Assembly: GCA_000739535.1 (NCBI GenBank)
Contig: DF820478.1
Location: 1-64,000 of the forward strand
Source: Candidatus Vecturithrix granuli
GTDB lineage: Bacteria; Moduliflexota; Moduliflexia; Moduliflexales; Moduliflexaceae
DNA length: 64,000 nucleotides
Direction: 5' to 3'
The notes under the pieces were generated by a model. That model did not search any database and was not told the origin of the DNA. It was given only the letters and a program-made list of their open reading frames with translations. Positions within the stretch are counted from its first letter, which is position 1; each line of letters starts with the position of its first letter. Positions 1 to 64,000 of this stretch are shown here, piece after piece. The position numbers and the translations under genes are program-made.

Positions 1-94
1 ACCTCATCGCCCTCCTGTCTGTTGAGCAGTGTTCCGGGTACCCATCACTTACAATTTAACCACTACCAAATCACCATTTCGCTCGACATGTTCA

Positions 95-105
95 AAGGAG
101 GAAGA
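95..105 (+). promoter_or_regulatory. Shine-Dalgarno site of transketolase
   Basis: AAAGGAGGAAG lies about 6 bases before the ATG at 111 and fixes the start of the transketolase gene. The first 94 bases of the window show no gene or clear promoter. Confidence 0.7.
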
Positions 106-110
106 TAGGT

Positions 111-2117
111 ATGCTTGATCACAAATACATCGATACACTCTGTATCAATACGATCCGGACGCTCGCCATGGATGGGGTGCAAAAAGCGAATTCCGGTCAT
201 CCTGGCGCACCAATGGGAATGGCCCCAATGGCATATACGTTGTGGACGCGTTTTCTGAAACATAACCCGCACAATCCGCAATGGGCAGACCGTGACCGTT
301 TTGTTCTGTCGGCCGGTCATGCCTCGATGTTGATTTATAGCTTACTTCATTTGACTGGTTACGATCTGTCGCTTGAGGATTTGAAAAATTTTCGTCAATG
401 GGGCAGCAAAACTCCCGGACATCCGGAATATGGGGTCACGCCCGGCGTGGAAACCACCACAGGACCGCTTGGACAGGGATTCTCAATGGCCGTTGGCATG
501 GCGATTGCGGAGCGATTTCTGGCGCAGTATTTCAATCGTCCGGATCATACTATTGTTGATCATTATACCTATGTGATTGCCGGCGACGGAGATTTAATGG
601 AAGGAGTGGCTTCTGAGGCCGCTTCGCTGGCCGGACACCTGAAATTAGGGAAATTGATTTGCTGCTATGATGACAATTCGATTACCATTGAAGGGAAAAC
701 TGATCTGGCCTTTACCGAGGATGTTGCGAAACGTTTTGAAGCGTATGGATGGCATGTTCGGCGAATTGAGCACGGCGACGATCCGCAGATTATCGCTTCG
801 GCTATTGAAGCCGCTCAAAAGGTAACTGACCGGCCCTCGTTAATTTGTATTAAAACGCATATTGCGCACGGCAGCCCTAATAAGCAAGATTCGGCGAGCG
901 CGCATGGCGCTCCCTTAGGCGAGGAAGAAATTAAATTAACCAAACAAGCCCTGGGGTGGTCTTCATCAGAGCCTTTTTTCGTACCTAAAGAAGCGTTGGA
1001 GCAGTTTAGAAAGAGCGTTGAACAAGGGCAGAAATGGGAACAGGAATGGCAGCAACGTTTTGAAGCCTATCACGAGGCTTATCCGGAATTAGCGCAAGAA
1101 TGGGAACAGAGAATGTCAGGAGACTTGCCTGAAGGCTGGGAAGAGGCGTTGCCCGAATTTCCGGTAGATAAACCTATAGCGACCCGTGTTGCTTCAGGCA
1201 AGATTGTCAATGCGATTGCAGAGAAAATTCCGGCTTTACTCGGAGGATCTGCGGATTTAGGCCCCTCGAATAATACAAAGCTTAACGCCTATCCGAGCCT
1301 GAGCAGTCAACAATATGATGGTCGTAACGTCCATTACGGTGTGCGTGAACATGCGATGGGAGCGTTGATGAACGGCATGGCATTGCACGGTGGGATTATT
1401 CCTTACGGCGGAACATTTCTGGTGTTTTCCGATTATGTGCGTCCGGCGGTGCGGCTTTCAGCCCTGATGGAACAGCGGGTGATCTATGTGTTCACTCATG
1501 ACAGCATTGGTCTTGGTGAAGATGGCCCCACGCACCAACCTGTCGAACACCTGGCTTCATTGCGCGTAATTCCGAACTTATGGGTGTTCCGTCCGGCTGA
1601 CGCCACTGAAACTACAATTGCCTGGAAAGTTGCACTGGAACGCAAAGATGGCCCGACGGCTCTGGCTCTGAGCCGACAGAATTTGCCGATCATTGATCGG
1701 AAGCAAGGCCCCTCTGCTGATCTGACGGCCAAAGGCGCGTATATTCTTGCTGAAGCCAGCAAGGCGCAGCCGGATCTGATTGTGCTGGCGACCGGTTCTG
1801 AAGTTAGTCTGGCTGTAAAGGCGCAAAAAGAGTTGGAAGCCAAAGGCGCGGCAACCCGTGTGGTCAGTATGCCCTGCTGGGAATTATTTGATCAACAGCC
1901 GCAGGCATACAAAGATGAGGTATTGCCTCCAGCAATTACGGCGCGTTTGGCGATTGAAGCCGCGTCGCCCTTCGGTTGGCATAAATATGTGGGCGACAAA
2001 GGCGGGATCATCGGCGTTGAAACTTTTGGCGCTTCGGCTCCTGATAAAATTCTGATGGAAAAATATGGTTTCAGCGTTGCCAATGTGGTGGAACAGGCGT
2101 TAAAACTGGTGAAGTAA
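111..2117 (+). CDS. tkt: Transketolase
   Basis: Transfers two-carbon ketol units between sugar phosphates in the cytoplasmic non-oxidative pentose phosphate pathway, with thiamine diphosphate. At 668 residues it is full length (E. coli TktA is about 660). Visible marks are the N-terminal GHPGAPMG segment (about 29-36), the transketolase signature around [11 protein letters not shown] (about 63-73), the ThDP/metal motif GDGDLMEG, and [10 protein letters not shown] opening the pyrimidine-binding domain near residue 380. A strong Shine-Dalgarno precedes the ATG. A hairpin follows 15 bases after the stop. It appears to be transcribed alone. Confidence 0.97.
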
Positions 2118-2132
2118 TTAACGCCTAAAGTA

Positions 2133-2163
2133 GAAACCGGGTTTTTCTCAAAAACCCGGTTTC
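2133..2163. terminator. GAAACCGGG-family hairpin after tkt
   Basis: Perfect 14-base arms (GAAACCGGGTTTTT and its complement) with a 3-base loop. It probably ends tkt transcription. The same palindrome recurs near 15456, 16898 and, in variant forms, 9544, 30534 and 46861, so it is also a dispersed repeat. Confidence 0.7.
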
Positions 2164-3033
2164 TTGCTCTGTATAGTGATCTTTACGCAAAAGAAATTTC
2201 ATCTGATTGGCGCGCGGGCGCGCATTAAAAAAATCTTTCATCTCTTAGAGGATGTCATCCCCACATTTCAAACCCCGGGCGATCTTGACATCATTCCTCT
2301 CTATCTTGAATACTTGATCACGCTCAATCCTGAAGCCCGCAGTTTTCAATTCTCGGAAGAGGAAATTGAACGGCTCAAGCAATTCAAACAGGTGTTACGC
2401 CAACCATTTTCCCCGGAAGATCGGCGCGATATGGCACAACAGCTTTTGAAATTACGGCACCTGCTGGCCGCTAAAATTCAACAGCCGCTGAAAGAAGGGT
2501 CGCTGATTATTTTAGAACGAGATGTTCCCCGGCCTGAACCGCTTATCTGGCCCGCAGAGGTGCTTGTGGTTTTAGATCATTTGCGCAGTCCCTACAATGT
2601 TGGCGCGATTCTCAGAACCATGGAGTGCGTCGGCCTGCGCCGGGTCATAAGTTTGGGTTATACGCCTCGATTAGATAGTAAACAGGTGAAACGTTCGGCC
2701 ATGGGCTGCGAAGCACTTATACAGGTTGAATATGAACAGGATGGCGTGGCTGCTCTCAAAAGGTTGCAAGCACAAGGCTTTCAGATGTACGCGCTTGAAA
2801 CTATTGTGCCGTCAACCTCGGTATTCGATTTAGCCCTGGTATTGCCATCTCAGGAGACTCCACTTGCCTTAGTCGTCGGGAATGAAGAGTTTGGCGTGGA
2901 CGAATCACTGCTCGGCATGGCCGATCATTTAATTCATATTCCTACATTCGGAACAAAGAATTCACTCAATGTGTCAATTGCGTTTTCTGTCGCCATTTAC
3001 CAATTCTGGGCTGCGATTTTTGGGAAAAAATAA
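2164..3033 (+). CDS. TrmH/SpoU family RNA 2'-O-methyltransferase
   Basis: Probable SAM-dependent ribose methyltransferase acting on rRNA or tRNA. The C-terminal half carries the three SPOUT knot motifs: RSPYNVGAILRT (motif 1, Asn and Arg), ALVVGNEEFGV (motif 2), and TKNSLNVSIAFSVAIYQFW (motif 3). The N-terminal about 120 residues are helical and not recognised. The start is uncertain: the open frame begins with TTG directly after the tkt hairpin, a GTG follows at 2176, and neither has a clear ribosome-binding site. The target nucleotide cannot be told from sequence. Confidence 0.85.
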   Translation: MLCIVIFTQKKFHLIGARARIKKIFHLLEDVIPTFQTPGDLDIIPLYLEYLITLNPEARSFQFSEEEIERLKQFKQVLRQPFSPEDRRDMAQQLLKLRHLLAAKIQQPLKEGSLIILERDVPRPEPLIWPAEVLVVLDHLRSPYNVGAILRTMECVGLRRVISLGYTPRLDSKQVKRSAMGCEALIQVEYEQDGVAALKRLQAQGFQMYALETIVPSTSVFDLALVLPSQETPLALVVGNEEFGVDESLLGMADHLIHIPTFGTKNSLNVSIAFSVAIYQFWAAIFGKK

Positions 3034-3034
3034 C

Positions 3035-3062
3035 TTGACAAAATTTCCCAGGTTTTTATAAG
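3035..3062 (+). promoter_or_regulatory. Sigma-70-type promoter of tRNA-Ala
   Basis: TTGACA at 3035-3040, a 16-base spacer and TATAAG at 3057-3062, placed about 16 bases before the mature tRNA 5' end. Spacing and position fit a housekeeping promoter for the tRNA. Confidence 0.7.
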
Positions 3063-3078
3063 ACTCTTTTCATTCGTT

Positions 3079-3152
3079 GGGCGGGTAGCTCAGCTTGGGA
3101 GAGCATCGGAATCGCACTCCGAAGGCCGCGGGTTCGATCCCCGTCCCGTCCA
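3079..3152 (+). tRNA. tRNA-Ala (anticodon CGC)
   Basis: A full cloverleaf can be folded: acceptor GGGCGGG pairs with CCCGTCC and contains the G3:U70 pair that marks alanine tRNAs; D stem GCTC/GAGC; anticodon stem TCGGA/TCCGA with loop ATCGCAC giving anticodon CGC (reads GCG); T arm with TTCGATC loop. Discriminator is A and the CCA tail is not encoded. It has its own promoter and terminator, so it is an independent unit. Confidence 0.95.
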
Positions 3153-3166
3153 TTCATTGATAGTGC

Positions 3167-3215
3167 CAACGTCGGTTTACACTTCTTAGAAGCGTAAACC
3201 GACGTTGATTTTTTT
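3167..3215 (+). terminator. Intrinsic terminator after tRNA-Ala
   Basis: Fourteen-base perfect arms (3167-3180 and 3194-3207, CAACGTCGGTTTAC and complement) followed by a T run at 3209-3215. It lies 14 bases beyond the tRNA and also faces the end of the convergent TPR gene. Confidence 0.9.
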
Positions 3216-3220
3216 GGTTC

Positions 3221-4342
3221 TTAGTTCTGCGTATGCTGAGCATAGCGTTGCAAGCTTTGTAATGCCTCCTGGTGGGTGGGTTTCACTTTGAGTACATCTT
3301 CCCAATATCCTCTAGCTGTTTCAACGTCTCCTTGTTGTTCATAGACCAGCCCAAGATGATGATACGCGTCAATATTGCGCGGATTAATGTGCAAAGTTTG
3401 TTTGTAAGCGTTTAAGGCACATTCATATAATCCCAGATGAAAATACGCATCCCCCAGGGCGAATTGCGCCTGTTCGTGCAGCGGATCAAATTCCAAACTG
3501 CGTTCAAGCATTTTGACCGCTTTTTCATACTGACCCTGGCGCAACAACCCAATGCCCAATTGATGATGAATTTTTGAGTCCATCGGATTTAATTCAAGGG
3601 CGCGTTGTAATTTCTTAATGCCGGCCTGGACATTATTAGTCTCGTAATCCCGCATGGCATCGTAAAGCAAAATACAGGTTTGAAGTGAAATCGGTCCGGC
3701 CGCGTCGGCTTCACGAATTTCATAGAGCGCGTTCAGAATTTCATCTAAATACCGTCCAGATGCGTTTTCCGCCAGCAGCTCGCGTGCTTTTTCAAAACAG
3801 GCAATCGCACGTTCCAGATCTCCGGTAAGAGCATAGGCGCGCGCCAGTTCGTGAACGGTGCTATATTCTTGTAATCCTGCCTCATCAAGCTGTGTAAGAT
3901 GTTTCATCGCTTTTTCATAATTTCCCAGGTAGGCATGACATAACCCGATACTGACCGCAGACTGTGTTTTGTTGACCAGGGTATCATGGCTATACTTCCG
4001 GGCTTGCTGAAATAATTGAATGGCCGCCTCCCATTCCCCTTTCCATTGCTGCATTTTCCCTTCAATTGTCAGGGCGTTATACAAGACATGTTTGGAAGAC
4101 ACCCGTTTACTCAATATCCGCTCAAATTCACAATTCGTTAATGGATTTTGGCACTTTCCGCACAAAACGCGCTGATGCTCTGCAAAATGGATCTTGACGC
4201 GATTTTTAGTTCCGCAAGACGAGCAAGTGATCAGATCGATCAACAAGGCTCCACAGACCCCACAGCGAATGATCGTATTTTGTGAGAGCGCCGCCGGCAG
4301 TCGATTTTCTCGCCCACAAAGATAACATACAAGCTGTTGCAT
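3221..4342 (-). CDS. Zinc-ribbon and TPR repeat protein
   Basis: 373 residues. The first 65 residues hold four CxxC knuckles (C6/C9, C27/C30, C40/C43, C61/C64), enough for two zinc ribbons. The rest is a run of tetratricopeptide repeats, with typical units such as LGIGLLRQGQYEKAVKML and YHHLGLVYEQQGDVETAR. No signal peptide or membrane segment is seen, so it is probably a cytoplasmic scaffold or assembly protein. The partner is unknown. It converges on the tRNA terminator and is followed upstream by the replication gene holA. Confidence 0.85.
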   Translation of the reverse strand: MQQLVCYLCGRENRLPAALSQNTIIRCGVCGALLIDLITCSSCGTKNRVKIHFAEHQRVLCGKCQNPLTNCEFERILSKRVSSKHVLYNALTIEGKMQQWKGEWEAAIQLFQQARKYSHDTLVNKTQSAVSIGLCHAYLGNYEKAMKHLTQLDEAGLQEYSTVHELARAYALTGDLERAIACFEKARELLAENASGRYLDEILNALYEIREADAAGPISLQTCILLYDAMRDYETNNVQAGIKKLQRALELNPMDSKIHHQLGIGLLRQGQYEKAVKMLERSLEFDPLHEQAQFALGDAYFHLGLYECALNAYKQTLHINPRNIDAYHHLGLVYEQQGDVETARGYWEDVLKVKPTHQEALQSLQRYAQHTQN

Positions 4343-4378
4343 ACGTAAAACCGGAGCAGTTTGTGAATGTTGACGGCT

Positions 4379-4409
4379 GACTTCCCAGGTCTACTCGACT
4401 TCGGAAGTC
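4379..4409. repeat. GACTTCCGAAGTC-family palindrome
   Basis: Imperfect inverted repeat with arms GACTTCC and GGAAGTC between the TPR gene and holA. Related copies are at 6184, 44092 and 61515. Confidence 0.5.
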
Positions 4410-4423
4410 TCAACAATTACAAC

Positions 4424-5437
4424 TTATGTACACAGATCAATCAACAAATCCTCTAACAGAATATTGGGCGAATTTGTGCTTGACTTCAAGGCCAAATCGA
4501 CCTCATATAAACGTTTCAAGCCCTGTTTTAATTTGATCTGCGAAAACCGTTGTACCTGTTTCTGCAAATTTTCTGCCAGCTTTGGAGAAACCCCGATTTT
4601 GTTCGCAATCTGTGTGACTGACAGGGACTTTTGCTCTACCAGGTGAACTTTTGTCTTCCACAAGAGTCGAAACTGTCGGGATAAAAGCGCCAAAATTTTT
4701 AATGGCTCTTCTCCTTCAGTCAGCAATTGACGTAATATTCGCAAGGCATCGACCAGATTCCCGGTACTCACGGCATCGATCATTTCAAAAATATCTCGTT
4801 CGCGCACATTGCCAACCACACGTTCAACTACTGCGGGCGTTAACTCTTTGTCACTGGCATAGGCCACGACTTTTTTCAGTTCATTATCTAATTGTCGTAA
4901 TTCGTTACCCACGACCTCTGACAGATAAGCCGCTGTTTGCAGTGAGATTCTACAGCCATAGAGTTTGGCGCGTGCACTAATCCATTGCGGCAAATCTCGA
5001 TCGAATAATTTCCAGAATTGGACAATTTCTCCGGCTTTTTTCAATACTTGCGCAAATTTTGTGCGACTATCCAATTTTGACCCTGTGAACACCAGACAGG
5101 TTGAAGGATTCGGATGGGAAAGATAAGGGAGCATCTGTTTTTGCGCTTCTGCGGAAAGATCGTCAATATCGGTCACAATAATCAATCGCCATTTACTCAG
5201 AAACGGGATCGTTTGCGCCAGATCTAACACGTCGGCGGCGACCATATCTTTCCCGGCAAATTTATCAACATTAAAATCGGCTGATTCTGGCGGAATTAAG
5301 GTTTGTTTGAGGCGTTCGACACATTCTTCAATCAAAAAGGTTTCCTGCCCCTGAAAAAGGTACACGGGTTTGATCATGCCCTGGTCAAGATGTTTTAACA
5401 ATTCGGCATACGTAATGTATTCTTTGCGTGCTGCCAT
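4424..5437 (-). CDS. holA: DNA polymerase III delta subunit (clamp loader)
   Basis: Delta subunit that opens the beta sliding clamp during loading. 338 residues from the chosen start, the normal HolA length. The N-terminal AAA-like domain shows the family pattern PVYLFQGQETFLIEE; later segments SKWRLIIVTD and CLVFTGSKLDSRTKF and the LRQLDNELKKV region also fit. A longer frame reaches 5482, but its extra 15 residues come from repeat sequence, so MAARKEYITYAELL at 5437 is preferred. It is the last gene of leuS-lptE-holA, an order conserved in E. coli. Confidence 0.92.
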   Translation of the reverse strand: MAARKEYITYAELLKHLDQGMIKPVYLFQGQETFLIEECVERLKQTLIPPESADFNVDKFAGKDMVAADVLDLAQTIPFLSKWRLIIVTDIDDLSAEAQKQMLPYLSHPNPSTCLVFTGSKLDSRTKFAQVLKKAGEIVQFWKLFDRDLPQWISARAKLYGCRISLQTAAYLSEVVGNELRQLDNELKKVVAYASDKELTPAVVERVVGNVRERDIFEMIDAVSTGNLVDALRILRQLLTEGEEPLKILALLSRQFRLLWKTKVHLVEQKSLSVTQIANKIGVSPKLAENLQKQVQRFSQIKLKQGLKRLYEVDLALKSSTNSPNILLEDLLIDLCT

Positions 5438-5454
5438 GATATTGGCAAAGGCCA

Positions 5455-5579
5455 AGGGTAGAAGGCAAGGAGCGCAAGGCAAAAGGCAATGGGCAAAGAG
5501 CGAGAAACAAAGGACGAAAAACCTTTCGCCTTTTGCCTTTCAACCTTTGCCTTTTCCCTTTCGCCTCTCGCCCTTCGCC
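5455..5579. repeat. Purine/pyrimidine palindromic repeat between lptE and holA
   Basis: About 60 bases of AAGGCAAAAGG-like purine units followed by about 60 bases of the matching CCTTTTGCC-like pyrimidine units, forming a long imperfect hairpin. It fills the whole gap between two co-directional genes. A related stretch sharing CTTTCGCCTTTTGCC lies inside the kinase gene near 34487-34502. Confidence 0.7.
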
Positions 5580-6101
5580 TTAGAATCCCTCGGTTGATAA
5601 GGTTCGAATTCTTTGCGCCAGTTCCTCAGCTAATTCACGCAAAGCTCTTTCTTCGTTTTCTGTTTCCTGGGTAATATTCACTAAGGGGCCGCCGTCAAAA
5701 TCCTGATCTTCAACCAGCCCCTGAGTTTGCCAGAGGATTTCGCCATTGACCATATCTGTTAATTCAATGTCAACCGTGACATATAATTTATAACTTGCGA
5801 CTTCATTGTTTTCATCATAGGAAGCCACAGTATTGGCGCTATAACCCTTGATCGTGCCTTTTAAGACGGCATCGGCATTTCCTTCGGAGACCAGACGCAC
5901 TTTGCCGCCTTTGACAAATTGTTCGATCACCTGTTGCGTGATGACTTCTTCCACACCCTCTTCCGGTGTCTTATTCACAAATATGGGGATCGCAATGGTT
6001 TTAATATGGTCTGGTAAATTTCCCTGTCCAACCAATCCATATCCACAGCCTGAAATGAGCAAGAGGATCACGCTAAAAATCATCAGGTTTTTTACTGTCA
6101 T
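5580..6101 (-). CDS. lptE: LPS-assembly lipoprotein LptE
   Basis: 173 residues from MTVKNLMIF. A lipoprotein signal peptide ends in the lipobox LISGC, giving an outer-membrane lipoprotein; the following GYGLVGQGNLPDHIKTIAIP is the typical LptE opening. LptE plugs the LptD barrel that exports lipopolysaccharide. The upstream ATG at 6146 would put 15 unneeded residues before the signal peptide. Gene order leuS-lptE-holA supports the call strongly, because sequence alone is weakly conserved. Confidence 0.88.
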   Translation of the reverse strand: MTVKNLMIFSVILLLISGCGYGLVGQGNLPDHIKTIAIPIFVNKTPEEGVEEVITQQVIEQFVKGGKVRLVSEGNADAVLKGTIKGYSANTVASYDENNEVASYKLYVTVDIELTDMVNGEILWQTQGLVEDQDFDGGPLVNITQETENEERALRELAEELAQRIRTLSTEGF

Positions 6102-6183
6102 TGGGTAAAATGAAGAATGCAACAGCAAAATATTTTTCTGGAACATGTCTTGCTATTGCACCTTTTCAATCGAATAGGTTTGA

Positions 6184-6215
6184 GACTTCCGAAATCTGGC
6201 AGACTTCGAAAGTCT
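6184..6215. repeat. GACTTCCGAAGTC-family palindrome between leuS and lptE
   Basis: GACTTCCGAAATCTGG followed by CAGACTTCGAAAGTC form a hairpin in the 119-base gap between leuS and lptE. The element lies inside a presumed operon. Confidence 0.55.
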
Positions 6216-6220
6216 GGCGT

Positions 6221-8716
6221 TTACACAACGATATTCACCAATTTTTTCGGCACCACAACAACTTTGCGCAGAGGCTTGCCTTCGATATAGGCTTTGATAC
6301 GTTCGTCAGCCAGGGCTTGCTGCTTGATCACATCATCAGAGGCGTCTGCTGAAATCGTTATGCGACTGCGTACCTTGCCATTCACCTGCACCACAATCAG
6401 AATTTCTTCAGCCTTTGCGGCTTCTTGATCATACTGTAACCAGGGTTCATTAAACACGCTGGATGTATGCCCTAACGTTTCCCACAATTCTTCAGTAATA
6501 TGGGGCACGAATGGCGCTAAGAGCACAATCGTGGATTCAATCGCTTCGCGCAAGGCCCGCACTGCCACTTCCCGATCTTCCGAACCTTCATGTGGTAATT
6601 CAAACGCATACATGGCATTGACCAATTCCATGATCGTACTAATTGCAGTATTGAAATGGAAACGGCCATCCAAATCTTCTGTGACTTTTTGAATCGTACT
6701 ATGCGTCATGCGGCGCAGATTTTTGACGGCGGTCGGTAAAGTAGGCTGTTCAACTGTTCCTGTTTTCTGGCCTTGAATATCCGGGAGCACGTTATATACC
6801 AGACGCCACAGACGATTCAAAAATCGAAAACTTCCTTCAGCGGCTTGATCGCTCCAATCCAGGTCTTTTTCCGGCGGAGCCGCAAACAGGATAAACAAAC
6901 GGGTGGCATCGGCCCCGAATTTTTCCATCTGAGAATCCGGGTCAACGACATTCCCAAAAGATTTTGACATCTTGCGCCCATCTTTGATCACCATGCCCTG
7001 CGTCAACAGATTATCAAAGGGTTCATCAAAGTCCACGATTCCCAAATCGCGCAGTACTTTTGTGAAAAATCGGGAGTAGAGCAGGTGTAAAATCGCATGT
7101 TCAATGCCGCCGATATATTGATTGACGGTCATCCAGTATTGGACGGCTTCCTTCTCCAGAGGCCCTTCATCATAATGCGGGCAGGCATAACGCATGTAAT
7201 ACCAGGAAGAATCCACAAAGGTGTCCATTGTGTCGGTTTCGCGTCTGGCAGCTTTGCCGCACCTGGGGCACCTGACATTCACAAATTCGGGAATGTGCGA
7301 CAAGGGATTGCCGCCTACTGCTGAAAATTCGATATCTTCAGGCAGAATCACCGGTAAATCCTCGTAAGGCACGGGAACGCTGCCGCAGTCATCGCAATGA
7401 ATGATCGGAATCGGGTTGCCCCAGTAGCGCTGGCGAGAAATGCCCCAATCGCGCAAGCGATAATTGATCGTTGCTTTTCCGATACCCTGGTCAGCCAGAT
7501 ATTCGGTGATTTTCTGGATGGCTTCACGATTCTTCATCCCGTCAAAACGTCCGGAATTGACCAGCACACCGTCCTCAATGTATGCTTGCGTCATAGTATC
7601 AACGGAAAGTTTCGTATCCGGCGGCTGAATCACCACGCGCAGCGGGAGCTGATATTTCTGCGCAAATTCAAAGTCCCGCTGATCATGCGTGGGCACTGCC
7701 ATAATCGCGCCAGTGCCATATTCCATAAGCACAAAATTGGCGACCCAGATCGGAATCTGTTCCTGTGTCAACGGATTGATCGCGTATTTGCCGGTAAACA
7801 CACCCTCTTTTTCTGTGGCCTCGTCGGTTCGAACCGCTTTTTCCTGCAATCCGATGCGATTCACAAAGTCCAGCACCGCTTTTTCCTGCGGCGTCCCGGC
7901 CGATAAACTCCGCGCCATCGGATGTTCAGGAGCGAGCACCATAAACGTTGCGCCATATAAGGTATCCGGGCGAGTCGTAAAAATCTCAATGTTCTCGCTG
8001 CCGTCGGCTAACGGGAAAAGCACCGAGGTGCCATAACTCTTTCCGATCCAGTTCTTTTGCATGGTCAACACCCGTTCCGGCCAACCTGGCAGTTTATCAC
8101 AGAACTCTAACAATTCTTCCGCATAGTCAGTCACGCGAAAGTGCCATTGTTCCAGTTCCCGCTGTCCGATAGACGTGTGTCCGCGCCAGCACTTATCCCC
8201 TTCAATCTGCTCATTAGCCAGAGAGGTATTACACTCATCGCACCAGTTGACAATTGACTTCTTTTTATACACCAGCCCTTTTTCATACATTTTCAGGAAC
8301 AACCATTGTTCCCATTTGTAGTAGAGTTGATCGCAGGTTGCCAGTTCCCGATCCCAATCATAGCTGAATCCGAGGCGCTGCAAGCGTTCGCGCATATTCT
8401 CAATGTTACTGCGCGTCCATCGCGCCGGATGGCTTTTGTTTTTAATGGCCGCATTTTCTGCGGGCAAACCAAAAGCATCCCAGCCCATCGGGTGCAGCAC
8501 GTTATAGCCTTGCATCACTTTAAAACGTGCAATGACATCGCCGATCGAATAATTGCGCACGTGTCCCATGTGAATTCTGCCGGATGGATAGGGAAACATT
8601 TCCAGAATATAGAGTTTCTTCTTGCTGTGGTCAACCTCAACTTTATACTGCTTGCGCTCCTCCCAGCGCTGCTGCCATTTCTTTTCAATTTCTGTGAAAT
8701 TATACTGCTGTTCCAT
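6221..8716 (-). CDS. leuS: Leucyl-tRNA synthetase
   Basis: Class I synthetase that charges tRNA-Leu. 831 residues, close to the usual 820-870. HIGH-type motif is HMGH at 49-52, and the KMSKS motif ([10 protein letters not shown]) lies near residue 580. The editing domain is present between them ([12 protein letters not shown] and [12 protein letters not shown]). The tRNA-binding C-terminus includes [16 protein letters not shown] precedes the ATG. It is first in the leuS-lptE-holA group on the minus strand. Confidence 0.97.
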
Positions 8717-8731
8717 TGCTGCTCCATCTTT

Positions 8732-9466
8732 TCAGTGTGTTAATGTGTTAGTATGTTGATGTTTCAGTGTTTGTGTTCGCGCTTCCAGTAATCCCAACTC
8801 GCAGATAACATCTAAAACTGGCGGAAGCGGCGTCTGCCAGAGCCATTCGATTTTCAGCCAGAAGTCGAGAAGCACGGCGGCGTGATACGCGCCTTTATTG
8901 CCGGCAAACGCCGTAATATAGCGATCTTCCTCGCCCAATTGGTAACATTCTGCCCATTGTCGTAGCGGATCGATTAACCAATATTCCGGAACATACGCTG
9001 CTTCATATTCCACGAATTTCTTGCCGCGATCCTGTTCAACGCTATCCAGCGACACGATCTCAATAATTAAATCTGCTGGCCCGTCCAAATAGGTAGTTTT
9101 AAGGCGATCCAGATGTTCATGGCTCACAAAGAGCAGGTCCGGCTTTCGTCTGGAATGTTTCAGTTTCATTTGAAAGGGGGCAAAATAGATCGTCCCTAAC
9201 GCATGAGTTTCGGTATAGATTCTCAAGATCGATGCCAAAAACCCTGCTAAATCTTGATGGGTACGAGAAGCCGGTAAACGCCTGACCATCTTTTCATTCA
9301 CCCATTCGGAAAGCGTGTCTTCATCAGTCCATTCCAGGAAATCTTCAGACGCGTTGTCTAATTGCGGCTTGTCCGGCGCTGCTGCTTCCAACAGCGTTGT
9401 CAATCCCTGTCTGAGTGTCGGATCTTGCTCAATTTTGCGCAAAAAATCCTGAATATCCACTGCCAT
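8732..9466 (-). CDS. Uma2-family (DUF820) putative endonuclease
   Basis: 244 residues from MAVDIQDF, chosen because GGAGG lies about 12 bases upstream. The core shows the Uma2 restriction-fold pattern: KPDLLFVSHEHL followed by GPADLIIEIVSLDS and KKFVEYEAAYVPEYWLID, with acidic and lysine residues where PD-(D/E)XK enzymes bind metal. The family is abundant in cyanobacteria and other large genomes. Its biological role is unknown. The C-terminal tail after the domain is threonine-rich and ends in repeat-like ACACTG sequence. Confidence 0.8.
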   Translation of the reverse strand: MAVDIQDFLRKIEQDPTLRQGLTTLLEAAAPDKPQLDNASEDFLEWTDEDTLSEWVNEKMVRRLPASRTHQDLAGFLASILRIYTETHALGTIYFAPFQMKLKHSRRKPDLLFVSHEHLDRLKTTYLDGPADLIIEIVSLDSVEQDRGKKFVEYEAAYVPEYWLIDPLRQWAECYQLGEEDRYITAFAGNKGAYHAAVLLDFWLKIEWLWQTPLPPVLDVICELGLLEARTQTLKHQHTNTLTH

Positions 9467-9543
9467 AATATTTTTTGCCTCCGCAAACAATCCTGTGATG
9501 CGAGTAAATTTTATATATAGATTTTCAGAAATTTATGTGCAGG

Positions 9544-9578
9544 AAAAAACCGAGTTTTTTCAAAAAATTCGGTTTTTT
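9544..9578. repeat. ACCGAGTTTT hairpin (variant of the ACCGGG family)
   Basis: Arms of 17 bases around one central base. It sits between divergent genes, so it ends neither of them. This indicates that the hairpin family is not only a terminator. Confidence 0.6.
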
Positions 9579-9644
9579 TGTATGCAGTGCTCTTTCTGAA
9601 ATACTCTAAATTTTTGTAGAAATTTCTCTTGTGTTTTCCAGGAT

Positions 9645-9956
9645 GTGTCAAGCAAAAAGATGAAGAAAGACAAAATTAAGTTGTTTTGGGAATGGAACGA
9701 AGCGGATTTCACGAAACAGAGAGCGTTTCGGGAATTTCAGGCCTCATTTCTGAAACAATTTACAACCTTGAACATTGAGTATAAAAAACATGGTGACAAA
9801 ACAGGTGCTCGATCAGGCAAAGGCCTATCTCTGTTGGGATACCTTTCCGGATCTCACCATCAAACTCATTCCGTTAGAACAGCCAGTGGCTTTTTACACG
9901 CCGCCTTCAGCCAATATGCACACGATTGTGCTCTTTTATCCGGTTCCCTGCGATGA
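9645..9956 (+). other. Possible displaced 5' part of the HExxH gene
   Basis: A GTG-started frame gives a lysine-rich helical segment (KKMKKDKIKLFWEWNEADF, about 49 residues) that ends at an A6 run at 9783-9788; beyond this the frame looks random, while the neighbouring frame continues as a metallopeptidase-like protein. This may be the N-terminus of that protein separated by a frameshift. The alternative is a chance open frame. Confidence 0.3.
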
Positions 9957-10236
9957 TTATTGGCCGGTGCTGTTTCTCTTGTTCCATGAAATCGGCCATT
10001 ATCGTCAATTTCAGACTTCTTGTACACAAGGCAAGGAGAGCCATTTCTGGGAATGTGTCAATATGGCGACCGGGGAAGAGAAAATAGAGTTTGAGGCGGA
10101 AAGTTGGGAATTAGGAAAACGTGTACTCTCAGACTTTTTATCTCATTGCCATTTTTCTCAAGGGTTACAGAAATATGCCATCACGCAATATCAGAGTTAT
10201 GCTGCCCGTTGTCTCAACAGTTATGAAGATGGATGA
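9790..10236 (+). CDS. ImmA/IrrE-like HExxH zinc metallopeptidase domain protein
   Basis: 148 residues from the ATG at 9790, without a clear ribosome-binding site. The motif FHEIGHYRQF is a zinc-binding HExxH helix, and a downstream FEAESWELGK could supply the third ligand, as in ImmA/IrrE-type peptidases. No signal peptide. The domain begins abruptly, and a stop at 9769 closes its own frame upstream, so the protein may be truncated or frameshifted at the A6 run just before the ATG. Substrate unknown. Confidence 0.6.
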   Translation: MVTKQVLDQAKAYLCWDTFPDLTIKLIPLEQPVAFYTPPSANMHTIVLFYPVPCDDYWPVLFLLFHEIGHYRQFQTSCTQGKESHFWECVNMATGEEKIEFEAESWELGKRVLSDFLSHCHFSQGLQKYAITQYQSYAARCLNSYEDG

Positions 10237-10263
10237 TACCCTTTCTTGACCGATGTAAATAAC

Positions 10264-10292
10264 TTGACAAGATTCTCTTCCCTGAAAATAGT
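10264..10292 (+). promoter_or_regulatory. Possible promoter of the cyclase gene
   Basis: TTGACA at 10264 followed after 17 bases by AATAGT, a weak -10. It lies upstream of the palindrome at 10317, which would then be in the 5' leader. Confidence 0.3.
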
Positions 10293-10316
10293 AACAGCAA
10301 TTTTCTTTTTATGTAT

Positions 10317-10365
10317 GGAGTGCGAAAGCTTTGCTTTCGCTGCGAAAGCAAAGCTTTCGCACTCC
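10317..10365. repeat. 49-base perfect palindrome (family A)
   Basis: Two perfect 24-base arms beginning GGAGTGCGAAAGC around a single central T, immediately upstream of the cyclase ribosome-binding site. The same architecture appears at 39070 (degenerate) and at 60499 inside a kinase gene. Confidence 0.85.
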
Positions 10366-10387
10366 GTTTTCAATGGAGGTTCAACTC

Positions 10388-11215
10388 ATGCACATCGAAG
10401 AATTCCTCAAATTTATGGGCGACGTGAAAATGTACGATCTCACCCAGCGTTTAAGTATTCACACGCCTCCCTGGCCAAGCTACATGCCGTTGCAAATTCA
10501 ATATTTCAAACGTATTGCCGGAGCGCACATGGGACAGGGCGCAAACGGACAGATCATCAAGACCAGCAATCATGTTGGTACTCACATGGATGGGGAAATT
10601 CACTTCTATCCCAACGGCCGAACCATTGGAGATACTCCGCTGGATTTCTGGGTCGGCCCGGGTGTAGTGGTTGATATTTCTCAGGATGTTGGCGATTACG
10701 ATTTATATACGCCTGAGATGCTGATGAAAAACGTGGAGATCAAGGAAGGGGACATTCTGATTATCAATACGGGCTACCATAGATATGCCTGGGATCAACA
10801 AGAAGCCGATGAAATTCGCTATTTTGTCAAACATCCGGGCCCGGGGCCAAAGTTTGATGAATGGGCTTTAGATATGAAAATTAAATGGATCGGCGTGGAT
10901 TGCGGCAGCGCGGATCACCCGATGAATACGATTATTGCCCAGTGGCATCCGAAACTCTTCAAACAAGCGGAACAGAAACTGATCGAAAAATATGGCGTAA
11001 AAGATTGGGAAGAGATGTTCCCCACAGAGGAATATTATCAGATTATGCACCTGAAACTGTTCCCAAAAGGATTGATTCATGCTGAAAATGTCGGCGGTGA
11101 TATTGAAAAACTCAGCAATCAGCGCGTATGGATCGGCTGTTTTCCGTTACGCGGCATCGAGTTAGAGTCTTCAATGTGCCGAATTATTGCGTTAGCGCCT
11201 CCGGATGGGAAGTGA
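10388..11215 (+). CDS. Cyclase-family metal-dependent amidohydrolase
   Basis: 275 residues from MHIEEFLKFM; GGAGG lies 8 bases upstream, and the longer frame only adds translated palindrome. The motif NHVGTHMDG is the HxGTHxD metal-binding signature of the cyclase/kynurenine formamidase family, followed by GDILIINTGYHRY and WIGVDCGSADHP. Family members hydrolyse amide bonds in formylkynurenine, isatin or related rings. Position directly before a molybdenum hydroxylase, an NCS2 permease and an AhpD-like protein suggests ring opening of an oxidised heterocycle. The substrate is inferred only from context. Confidence 0.85.
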   Translation: MHIEEFLKFMGDVKMYDLTQRLSIHTPPWPSYMPLQIQYFKRIAGAHMGQGANGQIIKTSNHVGTHMDGEIHFYPNGRTIGDTPLDFWVGPGVVVDISQDVGDYDLYTPEMLMKNVEIKEGDILIINTGYHRYAWDQQEADEIRYFVKHPGPGPKFDEWALDMKIKWIGVDCGSADHPMNTIIAQWHPKLFKQAEQKLIEKYGVKDWEEMFPTEEYYQIMHLKLFPKGLIHAENVGGDIEKLSNQRVWIGCFPLRGIELESSMCRIIALAPPDGK

Positions 11216-11534
11216 GGAGTAAGAAGTAAGGAATAAGAAGTGAGGAGTAAGAAGGAAGAAACGAATATAGTGATCCTAAATCATTGGTGTCCTGTCACTT
11301 CGACTTCGCTCAGTGACCGGGTGGTTGTCGAGCAGTGACCGGGTGGTTGTCGAGCAGTGACCGGGTGGTTGTCGAGCAGTGACCGGGTAGTTGTCGAGCA
11401 GTGACCGGATGGTTGTCGAGCGAAGTCGAGACATGAATGACTGAGGATGTCTATAGTAAGTAGTAATTGGTTTTCGGTAAAGAAGTTCTCTTCCTCCTCC
11501 TTACTTCATACTCCTTACTCCCTACTCCCTACTG
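11212..11534. repeat. Nested repeat island with 22-bp tandem repeat
   Basis: Outer arms are GAGGAGTAAGAAGTAAGG-like (11214-11260) and the complementary CCTTACTCCCTACTCCC (about 11500-11533). Inside are the CTTCGACTTCGCT / CGAGCGAAGTCGAG arms of family B (11297-11430). Between these sit five tandem copies of CAGTGACCGGGTGGTTGTCGAG at 11311-11420, with only a few substitutions. The island fills the gap between the cyclase gene and the hydroxylase subunits. Confidence 0.85.
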
Positions 11535-11540
11535 AATATT

Positions 11541-12431
11541 ATGCCAGTACCACGGGAATTTGAATATGTGAAACCTGCGACGCTGGATAACGCCTTAGCG
11601 TTATTAGCGGAGTATGGGGCTCGGGCGCGGATTCTGGCCGGGGGGACGGATCTGTGCTTGAAAATTAAGGAAGCCTCTGAAACGCCTGAAATGCTCATAG
11701 ACATTAAGGGCCTGCAAGAATTAACTGCGCTGGACTATGCCGAAAACCAACTGCGCATTGGCGCGGCTGTGCCATTTACGCGCCTGATCGAATCGCCGCT
11801 TGTGCAGGAACGTTTCCCGCTGTTGCGCGACGCCTCAGCGACCGTGGGATCGGTCGGTATTCGTAATCGCGCCACGATGGGCGGAAACATCTGTTCCGCA
11901 GTGCCTTCACTGGACAGTGGCCCGGCGCTGTTGGTGCATGAAGCGGTCGCGCACGTCAAAAGCCGGCAAGGTGAACGCAGGGTGCCGCTGTTGGATTGGT
12001 TTGTGGGACCAAAGCGTTCAGCGTTGCAGCCTGATGAAATCTTAACCGCCATTTCAGTGCCAACTCCGCCCAAAAAAGCCGGGGCGTGTTATGTGAAACT
12101 CGGCCGATACGCCGGGGAAGACCTGGCGCAGGCCGGCGTCGGAGTCTTAGCGTTGGAAGGCCATGAGTATCGAATCGCATTTTGCGCGGTCGGACCGGTT
12201 CCGACACGGGCCAGGAAGATTGAAGCCCTGCTCCAGGGAAATAAACTGAGCGAGCCTGTTCTCAAAGAGGCTAAAGCCCTGGTTCCTGAAGAAATCGCAC
12301 CAATTTCCGACATTCGTTCCTCCAAGGAATACCGGACAATGATGATCAAGGTGATGTTAGAACGCGGATTACAGGCGGCTGTGTCGGCGCTGCGCGGCGG
12401 GCGCAGCGAACACGGCGCAATCTGGGTGTAA
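11541..12431 (+). CDS. Molybdenum hydroxylase, FAD-binding medium subunit
   Basis: 296 residues, the usual size of CoxM/XdhB-type subunits. FAD-binding motifs are ILAGGTDL (about 31-38) and NRATMGGNICSA (about 109-120). It passes electrons from the iron-sulfur subunit to an acceptor. The last residues, GGRSEHGAIWV, run to the edge of the following repeat. It forms a three-subunit enzyme with the next two genes. The start has no strong ribosome-binding site because repeat sequence lies directly upstream. Confidence 0.93.
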   Translation: MPVPREFEYVKPATLDNALALLAEYGARARILAGGTDLCLKIKEASETPEMLIDIKGLQELTALDYAENQLRIGAAVPFTRLIESPLVQERFPLLRDASATVGSVGIRNRATMGGNICSAVPSLDSGPALLVHEAVAHVKSRQGERRVPLLDWFVGPKRSALQPDEILTAISVPTPPKKAGACYVKLGRYAGEDLAQAGVGVLALEGHEYRIAFCAVGPVPTRARKIEALLQGNKLSEPVLKEAKALVPEEIAPISDIRSSKEYRTMMIKVMLERGLQAAVSALRGGRSEHGAIWV

Positions 12432-12516
12432 AATGTATGTCGAAACTCCAGTTTCGACACACCTGTCTATTCAGGCAGAGGCGGGTGCGCGAAATTGGAG
12501 TTTCGCGCTACATTTT
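12430..12516. repeat. Double hairpin (family C) inside the hydroxylase operon
   Basis: Outer arms AAAATGTA/TACATTTT enclose two hairpins, GTCGAAACTCCAGTTTCGAC at 12439-12458 and GCGCGAAATTGGAGTTTCGC at 12487-12506. It starts at the stop codon of the FAD subunit and ends 12 bases before the next start. Relatives are at 33404 and 42717. Confidence 0.8.
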
Positions 12517-12528
12517 AGGAGCACACGT

Positions 12529-12987
12529 ATGAAAAAGACGATACATTTTACCCTTAATGGTGAAGATAGAAGCGTGGATGTAGCCTCTACGGATACGCTC
12601 CTTGAGGTCTTACGCGACAAACTGGGCGTAAAAAGTCCGAAATGCGGATGCGATCGGGGCGATTGCGGCACTTGTACTATCCTGTTGAACGGGGCCAGCG
12701 TCAGGAGTTGTCTCATTTTTGCAATTGAAGTCGAAGGGCAGGAAGTGATCACCCTTGAAGGGCTGTCCCAGCATGGCCCTACTCCCCTTCAGCAGGCCTT
12801 TATTGACCGGAGTTCGTTCCAGTGTGGATTTTGCGCGCCCGGTATTATTCTGACGACGACCGAATTGTTAGCGAAAAATCCGCATCCGACCGCACAAGAA
12901 ATTCAAGAAGCCATTGCAGGCAACCTCTGCCGATGTACCGGCTATGAGCCGATTATCGAGGCTATTCTTGAGGCGTCAACACGCTAA
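12529..12987 (+). CDS. Molybdenum hydroxylase, [2Fe-2S] small subunit
   Basis: 152 residues from MKKTIHFTLNGEDRS, with AGGAG before the ATG; a longer frame from 12433 only translates the repeat. The N-terminal plant-ferredoxin-type cluster is in KCGCDRGDCGTCTILLNG. The C-terminal helical cluster domain has CGFCAPGI and CRCTGY. This is the standard two-cluster layout of XdhC/CoxS subunits. It relays electrons from the molybdenum centre to FAD. Confidence 0.95.
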   Translation: MKKTIHFTLNGEDRSVDVASTDTLLEVLRDKLGVKSPKCGCDRGDCGTCTILLNGASVRSCLIFAIEVEGQEVITLEGLSQHGPTPLQQAFIDRSSFQCGFCAPGIILTTTELLAKNPHPTAQEIQEAIAGNLCRCTGYEPIIEAILEASTR

Positions 12988-12999
12988 GGAGGGAGGCTT

Positions 13000-15351
13000 A
13001 TGCAGGAATTGAAATATGTTGGACAACCTGTGACACGTATTGATGAACGCGAGAAAGTCCTGGGCGCGGCGCAATATGTTGACGACCTGGAATTCGGGCC
13101 GAATCTGCTGCATGCCCAGGTAGTCGAAAGCCCCTACGCTCATGCGAAAATCATCAGCATTGATACCTCGGAGGCGGAAAAAATTCCGGGCGTGGTGAAG
13201 GTCGTAACCGGCAAAGATTTCCCGTATCACTTTGGTCTGTATATGCAGGATCGCTATATCTTTGCCCAGGATAAAGTCCGCTTTGTGGGCGAGCAGGTAG
13301 CGGCGGTCATCGCCCGGGATGTGAAAACCGCCCAAAAAGCGGCGGATTTGGTGAGAGTCCAATATGAACCGCTGCCAGCCATTTTCGATCCGGTCGAGGC
13401 GTTCAAAGAGGGAGCGACTTTAGTGCACCCGGATCTGGGTAATTATTCACACGTCCCCTGGTTTTTTCCGAAGGGCGGCACAAATGTGGCGCACTGGCGG
13501 AAAGTACGCAAAGGGAATCTGGAGCAAGGATTTGCCGAAGCGGATTTGGTGTTTGAAGATACCTACCGCGTGCCGCGCTATGCACATTGCTGTATTGAAG
13601 TGCATGCGGCGGTGGGTTTGTGCGATCAGGCCGGACGTATTACGGTCTGGACAGCCTCGCAATCGCCGCATACCCAACGCCATATTTTTGCGGAGGTGTT
13701 GGCCCCGCTCGGGGTCAACCATAAGGATGTGCGCGTGGTGACGCCGTATGTCGGCGGTGGTTTTGGCGGCAAAGCCGGCGTGACCATGGAAATTCTGGCC
13801 GCGGCTCTGCCGACCGTGGTGAAAGGCCATCCGGTCAAAATCCATTGGACCCGGGCGCAGGAATTCTATAATACGTATCAGCGCTTAGGGGTGGTGGCAA
13901 CCCTGAAAATGGGGGTCAAAAAGGACGGGAGCATCACGGCCTTTGATTATACGCTTTACTGGGACGCCGGGGCGTATGTCGAATATGGAGCAAACGTCGT
14001 CAACGCCTCGGGCTTGTCGGCCACCGGGCCGTACCGGATTCCGAATGTGAAGATTGACGCCCTCTGCATGTACACAAACCTGCCGCCAGGCGGGCCCTAT
14101 CGCGGCTTTGGCTACTCTGAACTGTTGTTTGGCATTGAATCGCATACCACGCGCATGGCGAAACTTCTGAACATGGATCCGGTCGAATTTAAGCGCAAAA
14201 ATGCGATTCAGGAAGGCGATAGCCTGCCCTATGGCTGCGCGATGAATCCCAACGGCTTACATGAGTGTATTGATAAAGTCGCTGAAGCAATTGCATGGGG
14301 CCAAAAAGAGGAATCAACCGATCCGCACAAAGCCATTGGCAAAGGATTTTCGATCTTCTGGAAAGCGCCGGCCATGCCAGCCAATGCTTCATCAGCGGCA
14401 TTTTTGAAGTTTAATGAAGACGCCAGTGTCAACATCCTGGTGTCGGCTATGGAAATCGGTCAGGGCTTTTTAACCGCAATGGCGCAGATTGCGGCGGAAA
14501 TCCTGACGATCCCCCCGGAAAATATCCGGGTTGAGATGCCGGATACCGATCGGAATCCTTATGAATGGCAGACCGTGGCGTCGCATATTACCTGGTCAAC
14601 CGGAAACGCCGTGAAAAACGCGGCGATTGATGCGCGGGAACAGATTTTTGCGGCGATCAAAGAAGCCTATTTCCTGGAAACCGATTCGCTGTATCTGGAC
14701 AATGGAGAGGTGAAGTGTAAGACACAAGCGGATTTTGCGGTACCGCTGAAAGAGATCGTGATTAACGGGATTATGAAGGAAGATGGGACGTACCGCGGCG
14801 GCCCGATTATCGGGCGCGGTACCTTTATGCCGAAATTCACATCGGCACTAGGAGATCCGGAAACCAGTCAGGGTGGACATCCGAACGTGCATTATACGGT
14901 TGGCGCGGCGGCCTTGACGCTTGAAGTGGATAAGCAAACCGGCCGCATGAAAGTGTTGAAAGCGGTCGAAGCGATTGACGCCGGCAAAGCGATTAACCCC
15001 ATGTCGGTCAAAGATCAGATGATCGGCGGCTTGCTCCAGGGTTTGGCAACCGTGATGTATGAAGATATGCGCTACGACGAGCACGGGAAACTGCTGAACC
15101 CGAATTTTACCGATTATAAGATTCCGACCGCGCTGGATATCCCTGATGAAGTTATTCCGATCATTGTCGAAACCCCGCAGCCTGATGGCCCGTTTGGGGC
15201 CAGAGGGATTGGCGAACATCCCATGATTCCGGCCGCTCAGATCGTTGCAAACGCGCTTGAAGATGCCGTCGGAATTCGAGTGAAATCTATGCCAATTACG
15301 GCAGAAAAAGTTGGTCTTGCGTTGCAAAATGGAAAGACTGAAGTTGAGTAA
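13000..15351 (+). CDS. Molybdenum hydroxylase, molybdopterin-binding large subunit
   Basis: 783 residues. Xanthine dehydrogenase/aldehyde oxidase fold: N-terminal hammerhead domain (RIDEREKVLGAAQYVDD), GGGFGGKAG near residue 250, PYRGFGYSELLFGIE in the substrate pocket, and C-terminal GARGIGEHP, where Glu is the expected catalytic base. The pocket loop carries RGFG as in xanthine dehydrogenases and lacks the CODH AYRCSFR loop, so it should hydroxylate a heterocycle or aldehyde rather than CO. GGAGG precedes the ATG and spacing to the small subunit is 12 bases. The substrate is probably a purine, pyrimidine or related ring, given the NCS2 permease. Confidence 0.93.
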   Translation: MQELKYVGQPVTRIDEREKVLGAAQYVDDLEFGPNLLHAQVVESPYAHAKIISIDTSEAEKIPGVVKVVTGKDFPYHFGLYMQDRYIFAQDKVRFVGEQVAAVIARDVKTAQKAADLVRVQYEPLPAIFDPVEAFKEGATLVHPDLGNYSHVPWFFPKGGTNVAHWRKVRKGNLEQGFAEADLVFEDTYRVPRYAHCCIEVHAAVGLCDQAGRITVWTASQSPHTQRHIFAEVLAPLGVNHKDVRVVTPYVGGGFGGKAGVTMEILAAALPTVVKGHPVKIHWTRAQEFYNTYQRLGVVATLKMGVKKDGSITAFDYTLYWDAGAYVEYGANVVNASGLSATGPYRIPNVKIDALCMYTNLPPGGPYRGFGYSELLFGIESHTTRMAKLLNMDPVEFKRKNAIQEGDSLPYGCAMNPNGLHECIDKVAEAIAWGQKEESTDPHKAIGKGFSIFWKAPAMPANASSAAFLKFNEDASVNILVSAMEIGQGFLTAMAQIAAEILTIPPENIRVEMPDTDRNPYEWQTVASHITWSTGNAVKNAAIDAREQIFAAIKEAYFLETDSLYLDNGEVKCKTQADFAVPLKEIVINGIMKEDGTYRGGPIIGRGTFMPKFTSALGDPETSQGGHPNVHYTVGAAALTLEVDKQTGRMKVLKAVEAIDAGKAINPMSVKDQMIGGLLQGLATVMYEDMRYDEHGKLLNPNFTDYKIPTALDIPDEVIPIIVETPQPDGPFGARGIGEHPMIPAAQIVANALEDAVGIRVKSMPITAEKVGLALQNGKTEVE

Positions 15352-15415
15352 GTCACTACACGGATTTCTCATAAGCAAGGATTTCCTGGAGTGGTGGGAA
15401 AACAGGCAGATGATA

Positions 15416-15516
15416 AGTAATTATGAATAAATTTTTGTCAGTTTTGACTGCCCGAGAAACCGGGTTTTTCGAAAAAACCCGGTTTCTGATGGGCAACGAA
15501 ATTATTTATAATTACT
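15416..15516. repeat. AGTAATTAT-arm element with nested ACCGGG hairpin
   Basis: Outer arms AGTAATTATGAATAAATTT (15416-15434) and AAATTATTTATAATTACT (15499-15516) are near complements. Sitting between them is a complete GAAACCGGG hairpin (15456-15486), so one palindrome lies in the loop of another. Confidence 0.75.
15456..15486. terminator. GAAACCGGG-family hairpin after the hydroxylase operon
   Basis: GAAACCGGGTTTTTC and its complement form a 14-15 base stem about 100 bases after the large-subunit stop. It may separate the hydroxylase operon from the permease. Confidence 0.6.
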
Positions 15517-15575
15517 GACGATGAACGTTCAGGTATTTGTAGTAATCACGTAAACGTAAATATAAGAGAGATGTT

Positions 15576-15623
15576 TTCGCTGGGAGCGAGAGCACCTCTG
15601 AAAATCTATCGCCTCAAGAGGTG
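15576..15623 (+). promoter_or_regulatory. Leader with Shine-Dalgarno-sequestering hairpin
   Basis: Two adjacent hairpins precede the permease. The first is TTCGCT-GGG-AGCGAG at 15576-15590. In the second, CACCTCT (15593-15599) pairs exactly with AGAGGTG (15617-15623), which is the presumed ribosome-binding site 5 bases before the ATG. Such pairing would block translation until resolved. Whether a ligand, a protein or nothing controls it is unknown. I do not recognise a named riboswitch. Confidence 0.45.
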
Positions 15624-15628
15624 AGTGT

Positions 15629-16891
15629 ATGGCAATGCAGCAGCAATCAAAAAATAATTTATCGCCGCAAAATATTGTGATGGGGTTTCAACACATGTTC
15701 GTCATGTTCGGGGCCACCGTGCTCGTGCCGATTATTACCGGATTGGATATTAGCGTCGCATTGTTTGCATCCGGCGTCGGCACCCTGCTCTTCCATGTTG
15801 TGACCAAATTTAAAGTGCCAGTCTACCTTGGATCGAGTTTTGCCTTTATTCCGGTTATCATGGCAGTATCAACCGCCGAAGGCGGGTCCTTGCAAAAAGC
15901 TTGCGGAGGGATATTGGTGGCAGGTTTTCTGTATGTGGTTGTCGCGATTATTTTCCAATTTATCGAATTTGAGACGATTCATTCCATTCTTCCGCCGCAT
16001 GTGACCGGTCCGATGATTATTTTGATCGGCTTAATTCTGGCGCCGGTCGCGATTCAGAGTGCGAACGGCACGAATTCACCGGCAATCGCAGAGGTCATTG
16101 GCAAAGCCGGCTGTTGGGGAATTGCGCTCATTACCTTTGCGGCCGGAGTGTTTGTCAAAATCTTTCTGGAACGCTGGGGATTTAAGTTTCTTTCGACCCT
16201 TCCCGTGTTATGCGCCTTGATTATCGGGTATATCGCCTCGATTTTGGTGGGTATTGTGAGTTTTGGGTCAATCTCCAATGCTGGTTGGCTTGGGTTACCG
16301 GCTTTTTCTCTGCCGATCTTCGACATACGTGCAATTTCAATCGCGGTACCGGTGGCGATTGTGACCATGGTTGAGCACTTTGGCGATGTGCTGGCGATTG
16401 GCAACGTCGTTGAAAAAGATTTTATCCGCGATCCCGGCATCCATCGCACCCTGATTGGCGATGGGTTAGCAACCTCGCTTTCAGCGTTTATGGGCGGCCC
16501 GGCGAATACAACCTATTCTGAAAATACCGGGGCCGTCGCGTTAACCGGCAATTTTAACCCAATCGTCATGGAAATTGCCGCGATCTTTGCGATTATCTTA
16601 TCCGTTGTGCCGAAATTTGGGGCCGTGATTTCGACCATTCCAGCACCGGTTATCGGAGGGATCTCGATCTTACTTTTTGGGATGATCTCCTCAATTGGGA
16701 TTAAAACAATGGTGGATAATCAGGTCAATCTGCACGATCCTAAAATCTTGATTATTACCGCAGCCATGTTAGTGCTCGGTCTCGGTGGCGCTGAATTTGT
16801 GTTAGGCCCGATTACCCTGAGTGGGTTAGGGTTATCGGCAATCGTGGGGATTCTTTTGAACGCGATCCTTTCGGCCGGAGCGCGAAGATAA
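15629..16891 (+). CDS. NCS2-family uracil/xanthine permease
   Basis: 420 residues with about 14 hydrophobic segments, inner membrane. The family signature is GGPANTTYSENTGAVALTGN near residue 290; the TTYxEN-x-G pattern with Glu resembles UraA (uracil) more than the xanthine/urate carriers. Early motif GFQHMFVMFGATVLVP is typical of NCS2. Proton-coupled nucleobase uptake is the known activity. It probably imports the substrate of the adjacent molybdenum hydroxylase. The leader may regulate its translation. Confidence 0.9.
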   Translation: MAMQQQSKNNLSPQNIVMGFQHMFVMFGATVLVPIITGLDISVALFASGVGTLLFHVVTKFKVPVYLGSSFAFIPVIMAVSTAEGGSLQKACGGILVAGFLYVVVAIIFQFIEFETIHSILPPHVTGPMIILIGLILAPVAIQSANGTNSPAIAEVIGKAGCWGIALITFAAGVFVKIFLERWGFKFLSTLPVLCALIIGYIASILVGIVSFGSISNAGWLGLPAFSLPIFDIRAISIAVPVAIVTMVEHFGDVLAIGNVVEKDFIRDPGIHRTLIGDGLATSLSAFMGGPANTTYSENTGAVALTGNFNPIVMEIAAIFAIILSVVPKFGAVISTIPAPVIGGISILLFGMISSIGIKTMVDNQVNLHDPKILIITAAMLVLGLGGAEFVLGPITLSGLGLSAIVGILLNAILSAGARR

Positions 16892-16897
16892 CGAACA

Positions 16898-16928
16898 GAA
16901 GCCGGGTTTTTGTCAAAAACCCGGTTTC
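16898..16928. terminator. ACCGGG-family hairpin after the permease
   Basis: GAAGCCGGGTTTTT pairs with AAAAACCCGGTTTC across a 3-base loop, starting 6 bases beyond the permease stop. Probable terminator and member of the dispersed hairpin family. Confidence 0.7.
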
Positions 16929-16972
16929 TTGCAACCCGAGAAAGCGTTTACGGCAAAAGGAGAGTGAAAGAT

Positions 16973-17386
16973 ATGAAAACGAGCATACTTTTTCTCTGGG
17001 TGTTCAGCCTGTTTTTCATACTCTCAGCATGTCATCATCATGCGCTTCTGTCTGATAGAGGAGGGGTTGATCTTGAACTCGCACCTATTGACCGGATTGA
17101 ACTCTTGATACTTGAATCCTTTCCGGTGCAGGTGCATGTGCGCATCACGGGCTATCTGCCCGATAGCTGCACGACATTCGACCATATCAGTCAAACCCGG
17201 GTCGAGAATCTCTTTCAAGTGGATGTCATCACGAAACGCCCGGTAGATGAAGTTTGTGCAAAACTGATTACCTGGTTTGAAGAAACTGTTGCGCTTGAAG
17301 TCTATGGTCTGCCAGCCGGAACATATATTGTGGATGTGAATGGAGTACGTGAGACGTTTACCCTGGATGTTGAGAATCGGCTATAA
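16973..17386 (+). CDS. Small lipoprotein of unknown function
   Basis: 137 residues from MKTSILFLWVFS, with AAAGGAGAG upstream. Signal peptide ends in the lipobox FILSAC, followed by a His-rich CHHH. The mature part is predicted to be beta-rich (VQVHVRITGYLPDSC, EVYGLPAGTYIVDVNG) with two further cysteines. I recognise this type only as a conserved secreted domain without a known role. A longer frame from 16910 is translated hairpin and is rejected. Confidence 0.75.
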   Translation: MKTSILFLWVFSLFFILSACHHHALLSDRGGVDLELAPIDRIELLILESFPVQVHVRITGYLPDSCTTFDHISQTRVENLFQVDVITKRPVDEVCAKLITWFEETVALEVYGLPAGTYIVDVNGVRETFTLDVENRL

Positions 17387-17452
17387 ACTGAAGGAGTCAT
17401 CGAATAAAACGAATAACACGAATGTGACACTCGCACGGAATGAAAACCAGGC

Positions 17453-17503
17453 TCGTAGTCGCCGCTTCAGCGGCGTAATGAAACGCTAGAGCGTTCACTA
17501 CGA
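17453..17503. repeat. Three-way-junction repeat
   Basis: Outer stem TCGTAGT/ACTACGA encloses two hairpins, CGCCGCTTCAGCGGCG and AAACGCTAGAGCGTTC, forming a cloverleaf-like shape. A degenerate relative lies around 47890-47940. It does not have tRNA features. Confidence 0.65.
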
Positions 17504-17527
17504 ACCGAAATTTATATGAGAGAAGAT

Positions 17528-17881
17528 ATGGATGCCATTACTGCCTTTCGTGAAGAACGCGAACGACTGAATGAAATTGTGCTGAAATACGGGCAAAAAG
17601 ATATTAAACGTTTTTTCAATCTGGATTCCAGTGTGTACAAAGATGGCGCACTGCCAGCCAAAACCAAAGAATTGCTCGGTCTGGTGGGGTCACTGGTGCT
17701 GCGCTGCGACGATTGCATTCTGTACCATACGATCCGCTGCTGCGAAGAAGGCGTGACAGATGAAGAGTTTGAAGAAACCATGACCATCGGCCTGATTGTC
17801 GGCGGTTCGATTACGATCCCGCACTTACGCCGCGCCTTCAAGCACTGGGAAGAACTCAAGGTCAAACAACAAGAAGAATGA
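17528..17881 (+). CDS. Carboxymuconolactone decarboxylase / AhpD-like protein
   Basis: 117 residues from MDAITAF; an ATG four codons upstream is possible. The core LVLRCDDCILYHTIRCC carries the CxxC plus nearby His of AhpD-like CMD proteins, which act as disulfide reductants or decarboxylases. All-helical, cytoplasmic. It closes the catabolic cluster, so it may handle a ring-cleavage product or peroxide made by the oxidase. The exact reaction is not evident. Confidence 0.8.
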   Translation: MDAITAFREERERLNEIVLKYGQKDIKRFFNLDSSVYKDGALPAKTKELLGLVGSLVLRCDDCILYHTIRCCEEGVTDEEFEETMTIGLIVGGSITIPHLRRAFKHWEELKVKQQEE

Positions 17882-18006
17882 GTGAAGATGGAATCCGCCT
17901 CAGAAGGCGGTTCAAACCCATCTGGAAGACGACAACGGATGAAAGGCAGCAACGGATCCCTCTTTGAATCCGTTCTATATTTCATAAATCTTTCAGGAGG
18001 AGTAAA

Positions 18007-18240
18007 ATGATCTATTCAGAGCGAATCGAACTTCATCCACGTGTGTGTAATGGCATACCTGTCATCACAGGCACTCGCATTCCTGTGTCGGTCATTTTGG
18101 AACAATTGGCAGAAGGAGAATCCTGGGAAGAAGTTCTTACCGGATACCCGGAATTGAGACGCGAAGACATTCAGGCTGCTCTGCGATATGCAAAATCTTC
18201 GCTTGATCATACTGAAGTGAGGGGAGTCGCGTATGCCTGA
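18007..18240 (+). CDS. DUF433 antitoxin-like protein
   Basis: 77 residues. PRVCNGIPVITGTRIPVSVI and LTGYPELRREDIQAALRYA are the two conserved blocks of DUF433, a small HTH protein usually paired with a DUF5615 PIN-like partner. AGGAGGAG precedes the ATG. Its stop overlaps the start of the next gene (ATGCCTGA), as in a toxin-antitoxin operon. Confidence 0.85.
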   Translation: MIYSERIELHPRVCNGIPVITGTRIPVSVILEQLAEGESWEEVLTGYPELRREDIQAALRYAKSSLDHTEVRGVAYA

Positions 18241-18864
18241 GCCATTTCTCGTTTATACCTGGATCAAATGTTCAAACGGGATATTGCTCAAGCATTACGT
18301 GAGGACAGTCACGATGTCATACGAGCCTCCGAAATCGGACAAGACTGGGCTGATGATCAGGAAATTTTACAAAAAGCCATTGCAGAAAACCGAATTCTTG
18401 TGACGCTTGATAAGCATTTTGGTGATTGGGCGATTCTGCCGTTCCATGAACATTCTGGCGTTATTCGACTAAAAGTGAACCCGACAACATCCCAACATGT
18501 TATTTCCCTTCTTCTTCCATTTTTACGGATGTATCATCCGGAGCAACTGAGAAATTGCCTTTTGGCGGTCGGGGAAACCTTCGAGCAATTGCCTGGCACG
18601 CATCCCCGCTTCACCAAAGAGGCCATTGATGCCGCGTTACATTTTGCCGCGGGGGACTTGCTGTTTCGGGTAGTAGGCGTTTCCCCTGAGCAGAAGGCAG
18701 ACATTGCAGTTGAAGTCTTTCAACATCATGCGCAGGAATTACAGCATAATTTCAGCGTCGTTTCTCCTGAACAGAATCAGCCCGTTGCGCGACAAAGGGC
18801 AGCAGCGACTCAATCGCTGCCCTCGGCAGGTGAGCGGAAAAACGGAAAAACTTGTTTAGTGTAA
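18233..18864 (+). pseudogene. DUF5615 PIN-like toxin, apparently frameshifted
   Basis: The gene should start at the ATG at 18233, which overlaps the DUF433 stop and has GAGGGGAG upstream. Its first residues MPEPFLVY then leave frame; the +2 frame from about 18259 continues LDQMFKRDIAQALREDSHDV, ENRILVTLDKHFGDWA and VIRLKV, typical DUF5615. The shift separates the first beta strand, with its conserved Asp, from the rest. A restart at 18268 would lack it. After about residue 110 there is an added segment (PRFTKEAIDAALHFA) resembling the DUF433 C-terminus, then a low-complexity tail. Confidence 0.65.
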
Positions 18865-19090
18865 AAATTCTTTTGATGCTGATGTATAAGCAATAACTGC
18901 CATTAAGAATTCCGGAACAATTCGGTACCGGATAGTTTTCTGAATATACCAGAGGACAGTTGATGTTTTACAAAAGTTGGAGAGAGAGTTTCCCTGAATT
19001 GTCAAAGAACAAAAAATCATGAAATGGGGATGCGTTTTTATGATGCTATAGTTACAAAATTAGACTTGGATTTCGCTTGTTGTATGAATA
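18865..19090. other. Intergenic segment before the insertion sequence
   Basis: No gene, strong hairpin or promoter is visible between the DUF5615 remnant and the left inverted repeat of the IS4-type element. Confidence 0.5.
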
Positions 19091-20637
19091 CTTGACTTTT
19101 CGAAAAAAAGTTCCGTCTAAAATGCCCTTGTTGGCATAAATCTTGATTAGGCAAACAACCTGAGTTGATCCCCATCTGCAATCTCAAGGGCAATGAGTTC
19201 CTTTCTGACTTTCCGAGTCTTGTTGAGATATTGCTTTTCAACGTCCAACCACCGTGTCACAAATGCCTCATACTGCTGCACCTTCTCCACAAACACCTTC
19301 ACCTTCGCATATTGAGCTTGCCGAACGATTGAGGGAATCGTGAGAGACTCCTGTGATAATGTTCCAGCAGTGCAGTGAGCATGATTTTCCCGGTGAAGGA
19401 GGAAGTCAAGCCAGAACACCAGGCATAACGATAGAGTTACCCCTTGTTCACTCCTGAGCATGGCCCCCTCCATATCGGTCAATTGCTTCGCATTCCTGAA
19501 AAATTCCTCAATCACCCATCGACCACTATACGCGGAGACGATTTTTGTGGCTTTCCACGTGAGTTCATTGGTGAGGAGATATTTGCTGGACTGAGTGGTG
19601 GGATCGAGGCTTTCCACTAACCGGTGTTTTCCTGGAATGGCTTTCAACCGAACCGTCGCCATTTTGAGGTCATAGAGCACGTGAGCCGCCTTGCCGGTTT
19701 CAAGATATCGACCAAAGCCACACCGGATGACCCTGGCAATACGGGTGAAATACGGAGACAAGGCGATTTCATCAATCTGGTGTTTCGCCAGGCGACCTGT
19801 CGGCATCAATTTGGGCGTGATACACGGCGTCTTGACGGTGTAACTCGCCCGGATCTCCAGCACATAGCTCAGCTTGAGCCGCTTCAGTTCTTTGACAAAC
19901 GGGCCAATGCCATACCACGAATCCGCTACCACCAGACAGCCTGGAAATCCCAAGTCTAACGCCCATTCCAGCATGTCAGCCGCTAACAGATATTTCTTCT
20001 TATACTCCCACGTCTTGTGTCGTTGCCAGGGCATCCGCTTGCCCTCTTCCTGGTAATAAATCCGGAAACACATCGGAAATTTGATGAGGATGCCATCGCT
20101 ATAATAGAGCACCACGATACAGATCGCTTGCAGGTTCGTCTTCAACACATGATCAAACAGGACGCAGACCCCATGAATCCATGTACACAGTCGTGTGTGA
20201 TGATTGAACGTGCCATCCACAAGAAAATACCCGCACACCACGTTGTACACCTTCAGAGCATATTTCACATACCGAGTCTGAGCATCGGTCACATCAAGTT
20301 TCGCATCAGAAAAAAAGTACGATAAGGTGCTGACGCCCTTGGCGTGCAACCACATGCGAGACATCATCGACAAGTTAAACCCGCTGCCAATCAGAAGGGC
20401 GGTGGCAATCATCGTCAGATTCTCATAGTGGATCGCCGTCAGCGCAGGTTGAACAAACACAAGCCCGGTCACAACCCAGGCCAAACGTGTGACATAGGGA
20501 ATATTCATCGACTCTCCTCCAATACTCGTTTCTCAAGCAATGTTTCTCTTGACAGACTGTCGTCACATCAGCATGATGATATTCAAGCCCAAACTCAGGC
20601 AAAATCCATATCAATAAAAAATTTTCGAAAACTCAAG
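19091..20637 (-). mobile_element. IS4-type insertion sequence
   Basis: About 1.55 kb bounded by 16-base inverted repeats with one mismatch: CTTGACTTTTCGAAAA at 19091-19106 and TTTTCGAAAACTCAAG at 20622-20637. It carries one transposase on the minus strand. I see no clear direct target repeat (left flank TATGAATA, right flank GAAATGGA). It ends 3 bases before the start of the AAA ATPase gene, so it has replaced or displaced that gene's upstream region. Confidence 0.75.
19147..20508 (-). CDS. IS4-family DDE transposase
   Basis: 453 residues, full length and apparently intact. DDE residues are in LVDGTFNHH (first Asp), VVADSWYG (second Asp) and YSGRWVIEEFFRNAK, which matches the IS4 Y-(2)-R-(3)-E-(6)-K signature exactly. 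The N-terminal third is hydrophobic in places. Start ATG has GGAGAG upstream. It is the only clear transposase in the window. Confidence 0.92.
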   Translation of the reverse strand: MNIPYVTRLAWVVTGLVFVQPALTAIHYENLTMIATALLIGSGFNLSMMSRMWLHAKGVSTLSYFFSDAKLDVTDAQTRYVKYALKVYNVVCGYFLVDGTFNHHTRLCTWIHGVCVLFDHVLKTNLQAICIVVLYYSDGILIKFPMCFRIYYQEEGKRMPWQRHKTWEYKKKYLLAADMLEWALDLGFPGCLVVADSWYGIGPFVKELKRLKLSYVLEIRASYTVKTPCITPKLMPTGRLAKHQIDEIALSPYFTRIARVIRCGFGRYLETGKAAHVLYDLKMATVRLKAIPGKHRLVESLDPTTQSSKYLLTNELTWKATKIVSAYSGRWVIEEFFRNAKQLTDMEGAMLRSEQGVTLSLCLVFWLDFLLHRENHAHCTAGTLSQESLTIPSIVRQAQYAKVKVFVEKVQQYEAFVTRWLDVEKQYLNKTRKVRKELIALEIADGDQLRLFA

Positions 20638-20640
20638 GAA

Positions 20641-22245
20641 ATGGATATGCGGAAGTTTTCATCGTATGGACAGATTGATACAGAGTTGCATTATTATGCG
20701 CCGCGAACCGCGTTAATCGAAAGAGCTTGTACGCAATTAGTGGGGGAGTATCCGGAAAAAGGGGGGCATTATATTACGGTCTGGGCCCCGCGGCAGACCG
20801 GGAAATCTACGATGATGCTGGAAGTGACCAAAAAGCTGCGGCAACATGACGAATTCGATGTGGCGCTGATTTCAATGCAGTCTGGGAAAAGTGTGCACTC
20901 GACAGAAGGTATCCTTGAATTATTTCTCAAAGAATTGCAAAACCAGCTTGATGTAGAATTTCCACCTATTACGGCTTATAATGCTTTGCCTGAGATATTT
21001 ACCTCAACTTATTTGAACAAACCGCTGATACTCATTCTTGATGAGTTTGACGCTCTTGATGAGGAATTTATTAATAGTTTTGCCAATGAATTTCGGAAAA
21101 TATACACAGTTCGTCTGAATGAGACTCAAAAGCCGACGCATGAAAAACAATATTTACTTCATAGCCTAGCTTTGATTGGGGTACGCAGCGTGTTAGGGAT
21201 CGAGAATGTGACCGGTTCGCCTTTTAACGTGCAACGCAGCGTACATATTCCCAATTTGACCTTTGAGGAAGTGCAAGGGATGTTTAACTGGTATGCCCGC
21301 GAAAGTGGGCAGCCTGTCGAAGCAGGAGTAGTCGAACGCTTATATGCTGAAACCAGCGGACACCCCGGATTGGTTTGCTGGTTTGGCGAATTGCTGACAG
21401 AGGGGTATGAAGAGGTGCAGGTCGATCGTACCCGACTTCTCACCGTACAGGATTTTGAGCGTGTCTATGCAGCGGCAACTCATATTTTGCCGAATAATAC
21501 CTTATTAAACATTCTCAGCAAAGCTAAACAAGCGCCCTACAAAGATATGGTGTTGAACATCTTCGAAGCCAGTGAGAAATTGGAGTTCAGATATTACGAC
21601 CCCACGATCAATTTTTTGTATATGCACGGCGTGATTGCGCCTGAAAAGACGGAGGAAAACAGATACTATATCAAGTTCGCCTGTCCCTATATCCAGAAAG
21701 GGATCTTTGATTATTTTTCGGGGGAACTGTTTCGAGAGATGGGCAGTCTGGTCGATCCTTTTGACCCACTTCAGGATGTCATGAGCGAGAAAGAACTGCA
21801 CCTACCCGCGCTTCTGGTGCGCTATCAAGCCTATTTACGCAAAAATAGTCACTGGCTCTTTAAACAAGCGCCGCGACGAGTAGATTTACGCATTCATGAG
21901 GCGGTGTATCATTTTAATCTGTATATGTATCTGCACAAATTCCTGCATAGCAAAGGCGCGCGGGTCTGGCCTGAATTTCCGACCGGCAATGGCAAACTTG
22001 ATATTCTGATTCGCTATCAGCAACGTCTGTATGGTCTTGAAGTCAAATCCTTTTCGGACTTGAATGAATATCGCAAAGCCCTGACTCAGGCCACTTCCTA
22101 TGGGCAAGATTTAGGGATCACAGAGATTACTCTCGCCTTGTTTATCGAGTCGATTGACGAGGACAATCGCAATAAGTATGAGCAGAACTATGTAGATGCC
22201 GCTGGCGTCACCGTCAAACCCGTGTTTATCGAAACTGGTGTGTAA
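20641..22245 (+). CDS. AAA-like ATPase with C-terminal PD-(D/E)XK-like domain
   Basis: 534 residues from MDMRKFSSYGQIDTEL. The N-terminal ATPase has Walker A APRQTGKST (about 49-57) and Walker B LILILDEFDAL (about 130-140). The C-terminus shows GKLDILIRYQQRLYGLEVKSF, with Asp and ExK placed as in PD-(D/E)XK nucleases. This AAA_14-like architecture is multicopy in some large bacterial genomes and its role is unknown. The frame is open upstream to 20344 through the IS, but that part is transposon sequence. A decayed relative follows at 22328. Confidence 0.8.
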   Translation: MDMRKFSSYGQIDTELHYYAPRTALIERACTQLVGEYPEKGGHYITVWAPRQTGKSTMMLEVTKKLRQHDEFDVALISMQSGKSVHSTEGILELFLKELQNQLDVEFPPITAYNALPEIFTSTYLNKPLILILDEFDALDEEFINSFANEFRKIYTVRLNETQKPTHEKQYLLHSLALIGVRSVLGIENVTGSPFNVQRSVHIPNLTFEEVQGMFNWYARESGQPVEAGVVERLYAETSGHPGLVCWFGELLTEGYEEVQVDRTRLLTVQDFERVYAAATHILPNNTLLNILSKAKQAPYKDMVLNIFEASEKLEFRYYDPTINFLYMHGVIAPEKTEENRYYIKFACPYIQKGIFDYFSGELFREMGSLVDPFDPLQDVMSEKELHLPALLVRYQAYLRKNSHWLFKQAPRRVDLRIHEAVYHFNLYMYLHKFLHSKGARVWPEFPTGNGKLDILIRYQQRLYGLEVKSFSDLNEYRKALTQATSYGQDLGITEITLALFIESIDEDNRNKYEQNYVDAAGVTVKPVFIETGV

Positions 22246-22269
22246 CCAGGATAGAGCGTGATGTAGGTA

Positions 22270-22312
22270 TAGTTAACAATTGACAATTGATAATTGTTAA
22301 TTGTCAATTTAT
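22270..22312. repeat. AATTGACAATT palindrome
   Basis: AT-rich inverted repeat (AATTGACAATT and AATTGTCAATT around about 11 bases) after the AAA ATPase. It may act as a weak terminator. Confidence 0.5.
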
Positions 22313-22327
22313 ATCGGAAAAAGAATC

Positions 22328-22471
22328 ATGCGTAAATTTTCAGCCTATGGACAGGTTTGAGAGGGATGTGTGCAATTAGCGGGCGAACGACCTGAAAAGG
22401 GCAGGGATTATTACATTATGGTCTGTACACCAGGACAGATAGGCAAAGCAGCGAAACAATTACGTTTTTTT
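22328..22471 (+). pseudogene. Remnant of a second AAA ATPase gene
   Basis: MRKFSAYGQV then a stop, followed in the same frame by CVQLAGERPEKGRDYYIM and CTPGQIGKAAKQL, clearly matches the neighbour's MRKFSSYGQI, CTQLVGEYPEKGGHYITV and APRQTGKST. Roughly 15 residues are deleted and the Walker A motif is ruined (GQIGKAA). The remnant runs without a stop into the DUF4384 protein. Confidence 0.75.
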
Positions 22472-23215
22472 CACTTTCTGGTAAAAACGCTTTTAATCGT
22501 GTGTATCACGGAAATGCTGCTCATTCAAGCGGTCTTTTCAGAAGCAGCGACGCCCACTCCTGGAGAAGGCGAAGCGCAAACAGTTTCTCTGCCTGCGGCA
22601 GCAGAACAGCGTGAGTATTTGTGGTTCAGCATCAGTTACGTGTATCGCGCCGGAGGACAGGGGAATTTTGGGCCTTTGCGCGAGGGCAGCGTTTTACATT
22701 CCGGCGATCATTATAAGTTCATCTTCACGCCGACGGAAGATTGTTACATCTACATTTTTCAGATTGACAGCGCGCAGAAAATCTATCAACTCTTTCCAAT
22801 GGAGCGTTTTGGCGAGGTGGTGGTGAACAATTTTAATCCGGTGCAGGCAGGCGCAACCTACTATCTTCCGGCGGAAAGCAAATCCTTTATGTTAGATGAA
22901 CAAACCGGGACGGAAACGATCTATTTTCTGGCCTCGCGCCAGCGAGATGTGGCATTGGAAGAGCAATATCAGCAGTATTGGCAGACTCTTCAGCAGCCTC
23001 AACCGCAAGGCGACTCATTGCAGGAGCAGCTTGAGCAGCTTGACCAACTGTTGAATTACGCGATGGAGGTCAAAGGCAAAGCAAGAATCATTGCCAGAAC
23101 CAAAGATGCCGTAACAACCTGGCAGGAAGCAGGCCAGGCATTTTCCGTGTTACAGCAGCAATTGGACAATATGTGCGACGGCTGTGTGTATGTCATCAGA
23201 TTTGAGCACCGGTAA
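22370..23215 (+). CDS. Secreted DUF4384-like protein with a fused ATPase remnant
   Basis: 281 residues from GTG. Residues 1-33 are the ATPase remnant; then FHFLVKTLLIVCITEMLLIQAVFSEA looks like a signal peptide, followed by a DUF4384-type domain (YKFIFTPTEDCYIYIFQIDS, IYQLFPME, YYLPAESKSFMLDEQTGTE). The C-terminus is Gln/Leu-rich coiled coil. The native start is probably internal, since a signal peptide should be N-terminal; ATG at 22418 or a later non-ATG codon is possible. The next gene encodes an OmpA-like protein, a common companion. Confidence 0.7.
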   Translation: MQLAGERPEKGRDYYIMVCTPGQIGKAAKQLRFFHFLVKTLLIVCITEMLLIQAVFSEAATPTPGEGEAQTVSLPAAAEQREYLWFSISYVYRAGGQGNFGPLREGSVLHSGDHYKFIFTPTEDCYIYIFQIDSAQKIYQLFPMERFGEVVVNNFNPVQAGATYYLPAESKSFMLDEQTGTETIYFLASRQRDVALEEQYQQYWQTLQQPQPQGDSLQEQLEQLDQLLNYAMEVKGKARIIARTKDAVTTWQEAGQAFSVLQQQLDNMCDGCVYVIRFEHR

Positions 23216-23228
23216 CTAAGATGTTATT

Positions 23229-23417
23229 GCCCACGAAACACACGGAAAGACACGGAAAAGATGGAAAAGTCGGAAAAGTCGGAAAAGTTAGAAACACAAC
23301 AGCGGATGAAAGAATAGAACGGATCAGGTCGTGATACATGGAAAATTTCATCCGTTCCTTTCCCAAATTCGTTGTAGTGTTTATGCCTTTTTCGCGTATT
23401 TCGTGTGTTTCGCGGGC
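23229..23417. repeat. Composite nested palindrome (family D)
   Basis: Outer arms GCCCACGAAACACACGG and its near complement TTTCGTGTGTTTCGCGGGC enclose inner arms built on AACGGATGAAA and TTCATCCGTTCC with AATTCGTTGTAGTG. A second copy is at 25642-25809. It occupies the whole gap between the DUF4384 and OmpA genes. Confidence 0.8.
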
Positions 23418-23462
23418 TGAATTGCTATTGGTACCGGTAAGAACGACAAAGAGGGAGGAATT

Positions 23463-24095
23463 ATGCAAAAAGTTAGATGTTATCTTATGTTAAGTCTATG
23501 TGCGTTATGGTTTCTTGTACAGGTTCCTCATCCGGCCTGGTCGCAGGAATCAGGCAAAGCAGAAGACCAATTGAAATTTCCGCAAACGAAGGAGGAGATT
23601 CTTGACGCCTTAGGCAAAATGCCGGCGGAGTTTCCTGTCAAAGGTCTTGGAGCACTCCCGTCGAGCGGCAACGATCAATCTCTGTTTGGTGGAGGCGGAA
23701 GAACGCGCGGGTTAGGAGCGATTGTGGAGGATGAACAAACTCTGGCCCAAGCACCCAAAGCCATGGCCTTGATTTTATTCGACTATGATTCAGCAGAGAT
23801 TAAAGCCGAATCCCTGCCCCTGTTAGAGTTATACGGCAATGTGCTGCAAGGGGAATTGCAAGATGCGGTCATGTTGATTGGCGGGCACACGGATAGTATC
23901 GGCTCCGATGAGTATAATCTGACGCTCTCGCAAAAGCGCGCGGAGGCGATTAAACATTTTTTGGTGAAAGAATTTGAGATTGCCGGAAACCGACTGCTCG
24001 TCAAATCCTATGGCGAAAGCAAGCCAATTGCAGATAATGAAACGGATGAGGGCCGCGCCCACAACCGACGCGTGGAATTTATTCGAATTCAGTGA
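23463..24095 (+). CDS. OmpA-family peptidoglycan-binding protein
   Basis: 210 residues with a cleavable signal peptide (ending about PAWSQES). The C-terminal OmpA domain is complete: ILFDYDSAEIKAES, GGHTDSIGSDEYNLTLSQKR and NRRVEFIRIQ, with the Asp and Arg that hold diaminopimelate. There is no lipobox and no N-terminal beta-barrel; the middle is a linker rich in Gly. It is likely periplasmic, tying the envelope to peptidoglycan. GAGGAATT precedes the ATG. Confidence 0.9.
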   Translation: MQKVRCYLMLSLCALWFLVQVPHPAWSQESGKAEDQLKFPQTKEEILDALGKMPAEFPVKGLGALPSSGNDQSLFGGGGRTRGLGAIVEDEQTLAQAPKAMALILFDYDSAEIKAESLPLLELYGNVLQGELQDAVMLIGGHTDSIGSDEYNLTLSQKRAEAIKHFLVKEFEIAGNRLLVKSYGESKPIADNETDEGRAHNRRVEFIRIQ

Positions 24096-24132
24096 GTTGG
24101 CCCACGAAATACACAAAATACACGAAAAAAAC

Positions 24133-24594
24133 TTAGAGAACTGATGCAGGACCGCTAATCGTGAGTCCTTCTGTGCTGAAAATGTTCCAGTCATTAACAT
24201 CATACGTGTAAACATGCTGGATGCCTGATACAATGGCAATTGCAGCATGTCTTGCATCATGAACTCGACGAGCGGTTAAATGATATTTCTTTGCAAATTC
24301 AAGCATTTTTATGCAAGCGTCAAAACCATCTGATAAAATGCGGAGATGGGAAGGCGGCTCAACAAGCAAACGAACTGCATTGGCAGCTTCTTCAGGAGAA
24401 TGGGGAGGTTTAGCGCCTGTCCAGGTTAATGCTGCATAGACTTCACTTAAAATGCCAACAGTTGTACAAGCAAGTAAATCACCTTTTCTTGTGGCTTCGA
24501 CTAAAGGGCGAGCTTCAAGATGTCGAGCGTCTCCGCGTAATAAAGCTCCAATAAACATTCCTGCATCAAAGAGTGTATGTTTAGACAGACTCAT
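24133..24594 (-). CDS. PIN-domain toxin (VapC-like)
   Basis: 153 residues from MSLSKHTLFDAGMFIG. Acidic residues expected of a PIN ribonuclease are D10, E51, D113 and D132. The core VHDARHAAIAI and VYTYDVNDW are typical. Its start overlaps the end of the upstream small gene by 14 bases, as in toxin-antitoxin pairs. Presumed RNA cleavage, target unknown. The longer frame from 24633 runs inside the partner gene and is not used. Confidence 0.8.
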   Translation of the reverse strand: MSLSKHTLFDAGMFIGALLRGDARHLEARPLVEATRKGDLLACTTVGILSEVYAALTWTGAKPPHSPEEAANAVRLLVEPPSHLRILSDGFDACIKMLEFAKKYHLTARRVHDARHAAIAIVSGIQHVYTYDVNDWNIFSTEGLTISGPASVL

Positions 24595-24796
24595 CGTAGA
24601 TAGCGTCTTTCCATCCCTGAGGAATATATCCATCTAAGATCGGGAGAGGGAGTAATCGAGTTTTAGGTTGAATCATCACTTCTTCTCCCCAGGGTAACTG
24701 GATATTGAGAATTTGTTTGTTTATGGAGACGAATTGAAGGAGTTCCTCAATTGATCGATATTTAATGTCATCTAATTTCAACGTCTGAGCAGTCAT
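24581..24796 (-). CDS. Probable antitoxin of the PIN toxin
   Basis: 71 residues, acidic and helical at the N-terminus (TLKLDDIKYRSIEELLQFV), with a proline-rich C-terminus. It has no clear DNA-binding fold that I recognise. The call rests on size, order and the 14-base overlap with the PIN gene. Confidence 0.6.
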   Translation of the reverse strand: MTAQTLKLDDIKYRSIEELLQFVSINKQILNIQLPWGEEVMIQPKTRLLPLPILDGYIPQGWKDAIYDESV

Positions 24797-24893
24797 TACA
24801 CGATTCTCTGGTTAAATTGTGTCAGAAAATTTTTCAAAATCCAATAATACAATAAAAGCATTTCAGGGGTTTGTCAATATTTTTACAGTTGTT

Positions 24894-25601
24894 TTACACT
24901 CCTCCTAAGTAGGCTTTTTTGACTTCCGAGTTATTGAGCAGTTCGCGGGCGGTGGCGGAATGGATGATATGACCGGTTTCGAGCACGTAACCCCGGTCGG
25001 CAACGGCCAGTGCTTTTTTAGCGTTCTGTTCGACCAGTAAAATTGTCACGCCTTTTTGATGGAGTTCCGCGATGATGCGAAAGGTTTCATCCACAAATTT
25101 CGGCATGAGTCCCAGCGAGACTTCATCCATCAGCAGTAATTTCGGTTTGGACATCAGGGCGCGAGCAATGGCGAGCATCTGTTGTTCGCCGCCGCTCAGG
25201 GTTTTGCTGATCTGGCGGGCGCGTTCTTTGAGGCGCGGGAAGAGCGTAAAATTGCGTTCTAATTCTTCGGTGACAATGGCTTGATCCGTGTGAATATAGC
25301 CGCCAATCCGCAGATTCTCTTCGACTGTTAAATCAGGCAATAGCCTTCGCCCTTCCGGCACAATCGCCATACCCTGGCGGGCGCGCAGATGCGCCGGCAG
25401 CGTCGTAATATCCGTCTGATCAAAGAGAATCTGGCCTTTACGGCAGGAGCGCAGACCCATCAGCGCCATCAGGATTGTTGATTTCCCCGCGCCGTTCGCG
25501 CCGATAATCGTCACCAGTTCCCCCTCATTCACCGTAAACGAAACGCCTTTGACGGCCAGAAATTCTCCATAGGATACATGTAAATCTTTGACTTCAATCA
25601 T
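24894..25601 (-). CDS. livF: Branched-chain amino acid ABC transporter ATP-binding protein LivF
   Basis: 235 residues from MIEVKDLHVSYGEF. Walker A GANGAGKST, signature LSGGEQQ, Walker B KLLLMDE and the H-loop region LLVEQNA are all present. LivF is one of two ATPases driving the LIV-I type importer. The frame extends upstream to 25727 through repeat sequence, which is excluded. No Shine-Dalgarno is obvious because family D repeat sequence lies nearby. Last gene of the liv cluster. Confidence 0.95.
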   Translation of the reverse strand: MIEVKDLHVSYGEFLAVKGVSFTVNEGELVTIIGANGAGKSTILMALMGLRSCRKGQILFDQTDITTLPAHLRARQGMAIVPEGRRLLPDLTVEENLRIGGYIHTDQAIVTEELERNFTLFPRLKERARQISKTLSGGEQQMLAIARALMSKPKLLLMDEVSLGLMPKFVDETFRIIAELHQKGVTILLVEQNAKKALAVADRGYVLETGHIIHSATARELLNNSEVKKAYLGGV

Positions 25602-25641
25602 AGTATGTGCCCACACAAAACATCCAAAAATCAAGAATATT

Positions 25642-25809
25642 GTCCACGAAACACGCAGAAAGACACGAAAAAGATAAACACTACAACGAATTTGAGAAAG
25701 GAACGGATGAGATTTTCTACGTATCACGACCGAATCCGTTCTATTCTTTCATTCGTTGTTGTGATACGAATCTCAAAAATTTCCGTGTCTTTCCGTGTGT
25801 TTCGTGGGC
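25642..25809. repeat. Composite nested palindrome (family D) inside the liv operon
   Basis: Outer arms GTCCACGAAACACGC and GTGTTTCGTGGGC enclose inner arms ACTACAACGAATTTGAGAAA and a TTCATTCGTTGTTGTGAT counterpart. Same organisation as 23229-23417. Separates livG from livF. Confidence 0.8.
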
Positions 25810-25814
25810 AAATC

Positions 25815-26558
25815 TTACGTTTCTTTGCCGAGATAGGCTTCAATCACGGCCGGATCCGCCCGGATTTCACCGGGCAGGCCGCGAGCGATTTCTTCGCCGT
25901 GATCCAGCACCACCAGCCGGTCGCACAGATTCATAACCACATGCATGTTATGCTCTATCAGGATCGGCGTAATGCCGCGATCCCGAATGGCTCGGATCAA
26001 TTGCATAAGCTCCTCGGCTTCTTCGTGGACAAGGCCGGCCGAGGATTCATCTAACAAAATCACTTTCGGTTCAAGCGCCAGAGCTCGTGCGATTTCCAGG
26101 CGTTTTTTCAAGCCTAAGGGCAGATTTTTGGCAAGCTCATGTTTGCGATCCAGCAAGCCCACCCAGTCCAGAATCTCTTCGACTTTGGCGATATGCCGTC
26201 GCTGCGCAAAACGCGAAAACAACGAAAGTCCGGGATAAAAACGATGACCGTGCGCCACCAGTAAATTGCGCAGCACATCCAGGTCCCCAAAGGAGCGCAC
26301 GATCTGAAAAGTGCGGCCAATACCTGCCAGAGCGATTTGGTAGGGTTTCAGATCATCAAGACGAACATCTTGAAAATAAATTTCCCCTGATGTTGGCGGA
26401 AAAATGCCGCTCAGCAGATTGAATAAGGTTGTTTTCCCGGCCCCGTTCGGCCCGATTATTCCTAAAATCTCACCTTCCTGCAACTGAATGGAAATATTCT
26501 GTAAGGCGACCAGTCCGCTAAATTCCTTTGTCAAATTCTTCGTCTCTAACAGGTGCAT
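25815..26558 (-). CDS. livG: Branched-chain amino acid ABC transporter ATP-binding protein LivG
   Basis: 247 residues from [15 protein letters not shown]. Walker [10 protein letters not shown], Walker B KVILLDE and H-loop ILIEHNMH. The signature region reads [15 protein letters not shown], the usual LivG variant. Family length is about 255. The start lies about 12 bases from the repeat block at 26571, and no Shine-Dalgarno is seen. Confidence 0.95.
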
Positions 26559-26570
26559 GATAAGATTTTG

Positions 26571-26830
26571 TCTCGCGCAAAGACGCAAAGGCGCAAAGTT
26601 TTCTTATAGTGTTTTTTATTCTTTCAACACTAAGTGATTATAAATAATTTTTTTCAGTTTCTCGCAAAGCCCGCAAAGCTCGCAAAGAATGGATATTCAA
26701 AGGCTTTGCGTCTTTGCGGACTTTGCGAGAGAAATCAAACATGAATTATTCATACTTACTTACAACGAATTTGAGAATGGAACGGATTATACAGTTCGTT
26801 ATCCGTTTAATTCTCAAATCCGTTGTAGTG
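26571..26830. repeat. Repeat block between livM and livG (families E and K)
   Basis: Contains TCGCGCAAAGACGCAAAGG (26572-), an AGTGATTATAAATAATTT arm (26632-), the CTCGCAAAGCCCGCAAAG / CTTTGCGGACTTTGCGAG hairpin (26661-26733), and a K palindrome, TACAACGAATTTGAGAATGG with its complement, at 26761-26827. Bases 26831-26927 hold nothing recognisable. This explains the 369-base gap in the operon. Confidence 0.8.
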
Positions 26831-26927
26831 ATTCTGCTGTTTCAGAAACTCGTACCTCATTCCTGAAAACAACTCAAACTCGACTTCTTTTTAATCTCAT
26901 CCTTTGTAAACTCAAACCTTGTAGTTC

Positions 26928-27779
26928 TTACTTTCTTTGCGTGAGTCTTCTCCACAGAAAGCTTTCTTTACCTAACAGACCTGATGGTTGGAAGCGCATC
27001 ATGAAGACCAGCAGCAACCCGTAAATCAAGGTTCGGTATTCCATAATCGGGCGAAAGAGCTCCGGGGCCGCGCCCAGAATGATTGCGCCGATAATTGCGC
27101 CGCGCAGCGTGCCGATGCCGCCGAGCACCACCATGCTCAGAATCACGATTGATCCCGAAAATCCAAAATCTCCGGCGCTGATAAAGGACATAAACGAGGC
27201 GTAAATCGCTCCGGCCAGTCCGGCGATGCCAGTGCCAATTGTAAAAGCAATCACTTTGAACCGGGGGATATTCACGCCCATCACGGACGCAGCCAGTTCA
27301 TCTTCGCGCACGCTTTCCAACGCTAATCCTAACCAGGAGCGAATCAGCCATTGATCGAGGAAAATCACCAGGCTGATACTGACGGCGATCATCACCAGAA
27401 AGGTATCTTTGGAAAAAGTCGGAATTCCGCCGATACCCATGGCTCCGCCGAAGAATTCGACATATTGGAAGATCGCCTGCACCACAAAGTTAATTCCCAT
27501 CGTGGTAATCGCCAGAAAGTCCTCCTGGACGCGCAGGCACGGAATCGCCAGAATAGCGCCGATGGCAGCAGTGATCAGGATCGCCAATATCATCGCCGGC
27601 CAATACGCCAGATTGCCTTTGGTGGTGATTAAGGCCGTTGTGTATGCTCCGATGCCGAAAAAGGCCGCATGACCCAGGGAAATTTGTCCGGCGTAGCCGG
27701 TGATGATATTCAGGCTGATTGACAGCAGCACGTAAATTCCGATGGTGATAACCACGGTTGCGACATATCCGCTTAACAT
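26928..27779 (-). CDS. livM: Branched-chain amino acid ABC transporter permease LivM
   Basis: 283 residues, about 8-9 membrane segments. Family landmarks are YAGQISLGHAAFFGIGAY, the EAA-like ESVREDELAASVMGVN loop that meets the ATPase, and VLGGIGTLRGAIIGA. It is 2 bases from livH, with AAAGGAA as ribosome-binding site inside the livH end. Forms the channel with LivH. Confidence 0.94.
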   Translation of the reverse strand: MLSGYVATVVITIGIYVLLSISLNIITGYAGQISLGHAAFFGIGAYTTALITTKGNLAYWPAMILAILITAAIGAILAIPCLRVQEDFLAITTMGINFVVQAIFQYVEFFGGAMGIGGIPTFSKDTFLVMIAVSISLVIFLDQWLIRSWLGLALESVREDELAASVMGVNIPRFKVIAFTIGTGIAGLAGAIYASFMSFISAGDFGFSGSIVILSMVVLGGIGTLRGAIIGAIILGAAPELFRPIMEYRTLIYGLLLVFMMRFQPSGLLGKESFLWRRLTQRK

Positions 27780-27781
27780 AG

Positions 27782-28639
27782 CTATTCCTTTCCCAATAAG
27801 CCATGGGGCCGAAACATCAGCACGGCAATCATAATGATAAACGCCAGCGCGTCGCGCGGCAGAGGAATGGTCAACAGACCCATCAATAAGGTTTCCGACA
27901 ATCCGATAAACAACGCGGCAATCACAGCACCGGGCACGCTGCCCAATCCGCCGAGCACGATAATTGCCAGAGCTTTGTAAGCCGGAACACTGCCCATAGT
28001 CGGATAGACTGAGTTAAAATAGACGCCAACTAACACGCCGGCCGCGCCGGCCAGGGCTGAACCAATAAGAAAATTAACCGCCACCATGCGATCAGCGTGA
28101 ATGCCCATTGCCGCGACAATTTCCATATCTTGCGACGTGGCGCGCATCGCCAGGCCGATTTTGGTTTTGTTCATAATATACCACAAGAGCGCGAGCAGCG
28201 GAAAAGTGATCGCAAAAATTAAGATTTGATATTCCGTGATGCGAATCGAGCCGAGCGTGATGGTGGAAAATCCGGTTTTAGCCGGATAGGGCAGCACATA
28301 AGGTCCGCCGAGAATGCGAAACACTTCTTCCAGCGAGATAAACAATCCAATACTGGCGATCAGCGGCACAATCCGCGACCGGGAGAGCAAAGGCGCGTAC
28401 AGAAAATGCTGCACCAGATACCCGGCCCCCGCGCTCAGGATCATGGCGATCACAAAGGAGAGCCAGAAATTACCAACCAATCGAAACGCCACCAGACCGC
28501 TATACGCTCCGAACGCATAGATGCCGGCATGGGCGATGTGCAAAATCCGTAGCACGCCATAGACCATCGTAAGACCGAGGGCGATCAGCGCGTAAATACT
28601 GCCAATCGTAATACCGTTTGTCAGTTGTTGCCAGAACAT
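27782..28639 (-). CDS. livH: Branched-chain amino acid ABC transporter permease LivH
   Basis: 285 residues, about 8 membrane segments. LivH features include GSIYALIALGLTMVYGVLRI, the cytoplasmic coupling loop AMRATSQDMEIVAAMGI and VLGGLGSVPGAVIAA. Coupled to livM. Upstream lies the repeat block that separates it from the binding-protein gene. Confidence 0.94.
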   Translation of the reverse strand: MFWQQLTNGITIGSIYALIALGLTMVYGVLRILHIAHAGIYAFGAYSGLVAFRLVGNFWLSFVIAMILSAGAGYLVQHFLYAPLLSRSRIVPLIASIGLFISLEEVFRILGGPYVLPYPAKTGFSTITLGSIRITEYQILIFAITFPLLALLWYIMNKTKIGLAMRATSQDMEIVAAMGIHADRMVAVNFLIGSALAGAAGVLVGVYFNSVYPTMGSVPAYKALAIIVLGGLGSVPGAVIAALFIGLSETLLMGLLTIPLPRDALAFIIMIAVLMFRPHGLLGKE

Positions 28640-28683
28640 AAATGAATGTGTGCTTTTTTGATGTTATTATATATTTACGAGAG

Positions 28684-28880
28684 AAACCTCACCCCCGGCC
28701 CCTCTCCAAAGGAGAGGGGAGAACTCCCTCCCCTTCGGGGAGCAGGGCTGTTAAGTTCTCGCAAAATAGAGCGTCTCGACTTCGCTCGACGTTCGATATT
28801 CCGGTCATCGAGCGGAGTCGAGATGACAAACATCCACAGAACTTAACAGCCCTGCCCTTCGGCGAGAGTTGGGGAGGGGT
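28684..28880. repeat. Nested palindromes between livK and livH
   Basis: CTCACCCCCGGCCCCTCTCC-type and GGGGAGGGG-type outer sequence encloses the arms CAGGGCTGTTAAGTTCT (28743-28759) and the complement (28838-28854), inside which are TCTCGACTTCGCTCGA (28774-28789) and TCGAGCGGAGTCGAGA (28808-28823), family B. At least three levels of nesting. A close copy of the inner two levels is at 30266-30375. Confidence 0.85.
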
Positions 28881-28884
28881 TTTC

Positions 28885-30042
28885 TTACTCCGCCGGCGGC
28901 GTGATGACTTCCGGATCGTCAATCTCGCCAAAGTGTTTGAATTCGCCGTCTTTGACGATCTGTACCTGCACCGGTTTCATGACCTCGCCTATGGCGTTGA
29001 AGGAACTGACTTTGCCGGTCACACCATCGTAATCTTTCAGATTCGCAATCGCAGTGCGGATCGCCTGAGCATCCGTACTGCCAGCCTGTTTAATCCCTTC
29101 GACAACCACCATAAAGGCGTCATAACTGGAAGCCCCCACCATATCCGGCTCAATGCCGTAGGCTTCGCGGTATTGTTTCAGGAATTCCTGCACAAAGGGA
29201 CGCGGGTCTTCACGGTTTAAATTGGTCGTAAAAACAACGCCATTAGCGGCATCGCCGGCCAATTCAATAAATTTGGGCGAATCAAAGCCTTCTTCGCCTA
29301 AAATCTGCGCCTCTAATCCCAGGTCTTTGGCCTGTTTTGAGATCAGAGCGGCTTCGTTATAGTAGCCGGAAGTATAGAGCAGTTCGGGATTGGCGTCTTT
29401 GACTTTGGTCAGGAGCGGCGTAAAATCTTTTTCGCCCAGGGCGTAAATGTTATCAGAGACGATTTCCGCGCCCAGTTGTTCCGCGCGTTTTTTAAATGCT
29501 ACCGCCAGGCTGCGCCCGAAATCGTTATCCATCGTGAGCACGGCCAGTTTTTTAGCGTTCAACAGTTTTACGGCTACATCTGCGGCCGCTCCGCCTTCTA
29601 CCTCAGCCAGATATCCGACCCGAAAAATAAAATCGCCGGCTTTGGTGACATCCGGGTGCACTGCATACCCGGCCACCATCGGAATACCTGCGCGCTGGAA
29701 AATCGGAGCGGTCACGCGAGTCGGCATACTGTACGATCCACTGGCAACTGCGACCACCTGATCTTTTTCAATCAGTTTATTGGCAACTGCGACCGCCTCT
29801 TTGGAATCGTGCCGGTCGTCATAGCTCACCAGCTCGATTTGTTTGCCGAGCACGCCCCCGCTGGCATTGACCGCTTTCACAGCAAGGTCAACGGCCTGTT
29901 TGGCGCTTGTGCCATCGGCCGCCGCAAATCCGGTCAACGGTGCAAAAAATCCGATTTTAATCGTCTCCTGAGCAAAGATACTCGCAGGTAAAATCAACGC
30001 ACAACTCAGAAGCAACACCACTGAGAACATGAAACGTTTCAT
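28885..30042 (-). CDS. livK: Branched-chain amino acid ABC transporter substrate-binding protein
   Basis: 385 residues with a signal peptide (MKRFMFSVVLLLSCALILPA...FAQE). Type 1 periplasmic binding fold of the Leu/Ile/Val family: KIGFFAPLTGFAAADGTSAK, YDDRHDSKEAVAVANKLI and DNDFGRSLAVAFKKRAEQ. AAGGAGGAA precedes the ATG. It is first in the liv cluster, the usual place for the abundant binding protein. Actual ligand may be another amino acid or small amide. Confidence 0.93.
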   Translation of the reverse strand: MKRFMFSVVLLLSCALILPASIFAQETIKIGFFAPLTGFAAADGTSAKQAVDLAVKAVNASGGVLGKQIELVSYDDRHDSKEAVAVANKLIEKDQVVAVASGSYSMPTRVTAPIFQRAGIPMVAGYAVHPDVTKAGDFIFRVGYLAEVEGGAAADVAVKLLNAKKLAVLTMDNDFGRSLAVAFKKRAEQLGAEIVSDNIYALGEKDFTPLLTKVKDANPELLYTSGYYNEAALISKQAKDLGLEAQILGEEGFDSPKFIELAGDAANGVVFTTNLNREDPRPFVQEFLKQYREAYGIEPDMVGASSYDAFMVVVEGIKQAGSTDAQAIRTAIANLKDYDGVTGKVSSFNAIGEVMKPVQVQIVKDGEFKHFGEIDDPEVITPPAE

Positions 30043-30590
30043 AATAGTTCCTCCTTATATTGGGTTAAGATTACGAATGACACAAAATTCTGAACACAGT
30101 TCCTCAAATCAATCCAATGCTGTTCAACTGAACATTTCTGTGCTTGTCAAGTTTTTTATCTGTCTGGAGAACCAAAAGAATACACCAGGGATTTTTCCTT
30201 AATGTACCTATCACTTCGTGTGCAACTTTCGATGTCATTTTGATGACTAACACTGGCGAGTATGCCAGGGCTGTTAAATTCTCGTCAAAAATTGCGTCTC
30301 GACTTCGCTCGACGCCCGATTTTCCGGTCATCGAGCGAAGTCGAGATGACAAGACTCGTGGAACTTAACAGCCCCGGGCATGTATGTCAAGGGCGCAAGA
30401 CTATCTTTCCCCCTCCTCTCACTCCTCATCCACTTTCACAGGGTGATGTAGGAAAATTGGATGGTATCCTTTAGAGTTGAGGTGTCGCCTGCCTTTCACC
30501 GCCATTTTATGCAGGGATATAGAGCTATTCTCACAGCCAGGTTTCTTGAAGAAACCCGGCTGTTCTTATCTGAAAATTTCTCCATACAGA
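30043..30590. other. Intergenic region livK-iolG
   Basis: No gene. It holds the livK upstream region with its ribosome-binding site, the family B composite at 30266-30375 and an ACCGGG-type hairpin at 30534-30562 (CAGCCAGGTTTCTT and near complement) close to the iolG end. A TTGACA-like sequence occurs on the minus strand near 30145 but without a convincing -10. Confidence 0.5.
30266..30375. repeat. Nested palindrome, family B, second copy
   Basis: CAGGGCTGTTAAATTCT (30266-30282) and AACTTAACAGCCCC (30362-30375) enclose TCTCGACTTCGCTCGA and TCGAGCGAAGTCGAGA. Very like 28743-28854, so livK is bracketed by two copies. Confidence 0.85.
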
Positions 30591-31601
30591 TTACAGTTCG
30601 ACTTTCACCGGACGGTGTTCTTTCAGCGATTGTTGGGCTGCCAATCCCATAATAACCGGAATTTTCCCGTCGATTCCAACGACCGGTGGTGTGGTATCTT
30701 CCAATACAGATGAAATGAACGCTCGGGTTTCGGCCAGATAGGCATCCTGGTAGCGTTCGAGGAAGAAGAATAAGGGTAATGGGCTTCGAATACTGTCGCG
30801 TCCAGCCAGGGTTTCTTCATAAGGTCGGCGGTTGCCAATCATCACGCAGCCTTCGGAGCCAAATACTTCAACGCGCTGATCGTAACCATAGACCGCCTGA
30901 CGGCTGTTATCAATGGTGCAGAACGCGCCGCTTTGATACGTCAGCATGACAATGGCCGTGTCAATATCGCCGGCTTCCCCGATTTTCGGATCAACCAGCG
31001 AGGTCCCAACGGCATAGACTTCCGTCACTTCTTCGCCGAGCAAGTAGCGGCACATATCAAAATCATGAATGGTCATGTCCAGAAATAATCCTCCGGAGAC
31101 TTTGACATAGGCAATCGGCGGAGCCTGTGGATCACGGCTGGTAATGCGCACAAGGTGCGGAATGCCGATTTTTCCAGCAGCTACAGTGTCTTTCGCATGT
31201 TTGAACCCGGGATCAAACCGGCGGTTAAAACCGATTTGGAGTTTCACGCCAGCGTCATCGGCGGCTTTCAACGCCTGATCAATCCGTTTCAGATCAAAAT
31301 CAATCGGTTTTTCACAAAAGATATGTTTTCCGGCTTGCGCGCCTTCTATAATCATTTGTGAATGCGTGTTTGTAGATGAACACACAAAAATCGCATCCAC
31401 CTCCGGGTCTTCCAGAATTGCGCGATGATCTTGCACGGCTTTCGGAATCTGGCACTCAGTTGCACATTGTTGAGCCGCTTCAAGATAGATATCAGAAACT
31501 GCCACAAGCTCTGCCTCCGGAATGTGAAATGCCAGATTTCTGGCATGGAGTTTCCCAATTCTGCCTGCTCCGATTACTCCGATACGAATTTTTTCAGCCA
31601 T
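30591..31601 (-). CDS. iolG: Gfo/Idh/MocA oxidoreductase, probable inositol 2-dehydrogenase
   Basis: 336 residues from MAEKIRIGVIG. NAD-binding motif GVIGAGRIGKLHA, catalytic-lysine motif FCEKPIDF and the conserved GGLFLDMTIHDFDMCRYL with His. IolG oxidises myo-inositol to scyllo-inosose with NAD. The iolC-like kinase gene 7 kb away supports an inositol role, but related family members act on other sugars. Annotated start could be the ATG three codons earlier. Confidence 0.82.
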   Translation of the reverse strand: MAEKIRIGVIGAGRIGKLHARNLAFHIPEAELVAVSDIYLEAAQQCATECQIPKAVQDHRAILEDPEVDAIFVCSSTNTHSQMIIEGAQAGKHIFCEKPIDFDLKRIDQALKAADDAGVKLQIGFNRRFDPGFKHAKDTVAAGKIGIPHLVRITSRDPQAPPIAYVKVSGGLFLDMTIHDFDMCRYLLGEEVTEVYAVGTSLVDPKIGEAGDIDTAIVMLTYQSGAFCTIDNSRQAVYGYDQRVEVFGSEGCVMIGNRRPYEETLAGRDSIRSPLPLFFFLERYQDAYLAETRAFISSVLEDTTPPVVGIDGKIPVIMGLAAQQSLKEHRPVKVEL

Positions 31602-32027
31602 AGGGATCATAGACTCAGGGCAAAAAGCTAAGGGTAAGGTCTGCTCCCCTTATGCATTTTACCGATCGCCTCTTTCTCATATACAGCACTATTCGTGAGG
31701 ATTGACTTGCTCATAGGAATGCCACAGCTCGTCTTTGGCTATCAAAGCCGAGCTGTGACACTCCTGCTCTCTGGAATCAACTCAACTGCACAATGCTGTA
31801 AAAATTGTTATTCATCATCTCCTATTCGACACGATTTTACCACAAAAACAAGAAAAATTCTTTACTTTCCTGAGTTTGTCAAGTTTTCTTTAAACTGTTT
31901 CAGAAATGAGGTGTGAATTCTCGATATTTTCAACGGAATCGGGGGTGTTTTGAACAGAGTATCATCACCTGTTTCCCCACTTCAGATTTCCTGTTCCTAC
32001 TCCTTATTCCCTACTCCCTAATTCGTA
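31602..32027. other. Intergenic region upstream of iolG
   Basis: No gene. Contains a family G palindrome at 31720-31761 and TACTCCTTATTCCCTACTCCC (31999-32019), which matches the outer arm of the repeat island at 11212-11534. The remaining sequence is AT-rich and unrecognised. Confidence 0.5.
31720..31761. repeat. CACAGCTCG palindrome (family G)
   Basis: GCCACAGCTCGTCTTTGGCT pairs with AAAGCCGAGCTGTGAC around a 3-base loop. A relative is at 46741-46785. Confidence 0.65.
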
Positions 32028-33224
32028 TTATAACTGAAGTTTTTTGGATAAGGTAAATCTGAAGATCGATCCTTTACCTACCTCGCTTTCTACCCAGATG
32101 CGACCGCCATGCTTTTCCACAAATTCTTTACACAAAATCAGGCCTAATCCTGTGCCTTTTTCATTGGCAGTTCCAATCCGCCGATATTGCTCATCAATCC
32201 GAAACAGTTTTGCAATATATTGTTCTTTTATACCAATTCCTGTATCAGCGACAGCGATTTCGGCAAATTCATCATTGTGTGCAATTGACACCTCAATGCT
32301 GCCGCCTTCTTTAGTGAATTTCAAGGCATTGGAAATCAGATTCCGAATCACTGTATCGATCATATTGTAATCTGCCAGGATGGGAATATGTTCCTGTACC
32401 AGGCTTGTGAGTCTGATTTGTTTTTGTTCGGCCTGAGGTTTCATCAGGCTAATATTTCTGGCGATGACATGTTCCAGATTGAGTTGCTGCGGTTGATATT
32501 CGATCATGCCGCGCTGGATACGCGACCAGGTGAGCAGATTTTCGAGTAAGGCGAACAGGTTTTTCGCAGCATCTCGCTGCAAAAGAATCATGCGGATCAA
32601 TTCATCACGAGTATAGGTTTCAATATTCTCTATAATGATTTGCGGCAACTCGCGCAGGGCTCCAAGCGGATTACGTAAATCGTGCGCAATAATCGAGAAA
32701 AATTTGTCTTTATCGGCATTCAGGATTTTCAGTTGTGCATTCTTTTCGTCAAGTTCCAGATTTTTCTCATGCAATTGTGCATTGCGACCGGCTAATAAAT
32801 CCGCGTATTTTTCTAAATCTTCATTTTTCTTTTGAAGTTCTTGTTGTAAATTGCGAATCGTCAGGTGGGCATTCACACGGGCTAGCACTTCTTCATGTTG
32901 AAAGGGTTTGGTGATGTAATCAACGCCGCCAACAGCAAATCCTCGAATTTTATCGACCGTATCTGTAAGGGCTGTCATAAAGATCACAGGAATGTCTTTC
33001 GTCTTCTCCTTGTCTTTCAGACGTTGACAGGTCTCGAAACCATCAATGCCCGGCATCATCACATCTAACAGAATCAGATCGGGGCTGACATGTTGCATTT
33101 GTTGCAGAGCCTGTTCGCCATTAGGAGCGATCAACACTTTGTATCCGACATCATGGAGGTAATCCAGAAGCACATTCAAATTCGTTGTATTATCATCTAC
33201 AATTAAGATTGTGGCTTTATTCAT
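32028..33224 (-). CDS. Response regulator-histidine kinase fusion (REC-HK)
   Basis: 398 residues, cytoplasmic. REC domain 1-120 with phospho-acceptor D54 (LILLDVMMPG) and Lys in TKPFQ; coiled coil 122-172; HisKA with H180 in FFSIIAHDLRNPLGAL; HATPase with N box and DTGIGI, GTGLGL. Such fusions receive a phosphate and act as kinases in relays. The ATG overlaps the stop of an upstream PAS fragment (ATGA), with AGGGAGA as ribosome-binding site, so it was once translated with a PAS protein. Confidence 0.92.
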   Translation of the reverse strand: MNKATILIVDDNTTNLNVLLDYLHDVGYKVLIAPNGEQALQQMQHVSPDLILLDVMMPGIDGFETCQRLKDKEKTKDIPVIFMTALTDTVDKIRGFAVGGVDYITKPFQHEEVLARVNAHLTIRNLQQELQKKNEDLEKYADLLAGRNAQLHEKNLELDEKNAQLKILNADKDKFFSIIAHDLRNPLGALRELPQIIIENIETYTRDELIRMILLQRDAAKNLFALLENLLTWSRIQRGMIEYQPQQLNLEHVIARNISLMKPQAEQKQIRLTSLVQEHIPILADYNMIDTVIRNLISNALKFTKEGGSIEVSIAHNDEFAEIAVADTGIGIKEQYIAKLFRIDEQYRRIGTANEKGTGLGLILCKEFVEKHGGRIWVESEVGKGSIFRFTLSKKLQL

Positions 33225-33400
33225 GAGATGTGTTCTCCCTTCAACAAATAAGGTTGTAAAAATTGCTGAATACCGATAATATCCAGAGCATATTCAATCA
33301 TTCGCGCCACATTTCCGTTCTCATCGAAAATCGGGAAACCATGGATTTCCATATAGCGGCTATTTCTTTGATGATCATAATGAAGATGTTCGCACACTAC
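33221..33400 (-). pseudogene. PAS/PAC domain remnant upstream of the REC-HK gene
   Basis: A frame reading YMEIHGFPIFDENGNVARMI then ...FLQPYLLKGEHIS ends in a TGA overlapping the ATG of the REC-HK gene. YMEI..FPIFDENGNV is the typical end of a PAS domain. About 55 residues remain; upstream the frame meets a stop within the family C repeat at 33404. A fragment reading SYHRSPAHP beyond the repeat (about 33480-33510) may be an earlier piece of the same PAS domain. Confidence 0.6.
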
Positions 33401-33403
33401 CGA

Positions 33404-33470
33404 ATGTAGCGCGAAACTTCAGTTTCGCACACCATTGATACGGCCGCGAAACTTCAGTTTCGCGGTACAT
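33404..33470. repeat. Double hairpin (family C)
   Basis: ATGTA/TACAT outer ends enclose GCGAAACTTCAGTTTCGC twice (about 33410-33428 and 33443-33464). It interrupts the PAS remnant. Confidence 0.75.
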
Positions 33471-33514
33471 CTCATTTTCATGATGACGGGTGAGCCGGAG
33501 ACCTATGATAGCTC

Positions 33515-35770
33515 CTATAAAAAGTGTTGTAAAAATTGCTGCATTTCAAGAATCTGGAGCTTTTGGGCAAAACGTTGGACTCGCGTAATAAAGGCGTCAC
33601 ATTGCGGCGCCTTTTGATGAAGTTCCTGAAGCCGCGCACGAATGCTCATCACGTCGCCAATCAACGCGAGTTGGTACAACTGCGCCACGTCTTCACCATC
33701 GGGCGCAGCGATGAACGCGTTGGTACTTTCTTTTTCATCAGGATTGGCAGGTTCTTCCTCTGATATTTTATACGTCCATTCGATTTGTAAACAGGTTTGG
33801 AGCAGGTCGAGTAATTGTTTTCTATCAATCGGCTTTGCCAGAAATGCCTGACATCCGACTTCAAGACTTTGTCCTTTTGTGTGTTCGTATGCGCTGGTTG
33901 AAATCGCAATCAGAATAGTATGTTGCAATTTCTGATGCTGACGAAGTCGGCGGGCCAGTTCAAAGCTGTCTATCTGAGACATCATGACATCGAGCAGAAT
34001 AACGTCCGGGGAGAAAGCCAGCGCTTTATCATAAGCCTCTTGCCCACTGCCGGACTCAGCAATTTGAAACCCCAGAGGAACCAGCATATCACGCAGAATA
34101 AGTCGATTATCCGCCTTATCATCAACAATCAGAATGGTTTTTTCGACTCCTTTATAGCCGATAATCTCACGTGATTGATAGGGTTCAATTTCTAAAGACT
34201 CATCTATATCGTGAAAATCAAGGTCAAACCAGAAGGTACTGCCCTTGCCTGGAGTACTTTCAACGTGAATATCGCTACCCATCAAACGGATAAGATGATA
34301 GCTGATTGCCAGCCCCAGGCCAGTGCCTTCGTGTTGAAAGCGTGCGTCACTCACTTGTTGAAAGGGTTGAAAAATCTGTTGCAGATGCTCGGAAGCAATT
34401 CCGATCCCCGTGTCTGTGACTTCGAATCGAATATGGCGAAGGTCGCGAAAGGCGTCTTCCCCTTTCGCTTCTCCTGTCGCCTTTTGTCTTTCGCCTTTTG
34501 CCGTAACGCGAAGCGTGACACTGCCCTGTTCAGTAAATTTGATGGCATTACTCAATAAATTCAGGAGAACCTGTCGTAAGCGTTTTTCGTCGACATAGAC
34601 ATAGCGAGGTGTATCAGGGCTTTTTTCATAAACCAGACTGATCCCTTTCTGTTCAGCGCGAATGCGTGTTATGTCAAGCACCGTATTGAGTAAGTAGGCT
34701 AAGGAGACTTTCGACGAATTGAATTCGATCTTTCCGGCTTCGATTTTCGAAAGATCCAGAATGTCATTGATCATATCTAACAAATGCTGGCCGCTACGAT
34801 AGATCACGTCAATGCCGTGCTGTTGTCGCTCTGTTAGATTGTGATCGTAGCGAAGAATCTGAGCATAACCTAAAATGCCATTGAGAGGGGTACGGAGTTC
34901 ATGGCTCATATTCGCAAGAAACTCGCTTTTGGCCTTATTGGCTCCATCAGCCGCTTCTTTCGCATCTTGCAAATTCTTCTCTTTCAACGTCAGTTCCCGG
35001 AAAATAAGATCATAGGGCCGGATGATGCCGGTTTGAATAATGGCTTTATAAATTAAATAGAACGAAAAGATTTTAAAATAGTGCCCGGCAAGGTTTGCAA
35101 AGCCATAGTTACTAATATACAGCGTAAAGGAAAACTCTGAGATTATGGTAAAGATCAACGACCAGATTAAAGCTGTATAAACATCCGTTTCAAAGCGTTC
35201 GCGGTGTTTGGATAAAATCCACACATCAACCAGCAGAATGCTGCAAATAATGTATTCGCTCACGATTTTAAAGGACGTCTGCCCAACATCTGCAATAAAA
35301 CAGATCGGAAACACTTTCCAGGTAAAGATCGTCATGACCAGTACGGTCGTGAGCAGGGTATAGACGAGAAATTGCAGTTGGATATTCAAGGGTTTTCGGA
35401 CATGAAAGAACACAAATGCGATTAACAAGGACAGGCTTTCAAGATAGCGCGCCGCAATCCAGAGTTGGTTGGCGTAAAAATCATAATCCGTAAAAATTGC
35501 CATCCCCTTGTACGAAATTGTATGGAGCAAATCTAGACTGGCGATAAACAAATAGGCGATGGCAATAAACATCAGGTAATGATTTTGGATGTATTTTCTG
35601 GAATTCCAGGCGATCATGAACATCGCATAGATCACAACGATGCTGAACAGTTCCGCAAGCGTGTGGAATAAGAGATAATTATAGAGACTGCTCAGATACA
35701 GCCCTACAAGAATGAGCATCCCTAAGAAAACATTCAGCAATTTTTCAGCAATGATACCTGTGTTTTTCAT
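33515..35770 (-). CDS. Hybrid histidine kinase with N-terminal MASE3-like membrane domain
   Basis: 751 residues. Residues 1-260 form about eight membrane segments of the MASE3 type ([35 protein letters not shown]). HisKA follows with [18 protein letters not shown], then HATPase ([25 protein letters not shown]), a REC domain ([10 protein letters not shown]) and an HPt-like C-terminus. Residues about 422-444 ([13 protein letters not shown]) are an extra loop in the HATPase encoded by a repeat-like segment. GGGGAAGAG precedes the ATG. Confidence 0.9.
34440..34505. repeat. Repeat-like insertion inside the MASE3 kinase gene
   Basis: Pyrimidine-rich stretch with CTTTCGCCTTTTGCC, shared with the repeat at 5455-5579, located in frame in the HATPase loop before [10 protein letters not shown]. 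The sister kinase at 32028 has only about 15 residues between the matching strands; here there are about 33. Confidence 0.6.
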
Positions 35771-35884
35771 CTCTTCCCCGAATTTCTGTCCTCGTACAAT
35801 AGAAGTGCTTTACAGTCCATGAGCACTAATTAGCTCAACGGATCATTGAATACAAGCGGAATTTGCGTTTTTCTGTTTTCTTGT

Positions 35885-36946
35885 TCAAGAATCTGTTTGA
35901 GTAAGCGTTGAATGTATGTGATGTTCTTCTTTGAGGCGGATAAATTCTTGCTTCACAGTGCACTCCAGCGAGATTCGCTGGTCTTCTGGTAGAAAAGATA
36001 CGTTCACCGCGTTCAGGACAAATTGTTGGAGGTGTTCGATATCAAAGGAAAATGTTTCGGCAATGGTGCAATATTCTTCTGTTAACGTCGTATTGAACAT
36101 TGGAGGATCGTCAGAATTGATCGTGACATACAGTCCTTCGTCTAATAAGTGGGGTAAAGGATGGCTGGCAATGTCTGGCGCGACCTTTAAACAGACATTG
36201 CTTGTCGGGCAGACTTCCAGAGGAATTTGGCGCGCGCGTAATTCGGCGACTAACTCCGGGTCTTCCAGACAACGAACGCCATGCCCGATTCGGTCGGCGT
36301 GTAAGGCTCGCAACGCGCCCCACATACTTTCCGGGCCTGCGATTTCACCGGCATGGGGGACGCTGGGAAGTCCGGCGGCGCGGACACGATCAAAAGCCGC
36401 TTGGAATTTTTCCGGAGGATGACCGATTTCAGGTCCGCCTAATCCAAACGCCACGATCCCGTTGCCCATTCCGCGAATAGCCCAATCTGCGATGATCATG
36501 CCTTCGTCAGGGCTAACATCCCGAGAAATATCAAGGACGATGCCCATCGAAACCCCAAGTTCTTGCTCTGCCCAATGTCGGGCGCGATTGATCGCCTGCA
36601 ATTGTTCTTCAAACGGAAGCTGATGTTGTCGAAAGTGCGTAAATGCCGTATAGGTCACTTCAGAATAGAGGATATGCTGGGCTGCCTGGCCCTGTAAAAA
36701 TTCACGGGTGAGTACTTCAATATCCTCCGGAGTACAGATACACTGGCATAAGGCGAGATAGACCTCGATAAAATGGGAAAAATCTGTAAACGCATACCAT
36801 TGACGAATGCCTTCAACTGTGTCAGATGGAAGCTTCACGTGATTTCTCCTGGCCAAGGTCAACAAGGTTTCCGGTCGCGTTGCTCCTTCTAAGTGCACGT
36901 GCAATTCCACTTTGGGCATAGCCTGAATAAATGATGTCAATGACAT
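35885..36946 (-). CDS. add: Adenosine deaminase
   Basis: 353 residues. Converts adenosine to inosine in the cytoplasm with a zinc ion. Visible residues are metal-binding HVHLEG (about 16-21), the HAGE motif in VPHAGEIAGP, IGHGVRC and the second zinc ligand SDDPPMF. Length is the family norm. GGAGAAG lies before the ATG. It stands alone. Family members can also act on adenine, so adenine deaminase is the main alternative. Confidence 0.85.
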   Translation of the reverse strand: MSLTSFIQAMPKVELHVHLEGATRPETLLTLARRNHVKLPSDTVEGIRQWYAFTDFSHFIEVYLALCQCICTPEDIEVLTREFLQGQAAQHILYSEVTYTAFTHFRQHQLPFEEQLQAINRARHWAEQELGVSMGIVLDISRDVSPDEGMIIADWAIRGMGNGIVAFGLGGPEIGHPPEKFQAAFDRVRAAGLPSVPHAGEIAGPESMWGALRALHADRIGHGVRCLEDPELVAELRARQIPLEVCPTSNVCLKVAPDIASHPLPHLLDEGLYVTINSDDPPMFNTTLTEEYCTIAETFSFDIEHLQQFVLNAVNVSFLPEDQRISLECTVKQEFIRLKEEHHIHSTLTQTDS

Positions 36947-37130
36947 AACTTCTCCGATGTCAATCAGGAGTGCAAACTTCAGGTTGCCTGATTGATGGGC
37001 TTTTTATAAACTGAGGTTGACACTCCAACGATTTTTAGCTCGCGTGAGGGAATTCGATGTCTCGTGTCGTGTAGTTGAAACAGAAAGGAAGGAATTTGTC
37101 AATAGGAAATCACAGTGTTTTCTCTGTTCT
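36947..37130. other. Intergenic segment between add and a GNAT gene
   Basis: A small inverted repeat CAATCAGG/CCTGATTG is at about 36961-36994; nothing else is recognised. Confidence 0.4.
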
Positions 37131-37670
37131 TTACGTCGTCATTGAACGGAGAATTTCCTGATTTGCTTGCTGAAGCCCATGGGTATCTATCATGATATAG
37201 TACATTCCAGATTCGGAACGCGGCCAGTGATGATAAAATGCCCTGGCATGTTTTGTATATTTCCAATCGGCAACACACATTGTTTTAAATCCATAGTCTC
37301 GCGCATAGGTTAAACAGGCGAGCATGAGATGCAATGCCACGCCTTTGCCAAGCCATTCATCCTGGATATAGAATCGTTCCAGTTCGATAGGTGCTGGCCC
37401 GGAAATACGCTTTAGCATGGAGGCATCGTGCATCTGGGCAAATCCAACCGCAATCTGGTTCATTTCCGCTATCAGAAAAAACGATCTGGCAGATTCCGCA
37501 ATCTGCTTTTTCAAAAGTTGGGTATGAAAAATGTTGTTGACATAGGAATGCATACCCGGAGTATAGCGATCGGCAATATAGGTATTAATCCAGGTTTCAC
37601 CTCCTAATTTGGCAAGCGTTTCAGCATCTTCAACGATCGCACGGCGAATGTGAATTGAATTGGTGTTCAT
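37131..37670 (-). CDS. GNAT-family N-acetyltransferase
   Basis: 179 residues from MNTNSIHIRRAIVEDAE, a typical GNAT opening. Acetyl-CoA site lies in DEWLGKGVALHLMLACL. The last part (WKYTKHARAFYHHW) corresponds to the usual beta6-beta7 region. AGAGAGA precedes the chosen ATG. The open frame reaches 37862, but the extra 64 residues have no GNAT homology. Substrate unknown. Confidence 0.8.
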   Translation of the reverse strand: MNTNSIHIRRAIVEDAETLAKLGGETWINTYIADRYTPGMHSYVNNIFHTQLLKKQIAESARSFFLIAEMNQIAVGFAQMHDASMLKRISGPAPIELERFYIQDEWLGKGVALHLMLACLTYARDYGFKTMCVADWKYTKHARAFYHHWPRSESGMYYIMIDTHGLQQANQEILRSMTT

Positions 37671-38017
37671 ACGATTCTCTCTTTTCCCCCCTTGTTTGGC
37701 TGTATGCTCTAACCGTGTCACGACATTAAATTTTTCAGGATTACAACGTCTATTTTGCAGAATTTTGCACAGATCAAATTCTGTAATGAAAAGACACGCT
37801 TCACCCGGAAAATGGTATAAACTTTTTAAAGAAAAATATAGCGATGTGGTTGTATCAAACAAAGAGAGAGGGAATTGTAAGGCAAAAAGACTGCATGATT
37901 CAGAAGCACCGCGATTACTCTGGCAAGATTATTGACTTTAGCCCAGACATCAATGTCCGGGCTGAAAGTCTCATACGCTCAATCATCTCGACCTGGTTTG
38001 AGTCTGCTTCTTAGGGA
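37671..38017. other. Intergenic region between iolC and the GNAT gene
   Basis: No gene is supported. A hairpin, GACTTTAGCCCAGACAT with its near complement ATGTCCGGGCTGAAAGTC, is at 37934-37970, about 50 bases after the iolC stop, and probably terminates the iolC transcript. Confidence 0.55.
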
Positions 38018-39052
38018 TTATAACCCGCCGCGCGCCTCCACAAAGTCCATAGCTTCCTGATAAGTAGGCATAGAAGCAGAACAGGCGTGCCTGGTGACCA
38101 CGATAGCTCCGCATGCATTCCCAAGCCGGGCGGCTTTATAGAGATCCCAGCCTTTGACAAAGCCATATAAAAATCCGCCGCCAAAGGCATCGCCAGCTCC
38201 CAAAATATTCTTGATTTCCACCGGAAATCCCGGAACCTCTGTAATAGATCTATCGTTCTGATGTACGCGGCAACCTTTGCTCCCACATTTTTCAATAATC
38301 ACACTCGGCCCCATGGTTAACAGTGTGGCAATGTGTGCTTCCGTATCACCTGACACTCTGGCATCCGACACCTGAGAGTGCGTCAGGTTCACTTGATCAG
38401 GATTGGTCAGCATGGCGGCATTGATTTCATCCTGGGTGCCGATGACAATATCAACGGCATGTAAGACAGAACGAATGGCAACGCCGAAATAGCGAGCGTC
38501 TTTCCACTGATCGGGCCGGAAATCTATATCCAGTACCACCTTCAGATCGTTTTGTTTGGCAAGTTCAGCAGCAAAAATCGTCGCGCTGCGGCTGGGTTCC
38601 CGGCTCAGGTTATTTCCGGCAAATTCGAATACTTTACACTCTTTTACCGGTGTAGCCAGGACATCATCAATCGTCAGTTCATTATCCGCACAATTATCGC
38701 GATAATAGACCAGCGGAAATTTATCAGGCGGTTGAATGCCCAAAATGACGCAACTGGTGCGATGCCCTGGTTTACGTGGGGTATAACGCACATCCACCCC
38801 TTCTTGTTTAAGAAAGTGCAGCACAAAATCCCCAACAGGGTCTGCACCTACAGCCGTTAATAACAGATTTTTTAAGCCTAACCGCGCTCCTCCGACGCTC
38901 ATATTGGTCGGAGATCCTCCGACATAGGCCGCAAAACTGGTGATTTTCTCAAAGGGCGCTCCAATATCGTTACTATACAAATCAATACATGAGCGTCCCA
39001 TGTGAAGCACGTCAAATGGACGTTCTCCAAGATGTTCAAAAGGATGGTTCAT
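38018..39052 (-). CDS. iolC: PfkB-family kinase, probable 5-dehydro-2-deoxygluconokinase
   Basis: 344 residues from MNHPFEHLGERPFDVLHMG, with GAGGTG upstream. PfkB marks are YVGGSPTNMSVGGARLG, GHRTSCVI and the catalytic NILGAGDAFGGGFLYG. FDVLHMGRSCIDLYSNDIG matches the IolC opening closely. IolC phosphorylates the product of inosose ring opening in inositol catabolism. iolG in the same region supports this. The upstream 17 codons of the frame are translated palindrome. Confidence 0.85.
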   Translation of the reverse strand: MNHPFEHLGERPFDVLHMGRSCIDLYSNDIGAPFEKITSFAAYVGGSPTNMSVGGARLGLKNLLLTAVGADPVGDFVLHFLKQEGVDVRYTPRKPGHRTSCVILGIQPPDKFPLVYYRDNCADNELTIDDVLATPVKECKVFEFAGNNLSREPSRSATIFAAELAKQNDLKVVLDIDFRPDQWKDARYFGVAIRSVLHAVDIVIGTQDEINAAMLTNPDQVNLTHSQVSDARVSGDTEAHIATLLTMGPSVIIEKCGSKGCRVHQNDRSITEVPGFPVEIKNILGAGDAFGGGFLYGFVKGWDLYKAARLGNACGAIVVTRHACSASMPTYQEAMDFVEARGGL

Positions 39053-39069
39053 ATTCACCTCAGCGTTCG

Positions 39070-39117
39070 GGAGTGCAAAAGCTCTGCTTTTGCCATGAAG
39101 CATGGCTTTTGCACTCC
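39070..39117. repeat. 48-base family A palindrome, degenerate copy
   Basis: GGAGTGCAAAAGCTCTGCTT at the left and GGCTTTTGCACTCC at the right, with several mismatches near the centre. It lies between the methyltransferase and iolC, just upstream of the iolC ribosome-binding site, as the 10317 copy does for the cyclase gene. Confidence 0.8.
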
Positions 39118-39126
39118 TCTGTTATT

Positions 39127-40428
39127 TTACCTGACATTCACTGCAAGTCGGGTAGAAAAGGAATCATTCAGACTAAACCAGGTCACGCCTTCGCTGACCA
39201 AATCGCACTCGAGCAGGTAACGTCCCGGCGCAGGCGCAGGAATCCGAAGCTCAAGCCGAAGGGTTTCGCCTGGCTGCACAGGGTGATCATCGGCGGTTAA
39301 TCTGGCTTTATAATAGCTGAATTCTCGCATTGTTCCATCAGCATTGAGTAAGTGGCATCCCAGATAGACAGCCCCGATTCTTGCGGTTGCCGGCAGCCAA
39401 AGCTTGTCTGACGTATTGGCGACAACCGCTTCAAGTTCAATGGGTTCGTGCGCATGATACTCAGTTTTCTTGATAACCGCGTGCAAATCTGCCGTCAATC
39501 CTTCACGTTTCCGGCTGTCACGCAAGGTTGCTGCATTTTTACAGAGCACGAAGGTTCGCCGGTTACACATATAGGCGACCGTATGTTTCAGATATTCAAG
39601 CGAGGGATCGCTAGCGCTGATAAAACCTCGATTGTGAAGAAAACTCGTGAATTCTGGCAAAGAGACCAGCAGGGGAAACGGATGATAGATTGCCGCCTGA
39701 CATTGCGCAAATCCAACCTGACGGGCCAGGGCGAAAATGTCTTCGAGCACAATATCATTCTCAATCACATGATGGTGCTTCATCTCATATTGCGCCTGGG
39801 CAGACCGGGAGTGCGTGGGGCCCGGTTCGCTGAATCCGGCAATGCCATCCTCTTTGAGCACGCGATACATTTCCGTCAATACCTCCTGTTGGTTAGGAAT
39901 ATGATGAAACGCATCCATGCAAATAATCCGATCCACTCGCTTATCTGGCAAATCAATCGTCCGACCGTGAAAGGTTAAAAATGAGTGCGACGGTTGAGCA
40001 CCAAACACCGGATGCTGGCGCGTGAGTTCCTGCCCAATTTTCAGCGCAGTTGGGGCGGCATCCAAAGAAATAACCTCACATCCCATCTGATTCAGCCAAT
40101 GCGAAGCCCAGCAGGAGCCTGCGGCAAAATCGAGCACGGTCATATCTGGCGCAATCTCCAGTGCTGTGAGCAGATGCACGAAGGCGTTCAAGGTTTCGGC
40201 GACCGTATCGGACGAGGAAAATGGGATCGCCAGATGATAGTTCCAATGTTCAAGGCTTTGGTAATAGGCTTCTGCGCGCTCACAAAGTTCTTCTACCGAA
40301 TATTGCTGGAATAACTGTTTCACATCAACAGGCTCAGTCTGATGGGAACTCAGATTCGAATGAAGCGTTTTCTTGGGGAAAAATACAGCTTTCGCAAGGT
40401 TTTTGAGATATTGTCTCAGTTTCAGCAT
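39127..40428 (-). CDS. SAM-dependent methyltransferase with C-terminal beta-sandwich domain
   Basis: 433 residues from MLKLRQYLKNLAK. Class I methyltransferase at about 100-240: LDFAAGSCWASHWL binds SAM, and IICMDAFHHIPNQ and MYRVLKEDGIAGF follow. Residues about 320-433 form an immunoglobulin-like domain (ELEAVVANTSD, PGRYLLECDLVSEGVTWFS) resembling the Wzt C-terminal polysaccharide-binding domain. It may modify a surface glycan or sugar nucleotide. It starts 7 bases after the mazG stop. Confidence 0.8.
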   Translation of the reverse strand: MLKLRQYLKNLAKAVFFPKKTLHSNLSSHQTEPVDVKQLFQQYSVEELCERAEAYYQSLEHWNYHLAIPFSSSDTVAETLNAFVHLLTALEIAPDMTVLDFAAGSCWASHWLNQMGCEVISLDAAPTALKIGQELTRQHPVFGAQPSHSFLTFHGRTIDLPDKRVDRIICMDAFHHIPNQQEVLTEMYRVLKEDGIAGFSEPGPTHSRSAQAQYEMKHHHVIENDIVLEDIFALARQVGFAQCQAAIYHPFPLLVSLPEFTSFLHNRGFISASDPSLEYLKHTVAYMCNRRTFVLCKNAATLRDSRKREGLTADLHAVIKKTEYHAHEPIELEAVVANTSDKLWLPATARIGAVYLGCHLLNADGTMREFSYYKARLTADDHPVQPGETLRLELRIPAPAPGRYLLECDLVSEGVTWFSLNDSFSTRLAVNVR

Positions 40429-40435
40429 AATAGCC

Positions 40436-41221
40436 CTATTGAATGCCTGGTTCTTTGGCCTGCTGCCATAAAGCATCCATCTCTTCGCCGCTCAAATCTT
40501 TCCAGTCTTTATTCATGGTCTGCATGGCGCGTTCTATCTGCGTAAATCTCTCAATAAATTTTGTAATCGCCTTGCGTAACGCATCATCGGGGTTGACGTG
40601 CAGAAACCGGGCAATACTGACCAGCACAAAGAGCAAATCGCCGAATTCATCTTCGATTTCCTCTAAATTTTCATGTTTATACGCCTGACGCAGTTCAGAG
40701 AATTCTTCATCCAATTTTTCTAACACCTGATGAAAATTCTCCCATTCAAACCCGACATGCGAGGCTTTCGACTGAATCCGGTGGGCGCGTAACAAGGAGG
40801 GCAAATGTTTGGGAACGCCGTCTAACACAGATTTCCGTTCCGCTTTTTTTTCTTCTTTTTTAATCTGTTCCCAGTTGACCAGCACTTCTTCAGCATTGCT
40901 GACTTTGACTTCGCCAAATACGTGCGGATGCCGACGAATCATTTTGGTATGGACGGTTTCGATAATATCATAAATATCAATGCCGTCTTCTTCTTTGAGC
41001 AACTGGGCGTAGAAAACGATTTCAAACAGCAAATCTCCTAATTCCTCACGGATTTTTTCAGGGTTGCGTTCATCAACCGCTTCAACAACCTCATAAGCTT
41101 CTTCAATAATATAGGGTTTAATCGTATCTTTAGTCTGCTTTCGATCCCAGGGGCAGCCCTGTTCGCTGCGTAAGGTTGCCATGAGTTCAATCAGATCTTC
41201 CAAAATCGTTTTTTTCTGCAT
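40436..41221 (-). CDS. mazG: Nucleoside triphosphate pyrophosphohydrolase MazG
   Basis: 261 residues from MQKKTILEDLIELMATLR, the normal size for two-domain MazG. CPWDRKQT then EEAYEVVEAVDERNPEKIREELGDLL carries the EExxE-x12-ExxD metal motif; the second domain repeats it (EEFSELRQAY...EEIEDEFGDLLF). Hydrolyses NTPs, including damaged ones. An alternative ATG is six codons earlier. A family E repeat lies upstream. Confidence 0.95.
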   Translation of the reverse strand: MQKKTILEDLIELMATLRSEQGCPWDRKQTKDTIKPYIIEEAYEVVEAVDERNPEKIREELGDLLFEIVFYAQLLKEEDGIDIYDIIETVHTKMIRRHPHVFGEVKVSNAEEVLVNWEQIKKEEKKAERKSVLDGVPKHLPSLLRAHRIQSKASHVGFEWENFHQVLEKLDEEFSELRQAYKHENLEEIEDEFGDLLFVLVSIARFLHVNPDDALRKAITKFIERFTQIERAMQTMNKDWKDLSGEEMDALWQQAKEPGIQ

Positions 41222-41252
41222 ATTTGCTGTGATGATCAATAGTTTTGCTTGA

Positions 41253-41338
41253 TTTCTCTCGCAAAGCCCTTGAAGATGAATTCTTTGCGAGCTTTGCGGA
41301 CTTTGCGAGAAACTAAAAAAAATTATTGATAATCGCTT
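41253..41338. repeat. CTCGCAAAG hairpin (family E)
   Basis: TCTCTCGCAAAGCCC and GGACTTTGCGAGAAA form a hairpin, followed by AATTATTGATAATCGCTTA, the complement of the AT-rich arm at 26632. Fills the gap between the phosphohexomutase and mazG. Confidence 0.75.
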
Positions 41339-41342
41339 ATGT

Positions 41343-42713
41343 TCATAAAAGGTTGCGGTGGAGGCCGGCTTCTTTCAGAATCATATCGTTCAGTTTCTTC
41401 GCTGCTTCCTGACTCGTCGCTTCACTGACTACCCGCAAAATTGGTTCTGTGTTTGACGGGCGCACGTGAATCCAGGCTTTTTGGTCGTCCAGGAGAATTT
41501 TTAAGCCATCGGTGGTATCTATATGGGCATTCGCATATTTTTGCGTGAGCGTATCCACAATTCCGAAAATGTGATCAGAGGGCAGGGGCACTTTGCGTTT
41601 CACCATGAAATACCGGGGAATCGCTTCGACTAACTCCGAGATGGTTTTCCCGGTTTCCGCCATGCACTGCAAAACAAGTCCCATTCCGATAAAACTGTCA
41701 CGGCAGGGATGGATCGCCGGAATCATGACGCCGCCATTGCCTTCGCCGCCGACAATCGCATGACATTCCAGGATTTTGTCAATTACATTACTTTCCCCAA
41801 TTTTCGTGCGATACACCGGGCAGTGATATTGGGCGGCAATATCTTCAATCACCCTGGATGTTGAGAGGTTGATGACAACCGGCCCCGGAGTTTTGGAGAG
41901 CACAAATTGCACGGCCAGTGCCAAAGTATAATCTTCGCCAATGGCTTCTCCGTGTTCGTTGACGATGGCTAAGCGATCAGCGTCCGCGTCCTGGGCAAAT
42001 CCGACATCGGCTCCGGAAAGCTTTGTGGTGGAGCAGAGTTGGGTTAAATGCTGAGGGGTCGGTTCCGGTTCGCGCGGAAAAAGCCCGTTTGGTTCGGTAT
42101 TAATCGGGATGAGTTGGCAGCCGAGTTCCTGGAGCAAACGCGGCGTCATCAGCGAGCCGGCCCCATTGCAGCAATCGAATGCCACTTTAAAGTGTTTTTG
42201 TCGAATTAGTTCCACATCAAGATACGCTAACACTTTTTTCAGATGCGATTCGATGGCCTGCGGATCAGAACGTACTTTATTGATCTCTTCGTCCGGGCAG
42301 CGTCGAAAGGTCTGGTCATGGTAAATTTCCACGATCGAACGGGATTCATATTCGTCTAAAAAACGGCCATCCTTGCCGACAAATTTGAGCGCGTTCCACT
42401 GCGCCGGGTTATGACTGGCCGTAATAATAATACCTCCGATGGCTTCGGTTTCTTTGGTGCGAATTTGCACCGAGGGGGTTGGACAAATCCCGAGGTCTAT
42501 GGGGATGCAGCCGGTCGAAAGCAAGCCGGAACAGACCGCATGGAACAACATTTCGCCAGAGGTGCGGGTATCACGCCCGACCGTAATCCGGCCTTCGCCT
42601 GTGAACGTGCCAAACGCTTTGGCAAAGCTTTCAATCAATTGCGGCGTCAAAAAATCGCCCACAACGCCGCGAACGCCGCTAATACTAATTTTGAGTGCAT
42701 GTACTCGTGCCAT
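41343..42713 (-). CDS. glmM: Phosphoglucosamine mutase / phosphomannomutase family enzyme
   Basis: 456 residues from MARVHALKISISGVRG. All active-site loops of the alpha-D-phosphohexomutase family are present: phosphoserine loop TASHNPAQWN, metal loop DADADRLAI, sugar loop GGEGNGG and phosphate loop RPSNTEPILR. It is likely to interconvert glucosamine-6- and -1-phosphate, but phosphomannomutase is possible. Immediately downstream of a degenerate paralogue, with a family C repeat between. Confidence 0.88.
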   Translation of the reverse strand: MARVHALKISISGVRGVVGDFLTPQLIESFAKAFGTFTGEGRITVGRDTRTSGEMLFHAVCSGLLSTGCIPIDLGICPTPSVQIRTKETEAIGGIIITASHNPAQWNALKFVGKDGRFLDEYESRSIVEIYHDQTFRRCPDEEINKVRSDPQAIESHLKKVLAYLDVELIRQKHFKVAFDCCNGAGSLMTPRLLQELGCQLIPINTEPNGLFPREPEPTPQHLTQLCSTTKLSGADVGFAQDADADRLAIVNEHGEAIGEDYTLALAVQFVLSKTPGPVVINLSTSRVIEDIAAQYHCPVYRTKIGESNVIDKILECHAIVGGEGNGGVMIPAIHPCRDSFIGMGLVLQCMAETGKTISELVEAIPRYFMVKRKVPLPSDHIFGIVDTLTQKYANAHIDTTDGLKILLDDQKAWIHVRPSNTEPILRVVSEATSQEAAKKLNDMILKEAGLHRNLL

Positions 42714-42716
42714 AAG

Positions 42717-42774
42717 AATGTAGGTCGAAATTGTATTTCGACCAGCACAACGAAATACAATTTCGTTGTACAAT
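42717..42774. repeat. Double hairpin (family C) between the mutase paralogues
   Basis: AATGTA/TACAAT outer ends enclose GGTCGAAATTGTATTTCGACC and CAACGAAATACAATTTCGTTG hairpins. It lies within the ribosome-binding region of glmM. Confidence 0.75.
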
Positions 42775-42779
42775 GAATA

Positions 42780-44072
42780 TTACGCCACAATGGCCTTTCT
42801 GACTTCCGTTTTTCCTAATTGATGCAAACGGTCAGCTTCTTCCGGCTCAGGACTTTCGGCAATCACCCGCATCAAAGGATCATTGCGCGAAGGACGGATA
42901 TGCAGCCAGCCGGTATCAAAAAAGATTTTCACACCGTCCGTGAAATCCAACCGATATCCGGAAAAAATTTCAGAAATTCGACGCAGCACCGTATGAAACA
43001 GAAAGACCGGACACCGCACAACATCTTTATAAATGGTATAACGGGGAAAGGTTTGCACCACTTCGTTTAACGTTGTTTGACGCTGCGCCAGCATTTGCAG
43101 AATCAGGCCCATGGAAACAATGCCGTCAAAACCATACAAAAAATCCGGAAATGCAGCGCTGCCGCTGCCTTCTCCGCCGATAATCGCAGAAATAGAACGC
43201 ATACGCTCAATAATATATTGCTGCCCTATCCGGCAGCGCGAGACCGGCGAACCGTATTTCTGCGCAATCATATCAATTAAACTCGAGGTAGAAACATTAG
43301 TCACAACCGGTTTTCCCGGATGTTGCGAGAGCATGTAGTCCGTGAGCAACGCGAAGGTGTATTCTTCCCCCAGAGATTGTCCTCGATCCGAAACGATCAC
43401 AATACTCGATGCATCCAGATTAAAAAAGAATCCTGCGTCTGCCCCAAGCGGCTGAATCAACTGCCGAATGGCTTGTGTATGTTTTTCGTTTGGAAGAGGG
43501 GTATAGATAGCATCCGGGGAGGGTTGATTATTAATGGCAATGACTTCGCATCCAAAAGCGTTAAATAAGGATTCGACAAATTGAGACGCCGTCCCATTGC
43601 CGCAATCCAGCACAATTTTAAATTGTCGGGCGCGAATCGTATCTACATCTAAAAAGGCGAGAAGATGTTCCGTATATTTCTGAAGTGCCGTCTGACAATA
43701 CGACAATTGTCCAACCTGGTTCCAGGGTGCATAACTGAAAGACCCGTTGTGGAAGATATCTAAAAGCTCTTCACTTTGATACGTATTGAGCGGCGCGCCA
43801 TCGGCGCTAAAAAACCGTAAGGCCTTCCATTCAGAACCGGTACTCGACCCGGAAATACTAATGCCTCCCTTACTGTTGAGTTGAGTGAGCGCGTATTGCA
43901 ACACCGGGGTCGGTGTAATTCCAATATCATACAGGTCCACCCCTGTGGCTAAGATTCCTGCTATCACTGACGATCTCAGGCGTTCCCCGGCCCGCCGCGT
44001 ATCCCGCCCTAAAACCACAGCGCCGGATTCAATATATGTTCCGAAGGCACAGGCAAAATCTGTTGCTAACAT
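42780..44072 (-). CDS. Degenerate, N-terminally truncated phosphohexomutase paralogue
   Basis: 430 residues aligning throughout with the next gene product, but the active site is altered. The phosphoserine loop TASHNPAQW is SGSSTGSEW, the metal loop DADADR is NLDASS (two ligands lost), GGEGNGG is GGEGSGS, and RPSNTEP is RPSRNDP. The N-terminal SGVRG segment is missing; in its place the frame runs into a GACTTCCGAAG-family repeat. No Shine-Dalgarno precedes the ATG. It is probably a pseudoenzyme or a decaying gene; the intact 1.3 kb frame argues that decay is recent or that it is kept for a non-catalytic role. Confidence 0.8.
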   Translation of the reverse strand: MLATDFACAFGTYIESGAVVLGRDTRRAGERLRSSVIAGILATGVDLYDIGITPTPVLQYALTQLNSKGGISISGSSTGSEWKALRFFSADGAPLNTYQSEELLDIFHNGSFSYAPWNQVGQLSYCQTALQKYTEHLLAFLDVDTIRARQFKIVLDCGNGTASQFVESLFNAFGCEVIAINNQPSPDAIYTPLPNEKHTQAIRQLIQPLGADAGFFFNLDASSIVIVSDRGQSLGEEYTFALLTDYMLSQHPGKPVVTNVSTSSLIDMIAQKYGSPVSRCRIGQQYIIERMRSISAIIGGEGSGSAAFPDFLYGFDGIVSMGLILQMLAQRQTTLNEVVQTFPRYTIYKDVVRCPVFLFHTVLRRISEIFSGYRLDFTDGVKIFFDTGWLHIRPSRNDPLMRVIAESPEPEEADRLHQLGKTEVRKAIVA

Positions 44073-44420
44073 AATTTGTATATCTAAAATTTCGGAAGTC
44101 TGGCATTTTCCATGTAAGAGTTCCGACGTCTGCCAAACGTCGGAACTCTGGTTTTCTTCTCCCTTGATTTCCTAATAAGGTTTAAGAAGAAACTCCCTTC
44201 TTGTCAAGAATCTTTTCCATTTTTTAACGTGTTAGCACGTAGTGCTTCAAGTATTGTAGGAAAGATGACCTCACCTGTCCCGTTATCATGCCGCATAGGG
44301 GCTGTGGATTGTCTACGGCGAAGAAGAAAGAGACGTGGGGCATTTTCTGGTGCTACAATACTTTATCGCTTACAGCGAATAAATGTGAATATTTTATTCT
44401 GCCTGGAAATTCTGATTGAG
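44073..44420. other. Repeat-rich gap between the mutase paralogue and namZ
   Basis: Contains the family F palindromes at 44092-44149 and, further on, AAGTATTGTAG (44249-44259) and its exact complement CTACAATACTT (44352-44362) about 100 bases apart. An open plus-strand frame here (44229-44504) overlaps namZ and looks random. Confidence 0.5.
44092..44149. repeat. GACTTCCGAAGTC-family palindromes
   Basis: TTCGGAAGTC plus a perfect 13-base inverted repeat AGAGTTCCGACGT / ACGTCGGAACTCT. It is read in frame immediately before the start of the truncated mutase and takes the place of the missing N-terminus. Confidence 0.65.
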
Positions 44421-45623
44421 TTAGTACAATACATAGGGCTGGCGAAGTTGCGCCCAGGCCTGTTCATCTCTACGCAGACGGACGTCGAAATCTGCCGGTT
44501 CTGAGGCCGCGTCATCAACCCATTCTCGCAGAAATGTTCCGCCGCTTAAAAGATCAATTGCCAATTTTTCGGTTTCATATTCGTAGGGAAGGGTATGCCA
44601 GATTGGGTACTCAGGATATTCCAGGCGGATTGACTTCAAGAGCATAGCAGCCAGGCGATATGGCTGGAATTGCTCGTGACGGTAGGCGTGATGATCGGTG
44701 TGAATCTGAATGCCTGCACACAATTTTCCCGCATGTTTCTGAAAGGTCGGTTCAAACGCACAGCGACGGATGAAGCAGCCTTTTAGCCACTGCGGCTGCA
44801 AAGTTTCCATGCGCTTGAGGACGACATCAAAATCAAGATCCGGCGCGCCGATCACTTCCAGCGACGTAGTGGTACCGCGACCTTCCGAGAGCGTGGTACC
44901 CTCAAAAAGCACTGTGCCGGAAAAGCAACGAGCCATATTAAGGCTCGAGGCATTCGGACTCGGGTTCACCCAGGGCAGTTCGTGCAGAGGCCAGCCATAT
45001 CCCGGAGCGGCATCTGGCTGGTAATCGGTCATCGGAATAATCTGGACATCGAGGTCCAGGTGTTTTACCGCGACGAACCAGCGCGCCAATTCCCCAAGCG
45101 TCATGCCGTGCCGCATAATTAACGGGCCGACCCCGATGAAACTTTCCCACCCCTCTTCTAAAATCGTGCCTTCAATCGGTCGCCCTGCTGGATTCGGACG
45201 GTCAAGAACCCAGAGGCTTTTTTGATGGCGGGCGCAGGCTTCAAGCATGTAAGCAAGGGTTGTGACATAGGTATAAATGCGCGTGCCAATATCTTGAAGA
45301 TCGATTAACAGTACATCAAAGGTCGCCATCATCGTATCGGTCGGGTATCTCACCTCCCCGTAGAGACTAAACACCGGAATATGATGGCGCGGATCCATGT
45401 AATCCTCTGATTCGATCATATTATCCTGTTTATCCCCGCGCATTCCGTGCTGGGGGCCAAAAGCTGAAGCCACGCGAATTTCAGGACATTCCATTAAGGC
45501 GTCAAGAGAATGGCAGCAATTTTTCGTGACAGAGGCCGGATGCCCTAACAAAGCCACTCGACGTCCTGCAAGCTGCCGCCGCATTTCCCGATTTTCAAGC
45601 AATGTGTCAATCCCTAATTTCAT
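44421..45623 (-). CDS. namZ: DUF1343 protein, NamZ-like exo-beta-N-acetylmuramidase
   Basis: 400 residues. DUF1343 landmarks: LLGHPASVTKNCCHSLD, FGPQHGMRGDKQDNM, DVLLIDLQDIGTRIYTY, LDRPNPAGR and GRGTTTSLEVIGAPD. The Bacillus subtilis relative removes terminal MurNAc from peptidoglycan fragments. Unlike that secreted enzyme, no signal peptide is visible, so it may work inside the cell on imported fragments. AAGGAG precedes the ATG. Last gene of GNAT-VOC-namZ, which overlap or lie 14 bases apart. Confidence 0.85.
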   Translation of the reverse strand: MKLGIDTLLENREMRRQLAGRRVALLGHPASVTKNCCHSLDALMECPEIRVASAFGPQHGMRGDKQDNMIESEDYMDPRHHIPVFSLYGEVRYPTDTMMATFDVLLIDLQDIGTRIYTYVTTLAYMLEACARHQKSLWVLDRPNPAGRPIEGTILEEGWESFIGVGPLIMRHGMTLGELARWFVAVKHLDLDVQIIPMTDYQPDAAPGYGWPLHELPWVNPSPNASSLNMARCFSGTVLFEGTTLSEGRGTTTSLEVIGAPDLDFDVVLKRMETLQPQWLKGCFIRRCAFEPTFQKHAGKLCAGIQIHTDHHAYRHEQFQPYRLAAMLLKSIRLEYPEYPIWHTLPYEYETEKLAIDLLSGGTFLREWVDDAASEPADFDVRLRRDEQAWAQLRQPYVLY

Positions 45624-45637
45624 CGTTGTTAAGCTCC

Positions 45638-46030
45638 TTACGTCGTAATTTCAATTCGATTGCCGTCAGGATCAAGCACACAGCTTTCGTAATATCCGTC
45701 GCCGGTGTGTCGCGGTCCGCTTATGATATAGCAGCCGTCTTTCTGGAACTGCGTTGTCAGTTCATCAACCTTTTTCGGAGAGCCGACGGAAAACGCCAGA
45801 TGAGTATATCCGTAAAATTGAGCATCCCCTCCTGCTCCGTGAACATCGAGAATTCCAGGCATTTGCATGATTTCAAGGCGGGCGCCTGAATCGAAGGTGA
45901 GAAAATAGGATTCGAATTCTTTTTCGGAATTGACATACTTCTTACCGGCTGTTGCTCCGAAATAAGTGACGTAAAACATTTTTAACCGTTCAATATCTCT
46001 GGTCCAGATTGCCACATGCTCAATCTGCAT
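45638..46030 (-). CDS. VOC-family (glyoxalase-like) protein
   Basis: 130 residues from MQIEHVAIWTRDIERLKMFY, with a strong GGAGGG. Vicinal-oxygen-chelate fold: H5, the Glu in ARLEIM, H in THLAFSV and the Glu in GNRIEI are positioned as metal ligands. Reaction unknown (glyoxalase, dioxygenase or resistance protein). Start overlaps the GNAT gene by 11 bases. Confidence 0.85.
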   Translation of the reverse strand: MQIEHVAIWTRDIERLKMFYVTYFGATAGKKYVNSEKEFESYFLTFDSGARLEIMQMPGILDVHGAGGDAQFYGYTHLAFSVGSPKKVDELTTQFQKDGCYIISGPRHTGDGYYESCVLDPDGNRIEITT

Positions 46031-46571
46031 AGGTCTTTTCCCTCCTTTCATACCATTCGTGTTCTAGCATCGACATAGTACACAAATTCCAATATTCGTT
46101 TTCATGCCGATGGCTTTCACGAAAAGTCCCTTCCATCTGAAAACCGACTTTCTCATAACAGGCAATCGCTGGACGATTAAAATCAAACACGCCGAGATCA
46201 ACGCGATGAAGATGGAGTTTGTCAAACGCAACCTGAAGCAAGGCGCGTACGATTTGTTCTCCCAACCCTTGCCCTCGCAATTCCTGGGGGCCGACTAAAA
46301 TACGGCCTATACGAGCTGACTGATTACGCCAGTCAATACGTATGAGTTCACAATGCCCTACAGCTCGCCCATGTTCTTGCTCAACCGCTTTAAACATCAG
46401 GTTCGGAGGTTGTTCACCTTGCGCTGTGTGAAGATAGCGCAAAACCTGGGACGCATCGAGAGGATATGTATAAGTTGATCCGGCCCACTGAAGCAAAAAA
46501 GCGGCGGAGGGAATCCAGGAAAGCAGGGTGTCAATATCCGCTGAGGTAAATGGTTCTAATCTGATGTGCAT
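46020..46571 (-). CDS. GNAT-family N-acetyltransferase (RimJ/RimL-like)
   Basis: 183 residues from MHIRLEPFTSAD; GGAGG lies 7 bases upstream of this ATG. Acetyl-CoA loop QELRGQGLGEQIVRALL and the RimJ-like ending DFNRPAIACYEKVGFQMEGT are present. It could acetylate a protein N-terminus or a small amine. First gene of the namZ operon. Confidence 0.87.
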   Translation of the reverse strand: MHIRLEPFTSADIDTLLSWIPSAAFLLQWAGSTYTYPLDASQVLRYLHTAQGEQPPNLMFKAVEQEHGRAVGHCELIRIDWRNQSARIGRILVGPQELRGQGLGEQIVRALLQVAFDKLHLHRVDLGVFDFNRPAIACYEKVGFQMEGTFRESHRHENEYWNLCTMSMLEHEWYERREKTYAD

Positions 46572-46860
46572 AATCATCCTCCGTGAAACAGCCAGATGCT
46601 ATCTTGATGATAGATTCCGGCAGATCGTTGATTGTTGACCATTCACCTCAAAACACTAAATCTGTCAAACACTTCCTGCGAAAAAAATGTAAACAAGAAG
46701 AGATTATAAGTTCATGAACAAAGTCAATGTCATAATTTGTAGTGTCAAAGCTCGGCTTTGACAGCGAAAGATGAGCCTTGGCACTTCTGGCTCTCTGACA
46801 ATATTTTTTGAAGAAAACGTGGGGTGGGTGTTCCTGGGTTGAAAACTGGGACTGAAAATA
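46572..46860. other. Gap between the barrel gene and the GNAT gene
   Basis: No gene is supported. It contains a family G palindrome at 46741-46785 and otherwise AT-rich sequence; the terminator of the barrel gene follows at 46861. Confidence 0.5.
46741..46785. repeat. Family G palindrome
   Basis: AGTGTCAAAGCTCGGCTTTG and GAGCCTTGGCACT form an imperfect hairpin related to 31720-31761. Confidence 0.55.
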
Positions 46861-46896
46861 AAAAAACCGAGTTTTTTGGGAAAACTCGGTTTTTTT
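46861..46896 (-). terminator. Terminator of the beta-barrel gene
   Basis: AAAACCGAGTTTT-type arms with a run of T on the minus strand, 24 bases beyond the stop. It also belongs to the dispersed ACCGGG/ACCGAG hairpin family. Confidence 0.75.
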
Positions 46897-46920
46897 CTGC
46901 ACAGAAAAAACAGGGATTAT

Positions 46921-47607
46921 TTAGAATACTCCGAATTTGAATGTGAGTGTTGCCACGATTCCGCTTAGATCTCCATCTTCCAGTCCTTCTAAATCGACGC
47001 CTGCTGCCAGACGATAGCCGACCCCCAGCCCAACTTTGAAAAATTCCGTCACATTCAGCAGCACATTGACTGCCGGCTCCACCACAAAAAAATTATCATC
47101 GCCATCAACATTGGCGTAATCAAATTCGATATTGCCCATTCCTACCAGGGTATAGACGGAGAAATGAATGAGTTCCGCAGGCTCAAACGCATATTCGAAT
47201 TCAACCCCGCCGTATTTCACGGAAAGATCTGGCGTCACTCCGGAATCGAGTTCATTGCCTTCGATATCGTTCAGCAGACCATATCCGCCAACCCCGATGG
47301 TATAGTCATGATTGAGAATCCAGCCAAGGCGTCCGCCCCCGAAAATTCCGAACTGGTCGTTCACAGTCGTAAACTTTACGACCGGCGCTGCCAGAAAACC
47401 ATGATAAATCCGTGGATTGGTCAGTTCGCCTTCATCATTCCAGGCATTGCGCTGGGCGTAATCCGTCGTCGCCGGAGTTCCGATTACAGGTTGAACTGCT
47501 TGTGACGGAGGGGTAGGATTATTATAGCGACGCAGGGGCGCGCGCGTTTGCGCCCAGACCGGGGTCGCCAGGAAAATAACAAGAAGTATCAGTAACGACT
47601 TTTTCAT
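46921..47607 (-). CDS. Outer-membrane beta-barrel protein of unknown function
   Basis: 228 residues from MKKSLLILLVIFLATPVWAQ, a clear signal peptide; GAGGAGA precedes the ATG. After an Asn/Pro linker the rest alternates like membrane strands (GVGGYGLLND, VEFEYAFEPAELIHFSVYTL, FFKVGLGVGYRLAAG) and ends in a terminal Phe, as many outer-membrane proteins do (LTFKFGVF). About eight strands would fit. No specific family is recognised. Confidence 0.8.
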   Translation of the reverse strand: MKKSLLILLVIFLATPVWAQTRAPLRRYNNPTPPSQAVQPVIGTPATTDYAQRNAWNDEGELTNPRIYHGFLAAPVVKFTTVNDQFGIFGGGRLGWILNHDYTIGVGGYGLLNDIEGNELDSGVTPDLSVKYGGVEFEYAFEPAELIHFSVYTLVGMGNIEFDYANVDGDDNFFVVEPAVNVLLNVTEFFKVGLGVGYRLAAGVDLEGLEDGDLSGIVATLTFKFGVF

Positions 47608-47954
47608 AGTGCATATCTCCTCTATGCGAGATGACGGCAGCAAAAGATCAGGTCAAATTTGCCGAACGTCATTTTTCAGCATGTTTGTGAGTAAACATTA
47701 TCAGAACTGCAAATCTCGGATAATGTCTTTGTGCTATTTGTTTACGTCGTTCGTTCGACACAAGGGATATGCGTTTGTTTAATTTGTTATAGATAATTTT
47801 GTTTATCAAAGAAAATCGGTTTTCACTGCTTCCGGTGAAAACCGATTTTCTGAAGGAATTCTCTTCCCTCACCAACTGAATTTTGACAAGTTCGTTATTC
47901 CGCCTTCAGGCGAAAACTGGCTAAAGCGAGAACTACAAACAAATTAGTGATGCT
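47608..47954. other. Gap between the barrel gene and the cDPGS-like gene
   Basis: Contains a perfect 16-base hairpin (GAAAATCGGTTTTCAC, 47811-47850) and a degenerate three-way repeat near 47890-47940 (CGCCTTCAGGCG). No gene is supported. Confidence 0.5.
47811..47850. terminator. Hairpin downstream of the argF operon
   Basis: Arms GAAAATCGGTTTTCAC and complement, loop of 8 bases. It probably ends the argF-cDPGS transcript, about 100 bases beyond the stop, but could also be a repeat copy. Confidence 0.55.
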
Positions 47955-49271
47955 CTATGCGCCGAACTTTTCCCTGATGATGGATTCCAGGGTCGGTTCG
48001 CTGTTATCCTTGTATTCATAGTTGATTTGAACACACGGTTTGTTGATCTTGATCAAGCGGGTCAGATCGATTGGCGTAGCTGAAATGACCAGATCGCAGT
48101 CGGTAGCATTGATGGTCTCTTCCAGATCATGAATCTGTTGCGGACTGTATCCCATAGCTGGTAGCAATGACCCAATGCCAGGATATTTGTGAAAAGTCTC
48201 TTTGAGCGTACCCACGAGATATGGGCGCGGATCAACGATTTGCGAGGCTCCGAAGCGACGGGCCGCAATGACGCCTGCGCCGTAGCTCATTTCGCCATGA
48301 GTCAGGGTCGGGCCATCTTCTACAGCCAGTACGCGTTTGCCTTTGATCTGATCGGTATTCTCGCCCGTGAGTTCGGAATCGGCCAGAATGATCTGCGCTC
48401 TGGGGTTATTCTTCTCAATAGCTTTCCGGACTTTTTCGACATTTTCCGGCACTGCGCTATCCACTTTGTTGATAATCGCCACATCCGCCAAAATGAGATT
48501 GGTTTCACCAGGGTGATAGCTGGTTTCATGCCCGGGACGATGCGGATCAAATACCACAATGTGCAGATCGGGCTGATAAAATGACGTGTCATTGTTGCCG
48601 CCATCCCAGATAATCACATCCGCTTCTTTTTCGGCCTGCCGGAGGATTTTTTCATAATCCACACCTGCATAAATCACCGCGCCCATGCGGATATGCGGTT
48701 CATATTCTTCGCGCTCTTCGATGGTGCAGTGATGTTTGTCAAAATCTTCATAGCTTGCGAAACGCTGCACCACCTGTTTGGTCAGGTCGCCATAGGGCAT
48801 CGGGTGACGCACGGCGACAACTTTTTTGCCCATAGCGCGCAGAATTTCAATGACCTTGCGGCTGGTTTGCGATTTGCCGCAGCCCGTGCGCACAGCGCAG
48901 ACCGAAATCACCTTCTTACTGGATTTCAGCATCGTATAGGGCGCGCCGATAATCATGAAATCGGCTCCGGCGGCCGTGGCAGTCGACGCTTTGTGCATCA
49001 CTTCGACGTGCGGTACGTCGCTATATGAAAATACCACCAGGTCCACCTTGTTATCTTTGATTAAATCAAAAAGGTTGGCGTCAGAGTAAATCGGCACGCC
49101 GTGCGGATAGAGTTTTCCGGCTAATTCAGCGGGATATTGACGACCGTCAATATCCGGGATTTGGGTGGCGGTAAATCCGATCACATTGTAGCGTTCGTTG
49201 TCTCGGAAATATACGTTAAAGTTGTGGAAATCGCGCCCCGCCGCGCCCATAATAATAACTTTTTCTATCAT
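47955..49271 (-). CDS. Cyclic 2,3-diphosphoglycerate synthetase-like GTPase
   Basis: 438 residues from MIEKVIIMGAAGRDFHNFN. N-terminal Rossmann-like part, then a P-loop SVCAVRTGCGKSQTSRK (about 125-141) and VIIWDGGNND. The family is named for the archaeal cDPG synthetase, yet it is widespread in bacteria that are not known to make that compound, and its bacterial role is unknown. It lies downstream of ornithine carbamoyltransferase. The ATG is only 10 bases from a long palindrome and no Shine-Dalgarno is visible. Confidence 0.85.
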   Translation of the reverse strand: MIEKVIIMGAAGRDFHNFNVYFRDNERYNVIGFTATQIPDIDGRQYPAELAGKLYPHGVPIYSDANLFDLIKDNKVDLVVFSYSDVPHVEVMHKASTATAAGADFMIIGAPYTMLKSSKKVISVCAVRTGCGKSQTSRKVIEILRAMGKKVVAVRHPMPYGDLTKQVVQRFASYEDFDKHHCTIEEREEYEPHIRMGAVIYAGVDYEKILRQAEKEADVIIWDGGNNDTSFYQPDLHIVVFDPHRPGHETSYHPGETNLILADVAIINKVDSAVPENVEKVRKAIEKNNPRAQIILADSELTGENTDQIKGKRVLAVEDGPTLTHGEMSYGAGVIAARRFGASQIVDPRPYLVGTLKETFHKYPGIGSLLPAMGYSPQQIHDLEETINATDCDLVISATPIDLTRLIKINKPCVQINYEYKDNSEPTLESIIREKFGA

Positions 49272-49281
49272 CTGTTTTTTC

Positions 49282-49359
49282 AACCACAGATTTGACAGAT
49301 TTCACAGATTGGATCGGAAGAAGTCCTGATAATCTGAGAAATCTGTCAAATCTGTGGTT
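49282..49359. repeat. 29-base-arm palindrome between argF and the cDPGS-like gene
   Basis: Left arm from AACCACAGATTTGACAGA (49282-49310) and right arm (49331-49359) match in 28 of 29 positions. It occupies almost the whole intercistronic gap. Confidence 0.85.
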
Positions 49360-49379
49360 ATGTATAACCTTTTATAGCT

Positions 49380-50381
49380 TTACATTCCTAATGTCGCCAC
49401 CATAATTGCTTTAATCGTGTGCAGTCGATTTTCGGCCTGATCGAAGACGATTGATGCCGGCGATTCAAACACCTCTTCTGTCACTTCCATAGCTTCTAAG
49501 CCAAATTGCTGATAGATCTTTTCCCCGACTTTCGTGTCGCGATTATGGAAGGCCGGCAGGCAGTGTAAAAATTTCACGTGGGGTTTACCGGTTTTTTCCA
49601 TGGCTGCGGCATTGATCTGATACGGTTGCAGTAACTTGATACGCTCTTCCCATACGCTTTCCGGTTCACCCATGGATACCCACACATCAGTATATAAGAA
49701 ATCGCAGCCTTTGACGCCCTCATCCACATTATCCGTGACCGTCAGTTTCGCACCAGTTTCTTTGGCAACTTCCTTGACAGTTGCGAACAGTTTCGGGTCG
49801 GTGTGCAGACTTTTCGGAGCCACAATACGGCAATCCATGCCCATTTTGGCCCCACCGACTAGGAGCGAATTCGCCACATTGTTGCGGCCGTCGCCCATAT
49901 AGGCGTAACTAATCTGTTTCAACGGAACATTACTGTGTTCCTGCATGGTCAGAAAATCAGCCAAGATCTGAGTTGGGTGAAATTCGTCGGTCAGGCCGTT
50001 CCACACAGGAACGCCCGCATACTGCGCCAATTCTTCCACGATGGCCTGTCCGAAACCGCGGTATTCAATGCCATCATACAATCTGCCCAGCACTCTGGCG
50101 GTATCTTTCATGGTTTCTTTATGCCCAATCTGGGTACCAGTCGGACCGAGATAGGTCACGTGCGCGCCCTGATCAAAGGCCGCCACTTCAAACGAACAGC
50201 GGGTACGGGTCGAGGTTTTTTCAAAAATTAGGGCAATACTCTTGCCCGTTAATCTGGGTTGTTCAGTTCCGGCATATTTGGCTTGTTTTAAATTGGCAGA
50301 AAGATCGAGCAAAAATTGAATTTCCTGTGGAGTAAAATCCAACAACTTTAAAAAATGTCTGTTGCGTAAATTGACTGGCAT
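49380..50381 (-). CDS. argF: Ornithine carbamoyltransferase
   Basis: 333 residues. Carbamoyl-phosphate site [11 protein letters not shown] (about 56-66), ornithine-site loop HCLPAFHN and DVWVSMGE are present; it is a full-length enzyme. It may serve arginine synthesis or, in the reverse direction, catabolic ArcB; no other arg or arc gene is near to decide. GGGAGGG precedes the ATG. Transcribed divergently from a FadR-type regulator. Confidence 0.95.
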
Positions 50382-50421
50382 GGTCGCCCTCCCTAAAGGT
50401 GTTGAGGAATAGTTTTTATCA

Positions 50422-50436
50422 AATAATCGTATTATT
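50422..50436. promoter_or_regulatory. Possible operator between argF and the FadR-type gene
   Basis: AATAAT-CGT-ATTATT is a perfect 6-base inverted repeat in a very AT-rich divergent promoter region; a TTGACA follows at 50459. GntR/FadR proteins bind such short palindromes. Suggestive only. Confidence 0.35.
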
Positions 50437-50535
50437 TAATCATATAATGATAAAATTATTGACATATTTTCCTGTCAAGTAAATTTTACCTCTAAAAAAT
50501 TATTTCTATTCACTTCAAATAGATGGAGCAACTTG

Positions 50536-51264
50536 ATGATGAAAAATATTCGTCGAAATTTATACGAATATGTGGTTCAAGAGTTGGGGTTACGCATCAT
50601 TCGAGGCGACTATGTTTCCGGTGATACTCTGCCGAATGAAGACAGTTTGTGTAAAGAGCTTGAGGTGAGTCGGGGCGTTTTGCGCGAAGCGATGAAGGTG
50701 CTGATTCAAAAAGGCATGATTGAGTCCAAACCGAAAATCGGGACTCTTATTCTTCCGCGCCATTTCTGGAATCTGTTCGACCCGGATGTGCTGATTTGGA
50801 AATATCAGGCCGGGGATAAGCGCGAATTTTTGAAAAATGTAATGGAAGTCCGCCGGATTATTGAGGCTGAAGCGTCGAAACTCGCGGCAGAAAGAGCAAA
50901 TATGGAGGAGATTGCCCATATTCGTTCTCTGTATGACCAGATGGCGGCCATGCTCAATAACCAGTCGCCGGATGCGGATGAGCGTCTGATGTTCGATGAT
51001 TTGCGCTTGCATTCGGCGATCTTAGAAGCCTCGGGCAATGAACTGATTGCGCAAATCGGGCATACCATGCGACAGGCGTTGTTGACCGCGCGTCAAAGCG
51101 ATCGCCATGATCGTGAGGCTCAAAAAACAAGCATGTCGTCGCATTGGCAGATCGTCGAAGCCATTAGTCGCCATGATCCGGAGCAGGCCTATCGCGCGGC
51201 GCAGCGTCACATCGATCAGGTCTGGCAAGAAATGCAAGAGCAACGTACCTGGGAAGCGACCTGA
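50536..51264 (+). CDS. GntR-family regulator, FadR/FCD subfamily
   Basis: 242 residues; GGAG lies 7 bases before the ATG. N-terminal winged helix PNEDSLCKELEVSRGVLREA with the wing KPKIGTLILP; C-terminal FCD ligand domain with Asp/His residues (RLHSAILEASGNELI, HWQIVEAISRHD) that usually hold a metal and a carboxylate ligand. Divergent from argF, so it may control argF or the genes around it. It could equally act elsewhere. Confidence 0.88.
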   Translation: MMKNIRRNLYEYVVQELGLRIIRGDYVSGDTLPNEDSLCKELEVSRGVLREAMKVLIQKGMIESKPKIGTLILPRHFWNLFDPDVLIWKYQAGDKREFLKNVMEVRRIIEAEASKLAAERANMEEIAHIRSLYDQMAAMLNNQSPDADERLMFDDLRLHSAILEASGNELIAQIGHTMRQALLTARQSDRHDREAQKTSMSSHWQIVEAISRHDPEQAYRAAQRHIDQVWQEMQEQRTWEAT

Positions 51265-51269
51265 GGGCG

Positions 51270-52340
51270 CTATGCCAGGATGTTTTCCGGAGGATAGATA
51301 TGAAAATCACCGGTTTTCAAGATGCCATAAAACATGCCCTCCGGTACGTCAGGATATGCGTCGTAATGATAGAGCAAGCATTTTTGCTGTAATTCCGGGG
51401 CCATCTGGTGGATCAATTCTGAAATATGCGGGTGAACTCCGGAAGGTTGCTTGCTGGTTTCACAATCCATGTAAATCCGATCGGCGCGTTTATAGTGTAA
51501 TTCGAGTTGCGGCGGCAGCATGTGCTGGGTATCGGTCGGCATGAGAATGTTATAATGTCGCCCATGTTCATCGGAATATTCTAAACTCAGCCCATAGCTA
51601 GCCATTTCTTCCGCACTTGAAATTACATGCATGGCAAAGATCGGGGTAATCGTCCATTGCCCGTCCCCATCCTGGAACGTCCAGGTTTTCGTGTCTCCAT
51701 TTTCTTGTTTGCCAATAATGTGAATATCAAAGTAGGTTTCAAGACTCACATTCGGAATGCCTTGCACCGTATCCAGCCCCGGGCCAACCGAGCGTTTCAA
51801 GGGTTCCAGCACTTTGCGATGCACAAAGATGTCGGGTTTGGCTTCAGCAGGAGGGCCAGACCACCAGATCGGCTTCAGAAACATCTTGTCTGCAATAAAT
51901 TGGTCGCCAAGCCAATGCGTTTTAGCCAGGGTGTATGCAGGGTTAAACAGGGTCGTCAAGCCCATATACTCTATGCCGCCGATATGATCGGTATGCGGGT
52001 GCGAAATGTAAATCCCATCAATATCAGTTGAGCTTAGCCCGATATTTTTCAACGCATGCCTGACATCGCCACCCGCGTCGAGCAGTAAACGATAGGGCGA
52101 TGTCCCGTTGCGTTTACTCGGCATGTCAAACTCGATTAAAAAATTCGATTGCCATTTGGGACGATACAGATGTTCACTGAGCTGCGCCAATTCAGCAGCG
52201 AGTGTTTCAGTCGTGATCTGTTGCGCTGTTGAGGCGTCCAGCAACCTTTGAAACAGATGATGAGCCTTTTCAACCGTAATAACATCGTCATACACACCTG
52301 TTGCAAACGCTGCATTTACGCCGATAGCTGTAATTTTCAT
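51270..52340 (-). CDS. MBL-fold metallo-hydrolase
   Basis: 356 residues from MKITAIGVNAAFATG. Metal-binding motif SHPHTDHIGG at H114, H116, D118, H119; further ligand candidates are in FAMHVISS and MPTDTQH, and a late HYDAYPD. Overall the RNase Z/phosphodiesterase branch of the fold. The substrate is unknown. Convergent with the FadR-type gene, 5 bases apart. Confidence 0.85.
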   Translation of the reverse strand: MKITAIGVNAAFATGVYDDVITVEKAHHLFQRLLDASTAQQITTETLAAELAQLSEHLYRPKWQSNFLIEFDMPSKRNGTSPYRLLLDAGGDVRHALKNIGLSSTDIDGIYISHPHTDHIGGIEYMGLTTLFNPAYTLAKTHWLGDQFIADKMFLKPIWWSGPPAEAKPDIFVHRKVLEPLKRSVGPGLDTVQGIPNVSLETYFDIHIIGKQENGDTKTWTFQDGDGQWTITPIFAMHVISSAEEMASYGLSLEYSDEHGRHYNILMPTDTQHMLPPQLELHYKRADRIYMDCETSKQPSGVHPHISELIHQMAPELQQKCLLYHYDAYPDVPEGMFYGILKTGDFHIYPPENILA

Positions 52341-52377
52341 ACACAATCTCCCTCTCTATTAAGATTTACTTTCACAA

Positions 52378-52515
52378 CACTACAACGAATTAAGGAATGG
52401 AACGGATTGAAGACTACAACAAATCCAAGGTTACAGCGGATTGAGGAATGAAACGGATTAAAAAATGGAATGGATTTGAGAAAGAAATTCGTCGTATTCT
52501 TCAATTCGTTGTAGT
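52378..52515. repeat. CACTACAACGAATT palindrome (family K)
   Basis: Perfect 14-base ends CACTACAACGAATT and AATTCGTTGTAGTG, 138 bases apart, enclose several degenerate units of GGAATGGAACGGATT. Shared with the inner parts of family D and with 26761. Confidence 0.75.
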
Positions 52516-52542
52516 GCTTGACATCATTCTGACCACGATAGT

Positions 52543-53244
52543 TTAAAGTTTGTCAACTTTATACTTACTGAAAAGCGTCCAGGGCCATTCGTGAGGGGGA
52601 AATGCCTGAAAAAAGAGTTCTCTGGGCTGTGTCGGGTGGCTGAAGCCGAGTTGAAAGGCACACAAGGCAATCGCCCGGTTTGCCAGTTGGACCAAGGAAC
52701 GATATTTATGATCGCCCAGGATAGGATGGCCGATCGCCGCTAATTGGGCGCGGATCTGGTGATGACGGCCAGTGTGGATTTGCACCTGCACTAAACTTTT
52801 ATCCGCTGTTTCTTCAAGCACCTGATAGCTCAATTCGGCCCGGTCGCTCTTGTCGTGCGGCTCATGAAAAATATGCACGCGCCGGTTGCCGGTACGCTTT
52901 TGGATATAATGAATCAGCGTGCCTGACGGAGACGCCAGACGCTCTTCAACCACCGCCAGATAAGTTTTTTGGATGGTGCGCTCGCGGAACTGGACGCACA
53001 AGCGATTCGCAGCTTTCGAGGTTTTCGCAAACACCACGATTCCGCTGACCGGTCGGTCTAAGCGGTGCACCAGTCCCAAAAACACATTGCCCGGTTTCTG
53101 GTATTTCTGCGCCAGCCACTGTTTGCCGATTTCCAGGAGCGACACATCGCCGGTCACATCCCCCTGCGCCAGCACGCCCGCCGGTTTCAACACCACCAGC
53201 AGATGATTATCTTCATACAACACCTGTAAATCTGCAATCGTCAT
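52543..53244 (-). CDS. RluD-type pseudouridine synthase, short form
   Basis: 233 residues. Catalytic motif LVHRLDRPVSGIV with D63; VQIHTGRHHQIRAQLA and GDHKYRS complete the fold. The N-terminal S4 domain found in RluD is absent, as in the RluA/TruC-like members. It isomerises uridine in rRNA or tRNA; the site is unknown. Follows the small gene by 37 bases. Confidence 0.9.
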   Translation of the reverse strand: MTIADLQVLYEDNHLLVVLKPAGVLAQGDVTGDVSLLEIGKQWLAQKYQKPGNVFLGLVHRLDRPVSGIVVFAKTSKAANRLCVQFRERTIQKTYLAVVEERLASPSGTLIHYIQKRTGNRRVHIFHEPHDKSDRAELSYQVLEETADKSLVQVQIHTGRHHQIRAQLAAIGHPILGDHKYRSLVQLANRAIALCAFQLGFSHPTQPRELFFQAFPPHEWPWTLFSKYKVDKL

Positions 53245-53281
53245 CGTTTGAGTTGCTGCGCGTTTCAGAGCCTCGAACAGA

Positions 53282-53545
53282 TTATTTTCTATGCGATGCT
53301 CTCCGCACTTCGAATCGCTGAATCTGCTCGTAATAGCGATTCAGCGATTCGACTTTCTGGCGCTGTTCGTGTTGGCTGGGCGTCGGTTTCAGCGCCAGGC
53401 CAAACGCCATCAGTTCCAGATATTCTTGCCATTTCTGCTCCAACGGCTTTTTTCCGGCGTTGCGGATTTGTTCATGGCGTTCGGCCTCATTCCAGGCGCG
53501 ATAGCAAGCCAATATTTCTTGTAAGGTGAATGTATTTTTGTTCAT
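53282..53545 (-). CDS. Small hypothetical protein downstream of TIR-FGE
   Basis: 87 residues from MNKNTFTLQEILACYRAWNEA, charged and helical, no signal peptide. Starts 5 bases after the TIR-FGE stop and is followed by the pseudouridine synthase gene. No family is recognised. The open frame continues upstream within the FGE gene, which is ignored. Confidence 0.6.
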   Translation of the reverse strand: MNKNTFTLQEILACYRAWNEAERHEQIRNAGKKPLEQKWQEYLELMAFGLALKPTPSQHEQRQKVESLNRYYEQIQRFEVRRASHRK

Positions 53546-53550
53546 AAGGA

Positions 53551-54831
53551 TTACGAAAGAATCCATGCAACACCACACATCATGCGGAACCCTCCACCGT
53601 CGTATCTGTAGTTTCGTCCGCTCCCGATGCGGTCGGCGCTGCGGAGCCACCTGGACGGGCTGAGCCACGAGCCGCCTCGCAATATTTTTGTATTTTCTTC
53701 GTCTTTATCTTTCCATGGGCTTCCATCTTCTGGTGCCTGCTCATAATTATCATGCCAGTCGTCCGCACACCATTCCCATACATTGCCATGCATGCCATAC
53801 AGGCCCCAGGCGTTCGGCTGCAACTGCCCAACCGGATGGGTTTTCCTGCCTGAATTTTTATCGTACCAAGCATACTCGTGTAAACGTTCGGCTTCATCGC
53901 CAAAGTAAAACAAACCTTCAGACCCGGAGCGGCAGGCGTATTCCCCTTCCGCTTCCGAGGGTAGGCGGAAGGTCATCTCGACTCCGCTCGATGACCGCGA
54001 GGAAGATGCCTCGGTTATCGAGCGAAGTCGAGATAAAAACTCCTGGCAATCGTTCCACGACACTTGTTCCACCGGATATTGACCCCACTTCGTACCTACC
54101 ACTTTTTCATTGAAGTATGACGGATTATTGCCCATGATTTGCAGCCACTGGGCCTGCGTAACCACATACTTCCCCAGCCAGAACCCGGCATGAATCTGCA
54201 CCTCACGGCGCGGCAGTTCCCGACCTTGCTTGAATCCTATAAACATTTGATCGGCCTCCGTTGCGTCCATCATAAAGCGTCCCGGTGGAATCCAGACAAA
54301 TTCCATGCCGGTAATCGGCTCAATCCACTCTTTGAGGCTATTGTCCGCGTCAATGGATTTCACCTGGCCTTCGGCGGCATGAGGCGGCTCAATGTGCTGT
54401 TTTTCGATCTCGTTGCGCAGCGCGCGCAGGAGTTTAGCAAAGCCATTAGCGTCGTGCAGATCCGCCCAGTGGAACGGCCGTAGGCGTTCCGGCACCTCGC
54501 ACGCTTCCAATCGCACCGGGATCAGGTAAATATCCTCGTCCAGTTTCTCTTGCAACACGTCCAGTGCCTCGCTGATTTCCTTCTGAATCACCCCACGTCG
54601 GTTGACCGAATTGTGCGATAAACACGCAAAAAAGAAGTCGGAACTGCGAATGGCCTTGGCGATGTGATATTCGAATTTCTGCCCCGGCAGCAGGTCTTCG
54701 GTATCCATCCATGGTTCAAAGCCCTCGGCCTGTAAGCGTTTGTAAAGCTGCTGCACCTGCACCTGGTCCGCACGGGTATAGCTGAGAAAAATGCGGATCA
54801 AATGTTGGTTATTAGGATTATTCTGGGACAT
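53551..54831 (-). CDS. TIR domain fused to a formylglycine-generating-enzyme-like domain
   Basis: 426 residues. TIR at about 10-145: RIFLSYTRADQVQVQQLY, FEPWMDTEDLLPGQKFEYHI, DFFFACLSHNSV; E54 is a candidate NADase glutamate. FGE-sulfatase (SUMF1) fold at about 165-426: FVWIPPGRFMM, PVEQVSWNDCQEF, MHGNVWEWCADDW, LRGGSW. The copper-binding cysteines of true FGE, expected after RGGS, are missing (LSPSRWLRSADR), so it is unlikely to make formylglycine. Residues about 266-287 come from a family B palindrome. The usual EWEYACR reads EGEYACR. Confidence 0.88.
   Translation of the reverse strand: MSQNNPNNQHLIRIFLSYTRADQVQVQQLYKRLQAEGFEPWMDTEDLLPGQKFEYHIAKAIRSSDFFFACLSHNSVNRRGVIQKEISEALDVLQEKLDEDIYLIPVRLEACEVPERLRPFHWADLHDANGFAKLLRALRNEIEKQHIEPPHAAEGQVKSIDADNSLKEWIEPITGMEFVWIPPGRFMMDATEADQMFIGFKQGRELPRREVQIHAGFWLGKYVVTQAQWLQIMGNNPSYFNEKVVGTKWGQYPVEQVSWNDCQEFLSRLRSITEASSSRSSSGVEMTFRLPSEAEGEYACRSGSEGLFYFGDEAERLHEYAWYDKNSGRKTHPVGQLQPNAWGLYGMHGNVWEWCADDWHDNYEQAPEDGSPWKDKDEENTKILRGGSWLSPSRWLRSADRIGSGRNYRYDGGGFRMMCGVAWILS
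53973..54034. repeat. Family B palindrome inside the TIR-FGE gene
   Basis: TCATCTCGACTCCGCTCGAT and GGTTATCGAGCGAAGTCGAG are near-perfect complements, and match the intergenic copies at 28774 and 30296. It is translated in frame as a serine-rich loop (SITEASSSRSSSGVEM) where FGE proteins normally have about six residues (between SRL and TFRLP). Confidence 0.85.
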
Positions 54832-55177
54832 AGCGCATATTTTCCGGTCAAAGAGTTCATTTGAAATTGTTCAACCACCATAGCTATTTCCGGGGCAGGA
54901 TGTCAAGTGAAAAACTTAGCGGATCATAGCGATTTCTCGTGTTTTGTCTTGACAATCAGGAATCCCTGGTTATACTTTTTATATAAGCGAATTTCCTGTG
55001 TTTTCCACCAGTCTCGTATGCTCAAAATTACTTGCCGAGCGTTTTACACAAAACTGCAAAAATATCATATCAGTTGATAAAATTTCTCTGGACAATCGTT
55101 CTCATTCCTGTCATTCTAAAAAAAGTGCGTTCAACACAATAGAAATCTTTTGTTTCAACGGAATATGGACATTGATC
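54832..55177. other. Upstream region of the REC-GAF kinase gene
   Basis: No gene is supported. Between the divergent TIR-FGE and kinase genes lie a promoter at 54949-54976 and about 200 bases of leader. The frame open from 54998 is low in coding character. Confidence 0.5.
54949..54976 (+). promoter_or_regulatory. Sigma-70-type promoter upstream of the REC-GAF kinase
   Basis: TTGACA (54949-54954), 16-base spacer, TATACT (54971-54976). A good match to the consensus, leaving a leader of about 195 bases before the chosen ATG. Confidence 0.6.
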
Positions 55178-57238
55178 ATGTCAGAACATCGAGAATATCA
55201 AGATATCGCCGGAATTCTTGTCGTTGATGATCAGGCTGAGAATTTACGCCTGTTATCAAGCATCCTACAGCGAGAAGGGTACCATACCCGGCCCGCGCGG
55301 GACGGGTATACCGCCTTAATGTCAGCTTATGCCGATCCGCCAGAACTGATCCTGCTGGATATCATGATGCCGGAATTGGACGGTTATGCCGTGTGCCGGA
55401 AGTTAAAAGCCGATGCACGTACCCGCGATATTCCGGTGATTTTTATTAGCGCCCTGAATGAAGTGTTTGATAAAGTTAAAGCCTTTGAACTCGGCGGCAT
55501 TGATTACATTACTAAACCACTGCATGTCGAAGAAGTGATCGCCAGAGTCAAAACCCACCTGACGAACCGCAGATTGCAACAGCAGCTTGAAACGCAAAAT
55601 AGACGCTTGCAGGAGGGCATTCTCGCTCATGAACAGACGATGAGTATTTTGCAGCAGCGGAATCAGGAATTAGCCTTACTGCATCGTATGAGCCAGCTCT
55701 TCAATTCCACATTGGATTGGAACCAGGTGTTAAAAACGGTCTTGACGGAAATGCGGCAGTTACTGAATATCACGGCCACATCTTTTTGGTTGTATCTTCC
55801 TGAAACCGACAAGCTCGTCTGTCAACAAGCGATCGGTCTGGGGAATGATACATTGATTGGCTGGCAATTAGCGATGGGACAAGGCATTGTCGGACAAACC
55901 GCGCAGACCGGCATCACAACGATCGTCGCAGATACCCGTGTGGCTCCTCAGCACTATAAAGAGGTGGACCAGAAGACCGGCATCGAAATTCGCTCGATTC
56001 TCAATTTTCCCTTTCGTACAACAGGCACGGTGATGGGTGTGCTGTGCCTGGTAGATACGGCAACCGACCGTTTTACCGAAAAAGATTTACGCTTTGTTGA
56101 ACCGATTGCCACCGCCGCCGCCAATGCGATTGAACATGCCCGGCTTTATAGCTTGGCGCAGCAAGAAATTGCCGAGCGCACACGAGCAGAAGCCGAACTC
56201 TTAGACGCGCACCATGAACTGCAAGCCACGTTAGAATATTTACAGACCACGCAAACTCAACTCTTACAATCGGAACGCATGGCGGTCTTAGGACAACTGG
56301 TGTCAGGCATTGCGCATGATCTCAACACCCCGGCAGCAGCCATTATGAGCGCGATTCAAGAAATTGATCGTTTGTCTTCCAAACTTCCGCAGCAATTACA
56401 GCACACATTGTTACAGCTTTCCGAAGATCTGCGGACGGAATATATTCAGGCCTATCAATATGCGCTCACGCTCCAGCCGCAGAGTCTATCAACCATCGAA
56501 CGACGGACGTTCGTCAGGGATATGCAGCAAATCCTGGCAGAGCATGGGGTAGAGGCGTCTCACAATTTCTGTTCCCAACTCATTATGGCGGGCTTTTCTG
56601 CAGCAGATCTTCTCAGGTTTCTCCCTCTGTTTATCGGGGCGGAACGTGATGATGTGCAGCAATCGCTTGTGTTACGTGGGATGAGTCAGATTCACATTAA
56701 CAATATCAAATCTTCGATCCAACAAATCGTGCAATTAGTCCAGACACTCAAACAATTTTCCAGAGTCGAACAGAGTGAACTCAGCGAAACTCAGTTACAA
56801 GACGATCTGGAACACACGTTGTTGATTCTGCGGAATCGCTTGCACGATATCACGGTCCACAAAGAGTATGAAGACCTTCCGCTTTTGACTTGCTATGCCG
56901 CGCAATTGAATCAGGTCTGGGCCCAACTCCTGCTGAATGCGATTCAGGCTATGAATGGACAGGGGAACCTGGTTATCCGTCTGAAATGCCTTGAAAAACG
57001 CAATATTGTCGCGGAGATCGAAGATAGCGGCCCTGGTATTCCGCCAGACATTCTTCCGCACATATTTAATCCGTATTTTACGACAAAAAGCCGCCAGGAT
57101 AAGAATATCGGTATGGGTTTAACGATTTGTCAACAGATTATTGAACAGCACCATGGGCGCATTGAGGTCGCATCAGCGATGCCCGGCAAAACCTGTTTTC
57201 GTGTGATATTGCCAATCTCCAAACCGTCTCAAGTATAA
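55178..57238 (+). CDS. REC-GAF-histidine kinase
   Basis: 686 residues from MSEHREYQDIAGILVVDD. REC 12-130 with D61 (LILLDIMMPE); coiled coil; GAF about 190-340 (GQGIVGQTAQTG, SILNFPF); HisKA-like box GIAHDLNTPAAAIMS; then an unusual helical insert of about 130 residues before the HATPase (LLLNAIQAMNGQ, DSGPGIPP, GMGLTI). No membrane segment: a soluble relay kinase. The frame is open upstream to 54998, but no homology or ribosome-binding site supports that start. Confidence 0.9.
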   Translation: MSEHREYQDIAGILVVDDQAENLRLLSSILQREGYHTRPARDGYTALMSAYADPPELILLDIMMPELDGYAVCRKLKADARTRDIPVIFISALNEVFDKVKAFELGGIDYITKPLHVEEVIARVKTHLTNRRLQQQLETQNRRLQEGILAHEQTMSILQQRNQELALLHRMSQLFNSTLDWNQVLKTVLTEMRQLLNITATSFWLYLPETDKLVCQQAIGLGNDTLIGWQLAMGQGIVGQTAQTGITTIVADTRVAPQHYKEVDQKTGIEIRSILNFPFRTTGTVMGVLCLVDTATDRFTEKDLRFVEPIATAAANAIEHARLYSLAQQEIAERTRAEAELLDAHHELQATLEYLQTTQTQLLQSERMAVLGQLVSGIAHDLNTPAAAIMSAIQEIDRLSSKLPQQLQHTLLQLSEDLRTEYIQAYQYALTLQPQSLSTIERRTFVRDMQQILAEHGVEASHNFCSQLIMAGFSAADLLRFLPLFIGAERDDVQQSLVLRGMSQIHINNIKSSIQQIVQLVQTLKQFSRVEQSELSETQLQDDLEHTLLILRNRLHDITVHKEYEDLPLLTCYAAQLNQVWAQLLLNAIQAMNGQGNLVIRLKCLEKRNIVAEIEDSGPGIPPDILPHIFNPYFTTKSRQDKNIGMGLTICQQIIEQHHGRIEVASAMPGKTCFRVILPISKPSQV

Positions 57239-57257
57239 GAGCAGATCGGAATTTCTC

Positions 57258-57286
57258 TTGACGCAGATAATCACTGGACGTAATGT
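57258..57286 (+). promoter_or_regulatory. Possible promoter of the large hybrid sensor
   Basis: TTGACG (57258-57263), 17-base spacer, TAATGT (57281-57286). Near consensus and about 70 bases before the ATG at 57356. Confidence 0.45.
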
Positions 57287-57355
57287 TTTTTCAAGTGTTG
57301 TCTGACTGACGCCAGAGTGCAAACGTCAGATTGCCAACAGCCTGAAAGTGGGACT

Positions 57356-60300
57356 ATGAACATATCAAATTTATTGGGGTCAATACTGGCAGCATATAAA
57401 TTTATGAAAAGATATCCCATTATTCTTACGCATAGAATGGCTTCTATTATCGTCATGCTTTTGCTCTTTCCCTCAGCGATTCAAGCCGGGGAACCCGAGA
57501 TGAAATTCGATCATGTGTTGAATTTGGGGTCGCGCCACACCCAGGTAATGCTTCAAGATCGAGAAGGGTTTCTGTGGTTTGGCTCCGCAGGCGGGGGAGT
57601 CTTTCGCTATGATGCGTATGAGTTGAAACGCTATGGCAGCGGGCAGGATTTGCTTTCGAATGGATTTGTGTATGGTCTTGTTGAAGATGCCCAAGAACCT
57701 TTCGTGCTATGGATCGGCACCAAAGAAGGATTGAACTGGTTTGATCGCAAAACAGGCATATTTACGTATTATAAACATCAACCTGGCAATCCGGCAAGCT
57801 TGAGTCATAATGCGATTAATGATATAGTGCAGGATAGCCGTGATCCACACATTCTCTGGATTGGAACCGAGGGAGGGTTGAACAAATTTGATACCCGGAC
57901 AGAAATTTTTATCTCTTACCATCATGACCCACAAAATGACCAGAGCCTTAGTCATAATGCGGTCTGGAGAATTCTTCAGGATCGTAAAAATCCTGATATT
58001 CTCTGGTTAGGAACCTGGGGCGGCGGGTTGAACAAATTTGATACACGCACGGAACGCTTTATCCACTATCGTCATAATCCTGAAGATGAGACAAGCCTTG
58101 GGGCGTCGAATGAGATTATTGACGCTCTTGCTCAGGATAAGGATGATCCTGACATCCTCTGGATTGGCTGGCATGAAGGACTTGACCAATTTGACACGCG
58201 CTCCGAAACTTTTACGCATTATCGGCATGATCCGCACAATCCAAAGAGTCTGCCGGAAGGACTTGTGGCGTTAATTTATGATGATGGCTATGGACGCCTC
58301 TGGTTAGGAGGCTGGGAGGATGATAATGGCTTAACGATTTTTGACAAGCAGACGCATACCGGCACCAATTATCGCCATGATCCCCACAATCCCCATAGCC
58401 TCAGCGATAATTTAGTGGTTGATGTGTACGAGGATCGCTCCGGAATCTTCTGGATTACGATGGCCTCAGGCAAAGTTGATAAATATGATCCCTGGAATCA
58501 GAATTTTACGACCTATGCCTATGATCAGCAAAATCCGTCTAGTTTGAGTCATAACACGATCACGGCGTTGTATGAAGATCGACAGGGAACCGTGTGGGTG
58601 GGAACACTCTCCGGGTTGAATCGGTTTGATCCTAATACCGACACCTTTACGCGTTATACGAAAACCCCGGAAACTCCGGATTCACTTGATAACAATCGCA
58701 TTCAAACTATTTTCGAAGATCACTCTGGGCATTTTTGGGTCTCTTTTTTTCCTGGTTCCCTTGTAGAATTTGACAGACAGACAGAGAAGGTCATTCGTCG
58801 CTATACTAATGCCGAAGTGTTTACCAGTATAATTGATGATCCTCATGATCCTGAAAATCTTTGGATCGGGATGCGTCCGCAAGGGTTAGCCCGTTTTCAT
58901 AAACCAACAGAAACCTTTACAGTGTACGATCCTTCGCCACAAGATTCCCAAGATGGCGTGACTTATGGACCCATTTACAAAATTCTCCATGATCGAGATG
59001 ATGAGGTGATCTGGCTTGGCGGCTGGGAAGGGGGAGGATTGCGCAAATTTGAGAAACAGACACAGACATTTACCACATATATCGCTGATCCTCAGAAACC
59101 AACGAGCCTTACGGCCAATTCCATTGCCGCATTGTATCAGGATAGGCAGGGTAGGCTCTGGATCGGAACCCTGGGAGGAGGATTGTGTACCTTTCATAAA
59201 GAGAGCGAAACCTTTACGTGTTATGCTTCAAATCAGAAAATACCAACAAATATCAATGGGATCCTGGAAGATGAGGAGGCGAATCTCTGGTTAAGTACGG
59301 ATCTGGGGATTGTGAAATTCAACCCGAGCACAGAAACAGTCGAAAAGCATTATCGCCAAAGCGATGGTTTGCAGGGCGATATGTTCTTTCGAGACAGCAC
59401 TTGCAAGACATCTACCGGAGAATTGTGGTTTGGCGGAATGAATGGCGTGAACCGGTTTCATCCGAAGCACCTAGTAGAAAATCCGCATGTTCCCCCTGTA
59501 GTTCTCACTTCGCTGGCCCAGGCAGGAGAGCACATCTGCCCTGTGGCCTGCGAGTCCACCCCAGCGATCTCCCTGGACTGGCGGCACAATTTTTTTGAAT
59601 TTGAGTTTGTCGCGCTTAACTATACTCGTCCCCAAAACAACCAGTATGCCTATATGTTGGAGGGGGTGGATCAGGAGTGGTTCTATTCCGGTCAAAAACG
59701 CTTCGGACGTTATACCAATCTTGCGCCAGGTACATATACCCTCAAGCTTAAAGCGGCCAATAACAATGGCGTCTGGAATGAACAGGGTACCTCTGTGCAG
59801 ATTACCATTATTCCTCCCTTTTGGGCCACCTGGTGGTTTCGCAGTCTATTGGGCTTCAGCATAGTGGGATTGGTGTTTGGCGGCTTTTGGCTGCGTATCA
59901 AAACCATTGAAAAGCAGAAGCGACTCTTAGCCGCGCAAGTTGCTGAACGTACAAAAGCCCTGTCAGAGCGAACCGATGAATTAGCGCATTCAAATACGGA
60001 ACTTCAAAAAGCCAAAGAACAAGCAGAAGTCGCAAACAAGGCCAAGAGTACCTTTCTGGCAAACATGAGTCATGAACTGCGCACGCCGCTCAATGCCATT
60101 CTGGGGTTTTCACAACTCATGCAGCATGATCCGGCGTTATCTTCAGAACATCGAAACGATCTCAAGATCATTGTCCGCAATGGCGACCACCTGCTGACCT
60201 TGATCAATCAACTGCTGGATATCTCGAAAATTGAAGCCGGCCGCATGACCGTGAATACAACGAACTTTGATATGTATACGCTGTTAGATGAAACCGAAAA

Positions 60301-61483
60301 CATGTTTCGATTGCTAGCCAGAGAAAAACAGATCCATCTTGTGTTTGAAAGGACTCCGGATCTGCCCCGATATATCTGTACCGATGTGGTCAAACTCCGT
60401 CAAATCCTGTTCAATTTGCTCAATAACGCCATCAAATTTACGAAAGAAGGGGGCGTGGCCGTGAGAATAAGAAGTAAAGAAGTCACAGATACAGATCTGG
60501 AGTGCAAAAGCTCTGCTTTTGCAGCAAAAGCAGAGCTTTTGCACTCCGATTCCTTACTCCATCTTGAAATTGAAGATACGGGACCTGGCATCACTCCGCA
60601 AGAGTTAGAATACGTTTTTCAGGCATTCACCCAGACAGAAGCCGGACGGAAGACTCAGGAAGGAACAGGGTTAGGATTAGCAATCAGCCGTAATTTTGTC
60701 GAATTATTAGGAGGGGAGTTACATGTCCAAAGCGAAGTCGGACGCGGAAGTCTTTTTAGCTTGACGATTCCGGTGCAGCGGGTGCATGCTTCTGACCTTG
60801 CAGCAAAATCTCCCACGCGCCGGGTCATCGGACTGGTGTCTGGCCAACCGCATTATCGGATTCTGGTGGTTGATGATAAACAGGATAACCGCTATTTGTT
60901 AATGCGCTTATTGACGCCATTGGGTTTTGATGTACGCGAGGCCAATAATGGCCAGGAAGCCATTACCATCTGGCAAGAATGGCAGCCGAATCTGATCTGG
61001 ATGGATATGCGTATGCCCGTGTTAGATGGCTACAAAGCCACGGAACAGATCAAGGCCACGATGCAAGGTCAGGCCACGGCGATTATTGCCCTCACAGCGA
61101 GCGCCTTTGAAGAAGAGAAAGCCGTGGTGCTCTCGGCCGGCTGCGACGATTTTCTGCGAAAACCGTTTAAAGAAACTGAAATTTTTGACTTGATGCAGAA
61201 ACATTTAGGCGTACAGTATCTCTATAAGGACATGCAGCCCGGCGAAGACGTTGGGGAAGAGAAGCCTTTATTCTCGACGATTGATGTGGCTGCCCTGACT
61301 ACGATACCGACGGAATTACGACAGCGACTCGAACATAGCGTATTAATAGCTGACGTTTCCGGAATTACGGAAATGATCCAGGAAATTTTTGCCTATGATG
61401 CCACACTCGGACAAACGCTGGAGCATCTGGCCGAAGATTTTAAATACAGCCATATCCTGGAAGCCTTGCAAAAGATCACCTAA
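57356..61483 (+). CDS. One-protein two-component hybrid with beta-propeller sensor
   Basis: About 1375 residues. A signal segment ([17 protein letters not shown]) leads into two periplasmic seven-bladed propellers of Reg_prop repeats (many LWIGTxGGLNKFD units), then a Y_Y_Y domain ([16 protein letters not shown]), a membrane helix ([18 protein letters not shown]), HisKA ([18 protein letters not shown]), HATPase, REC ([13 protein letters not shown]) and a helical tail. Members from Bacteroidetes sense polysaccharides and end in an AraC domain; this one has no DNA-binding domain. Residues about 1048-1065 are a translated family A palindrome. Start is uncertain: GTG 57317 or ATG 57404 are alternatives. 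Confidence 0.92.
60499..60547. repeat. 49-base perfect palindrome (family A) inside the hybrid kinase gene
   Basis: Two perfect 24-base arms (GGAGTGCAAAAGCTCTGC...) around one A. Same design as the intergenic copy at 10317. It is translated in frame in the HATPase loop ([16 protein letters not shown]). GAT occurs two bases before it and directly after it, so a 54-base, 18-codon insertion with a 3-base target repeat is possible. Confidence 0.9.
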
Positions 61484-61514
61484 GTATTTTGTCAATATTT
61501 CGTTGACGGGTGAA

Positions 61515-61547
61515 AGACTTCTGAAGTCTTTGAGACTTCGGAAGTCT
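61515..61547. repeat. GACTTC palindromes after the hybrid kinase
   Basis: AGACTTCTGAAGTCT and AGACTTCGGAAGTCT stand side by side, separated by 3 bases; each is a palindrome and both together form a longer hairpin. Family F. Confidence 0.6.
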
Positions 61548-61656
61548 GCGCGCGCTTGCCCTGTCAGCTAAGCCTTGACAAAACACTATCACAGGTTTTC
61601 AAAAGAAGCGATGAAATTTGATGACACCGACCCCGGCATGACGCCTCGGAGGATAG

Positions 61657-64000
61657 ATGATAACTGAGATTGCAGGATATTCCATTGTTCAACACGTCTA
61701 TGAAAGTGCGCGGACCCTGATTTACCGGGCGCGGCGGGAATCGGATGATTGTCCGGTGATCCTGAAAGTCTTGAAAATCGACTATCCGACGCCGGCTGAA
61801 TTAGCGCGGTACCGGCAGGAATATGAGCTCACGCGTCGCCTCAAAACGCCGGGCGTCATCCGGCCGTACGGACTGGAACCATACAAGCATGGACTGATGA
61901 TTGTTTTCGAAGATATTGGCGGCGAATCCTTAAAAACATTTCTGCCCTCCAACGATTTCACGCTCCCCGAGATCGTCGTGTTAATGGTGAAAATCGTCGA
62001 GGCTGTCAAACAAATCCATACCGCGCGCATTCTTCACAAAGACCTCAATCCGTCCAATATGATCTATCATCCGGCGACTGGCCGCCTTCAAGTCATTGAT
62101 TTCGGGTTCGCCTCGATATTCGCCCATGCTGCGTCGGCCGCGAAACATCCGAATGTGTTCGAGGGAACGTTGGCGTACATGTCGCCGGAACAGACCGGAC
62201 GCATGAACCGTCCCGTAGATTATCGCACGGATTTTTACGCCCTGGGCGTTACGTTCTATGAACTGCTGACCGGCCGCCTCCCCTTTGCCGGTCGGGACGC
62301 CCTGGAATTCGTGCATGCCCATCTCGCTCAACAGCCAACGCCGCCGCATGAACTCCGCCCGGATATTCCGCCGTTTCTGTCAGCAGTGATCCTCAAGCTG
62401 CTGGCGAAAGACGCCGACCACCGGTATCAATCTGCGATTGGGTTGATATATGATTTGGAACAGTGCTTAGAGTTGACAAACAGCCAGGTTGTTGACAAAA
62501 ACCTAGATGCTGCCGACTTCGAAATCGGCCAACACGATGTCTCTGGCGTCTTTCAGTTGCCGCAAAAGCTGTATGGTCGGGACCAGGAACGGGAACAGCT
62601 CTTGGCCGTGTATCGCCGGGTGTGTACTGGCGAAAAGGCCCTGCTGCTCGTGACGGGCGCGGCTGGAACCGGCAAAACTGTCTTGGTGCATGAATTGCAA
62701 CAGCCTCTCATGATAGACCGGGGCATGTTCATTGCCGGCAAATTCGACCAATATCAGCGCAACATTCCCTACTCAGCGTTGAGCCAGGCCTTTGAAACCT
62801 TTATGCAATTCCTCCTCACCCACCCTGAATCTGTTCTGGCCGCATGGCGTGAACAGATTCAAATGGCCGTGGGCACGGTGGGCAAGGTTTTGATTGATGT
62901 GATCCCGAAACTGGAACTGATCATCGGTATCCAGCCGGAGGTCCCGGAATTGGGCGGCATCGAAGCGCAAAACCGGTTCAATTACGTGTTCCAACGCTTC
63001 ATGGAAACCATTGCCCGGCCCGAACATCCCTTCGTGCTGTTTTTGGATGATCTGCAATGGATCGATAGCGCCTCCCTCAATGCTTTACGGGTGATCATGA
63101 CGGATCCGAGCCTGAAATACCTCTTTGTCATCGGGGCCTATCGGGATACGGAAGTAGATACGGCGCATCCGTTACAACTCGCCATTGCAGAACTCCAACG
63201 GGAACAGACCGTAATCCGGACCTTGTGTCTGAGCGATTTGGCGTATGAGCATGTGGCCGTGCTCACGGCGGACACCCTTTCTACCCCACAGGCGATCCAG
63301 AGCCAGGAAAGTGTCCGGGAACTGGCGGCTCTGATCTTTGCCAAAACCCATGGCAACGCCTTTTTTACCGTGCGCTTACTCACGCATCTCTGTGACGAAC
63401 AGCTTGTGACCTTCGAATTCCCGCGCTGGCGATGGAACCTGGACGCCATCAGCCGCCTGGAGATGACGGACAATGTGCTGGATTTGCTCTCCGGCAAAAT
63501 TCAGCATCTCGCGCAGCAGACGCAAACCCTCCTGATCTTCGCGGCGTACATTGGCAGCCAATTCGACCTTTCGATTCTGGCGGCTATCACGCACTGTCAA
63601 GCAGAGGCCGTTGCCGATTCGTTGGAACAGGCCATCATTGAGGGACTGATCGCGCCGGAGGATGAGGGCACGTACCGGTTCATCCACGACCGCGTACAGC
63701 AAGCGACGTACGCCCTGATTCCCGAATCTGAACGGCCTGCGCTGCATCTCACCATCGGCCGACTGCTGCTTCGCAATCTCTCATCAACTGAAAGAGAGAA
63801 TCAGCTTTTTGATATTGCCAACCATCTCAACGCCGGATGTGACCTGATAGATGCCCCGGCAGAACGGCTCGAAGCCGCACGGCTCAATTTGCAGGCCGGT
63901 CATAAAGCCAAAGCCGCGGCAGCTTATCTGCCAGCCTTCACCTATTTCCAAATCGGGATAGACATCCTCCCCGAAAATTGTTGGAACACGAACTACGCGC
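61657..64000 (+). CDS. Ser/Thr protein kinase-AAA ATPase signalling protein (partial)
   Basis: Open from ATG 61657 (GGAGG just upstream) to the window end, 781 codons so far, without a stop. Residues 1-270: kinase domain with the VAIK-type lysine in VILKVLKID, HKDLNPSN catalytic loop, DFG in VIDFGFAS, SPEQ and DFYALGVTFYELLTGRLPF. Residues about 300-600: AAA_16-type ATPase with Walker A TGAAGTGKT and LFLDDLQW. These giant proteins normally continue into TPR-like, GAF and histidine-kinase domains, which would lie beyond 64000. The catalytic loop has HKD rather than HRD. Confidence 0.9.
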   Translation, partial: MITEIAGYSIVQHVYESARTLIYRARRESDDCPVILKVLKIDYPTPAELARYRQEYELTRRLKTPGVIRPYGLEPYKHGLMIVFEDIGGESLKTFLPSNDFTLPEIVVLMVKIVEAVKQIHTARILHKDLNPSNMIYHPATGRLQVIDFGFASIFAHAASAAKHPNVFEGTLAYMSPEQTGRMNRPVDYRTDFYALGVTFYELLTGRLPFAGRDALEFVHAHLAQQPTPPHELRPDIPPFLSAVILKLLAKDADHRYQSAIGLIYDLEQCLELTNSQVVDKNLDAADFEIGQHDVSGVFQLPQKLYGRDQEREQLLAVYRRVCTGEKALLLVTGAAGTGKTVLVHELQQPLMIDRGMFIAGKFDQYQRNIPYSALSQAFETFMQFLLTHPESVLAAWREQIQMAVGTVGKVLIDVIPKLELIIGIQPEVPELGGIEAQNRFNYVFQRFMETIARPEHPFVLFLDDLQWIDSASLNALRVIMTDPSLKYLFVIGAYRDTEVDTAHPLQLAIAELQREQTVIRTLCLSDLAYEHVAVLTADTLSTPQAIQSQESVRELAALIFAKTHGNAFFTVRLLTHLCDEQLVTFEFPRWRWNLDAISRLEMTDNVLDLLSGKIQHLAQQTQTLLIFAAYIGSQFDLSILAAITHCQAEAVADSLEQAIIEGLIAPEDEGTYRFIHDRVQQATYALIPESERPALHLTIGRLLLRNLSSTERENQLFDIANHLNAGCDLIDAPAERLEAARLNLQAGHKAKAAAAYLPAFTYFQIGIDILPENCWNTNYA

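Follow-up and report, generated by a model that had tools for sequence, protein, structure and literature searches.

Why two histidine kinases encoded in one stretch of bacterial DNA should carry unrelated repeats in the same loop of their HATPase domains is the question that this locus raises. The window, that is, the whole stretch of 64,000 nucleotides analysed here, codes for a MASE3-HisKA-HATPase-REC hybrid kinase (33515-35770, minus strand) and for a Reg_prop/Y_Y_Y-HisKA-HATPase-REC hybrid kinase (57317-61483, plus strand), both assigned by profile matches. The HisKA, HATPase and receiver domains of the two proteins score above curated cut-offs, and the catalytic motifs are intact in both.

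Two repeats in the HATPase loops of the window kinases

A Pfam search identified the MASE3 domain of the first kinase at E=1.4e-84 and placed HATPase_c at residues 394-519. The loop of this kinase comprises residues 423-445, flanked on one side by VTLRV (34505-34519) and on the other by the peptide coded at 34406-34435. The first-pass annotation had located a repeat between VTLRV and that peptide, at 34440-34505; the position proved exact, with the array reaching slightly further, to 34435. This insert is an inverted heptad array of 68 nt (34435-34502, minus strand) whose coding strand starts with the units GGCAAAA, GGCGAAA, GACAAAA and GGCGACA and continues with more purine units before returning through a pyrimidine arm (CGCCTTTCGCGACCTTCGCC). 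The loop DNA matches itself at 23 of 35 positions under a lag of 7 and folds into a hairpin with a z of -4.4, none of 200 shuffles being equally stable. Used as a lone BLAST query against the genome, the loop returned weak matches (best non-self E 0.95) because its heptads are degenerate. The case for a repeat in this kinase rests on periodicity, hairpin anatomy and a common 15-mer, not on BLAST. The 15-mer, CTTTCGCCTTTTGCC, lies at 34488-34502 (plus strand) within the loop and again at 5523-5537 within an intergenic array, and it has four exact copies in the 8.38 Mb genome, while its reversed control has none. The sharing of sequence between the loop and the repeat at 5455-5579, already noticed by the first-pass annotation, is thereby borne out.

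That intergenic array (5455-5588) is itself an inverted heptad array, a purine arm followed by a pyrimidine arm, with a folding z of -3.1. Together with arrays at L261 and L267 it forms the intergenic relatives of the MASE3 array, each pairing a purine heptad arm with its complement; folding is strong at L261 (z -6.3) and not significant at L267 (z -0.9). A further intergenic array at 22258-22326 has the consensus unit AATTATC, in common with a kinase-loop array at L213:2719-2765, and a comparison of units revealed that loop arrays and distant intergenic arrays have heptad units in common. These arrays are tandem 7-base units dispersed between genes, periodic at lag 7 only and with no signal at lag 5. 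They carry many unit types, and a single dominant TAACTGA unit was not encountered among them, so we file them as heptad arrays in general and not as TAACTGA repeats. The arrays form a DNA hairpin in the MASE3 and L213 loops. A DNA hairpin in every repeat loop is ruled out, the arrays of L198 and L202 being plain direct ones.

The second window kinase carries an unrelated element in the corresponding beta-hairpin, as had been proposed. This is a family A palindrome of 49 bp (60499-60547), which departs from its own reverse complement at one position, has a folding z of -10.5, contains no stop in any of the six frames and is translated. It has at least 94 match rows genome-wide, with both strands counted and 40 of 277 first-look candidates scored. 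Within the window, a second copy with 24-bp arms that are 100% complementary lies at 10317-10365 and is likewise free of stops in six frames, and the window repeat search detected a further copy at 39067-39117. Hence, one HATPase loop holds two unrelated elements, a heptad array in the MASE3 kinase and a family A palindrome in the hybrid kinase. Other repeats are also present in the window. A 22-bp unit, CAGTGACCGGGTGGTTGTCGAG, occurs five times in tandem at 11284-11421, adjoining another dispersed repeat family. Two short ORFs lie between long inverted repeats at 23227-23384 and 25674-25811, some 2.3 kb from each other (97 nt at 89%, 32 nt at 100%); the whole may represent a composite mobile unit. 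An inverted 80-nt pair (26631-26710 and 41260-41339) is 90% complementary across 14.5 kb.

Structural models place both inserts in the protein. The MASE3 catalytic region was modelled at a mean pLDDT of 88.8, with the insert lying between strands 154-162 and 182-190 at pLDDT 57-68, and in the hybrid kinase model the part coded by the palindrome forms two short helices at pLDDT of about 78-87. Since the model places the loop between strands and the modelled fold matches known kinases (GacS 7z8n, RetS 6dk7 and HK853), the insert is predicted to be an exposed extension of the hairpin that joins the N box to the G1 box (DxGxG).

Repeat-bearing loops in this genome and in others

The genome (G000; 8.38 Mb in 21 contigs) has at least 152 HATPase_c matches, and we sampled 89 stretches, each of up to 20 kb, spanning the 150 HATPase matches listed. 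The organism may belong to candidate phylum KSB3, whose members are described as filamentous, with genomes above 7 Mb and many two-component genes. Loops were measured from KFT to DxG in 141 of 159 domain rows, the 18 that lacked an anchor residue being dropped, and these correspond to 137 distinct hairpins. Their length has a median of 23, a 90th percentile of 38 and a maximum of 62 aa, and 38 of the 137 reach at least 28 aa. We then mapped repeat-derived residues over the HATPase genes, the check that the first-pass annotation had suggested, with two strict criteria: at least three matches in an intergenic-repeat test, or a lag-7 test at threshold 21. Repeat-derived DNA was found in 12 of the 137 hairpins, all of them among the 38 long loops. 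Besides the two window kinases, these are the loops of L142, L147, L154, L163, L198, L202, L206 (16312), L213 (two kinases) and L219. A thirteenth loop, L206 (13159), is family-A-like, with 18 matches in the first similarity test, and the remaining 25 of the 38 long loops contain no repeat by the strict tests. Among the translated repeats in long loops, ECQSSALARQCYQECQSSALARQC corresponds to three family A copies, SNQYSGTSNQHSISSEQGTTDHCLLNTEHCLL to heptads and LPLLKGEGEQELPSPRRRGAGGEV to another dispersed repeat.

The first similarity test compared loops with all non-kinase DNA and was rejected, as 190 of 760 random segments from the same kinases matched at E 0.01 against 12 of the 38 long loops. 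Relatives of the receiver and PAS-like domains in other genes account for these matches, and the target was restricted to intergenic DNA instead. The resulting test set 1,361 genes (1.584 Mb), called by a simple longest-ORF script and not by a gene finder, against 231 kb of intergenic DNA. After exclusion of 108 of 142 gene repeat segments for their closeness to a gene end (60 nt or less), 34 internal segments with at least three intergenic relatives were left. Five of these fall in HATPase loops, which make up 10.9 kb or 0.69% of the coding DNA, none in the remaining 269.5 kb of the same kinase genes and 29 in other genes (1,304 kb). By this test, repeats within the kinases are restricted to the loop, and the excess over its coding share has a binomial p of 3.7e-6. 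The 29 include genuine insertions in large enzymes, namely a DEAD/MZB helicase, an SNF2 helicase, a ketosynthase/FabA megasynthase and a type ISP restriction enzyme, along with short ORFs whose status as genes is uncertain. At L178:12035-20000 and L161:10633-17889, helicases and the ketosynthase/FabA megasynthase contain in-frame translated copies of family A or other repeats.

A similar picture emerged from periodicity. At a threshold of at least 22 of 35 lag-7 matches, 14 array segments lie inside genes, of which 8 are in HATPase loops, 4 elsewhere in HATPase genes and 2 in other genes, although the loops represent only about 0.7% of the sampled coding DNA; outside gene interiors, the same threshold yields 40 intergenic and 11 gene-edge segments. 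Lags of 5, 8, 10, 11 and 13 give no segment in loops. Counted by loop, 7 of 137 reach 22 matches and 9 reach 21, and the double period, lag 14, gives 4 and 7, respectively. Resampling of synonymous codons with the peptide kept produced a mean of 0.6 loops and a maximum of 3 in 200 trials, compared with the 7 observed. Array density amounts to 7 per 10.9 kb in loops (0.64/kb) against 40 per 230.9 kb in intergenic DNA (0.17/kb). DNA hairpins are in excess as well: the own long loops fold with a z below -2.5 in 8 of 38 cases, compared with 3 of 152 for segments of equal length from these genes and none of 55 for foreign long loops (Fisher p 1.4e-4 against same-gene segments and 4.8e-4 against foreign loops).

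Two of the four kinase arrays outside HATPase loops belong to a single receiver-domain loop of L213. There, a second and different heptad array (L213:13262-13361, plus strand) precedes the IIALTA strand, in a kinase that also has an array in its HATPase loop. Linkers between HATPase and REC, which are probably tolerant too, carry arrays in 0 of 19 cases and the loops of the same hybrids in 3 of 19, a small sample (p 0.23) which, because of that low count, does not separate permissiveness from targeting.

For comparison, 200 foreign loops were measured alike, drawn from genomes of the same family or order (G001-G003), from G050, G027, G031 and G055, and from 80 named contigs. Among loops of at least 28 aa, heptads at threshold 21 are present in 9 of 38 own and 0 of 67 foreign loops (p 5e-5), and at threshold 22 in 7 of 38 own long loops (p 6e-4 against foreign). 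One short loop (L056) of the 200 passes the heptad threshold. Arrays do exist abroad, as the stretches fetched from G050 and G002/3 hold 15 and 10 array segments, but none in loops. Long loops are also common in other genomes: 27 of 39 in G050, where the median is 31 and the maximum 55 aa, while the 80-locus control has a median of 23 and a 90th percentile of 28. Loop length alone was therefore rejected as a sign of insertion. Length tolerance of the hairpin is a general trait of the family, shared by other genomes; what is unusual here is not a long hairpin but its filling by dispersed repeats. A loop similar to that of the MASE3 kinase in other phyla, the counter-evidence named by the first-pass annotation, was looked for and not encountered. 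None of the 200 foreign loops has more than 4 consecutive residues in common with the insert, and a MASE3-type relative in G027 (38% identity over 11-513) has an unrelated loop of 26 aa. The motif KGERQK is common to the MASE3 loop and that of one other kinase of this genome (L194).

Phylogeny indicates that the inserts have several origins. We built a tree from 221 of 270 collected HisKA-HATPase domains, selected for sufficient length and an identifiable HisKA motif, omitting the middle of the loop. L194, which is below the lag-7 threshold, was marked by eye for its KGERQK, and L154 was dropped because its upstream part was too short. No fewer than 11 changes are required to account for the 13 marked kinases on this tree, several of whose deep branches are weakly supported (0-57), and three to account for its three family A kinases; the inserts therefore arose repeatedly. 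Close relatives illustrate this. Neighbouring kinases at L142:10512-14209 have near-identical flanks, and one carries three tandem family A units where the other has an unrelated 43-aa loop (SH-aLRT 99). Similarly, L198 has a heptad loop of 37 aa and its G001 relative one of 27 aa (SH-aLRT 99).

Proposed origin and retention of the repeats

The explanation that we favour, with a probability of roughly two in three, is that dispersed repeats entered the DNA of the HATPase hairpin tip again and again and that in-frame copies survive there. Inverted arrays of degenerate heptamers, the family A palindrome and at least one further repeat rich in G+C would have entered the DNA coding for the tip, between the N box and the G1 box. 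Repeats would enter genes at many places, the hairpin tip being, in kinases, where in-frame copies persist. Inserts would survive at this point because the tip is solvent-exposed and length-tolerant on the catalytic domain, because family A and the loop array copies are open in the frame that they occupy, and because only lengths of 3n are kept. The outcome would be a kinase family that displays translated repeats as hairpin loops. The copies probably came from elsewhere instead of growing on the spot, a view for which the evidence is strongest in family A, MASE3 and L213, and selection, not site recognition, would have chosen the location. Several observations count against this explanation. 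The higher array density in loops than in intergenic DNA is not what neutral survival alone predicts, and in several loops the heptad phase extends into conserved-strand codons, a pattern expected of local growth. Nor did we see a target-site duplication or, in a near-identical strain, an empty site.

Local growth would need nothing from outside, given that strand codons already contain heptamer doublets (LQFSI, coded by TTCAATTTTCAATT) that could seed slippage or template switching. TTCAAT-type heptamers occupy the strand-2 codons of 6 of 38 own long loops and of 1 of 67 foreign ones, which suggests the strand itself as a possible origin of some arrays, and both the continuation of the heptad phase into the strand in L147, L154 and L206 and the density of loop arrays fit this route. 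Nevertheless, the strand-codon excess could itself result from the spread of arrays. On inspection, the units of MASE3 (GGCAAAA) and L213 (TCAGTAT type) and the family A sequence are unlike their own strand codons, units recur in distant intergenic arrays, with the MASE3 15-mer at four places, and simple slippage would not give inverted second arms. Altogether, we regard local growth as an unlikely source of the loop repeats. The presence of at least three unrelated kinds of repeat in one loop, their density above that of intergenic DNA and their absence from the rest of the kinase genes in the intergenic-relative test would also suit a transposase or a reverse-transcription route that recognises the hairpin-coding DNA or an RNA stem, making the loop a true target. 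We consider this very unlikely, as no common target sequence or duplication was identified, duplications having been looked for unsystematically, and family A and other repeats also lie inside helicases, a polyketide/PUFA-type synthase, the type ISP restriction enzyme and more, and one heptad array inside the receiver-domain loop of L213.

It could also be argued that the hairpin is an ordinary hypervariable loop whose low-complexity peptides look repeat-like by chance. The hairpin is indeed long and variable in other genomes such as G050, and in the first similarity test random segments of the same kinases matched as often as long loops, but those matches reflect domains in common. For the 12 strict loops, synonymous resampling, the wrong-lag controls, the foreign loops and the intergenic-only test all contradict this idea, which we find scarcely credible. 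An ordinary hypervariable nature may well apply to the other 26 long loops.

What the first-pass annotation had proposed is partly supported. Its repeated landing site stands as a recurrent one, given 12 of 38 long loops, 5 segments against 0 in the rest of the kinase genes, and the tree; targeted landing is unsupported, because survival after random insertion and local growth of heptads also explain the data. That the loop tolerates insertions agrees with this recurrence, and the tolerance of length extends to other genomes, whose loops reach 55 aa. A further reading is that dispersed repeats supply the raw material for diversifying more than 150 HATPase proteins, with arrays preferentially extending the hairpin strands and being retained above the intergenic rate to give paralogue-specific docking or regulatory loops. 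Taken together with its components, a beta-prone translation of the heptads and a DNA hairpin that codes for a protein hairpin, we deem this reading unlikely. Our evidence extends to the position and recurrence of the loop repeats, and function is beyond its reach. Even so, the kinase loops constitute a natural insertion experiment, replicated many times, that shows where a working enzyme absorbs selfish or slippage-born DNA. They make testable the old question of whether coding repeats are merely tolerated or co-opted, and they suggest that the HATPase hairpin is suited to domain-insertion engineering of sensor kinases.

Comparison with known repeat systems

A close precedent is provided by the Rickettsia palindromic elements (RPE), palindromic short repeats that occur between genes and also in frame within conserved protein genes (Ogata et al. 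2000; reviewed in PMC2229807). According to that review, they measure 105-146 bp and are described in 19 reading frames of many unrelated proteins, and a gmk with an RPE insert is translated and active with altered substrate affinity. Family A resembles these protein-coding palindromes, as far as they are described there, in being palindromic, dispersed in the genome and located inside conserved genes with the frame kept. Unlike them, the repeats reported here, heptad arrays and a palindrome of 49 bp, come together in a single loop of one paralogous family. We know of no sequence relation of the family A palindrome or the heptad arrays to the RPE, and at 49 bp the palindrome is shorter. Folding also revealed inverted arms in the repeats when they were compared with MITEs.

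In cyanobacteria, heptad repeats of the STRR type are reported to lie within RNase P RNA genes (Vioque 1997). These share with our arrays the location of heptads within a functional gene, but they differ in that the site is an RNA gene and not a recurrent position in a protein family. Direct repeats of the TAACTGA heptamer form dispersed intergenic arrays in filamentous bacteria with large genomes, and they are found in Beggiatoaceae, Cyanobacteria and Bacteroidetes (PMC4679880). The author of that study considered that modular proteins might tolerate such heptamers and predicted that arrays, when translated, would take on antiparallel beta structure. The arrays of this genome are likewise heptamers dispersed between genes; unlike the TAACTGA repeats, as presented in that study, they comprise many degenerate units, frequently have an inverted second arm and show a preferred coding position.

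In the accessible portions of the literature on repeats in histidine kinase loops and on coding heptamers, we found no report of a recurrent loop. In-frame coding repeats were already known from the RPE of Rickettsia, and, within the literature searched, their recurrent arrival in a single loop across a paralogous family appears to be new. The loops themselves resemble the HATPase beta-hairpins of other histidine kinases in being long and variable. What distinguishes the long loops of this genome from those hairpins is the presence of heptads and the excess of DNA hairpins, which were seen in 0 of 67 and 0 of 55 foreign long loops, respectively.

What the first reader, a model, noticed from the sequence alone, without database searches (positions are those of the whole stretch)
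53973..54034. A second palindrome family inserted in frame in the TIR-FGE gene
The family B arms at 53973-54034 match the intergenic copies flanking livK and at 11297-11430. Translation gives a serine-rich segment exactly where FGE domains have a short turn before the conserved FRLPSEAE strand. With the kinase cases this makes in-gene insertion a recurring event across unrelated repeat families.
Basis: partly seen in the sequence, partly recalled or inferred. Interest (0 to 1): 0.8.

Follow-up and report, generated by a model that had tools for sequence, protein, structure and literature searches.

The report
Mobile hairpin DNA read as protein
A short hairpin-forming DNA repeat, copied through this bacterium's genome almost always between genes, sits here inside a TIR-FGE immune-type gene and is translated in frame as a 21-residue stretch of the protein; this is a new example of a rare but known kind of event, and the repeat's other in-gene copies found in this genome also fall in defence-type genes.

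Summary
The palindrome is real. It occupies 53973-54036 inside a minus-strand TIR-FGE gene (53554-54831) and is read in frame as residues 266-286 (LSRLRSITEASSSRSSSGVEM). It is two inverted 22-nt hairpin units of a repeat abundant in this genome (75-76 perfect double-arm copies, 318 arm hits; none in 39 other genomes scanned). Of 77 sampled sites only three lie inside genes: this one, an HsdR gene (three tandem copies) and a IIG/DrmMI-like methyltransferase. Homologues lack both the serine-rich segment and the palindrome, but the net gain is only 11-15 residues, so native codons were replaced rather than a segment simply added, and no empty-site orthologue was found. AlphaFold puts the segment at a helix end, turn and strand start; the FGE fold is kept. 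In-frame palindromic elements are known (Rickettsia RPEs, intragenic REPs): a new member of a known kind. Best lead: every in-gene host of this unit found here is defence-type (TIR-FGE, four NACHT-FGE paralogues, HsdR, HsdM-like, methyltransferase).

The parts
53554..54831 (-). TIR-FGE gene, 426 aa (stop codon 53551-53553)
   Evidence: TIR_2 residues 14-135, FGE-sulfatase residues 177-417; positive coding score both sides of the palindrome
53974..54036 (-). hairpin-coded protein segment, residues 266-286 LSRLRSITEASSSRSSSGVEM
   Evidence: AlphaFold model: helix 259-277, turn, strand 284-289
54015..54036 (-). hairpin unit 1, TTATCTCGACTTCGCTCGATAA (self-complementary stem TTATC/GATAA)
   Evidence: unit stems covary genome-wide
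53973..53994 (+). hairpin unit 2, inverted relative to unit 1, TCATCTCGACTCCGCTCGATGA (stem TCATC/GATGA)
53995..54014 (.). spacer between the two units; it extends the stem by a few pairs and makes the centre 8 nt longer than canonical copies
53944..53946 (-). codon 296, Gly where all 45 aligned homologues have Trp (SEAEWEY to SEAEGEY), 10 residues after the segment
28743..28854 (.). intergenic 112-bp MITE-like element carrying the same core (livK flank), TIR CAGGGCTGTTAAGTTC
30266..30376 (.). intergenic 111-bp MITE-like element carrying the same core (other livK flank)
11266..11455 (.). composite element of a second type (TATAGTGATCC... ends) with a 22-bp tandem array of core half-units
60499..60547 (+). 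unrelated 49-nt palindrome in frame in the HATPase_c domain of a hybrid sensor kinase (57317-61483)
   Evidence: a GGAGTGCGAAAGC palindrome of the same type lies beside a Y1_Tnp gene at L218

Best explanation
The segment is a copy of a dispersed, non-coding hairpin repeat (an inverted pair of REP-like units with core TCGACTYCGCTC) that landed in, and replaced about 6-10 codons of, the helix-turn-strand junction of the FGE-like domain in an open frame. Shown: membership of the repeat family, the open frame, absence from homologues, and that such copies are rare in genes. Inferred: the hairpin core moved here by copying or gene conversion from elsewhere, or is the residue of a larger element whose outer parts were lost. 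Most such hits in genes would be purged; this one survived because the site tolerates length change and the hairpin can be read without a stop. The peptide is probably tolerated rather than selected, giving an altered junction in a still-folded domain.
For: Exact family arms and hairpin. Family found only in this genome among 40 scanned. Only 3 of 77 sampled sites are inside genes with coding signal on both sides, although about 89% of the window is coding by the same measure, so in-gene copies are survivors. Homologue segments usually 29 residues against 40 here, and 25 in the closest TIR-FGE relative L069, with no similar peptide or palindrome where checked. The HsdR gene is about 64-79 residues longer than plasmid homologues over the same span, the extra lying where its three tandem units sit; the MTase copy is a full 112-bp element with an 11-bp target duplication (123 nt = 41 codons) in frame. 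The model keeps the FGE fold: PvdO Z 31.1, TvpA Z 30.4, human FGE Z 25.1. Unit stems covary in six complementary types, 150 of 181 units paired over 4 or more bases against 38 of 181 with partners shuffled.
Against: No orthologue with an empty site was found (best relative 44% identity in the alignment), so insertion is inferred. Net length gain (33-45 nt) is less than the 62-65 nt repeat. No target duplication or outer arm flanks this copy. SRLRSIT aligns passably with the native KKLSQKT helix end, so part of that stretch could keep native residues. The Trp-to-Gly change at 296 raises the possibility that the protein is no longer under full constraint.
Confidence: 0.8

Rival explanations
1. 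The gene is a decaying pseudogene that happens to remain open; the palindrome is a neutral scar in a protein that no longer works.
For: Otherwise invariant Trp296 is Gly. An HsdM-like gene with an in-frame array is broken by frameshifts.
Against: 426 codons open, coding signal on both sides, both domains far above Pfam cut-offs, confident fold.
Confidence: 0.15
2. The in-frame copies are adaptive: hairpin units and their 15-nt tandem modules supply variable linkers and loops to defence proteins, generating length variation in frame.
For: All in-gene hosts of this unit found are defence-type: TIR-FGE, HsdR, IIG/DrmMI-like MTase, four NACHT-FGE paralogues, HsdM-like. All 15-nt tandem arrays in the genome lie in five such genes, with array length differing between paralogues.
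Against: Only about five independent events; the NACHT-FGE arrays are probably one inherited event; defence genes are often accessory and weakly constrained, which alone could explain it; no population data; the HsdM-like gene is frameshifted; a different palindrome family sits in a sensor kinase, not a defence gene.
Confidence: 0.2
3. The loop is ordinary FGE length variation and the palindrome is a chance coding pattern.
For: Some homologues have 37-45-residue segments here without a palindrome.
Against: Exact match of two 16-nt arms to a repeat with hundreds of hits in the genome and z = -7.3 folding.
Confidence: 0.02

Closest known systems
Rickettsia palindromic elements (RPE)
   Same: Dispersed palindromes translated in frame inside unrelated genes, apparently at sites compatible with the protein fold (as reviewed in PMC10969869)
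   Different: RPEs are about 150 bp in ten families and nearly half are in ORFs; here only about 4% of sampled copies are in genes and the core is a pair of 22-nt hairpin units; sequences were not compared
Intragenic REPs (GTAG- and CGTC-tagged), e.g. Opitutus terrae, Rickettsia conorii (PMC3733652)
   Same: REP dimers coding 20-30 residues inside ORFs; tandem clusters coding 43-82 residues; otherwise mostly intergenic
   Different: Published hosts lean to DNA synthesis and repair genes, here to defence genes; no GTAG tag at the ends of the bare core
Bacterial MITEs
   Same: The intergenic 112-bp form has 16-bp TIRs and about 11-bp target duplications
   Different: The in-gene copy studied has no TIR and no duplication; no transposase with matching ends was found

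Membership tests
In-frame intragenic palindromic repeat (RPE / intragenic REP kind) | Member of a dispersed palindromic family | tested here: met
   318 arm hits, 75-76 perfect double-arm copies
In-frame intragenic palindromic repeat (RPE / intragenic REP kind) | Lies inside a gene and keeps the frame | tested here: met
In-frame intragenic palindromic repeat (RPE / intragenic REP kind) | Absent from homologous genes (inserted) | tested here: inconclusive
   absent from all homologue segments compared; but no close empty-site orthologue, and the net gain is shorter than the repeat
Rickettsia palindromic element (RPE) | Sequence and peptide of a described RPE family | not tested
   RPE sequences were not compared
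GTAG/CGTC REP | GTAG or CGTC tag at one end of the palindrome | tested here: inconclusive
   In-gene units begin TTATC and TCATC; CGTC stems occur in 53 of 181 family units; the CCCT/AGGG form lies in elements ending GGTAGTGG
REP of the RAYT system | Copies flank a cognate Y1_Tnp (RAYT) gene | tested here: inconclusive
   12 Y1_Tnp matches; two lie within about 1 kb of core copies, none is flanked on both sides within 1.5 kb
MITE | Terminal inverted repeats and target duplication | tested here: not met
   In-gene copy: no outer arms or duplication. The intergenic 112-bp form does meet it
FGE-sulfatase domain | Pfam PF03781 above cut-off and FGE fold | tested here: met

The most novel reading that the evidence does not exclude
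In this lineage a REP-like hairpin family enters or persists in coding sequence mainly in anti-phage defence genes (TIR-FGE, TIR-NACHT-FGE, HsdR, HsdM-like, IIG/DrmMI-like methyltransferase), where its units and 15-nt tandem modules act as an in-frame source of loop and linker diversity.
Probability: 0.2. Interest if true: 0.7.

Novelty: new member of a known kind. Interest (0 to 1): 0.42.

Why it matters
It adds a lineage to the short list where palindromic mobile repeats become protein, with a resolvable element anatomy (covarying hairpin unit, 112-bp MITE-like form, frame-neutral 112 + 11 = 123 nt). If the bias to defence genes holds, it would be a simple route by which non-coding repeats diversify immune proteins.

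Tried and rejected
Diversity-generating retroelement: a DNA search with the gene's 3' end (window 53551-53720) found no second copy that could be a template repeat. Autonomous partner of the 112-bp element: no matching paired TIR near 10 DDE_Tnp_1 genes (1.5-kb flanks) or near Y1_Tnp genes, except one complete element next to a partial Y1_Tnp (L213). Family outside this genome: none in 39 other genomes including three of the same family or order. Orthologues: same-order genomes hold only FGE relatives of 43-48% identity, no TIR-FGE orthologue. Chance hairpin: rejected. The 112-bp element is no more open than composition-shuffled sequence (1.22 against 1.15 open frames), so no sign of selection for coding ability. 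Two borderline in-gene sites (L188:3026; L185:4356) were left out because only 33-66 nt of open frame precede them and they probably lie upstream of the true start. Literature searches found no report on this repeat.

Full report
Observation. Arms 53975-53997 and 54012-54034 fold into a 20-bp stem of -45.9 kcal/mol, z = -7.3 against shuffles. On the minus strand it lies inside an intact 426-codon ORF, 53554-54831, with Pfam TIR_2 and FGE-sulfatase domains and coding-like codon use on both sides. It is read as residues 266-286, LSRLRSITEASSSRSSSGVEM, directly before TFRLPSEAE.

The repeat family. The arm motif TCGAGCGRAGTCGAGA has 318 hits in the 8.38-Mb source genome and none for its reversed control. 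Perfect double-arm copies number 71 with a 10-18-nt centre and 5 with a longer one, ours among the latter. None occurs in 39 other genomes scanned, including three of the same family or order. The in-gene copy is two such units in inverted order, with stems TTATC/GATAA and TCATC/GATGA. Unit pairs sit in several larger elements: (i) a 112-bp form with 16-bp terminal inverted repeats CAGGGCTGTTAAGTTC and target duplications, detected in 26 of 49 copies, most often 11 bp, against about 3% of randomly paired flanks; this form includes both livK-flanking copies; (ii) a form with TATAG...CTATA ends, which includes the 11297-11430 array; (iii) a form with GGTAGTGG...CCACTACC ends. The in-gene copy has none of these outer parts.

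Where copies lie. Among 77 sampled sites three have coding signal on both sides well inside one frame, while about 89% of the window is coding by the same measure. Copies are therefore strongly depleted in genes. The three are the TIR-FGE gene; an HsdR gene with three tandem units at 66-nt spacing; and a methyltransferase matching DrmMI and type IIG models with a complete 112-bp element plus duplication, 123 nt or 41 codons. Four HsdR homologues from plasmids have a short segment at that place, without the extra residues. A wider scan for the unit found NACHT-FGE paralogues (three read in full, a fourth at a contig end) with inverted in-frame arrays of a 15-nt module (PFDSA / GVEGS) around the linker before the FGE domain, and an HsdM-like gene, identified by reading its three frames, with the same array but broken by frameshifts. 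All tandem arrays of this module in the genome lie at these five loci. The NACHT-FGE loci came in through their FGE similarity and are probably one inherited event, so independent events number about five.

Test against homologues. In 53 homologue segments from WxxA to SEAEWEY the length is usually 29 residues, range 23-45; ours is 40. The closest full-length TIR-FGE relative (L069, 44% identity in alignment A1) has 25. None has the serine-rich segment, and the long ones examined have unrelated DNA without a comparable hairpin. But the repeat codes for 21 residues while the gain is 11-15, so native codons were replaced or lost. Residue 296, Trp in all 45 aligned homologues, is Gly here: a sign of changed or relaxed constraint, or of a sequence error.

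Structure. AlphaFold (46-sequence alignment, mean pLDDT 81) predicts helix 259-277, a turn and strand 284-289, with block pLDDT 80 and 83 over residues 271-290. The hairpin-coded part is thus the end of a helix, the turn and the start of a strand. The FGE-like domain superposes on PvdO (Z 31.1, 1.9 A, 234 residues), TvpA (Z 30.4) and human FGE (Z 25.1). Surface exposure was not computed. The RGGSW region has no cysteine pair (sequence), so by general knowledge of formylglycine-generating enzymes the domain is FGE-like in fold rather than an active FGE.

Mechanism. Best reading: a mobile or convertible hairpin core replaced part of a tolerant junction in an open frame and survived. How the core moves is not shown. 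Twelve Y1_Tnp matches exist in the genome, but none is flanked on both sides by this core; ten DDE_Tnp_1 genes lack matching paired ends. Openness of the 112-bp form is as expected by composition, so the family is not evidently built for coding.

Comparison. RPEs in Rickettsia (PMC10969869) and intragenic REPs in Opitutus, Rickettsia and others (PMC3733652) are the same kind of event. What differs is the low in-gene fraction, the element anatomy, and hosts that are defence genes where the published ones lean to DNA synthesis and repair.

Noticed in passing
L236, L237, L238, L286 (own genome C20:142000-148500, C18:372300-378800, C9:63500-70000, C18:1-4200): NACHT-FGE paralogues (TIR domain shown on L237 and L238) with in-frame inverted arrays of a 15-nt module (PFDSA / GVEGS) around the pre-FGE linker; array length differs between paralogues.
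   Followed up: partly
L287 around 1400-1540 (own genome C13:104439): HsdM-like gene with the same array (GVEGS)n, apparently broken by frameshifts elsewhere.
   Followed up: partly
window 28743-28854 and 30266-30376: A 112-bp MITE-like element with 16-bp TIRs (family target duplications about 11 bp) on both sides of a livK-like gene; 112 + 11 = 123 nt is frame-neutral.
   Followed up: yes
window 53944-53946: Gly at a position where all 45 aligned FGE-domain homologues have Trp.
   Followed up: no
L218, L212, L220 (own genome C18:825743, C19:63997, C13:26448): Y1_Tnp (RAYT-like) genes next to other palindromes, including the GGAGTGCGAAAGC type found in the kinase gene at 60499-60547.
   Followed up: partly
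window 53310-53352: A perfect 15-bp inverted repeat TCGAATCGCTGAATC / GATTCAGCGATTCGA within a small ORF downstream of the TIR-FGE gene.
   Followed up: no

Follow-up and report, generated by a model that had tools for sequence, protein, structure and literature searches.

The 64,000-nt stretch of the Candidatus Vecturithrix granuli genome analysed here (hereafter the window) contains a gene for a hybrid histidine kinase in which a perfect palindrome is translated. What kind of element is this palindrome, how did it come to lie in a coding frame, and does the kinase make use of it? The initial annotation had described a perfect 49-base palindrome with 24-base arms around one base in the coding frame of the HATPase domain, and both a re-reading of the sequence and a check of the arms agree with this description.

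Results

The palindrome consists of two GGAG-tagged REPs

The palindrome at 60499-60547 has the layout GGAGTGCAAAAGCTCTGCTTTTGC-A-GCAAAAGCAGAGCTTTTGCACTCC, with 24-bp arms that are 100% complementary and a 1-nt spacer. Perfect arms of this length are expected by chance ~2e-10 times per random 64-kb window. As DNA, a single arm folds into GGAGT followed by an 8-bp hairpin with a three-base loop. Among 168 half-REPs from ~2.1 Mb of the genome, the GGAGT tag is present in 160, and each stem position is paired in 92-100%. Stem pair 2 alternates between C-G and T-A, and stem pair 3 among G-C, C-G and A-T, with both sides changing together. The full-length elements mostly have different stems in their two halves (the commonest combination, GCGA with GTCA, occurs in 29 elements), and their small hairpins are maintained even where the outer palindrome has mismatches, as it often does. 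It is therefore the 24-nt REP hairpin that is conserved as a unit, and the 49-mer is made up of two such REPs in inverted orientation, an arrangement known as a REPIN. The initial annotation implicitly took the 49-mer as the evolving unit, which does not agree with the differing stems in most full-length copies. The two REPs of the kinase copy are identical, which gives it the appearance of a single perfect 49-bp palindrome. The tag of this family is GGAG and not the canonical GTAG or GT[A/G]G, and we file it as a GGAG-tagged variant and not as a GTAG REP. The features of the window are summarized in Table 1.

Table 1 Features of the kinase locus and related elements in the window
Feature	Position	Strand	Remarks
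REPIN, two inverted GGAG-tagged REPs with a 1-nt centre	60499..60547		Translated in frame, 18-residue peptide
REP 1, GGAGT + 8-bp stem GCAAAAGC/GCTTTTGC + TCT loop	60499..60522	+	
REP 2, inverted copy	60524..60547	-	
CT dinucleotide directly 5' of the GGAG tag	60497..60498	+	Fits the TnpA-REP cleavage class C[A/C/T] (PMC8266576)
Host gene, hybrid histidine kinase, 1388 aa (Reg_prop propeller, Y_Y_Y, HisKA, HATPase_c, receiver)	57317..61483	+	
HATPase_c domain	60383..60778	+	Pfam match, residues 1023-1154; insert located in the variable loop that precedes the DTGPG motif
Intergenic perfect REPIN, GGAG family	10317..10365		Same layout as the kinase copy
Degenerate 48-bp REPIN, GGAG family, 90% complementary arms	39070..39117		Between or at the edge of two minus-strand genes
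Probable fourth relative, strongly degenerate, 49 bp (GGAATGCCACAGC ... GTGACACTCC)	31716..31764		From the palindrome-pair listing of the window

The family is abundant in one genome and scattered across phyla

The genome (8.38 Mb, 21 contigs) contains 199 and 207 half-site matches; reversed control patterns gave 0. With up to three mismatches to the CR-stem form allowed, 36 full 49-mers are present. The genome-wide search for further copies, genes included, that the initial annotation proposed gave 112 inverted dimers under a looser pattern, some of them translated in genes; the same dimer pattern had no match in any of 384 other genomes searched. The modal dimer length is 49 bp (54 of 77 non-MITE elements). 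Of the two further palindromes that had been reported in the window, an intergenic one of the same layout at 10317 and a degenerate one at 39070, both were found, the former being perfect. Their description as having largely the same sequence was, if anything, too weak, as the three copies belong to one REP family and vary mainly at two stem pairs. The element at 31716 has the appearance of an ancient GGAGTG-family copy.

Other repeats were also observed. Contig C3 carries a tandem array of 94-bp units with one REPIN per unit (26066-26567, L003-L007). Another palindromic family (TGTAGCGCGAAACTTCAGTTTCGC...) has several copies in the window (12429-12517, 33404-33470, and 42719-42772), and a short palindrome, AGAAACCGGGTTTTT, lies at several gene ends (2132-2164, 15455-15487, and 16897-16929) and may be terminator-like or another REP class.

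Half-site matches in GTDB contigs include, among those listed, Desulfobacteraceae, Zixibacteria, Anaerolineales and other Chloroflexi, Armatimonadetes, Acidobacteria, Thermoanaerobaculia, and HR30. Most of these matches are single REPs, or dimers that differ in length. A codon-scored search for in-gene copies in other phyla gave 0 of 109, and looser ORFs looked spurious.

GGAG-tagged REPs are associated with RAYT transposases

The genome has 12 Y1-transposase matches. A 181-aa RAYT is encoded at contig C18 825665-826207 (locus L118 10666-11208) and scores 94.5 bits with NF047646 (NCBIfam, REP-associated tyrosine transposase), whose curated cut-off is 80 bits. This gene is bracketed by inverted REPs, with one orientation directly upstream (5') and the opposite orientation directly downstream (3'). 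The dimers in its neighborhood are mostly 57 bp and not 49 bp; therefore, the C18 RAYT may not be the spreader of the 49-bp form.

A tblastn search for RAYTs within the REP-bearing loci gave nothing because these loci are short, and the search was replaced by a whole-genome profile search. In the 14 REP-bearing genomes covered, RAYT matches were present in 13 and above the cut-off in 11. GGAGTGC hairpins bracket or adjoin RAYTs in loci from Zixibacteria (two genomes), HR30, Chloroflexi, Desulfobacteraceae, and Thermoanaerobaculia, and three RAYTs of Desulfonema magnum have them in modified form. GGAGTGC repeats thus flank RAYTs in at least five unrelated genomes. At one D. magnum locus (L298 900-2500), tandem GGAGTGCAAAAATTTTATTTTTGCAC hairpins flank the RAYT on both sides and represent a diverged form within the GGAG class. 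In the RAYT tree, the RAYT of the window genome clades with Desulfobacterota RAYTs carrying GGAGTGC repeats (support 99/100); a single clade of all GGAG-linked RAYTs was not recovered.

In vitro, TnpA-REP cuts next to CT or CA beside the REP, with the tag guiding the choice, and a tag change from GTAG to GTGG redirects cleavage to CC (PMC8266576). In the present family, the dinucleotide before GGAG belongs to the C[A/C/T] class on 93 of the 138 sides of elements (67%), compared with 29% for GGAG generally (p 1.6e-20). CC is the commonest dinucleotide before the tag, as G at tag position 2 would predict. This enrichment, seen in the flanks only, is an indirect sign of RAYT action. On these sequence features, the palindrome was probably moved by a RAYT.

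Copies in genes are rare and concentrated in a DISARM operon

Gene statistics cover C18, 700 kb of C19 (most of that contig), and the window. Of 88 element clusters in this DNA, which is ~79% coding, 77 lie outside called genes and 11 inside (avoidance p 1.6e-40). Eight of the 11 in-gene clusters belong to one DISARM operon (helicase, DrmD, and DrmMI), and the RAYT described above lies between two genes of the same operon (C18 820274-833961, L118 5275-18962; ~8 in-frame REP clusters). Within the sampled DNA, 57-bp REPINs with a GAGTCACGCGC-type spacer occur only at this operon, which suggests local hopping. The helicase, DrmD, and DrmMI align end to end with homologs from Caballeronia and Paraburkholderia plasmids without the insertions, and the DISARM operons of those bacteria have no RAYT. 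A targeted further sample added translated copies in a NACHT protein, a DUF1156 methylase, a polyketide-type protein, and a paralogous kinase. In this small sample, the in-gene copies appear to lean towards defence and DNA-processing genes.

Where the native loop has a stable length, proteins gain fewer residues than the element encodes: the DUF1156 methylase is 10 residues longer than homologs of the same loop form, and the DISARM sites gain 11 to 20 residues. Adding just 49 bp would put the downstream codons out of frame; insertion must therefore have been accompanied by an adjustment of at least 1 nt or by the loss of some native sequence. We also considered a rule by which insertion always adds +45 nt (49 minus a pre-existing GGAG) or +51 nt, and hence always stays in frame. 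This rule is not supported by the gains of 10 and 11-20 residues in comparison with homologs, nor by the lengths of some in-gene clusters, which are not equal to 1 mod 3.

The view of the initial annotation that a mobile palindrome can enter genes and add a peptide is borne out by a high-copy, dispersed element that is translated in frame and whose peptide is missing from homologous kinases, from which we infer movement. Its comparison with Rickettsia palindromic elements fares less well. A selfish element specialized for in-frame insertion into genes, belonging or directly akin to the rickettsial ones, would produce the same outcome, namely in-frame peptides in unrelated proteins with the used frames open. 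However, most copies here avoid genes, and the family has a GGAG tag and a RAYT linkage, whereas rickettsial repeats are CGTC-tagged and have no linked transposase (PMC3733652). We regard such kinship as very unlikely; the likeness is one of effect only.

Empty sites and MITE carriers

A search with joined flanks within 2.1 Mb gave no clean case of an empty site. Pairs of otherwise identical DNA with and without the element were not found either, and the other flank matches are MITE relatives and not empty alleles. The insertion itself and its exact ends are therefore putative.

Three MITE families (TTAGAAGCTGTTTTAAAAGT..., GGGCTGTTAAGTTCT..., and GGTTATGGACA...) carry the REPIN in their centre, so that many copies are not independent. 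A MITE of ~130 bp with a central REPIN (ends TTAGAAGCTGTTTTAAAAGT / ACTTTTAAAACAGCTTCTAA) is found at C18 64090, C19 69400, C6 72920, and other sites. REPIN-free MITE copies were searched for, and none was found. Such carriers raise the question of whether the kinase copy was delivered within a longer DDE-transposase MITE having the REPIN at its centre. Several MITE families of this genome do carry it, the translated stretch of a gene at C19 256138 includes a REPIN-bearing MITE read through in frame, and a gene at C16 362964 encodes similar MITE-flank peptides. Around the kinase copy, however, neither terminal inverted repeats nor MITE ends were found, and on both sides the kinase coding sequence runs right up to the REPIN. 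Delivery by a MITE is thus highly improbable for this copy.

The kinase copy lies in a length-variable loop

In the phase xxG-GAG, the kinase-copy REPIN is stop-free and encodes ~16 residues. The kinase ORF (57317-61483) is intact through all domains on either side of the palindrome. This intactness speaks against an assembly or binning artefact and against a pseudogene, as does the fact that the same element recurs in diverse surroundings across many of the bin's contigs. Although the contamination of the bin is estimated at 10.75% and long palindromes can be misassembled, we consider an artefact or a pseudogene extremely improbable.

Between the A(I/L)KFT and DTGxG motifs, the window kinase has 54 residues and the kinase at 32028 has ~32, a difference of ~22. 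The initial annotation had stated that the peptide is missing from the latter kinase, with ~15 residues against ~40; the direction is right, and the figures were only approximate. Across homologous kinases, the same span ranges from ~32 to ~72 residues. An exact 18-residue insertion, as had been proposed, is not supported. The gap is 18 residues relative to a solved kinase structure (7z8n) and 11-12 relative to the closest loop-comparable paralogs, which have 42-43 residues in the span, and at other in-gene sites it is smaller than the element. The best kinase match in the nearest relative is ~48% identical, and the genome of that relative holds no REPIN copy.

Two other kinases of the genome have repeats in this loop. 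A paralog at C21 424922-426394 (~54% identical) has a degenerate 50-bp REPIN (QECKSEAFTHQSSALTLF) translated in the same HATPase loop (L245 ~1861-1910), and a third kinase, at C17 328752, has a translated repeat of another family there (L248 2025-2150). This second family (CCCTCACCCCCGGCCCCTCTCCC...) is translated both in the C17 kinase loop and in the DISARM helicase (L118 6292-6360).

The insert could have been kept for a function, with a 23-bp mRNA hairpin throttling expression or the peptide tuning the kinase, in which case recurrent repeat insertion into the loop would be selected. The predicted RNA hairpin of the kinase copy (-39.4 kcal/mol) and the presence of repeats in the same loop of the C21 and C17 kinases are in line with this idea. 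However, the loop is length-variable in all homologs, and tolerance therefore explains the recurrence; moreover, in-gene copies occur in unrelated proteins. A selected role is quite unlikely, and the peptide is most likely tolerated baggage and not a selected function.

Discussion

We conclude that the kinase palindrome is very probably a RAYT-type REPIN tolerated in a permissive loop. REPINs mobilized by RAYTs have been described previously (Bertels and Rainey 2011, PMC3116915; Nunvar 2010, PMC2817692). The present family shares with them a high-copy, mostly extragenic hairpin made of an inverted REP doublet, a RAYT bracketed by inverted REPs, and a cleavage dinucleotide beside the REP. Unlike those systems, which have a GTAG/GTGG tag, it has a GGAG(T) tag and a 1-nt spacer giving a near-perfect 49-bp palindrome, and it is partly carried as MITE cargo. 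The REP tags described in a 2013 survey and in a later phylogenomic study are GTAG, CGTC, or GT[A/G]G (PMC3733652, PMC6006769), and neither the present REP sequence nor its peptide had a match in the REP/RAYT literature examined.

REPs inside genes are also known. Di Nocera et al. (2013, PMC3733652) reported intragenic GTAG and CGTC REPs as in-frame monomers, dimers, and clusters, often in DNA-processing genes, in O. terrae, Thauera, and R. conorii; the in-frame dimers or groups encode 20-30 residues, and the clusters up to 82. The present family differs from these in its GGAG tag and in that the RAYT itself lies inside a DISARM operon whose genes carry in-frame clusters. The same survey assigned RPE-4 and RPE-6 to CGTC-tagged repeats without a linked transposase. 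Rickettsia palindromic elements likewise are palindromic repeats in frame in unrelated proteins; however, they are CGTC-tagged or longer and have no linked transposase, the present family avoids genes, and sequence kinship is not supported. Intragenic REPs are thus already published, and the GGAG tag and the DISARM case appear to be new. The family is of a known kind, from which it departs in its GGAG tag, its 1-nt spacer, its spread across phyla, and a REPtron located within a DISARM operon.

We propose the following course of events. A RAYT would recognize single-stranded REP hairpins, cut next to C[A/C/T], and move the dimer as a non-autonomous element, and some copies may later spread as MITE cargo. 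Insertions into genes would normally be lost. The few in-gene copies that survive would be those that lie in a tolerant loop and whose net length and phase leave the reading frame uninterrupted. The kinase copy would be such a survivor, in a loop whose length already varied widely among homologs. The shortfall in net gain at in-gene sites of stable loop length would mean either that insertion, or a later event, cost the protein some native residues, or that survival was limited to insertions accompanied by a compensating deletion. A bolder proposal is that a GGAG REP-RAYT lineage over several phyla acts as a recurrent donor of loop peptides. Its copies would hop locally around the RAYT, reaching the DISARM operon as well as one and the same HATPase loop in several kinases, and would remodel functional proteins rather than being merely tolerated; we consider this unlikely.

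With these findings, the REP-RAYT systems, whose tags are GTAG or GTGG in the literature examined, gain a further class that is tagged with GGAG and has its own transposases in several phyla. In one genome, the same element can be observed between genes, within MITEs, and as a translated part of intact enzymes. The DISARM operon stands out most, with its own RAYT and ~8 in-frame REP clusters in three genes that still align end to end with their Caballeronia homologs. The survival, and perhaps the use, of inserted selfish DNA by proteins thereby becomes directly testable.
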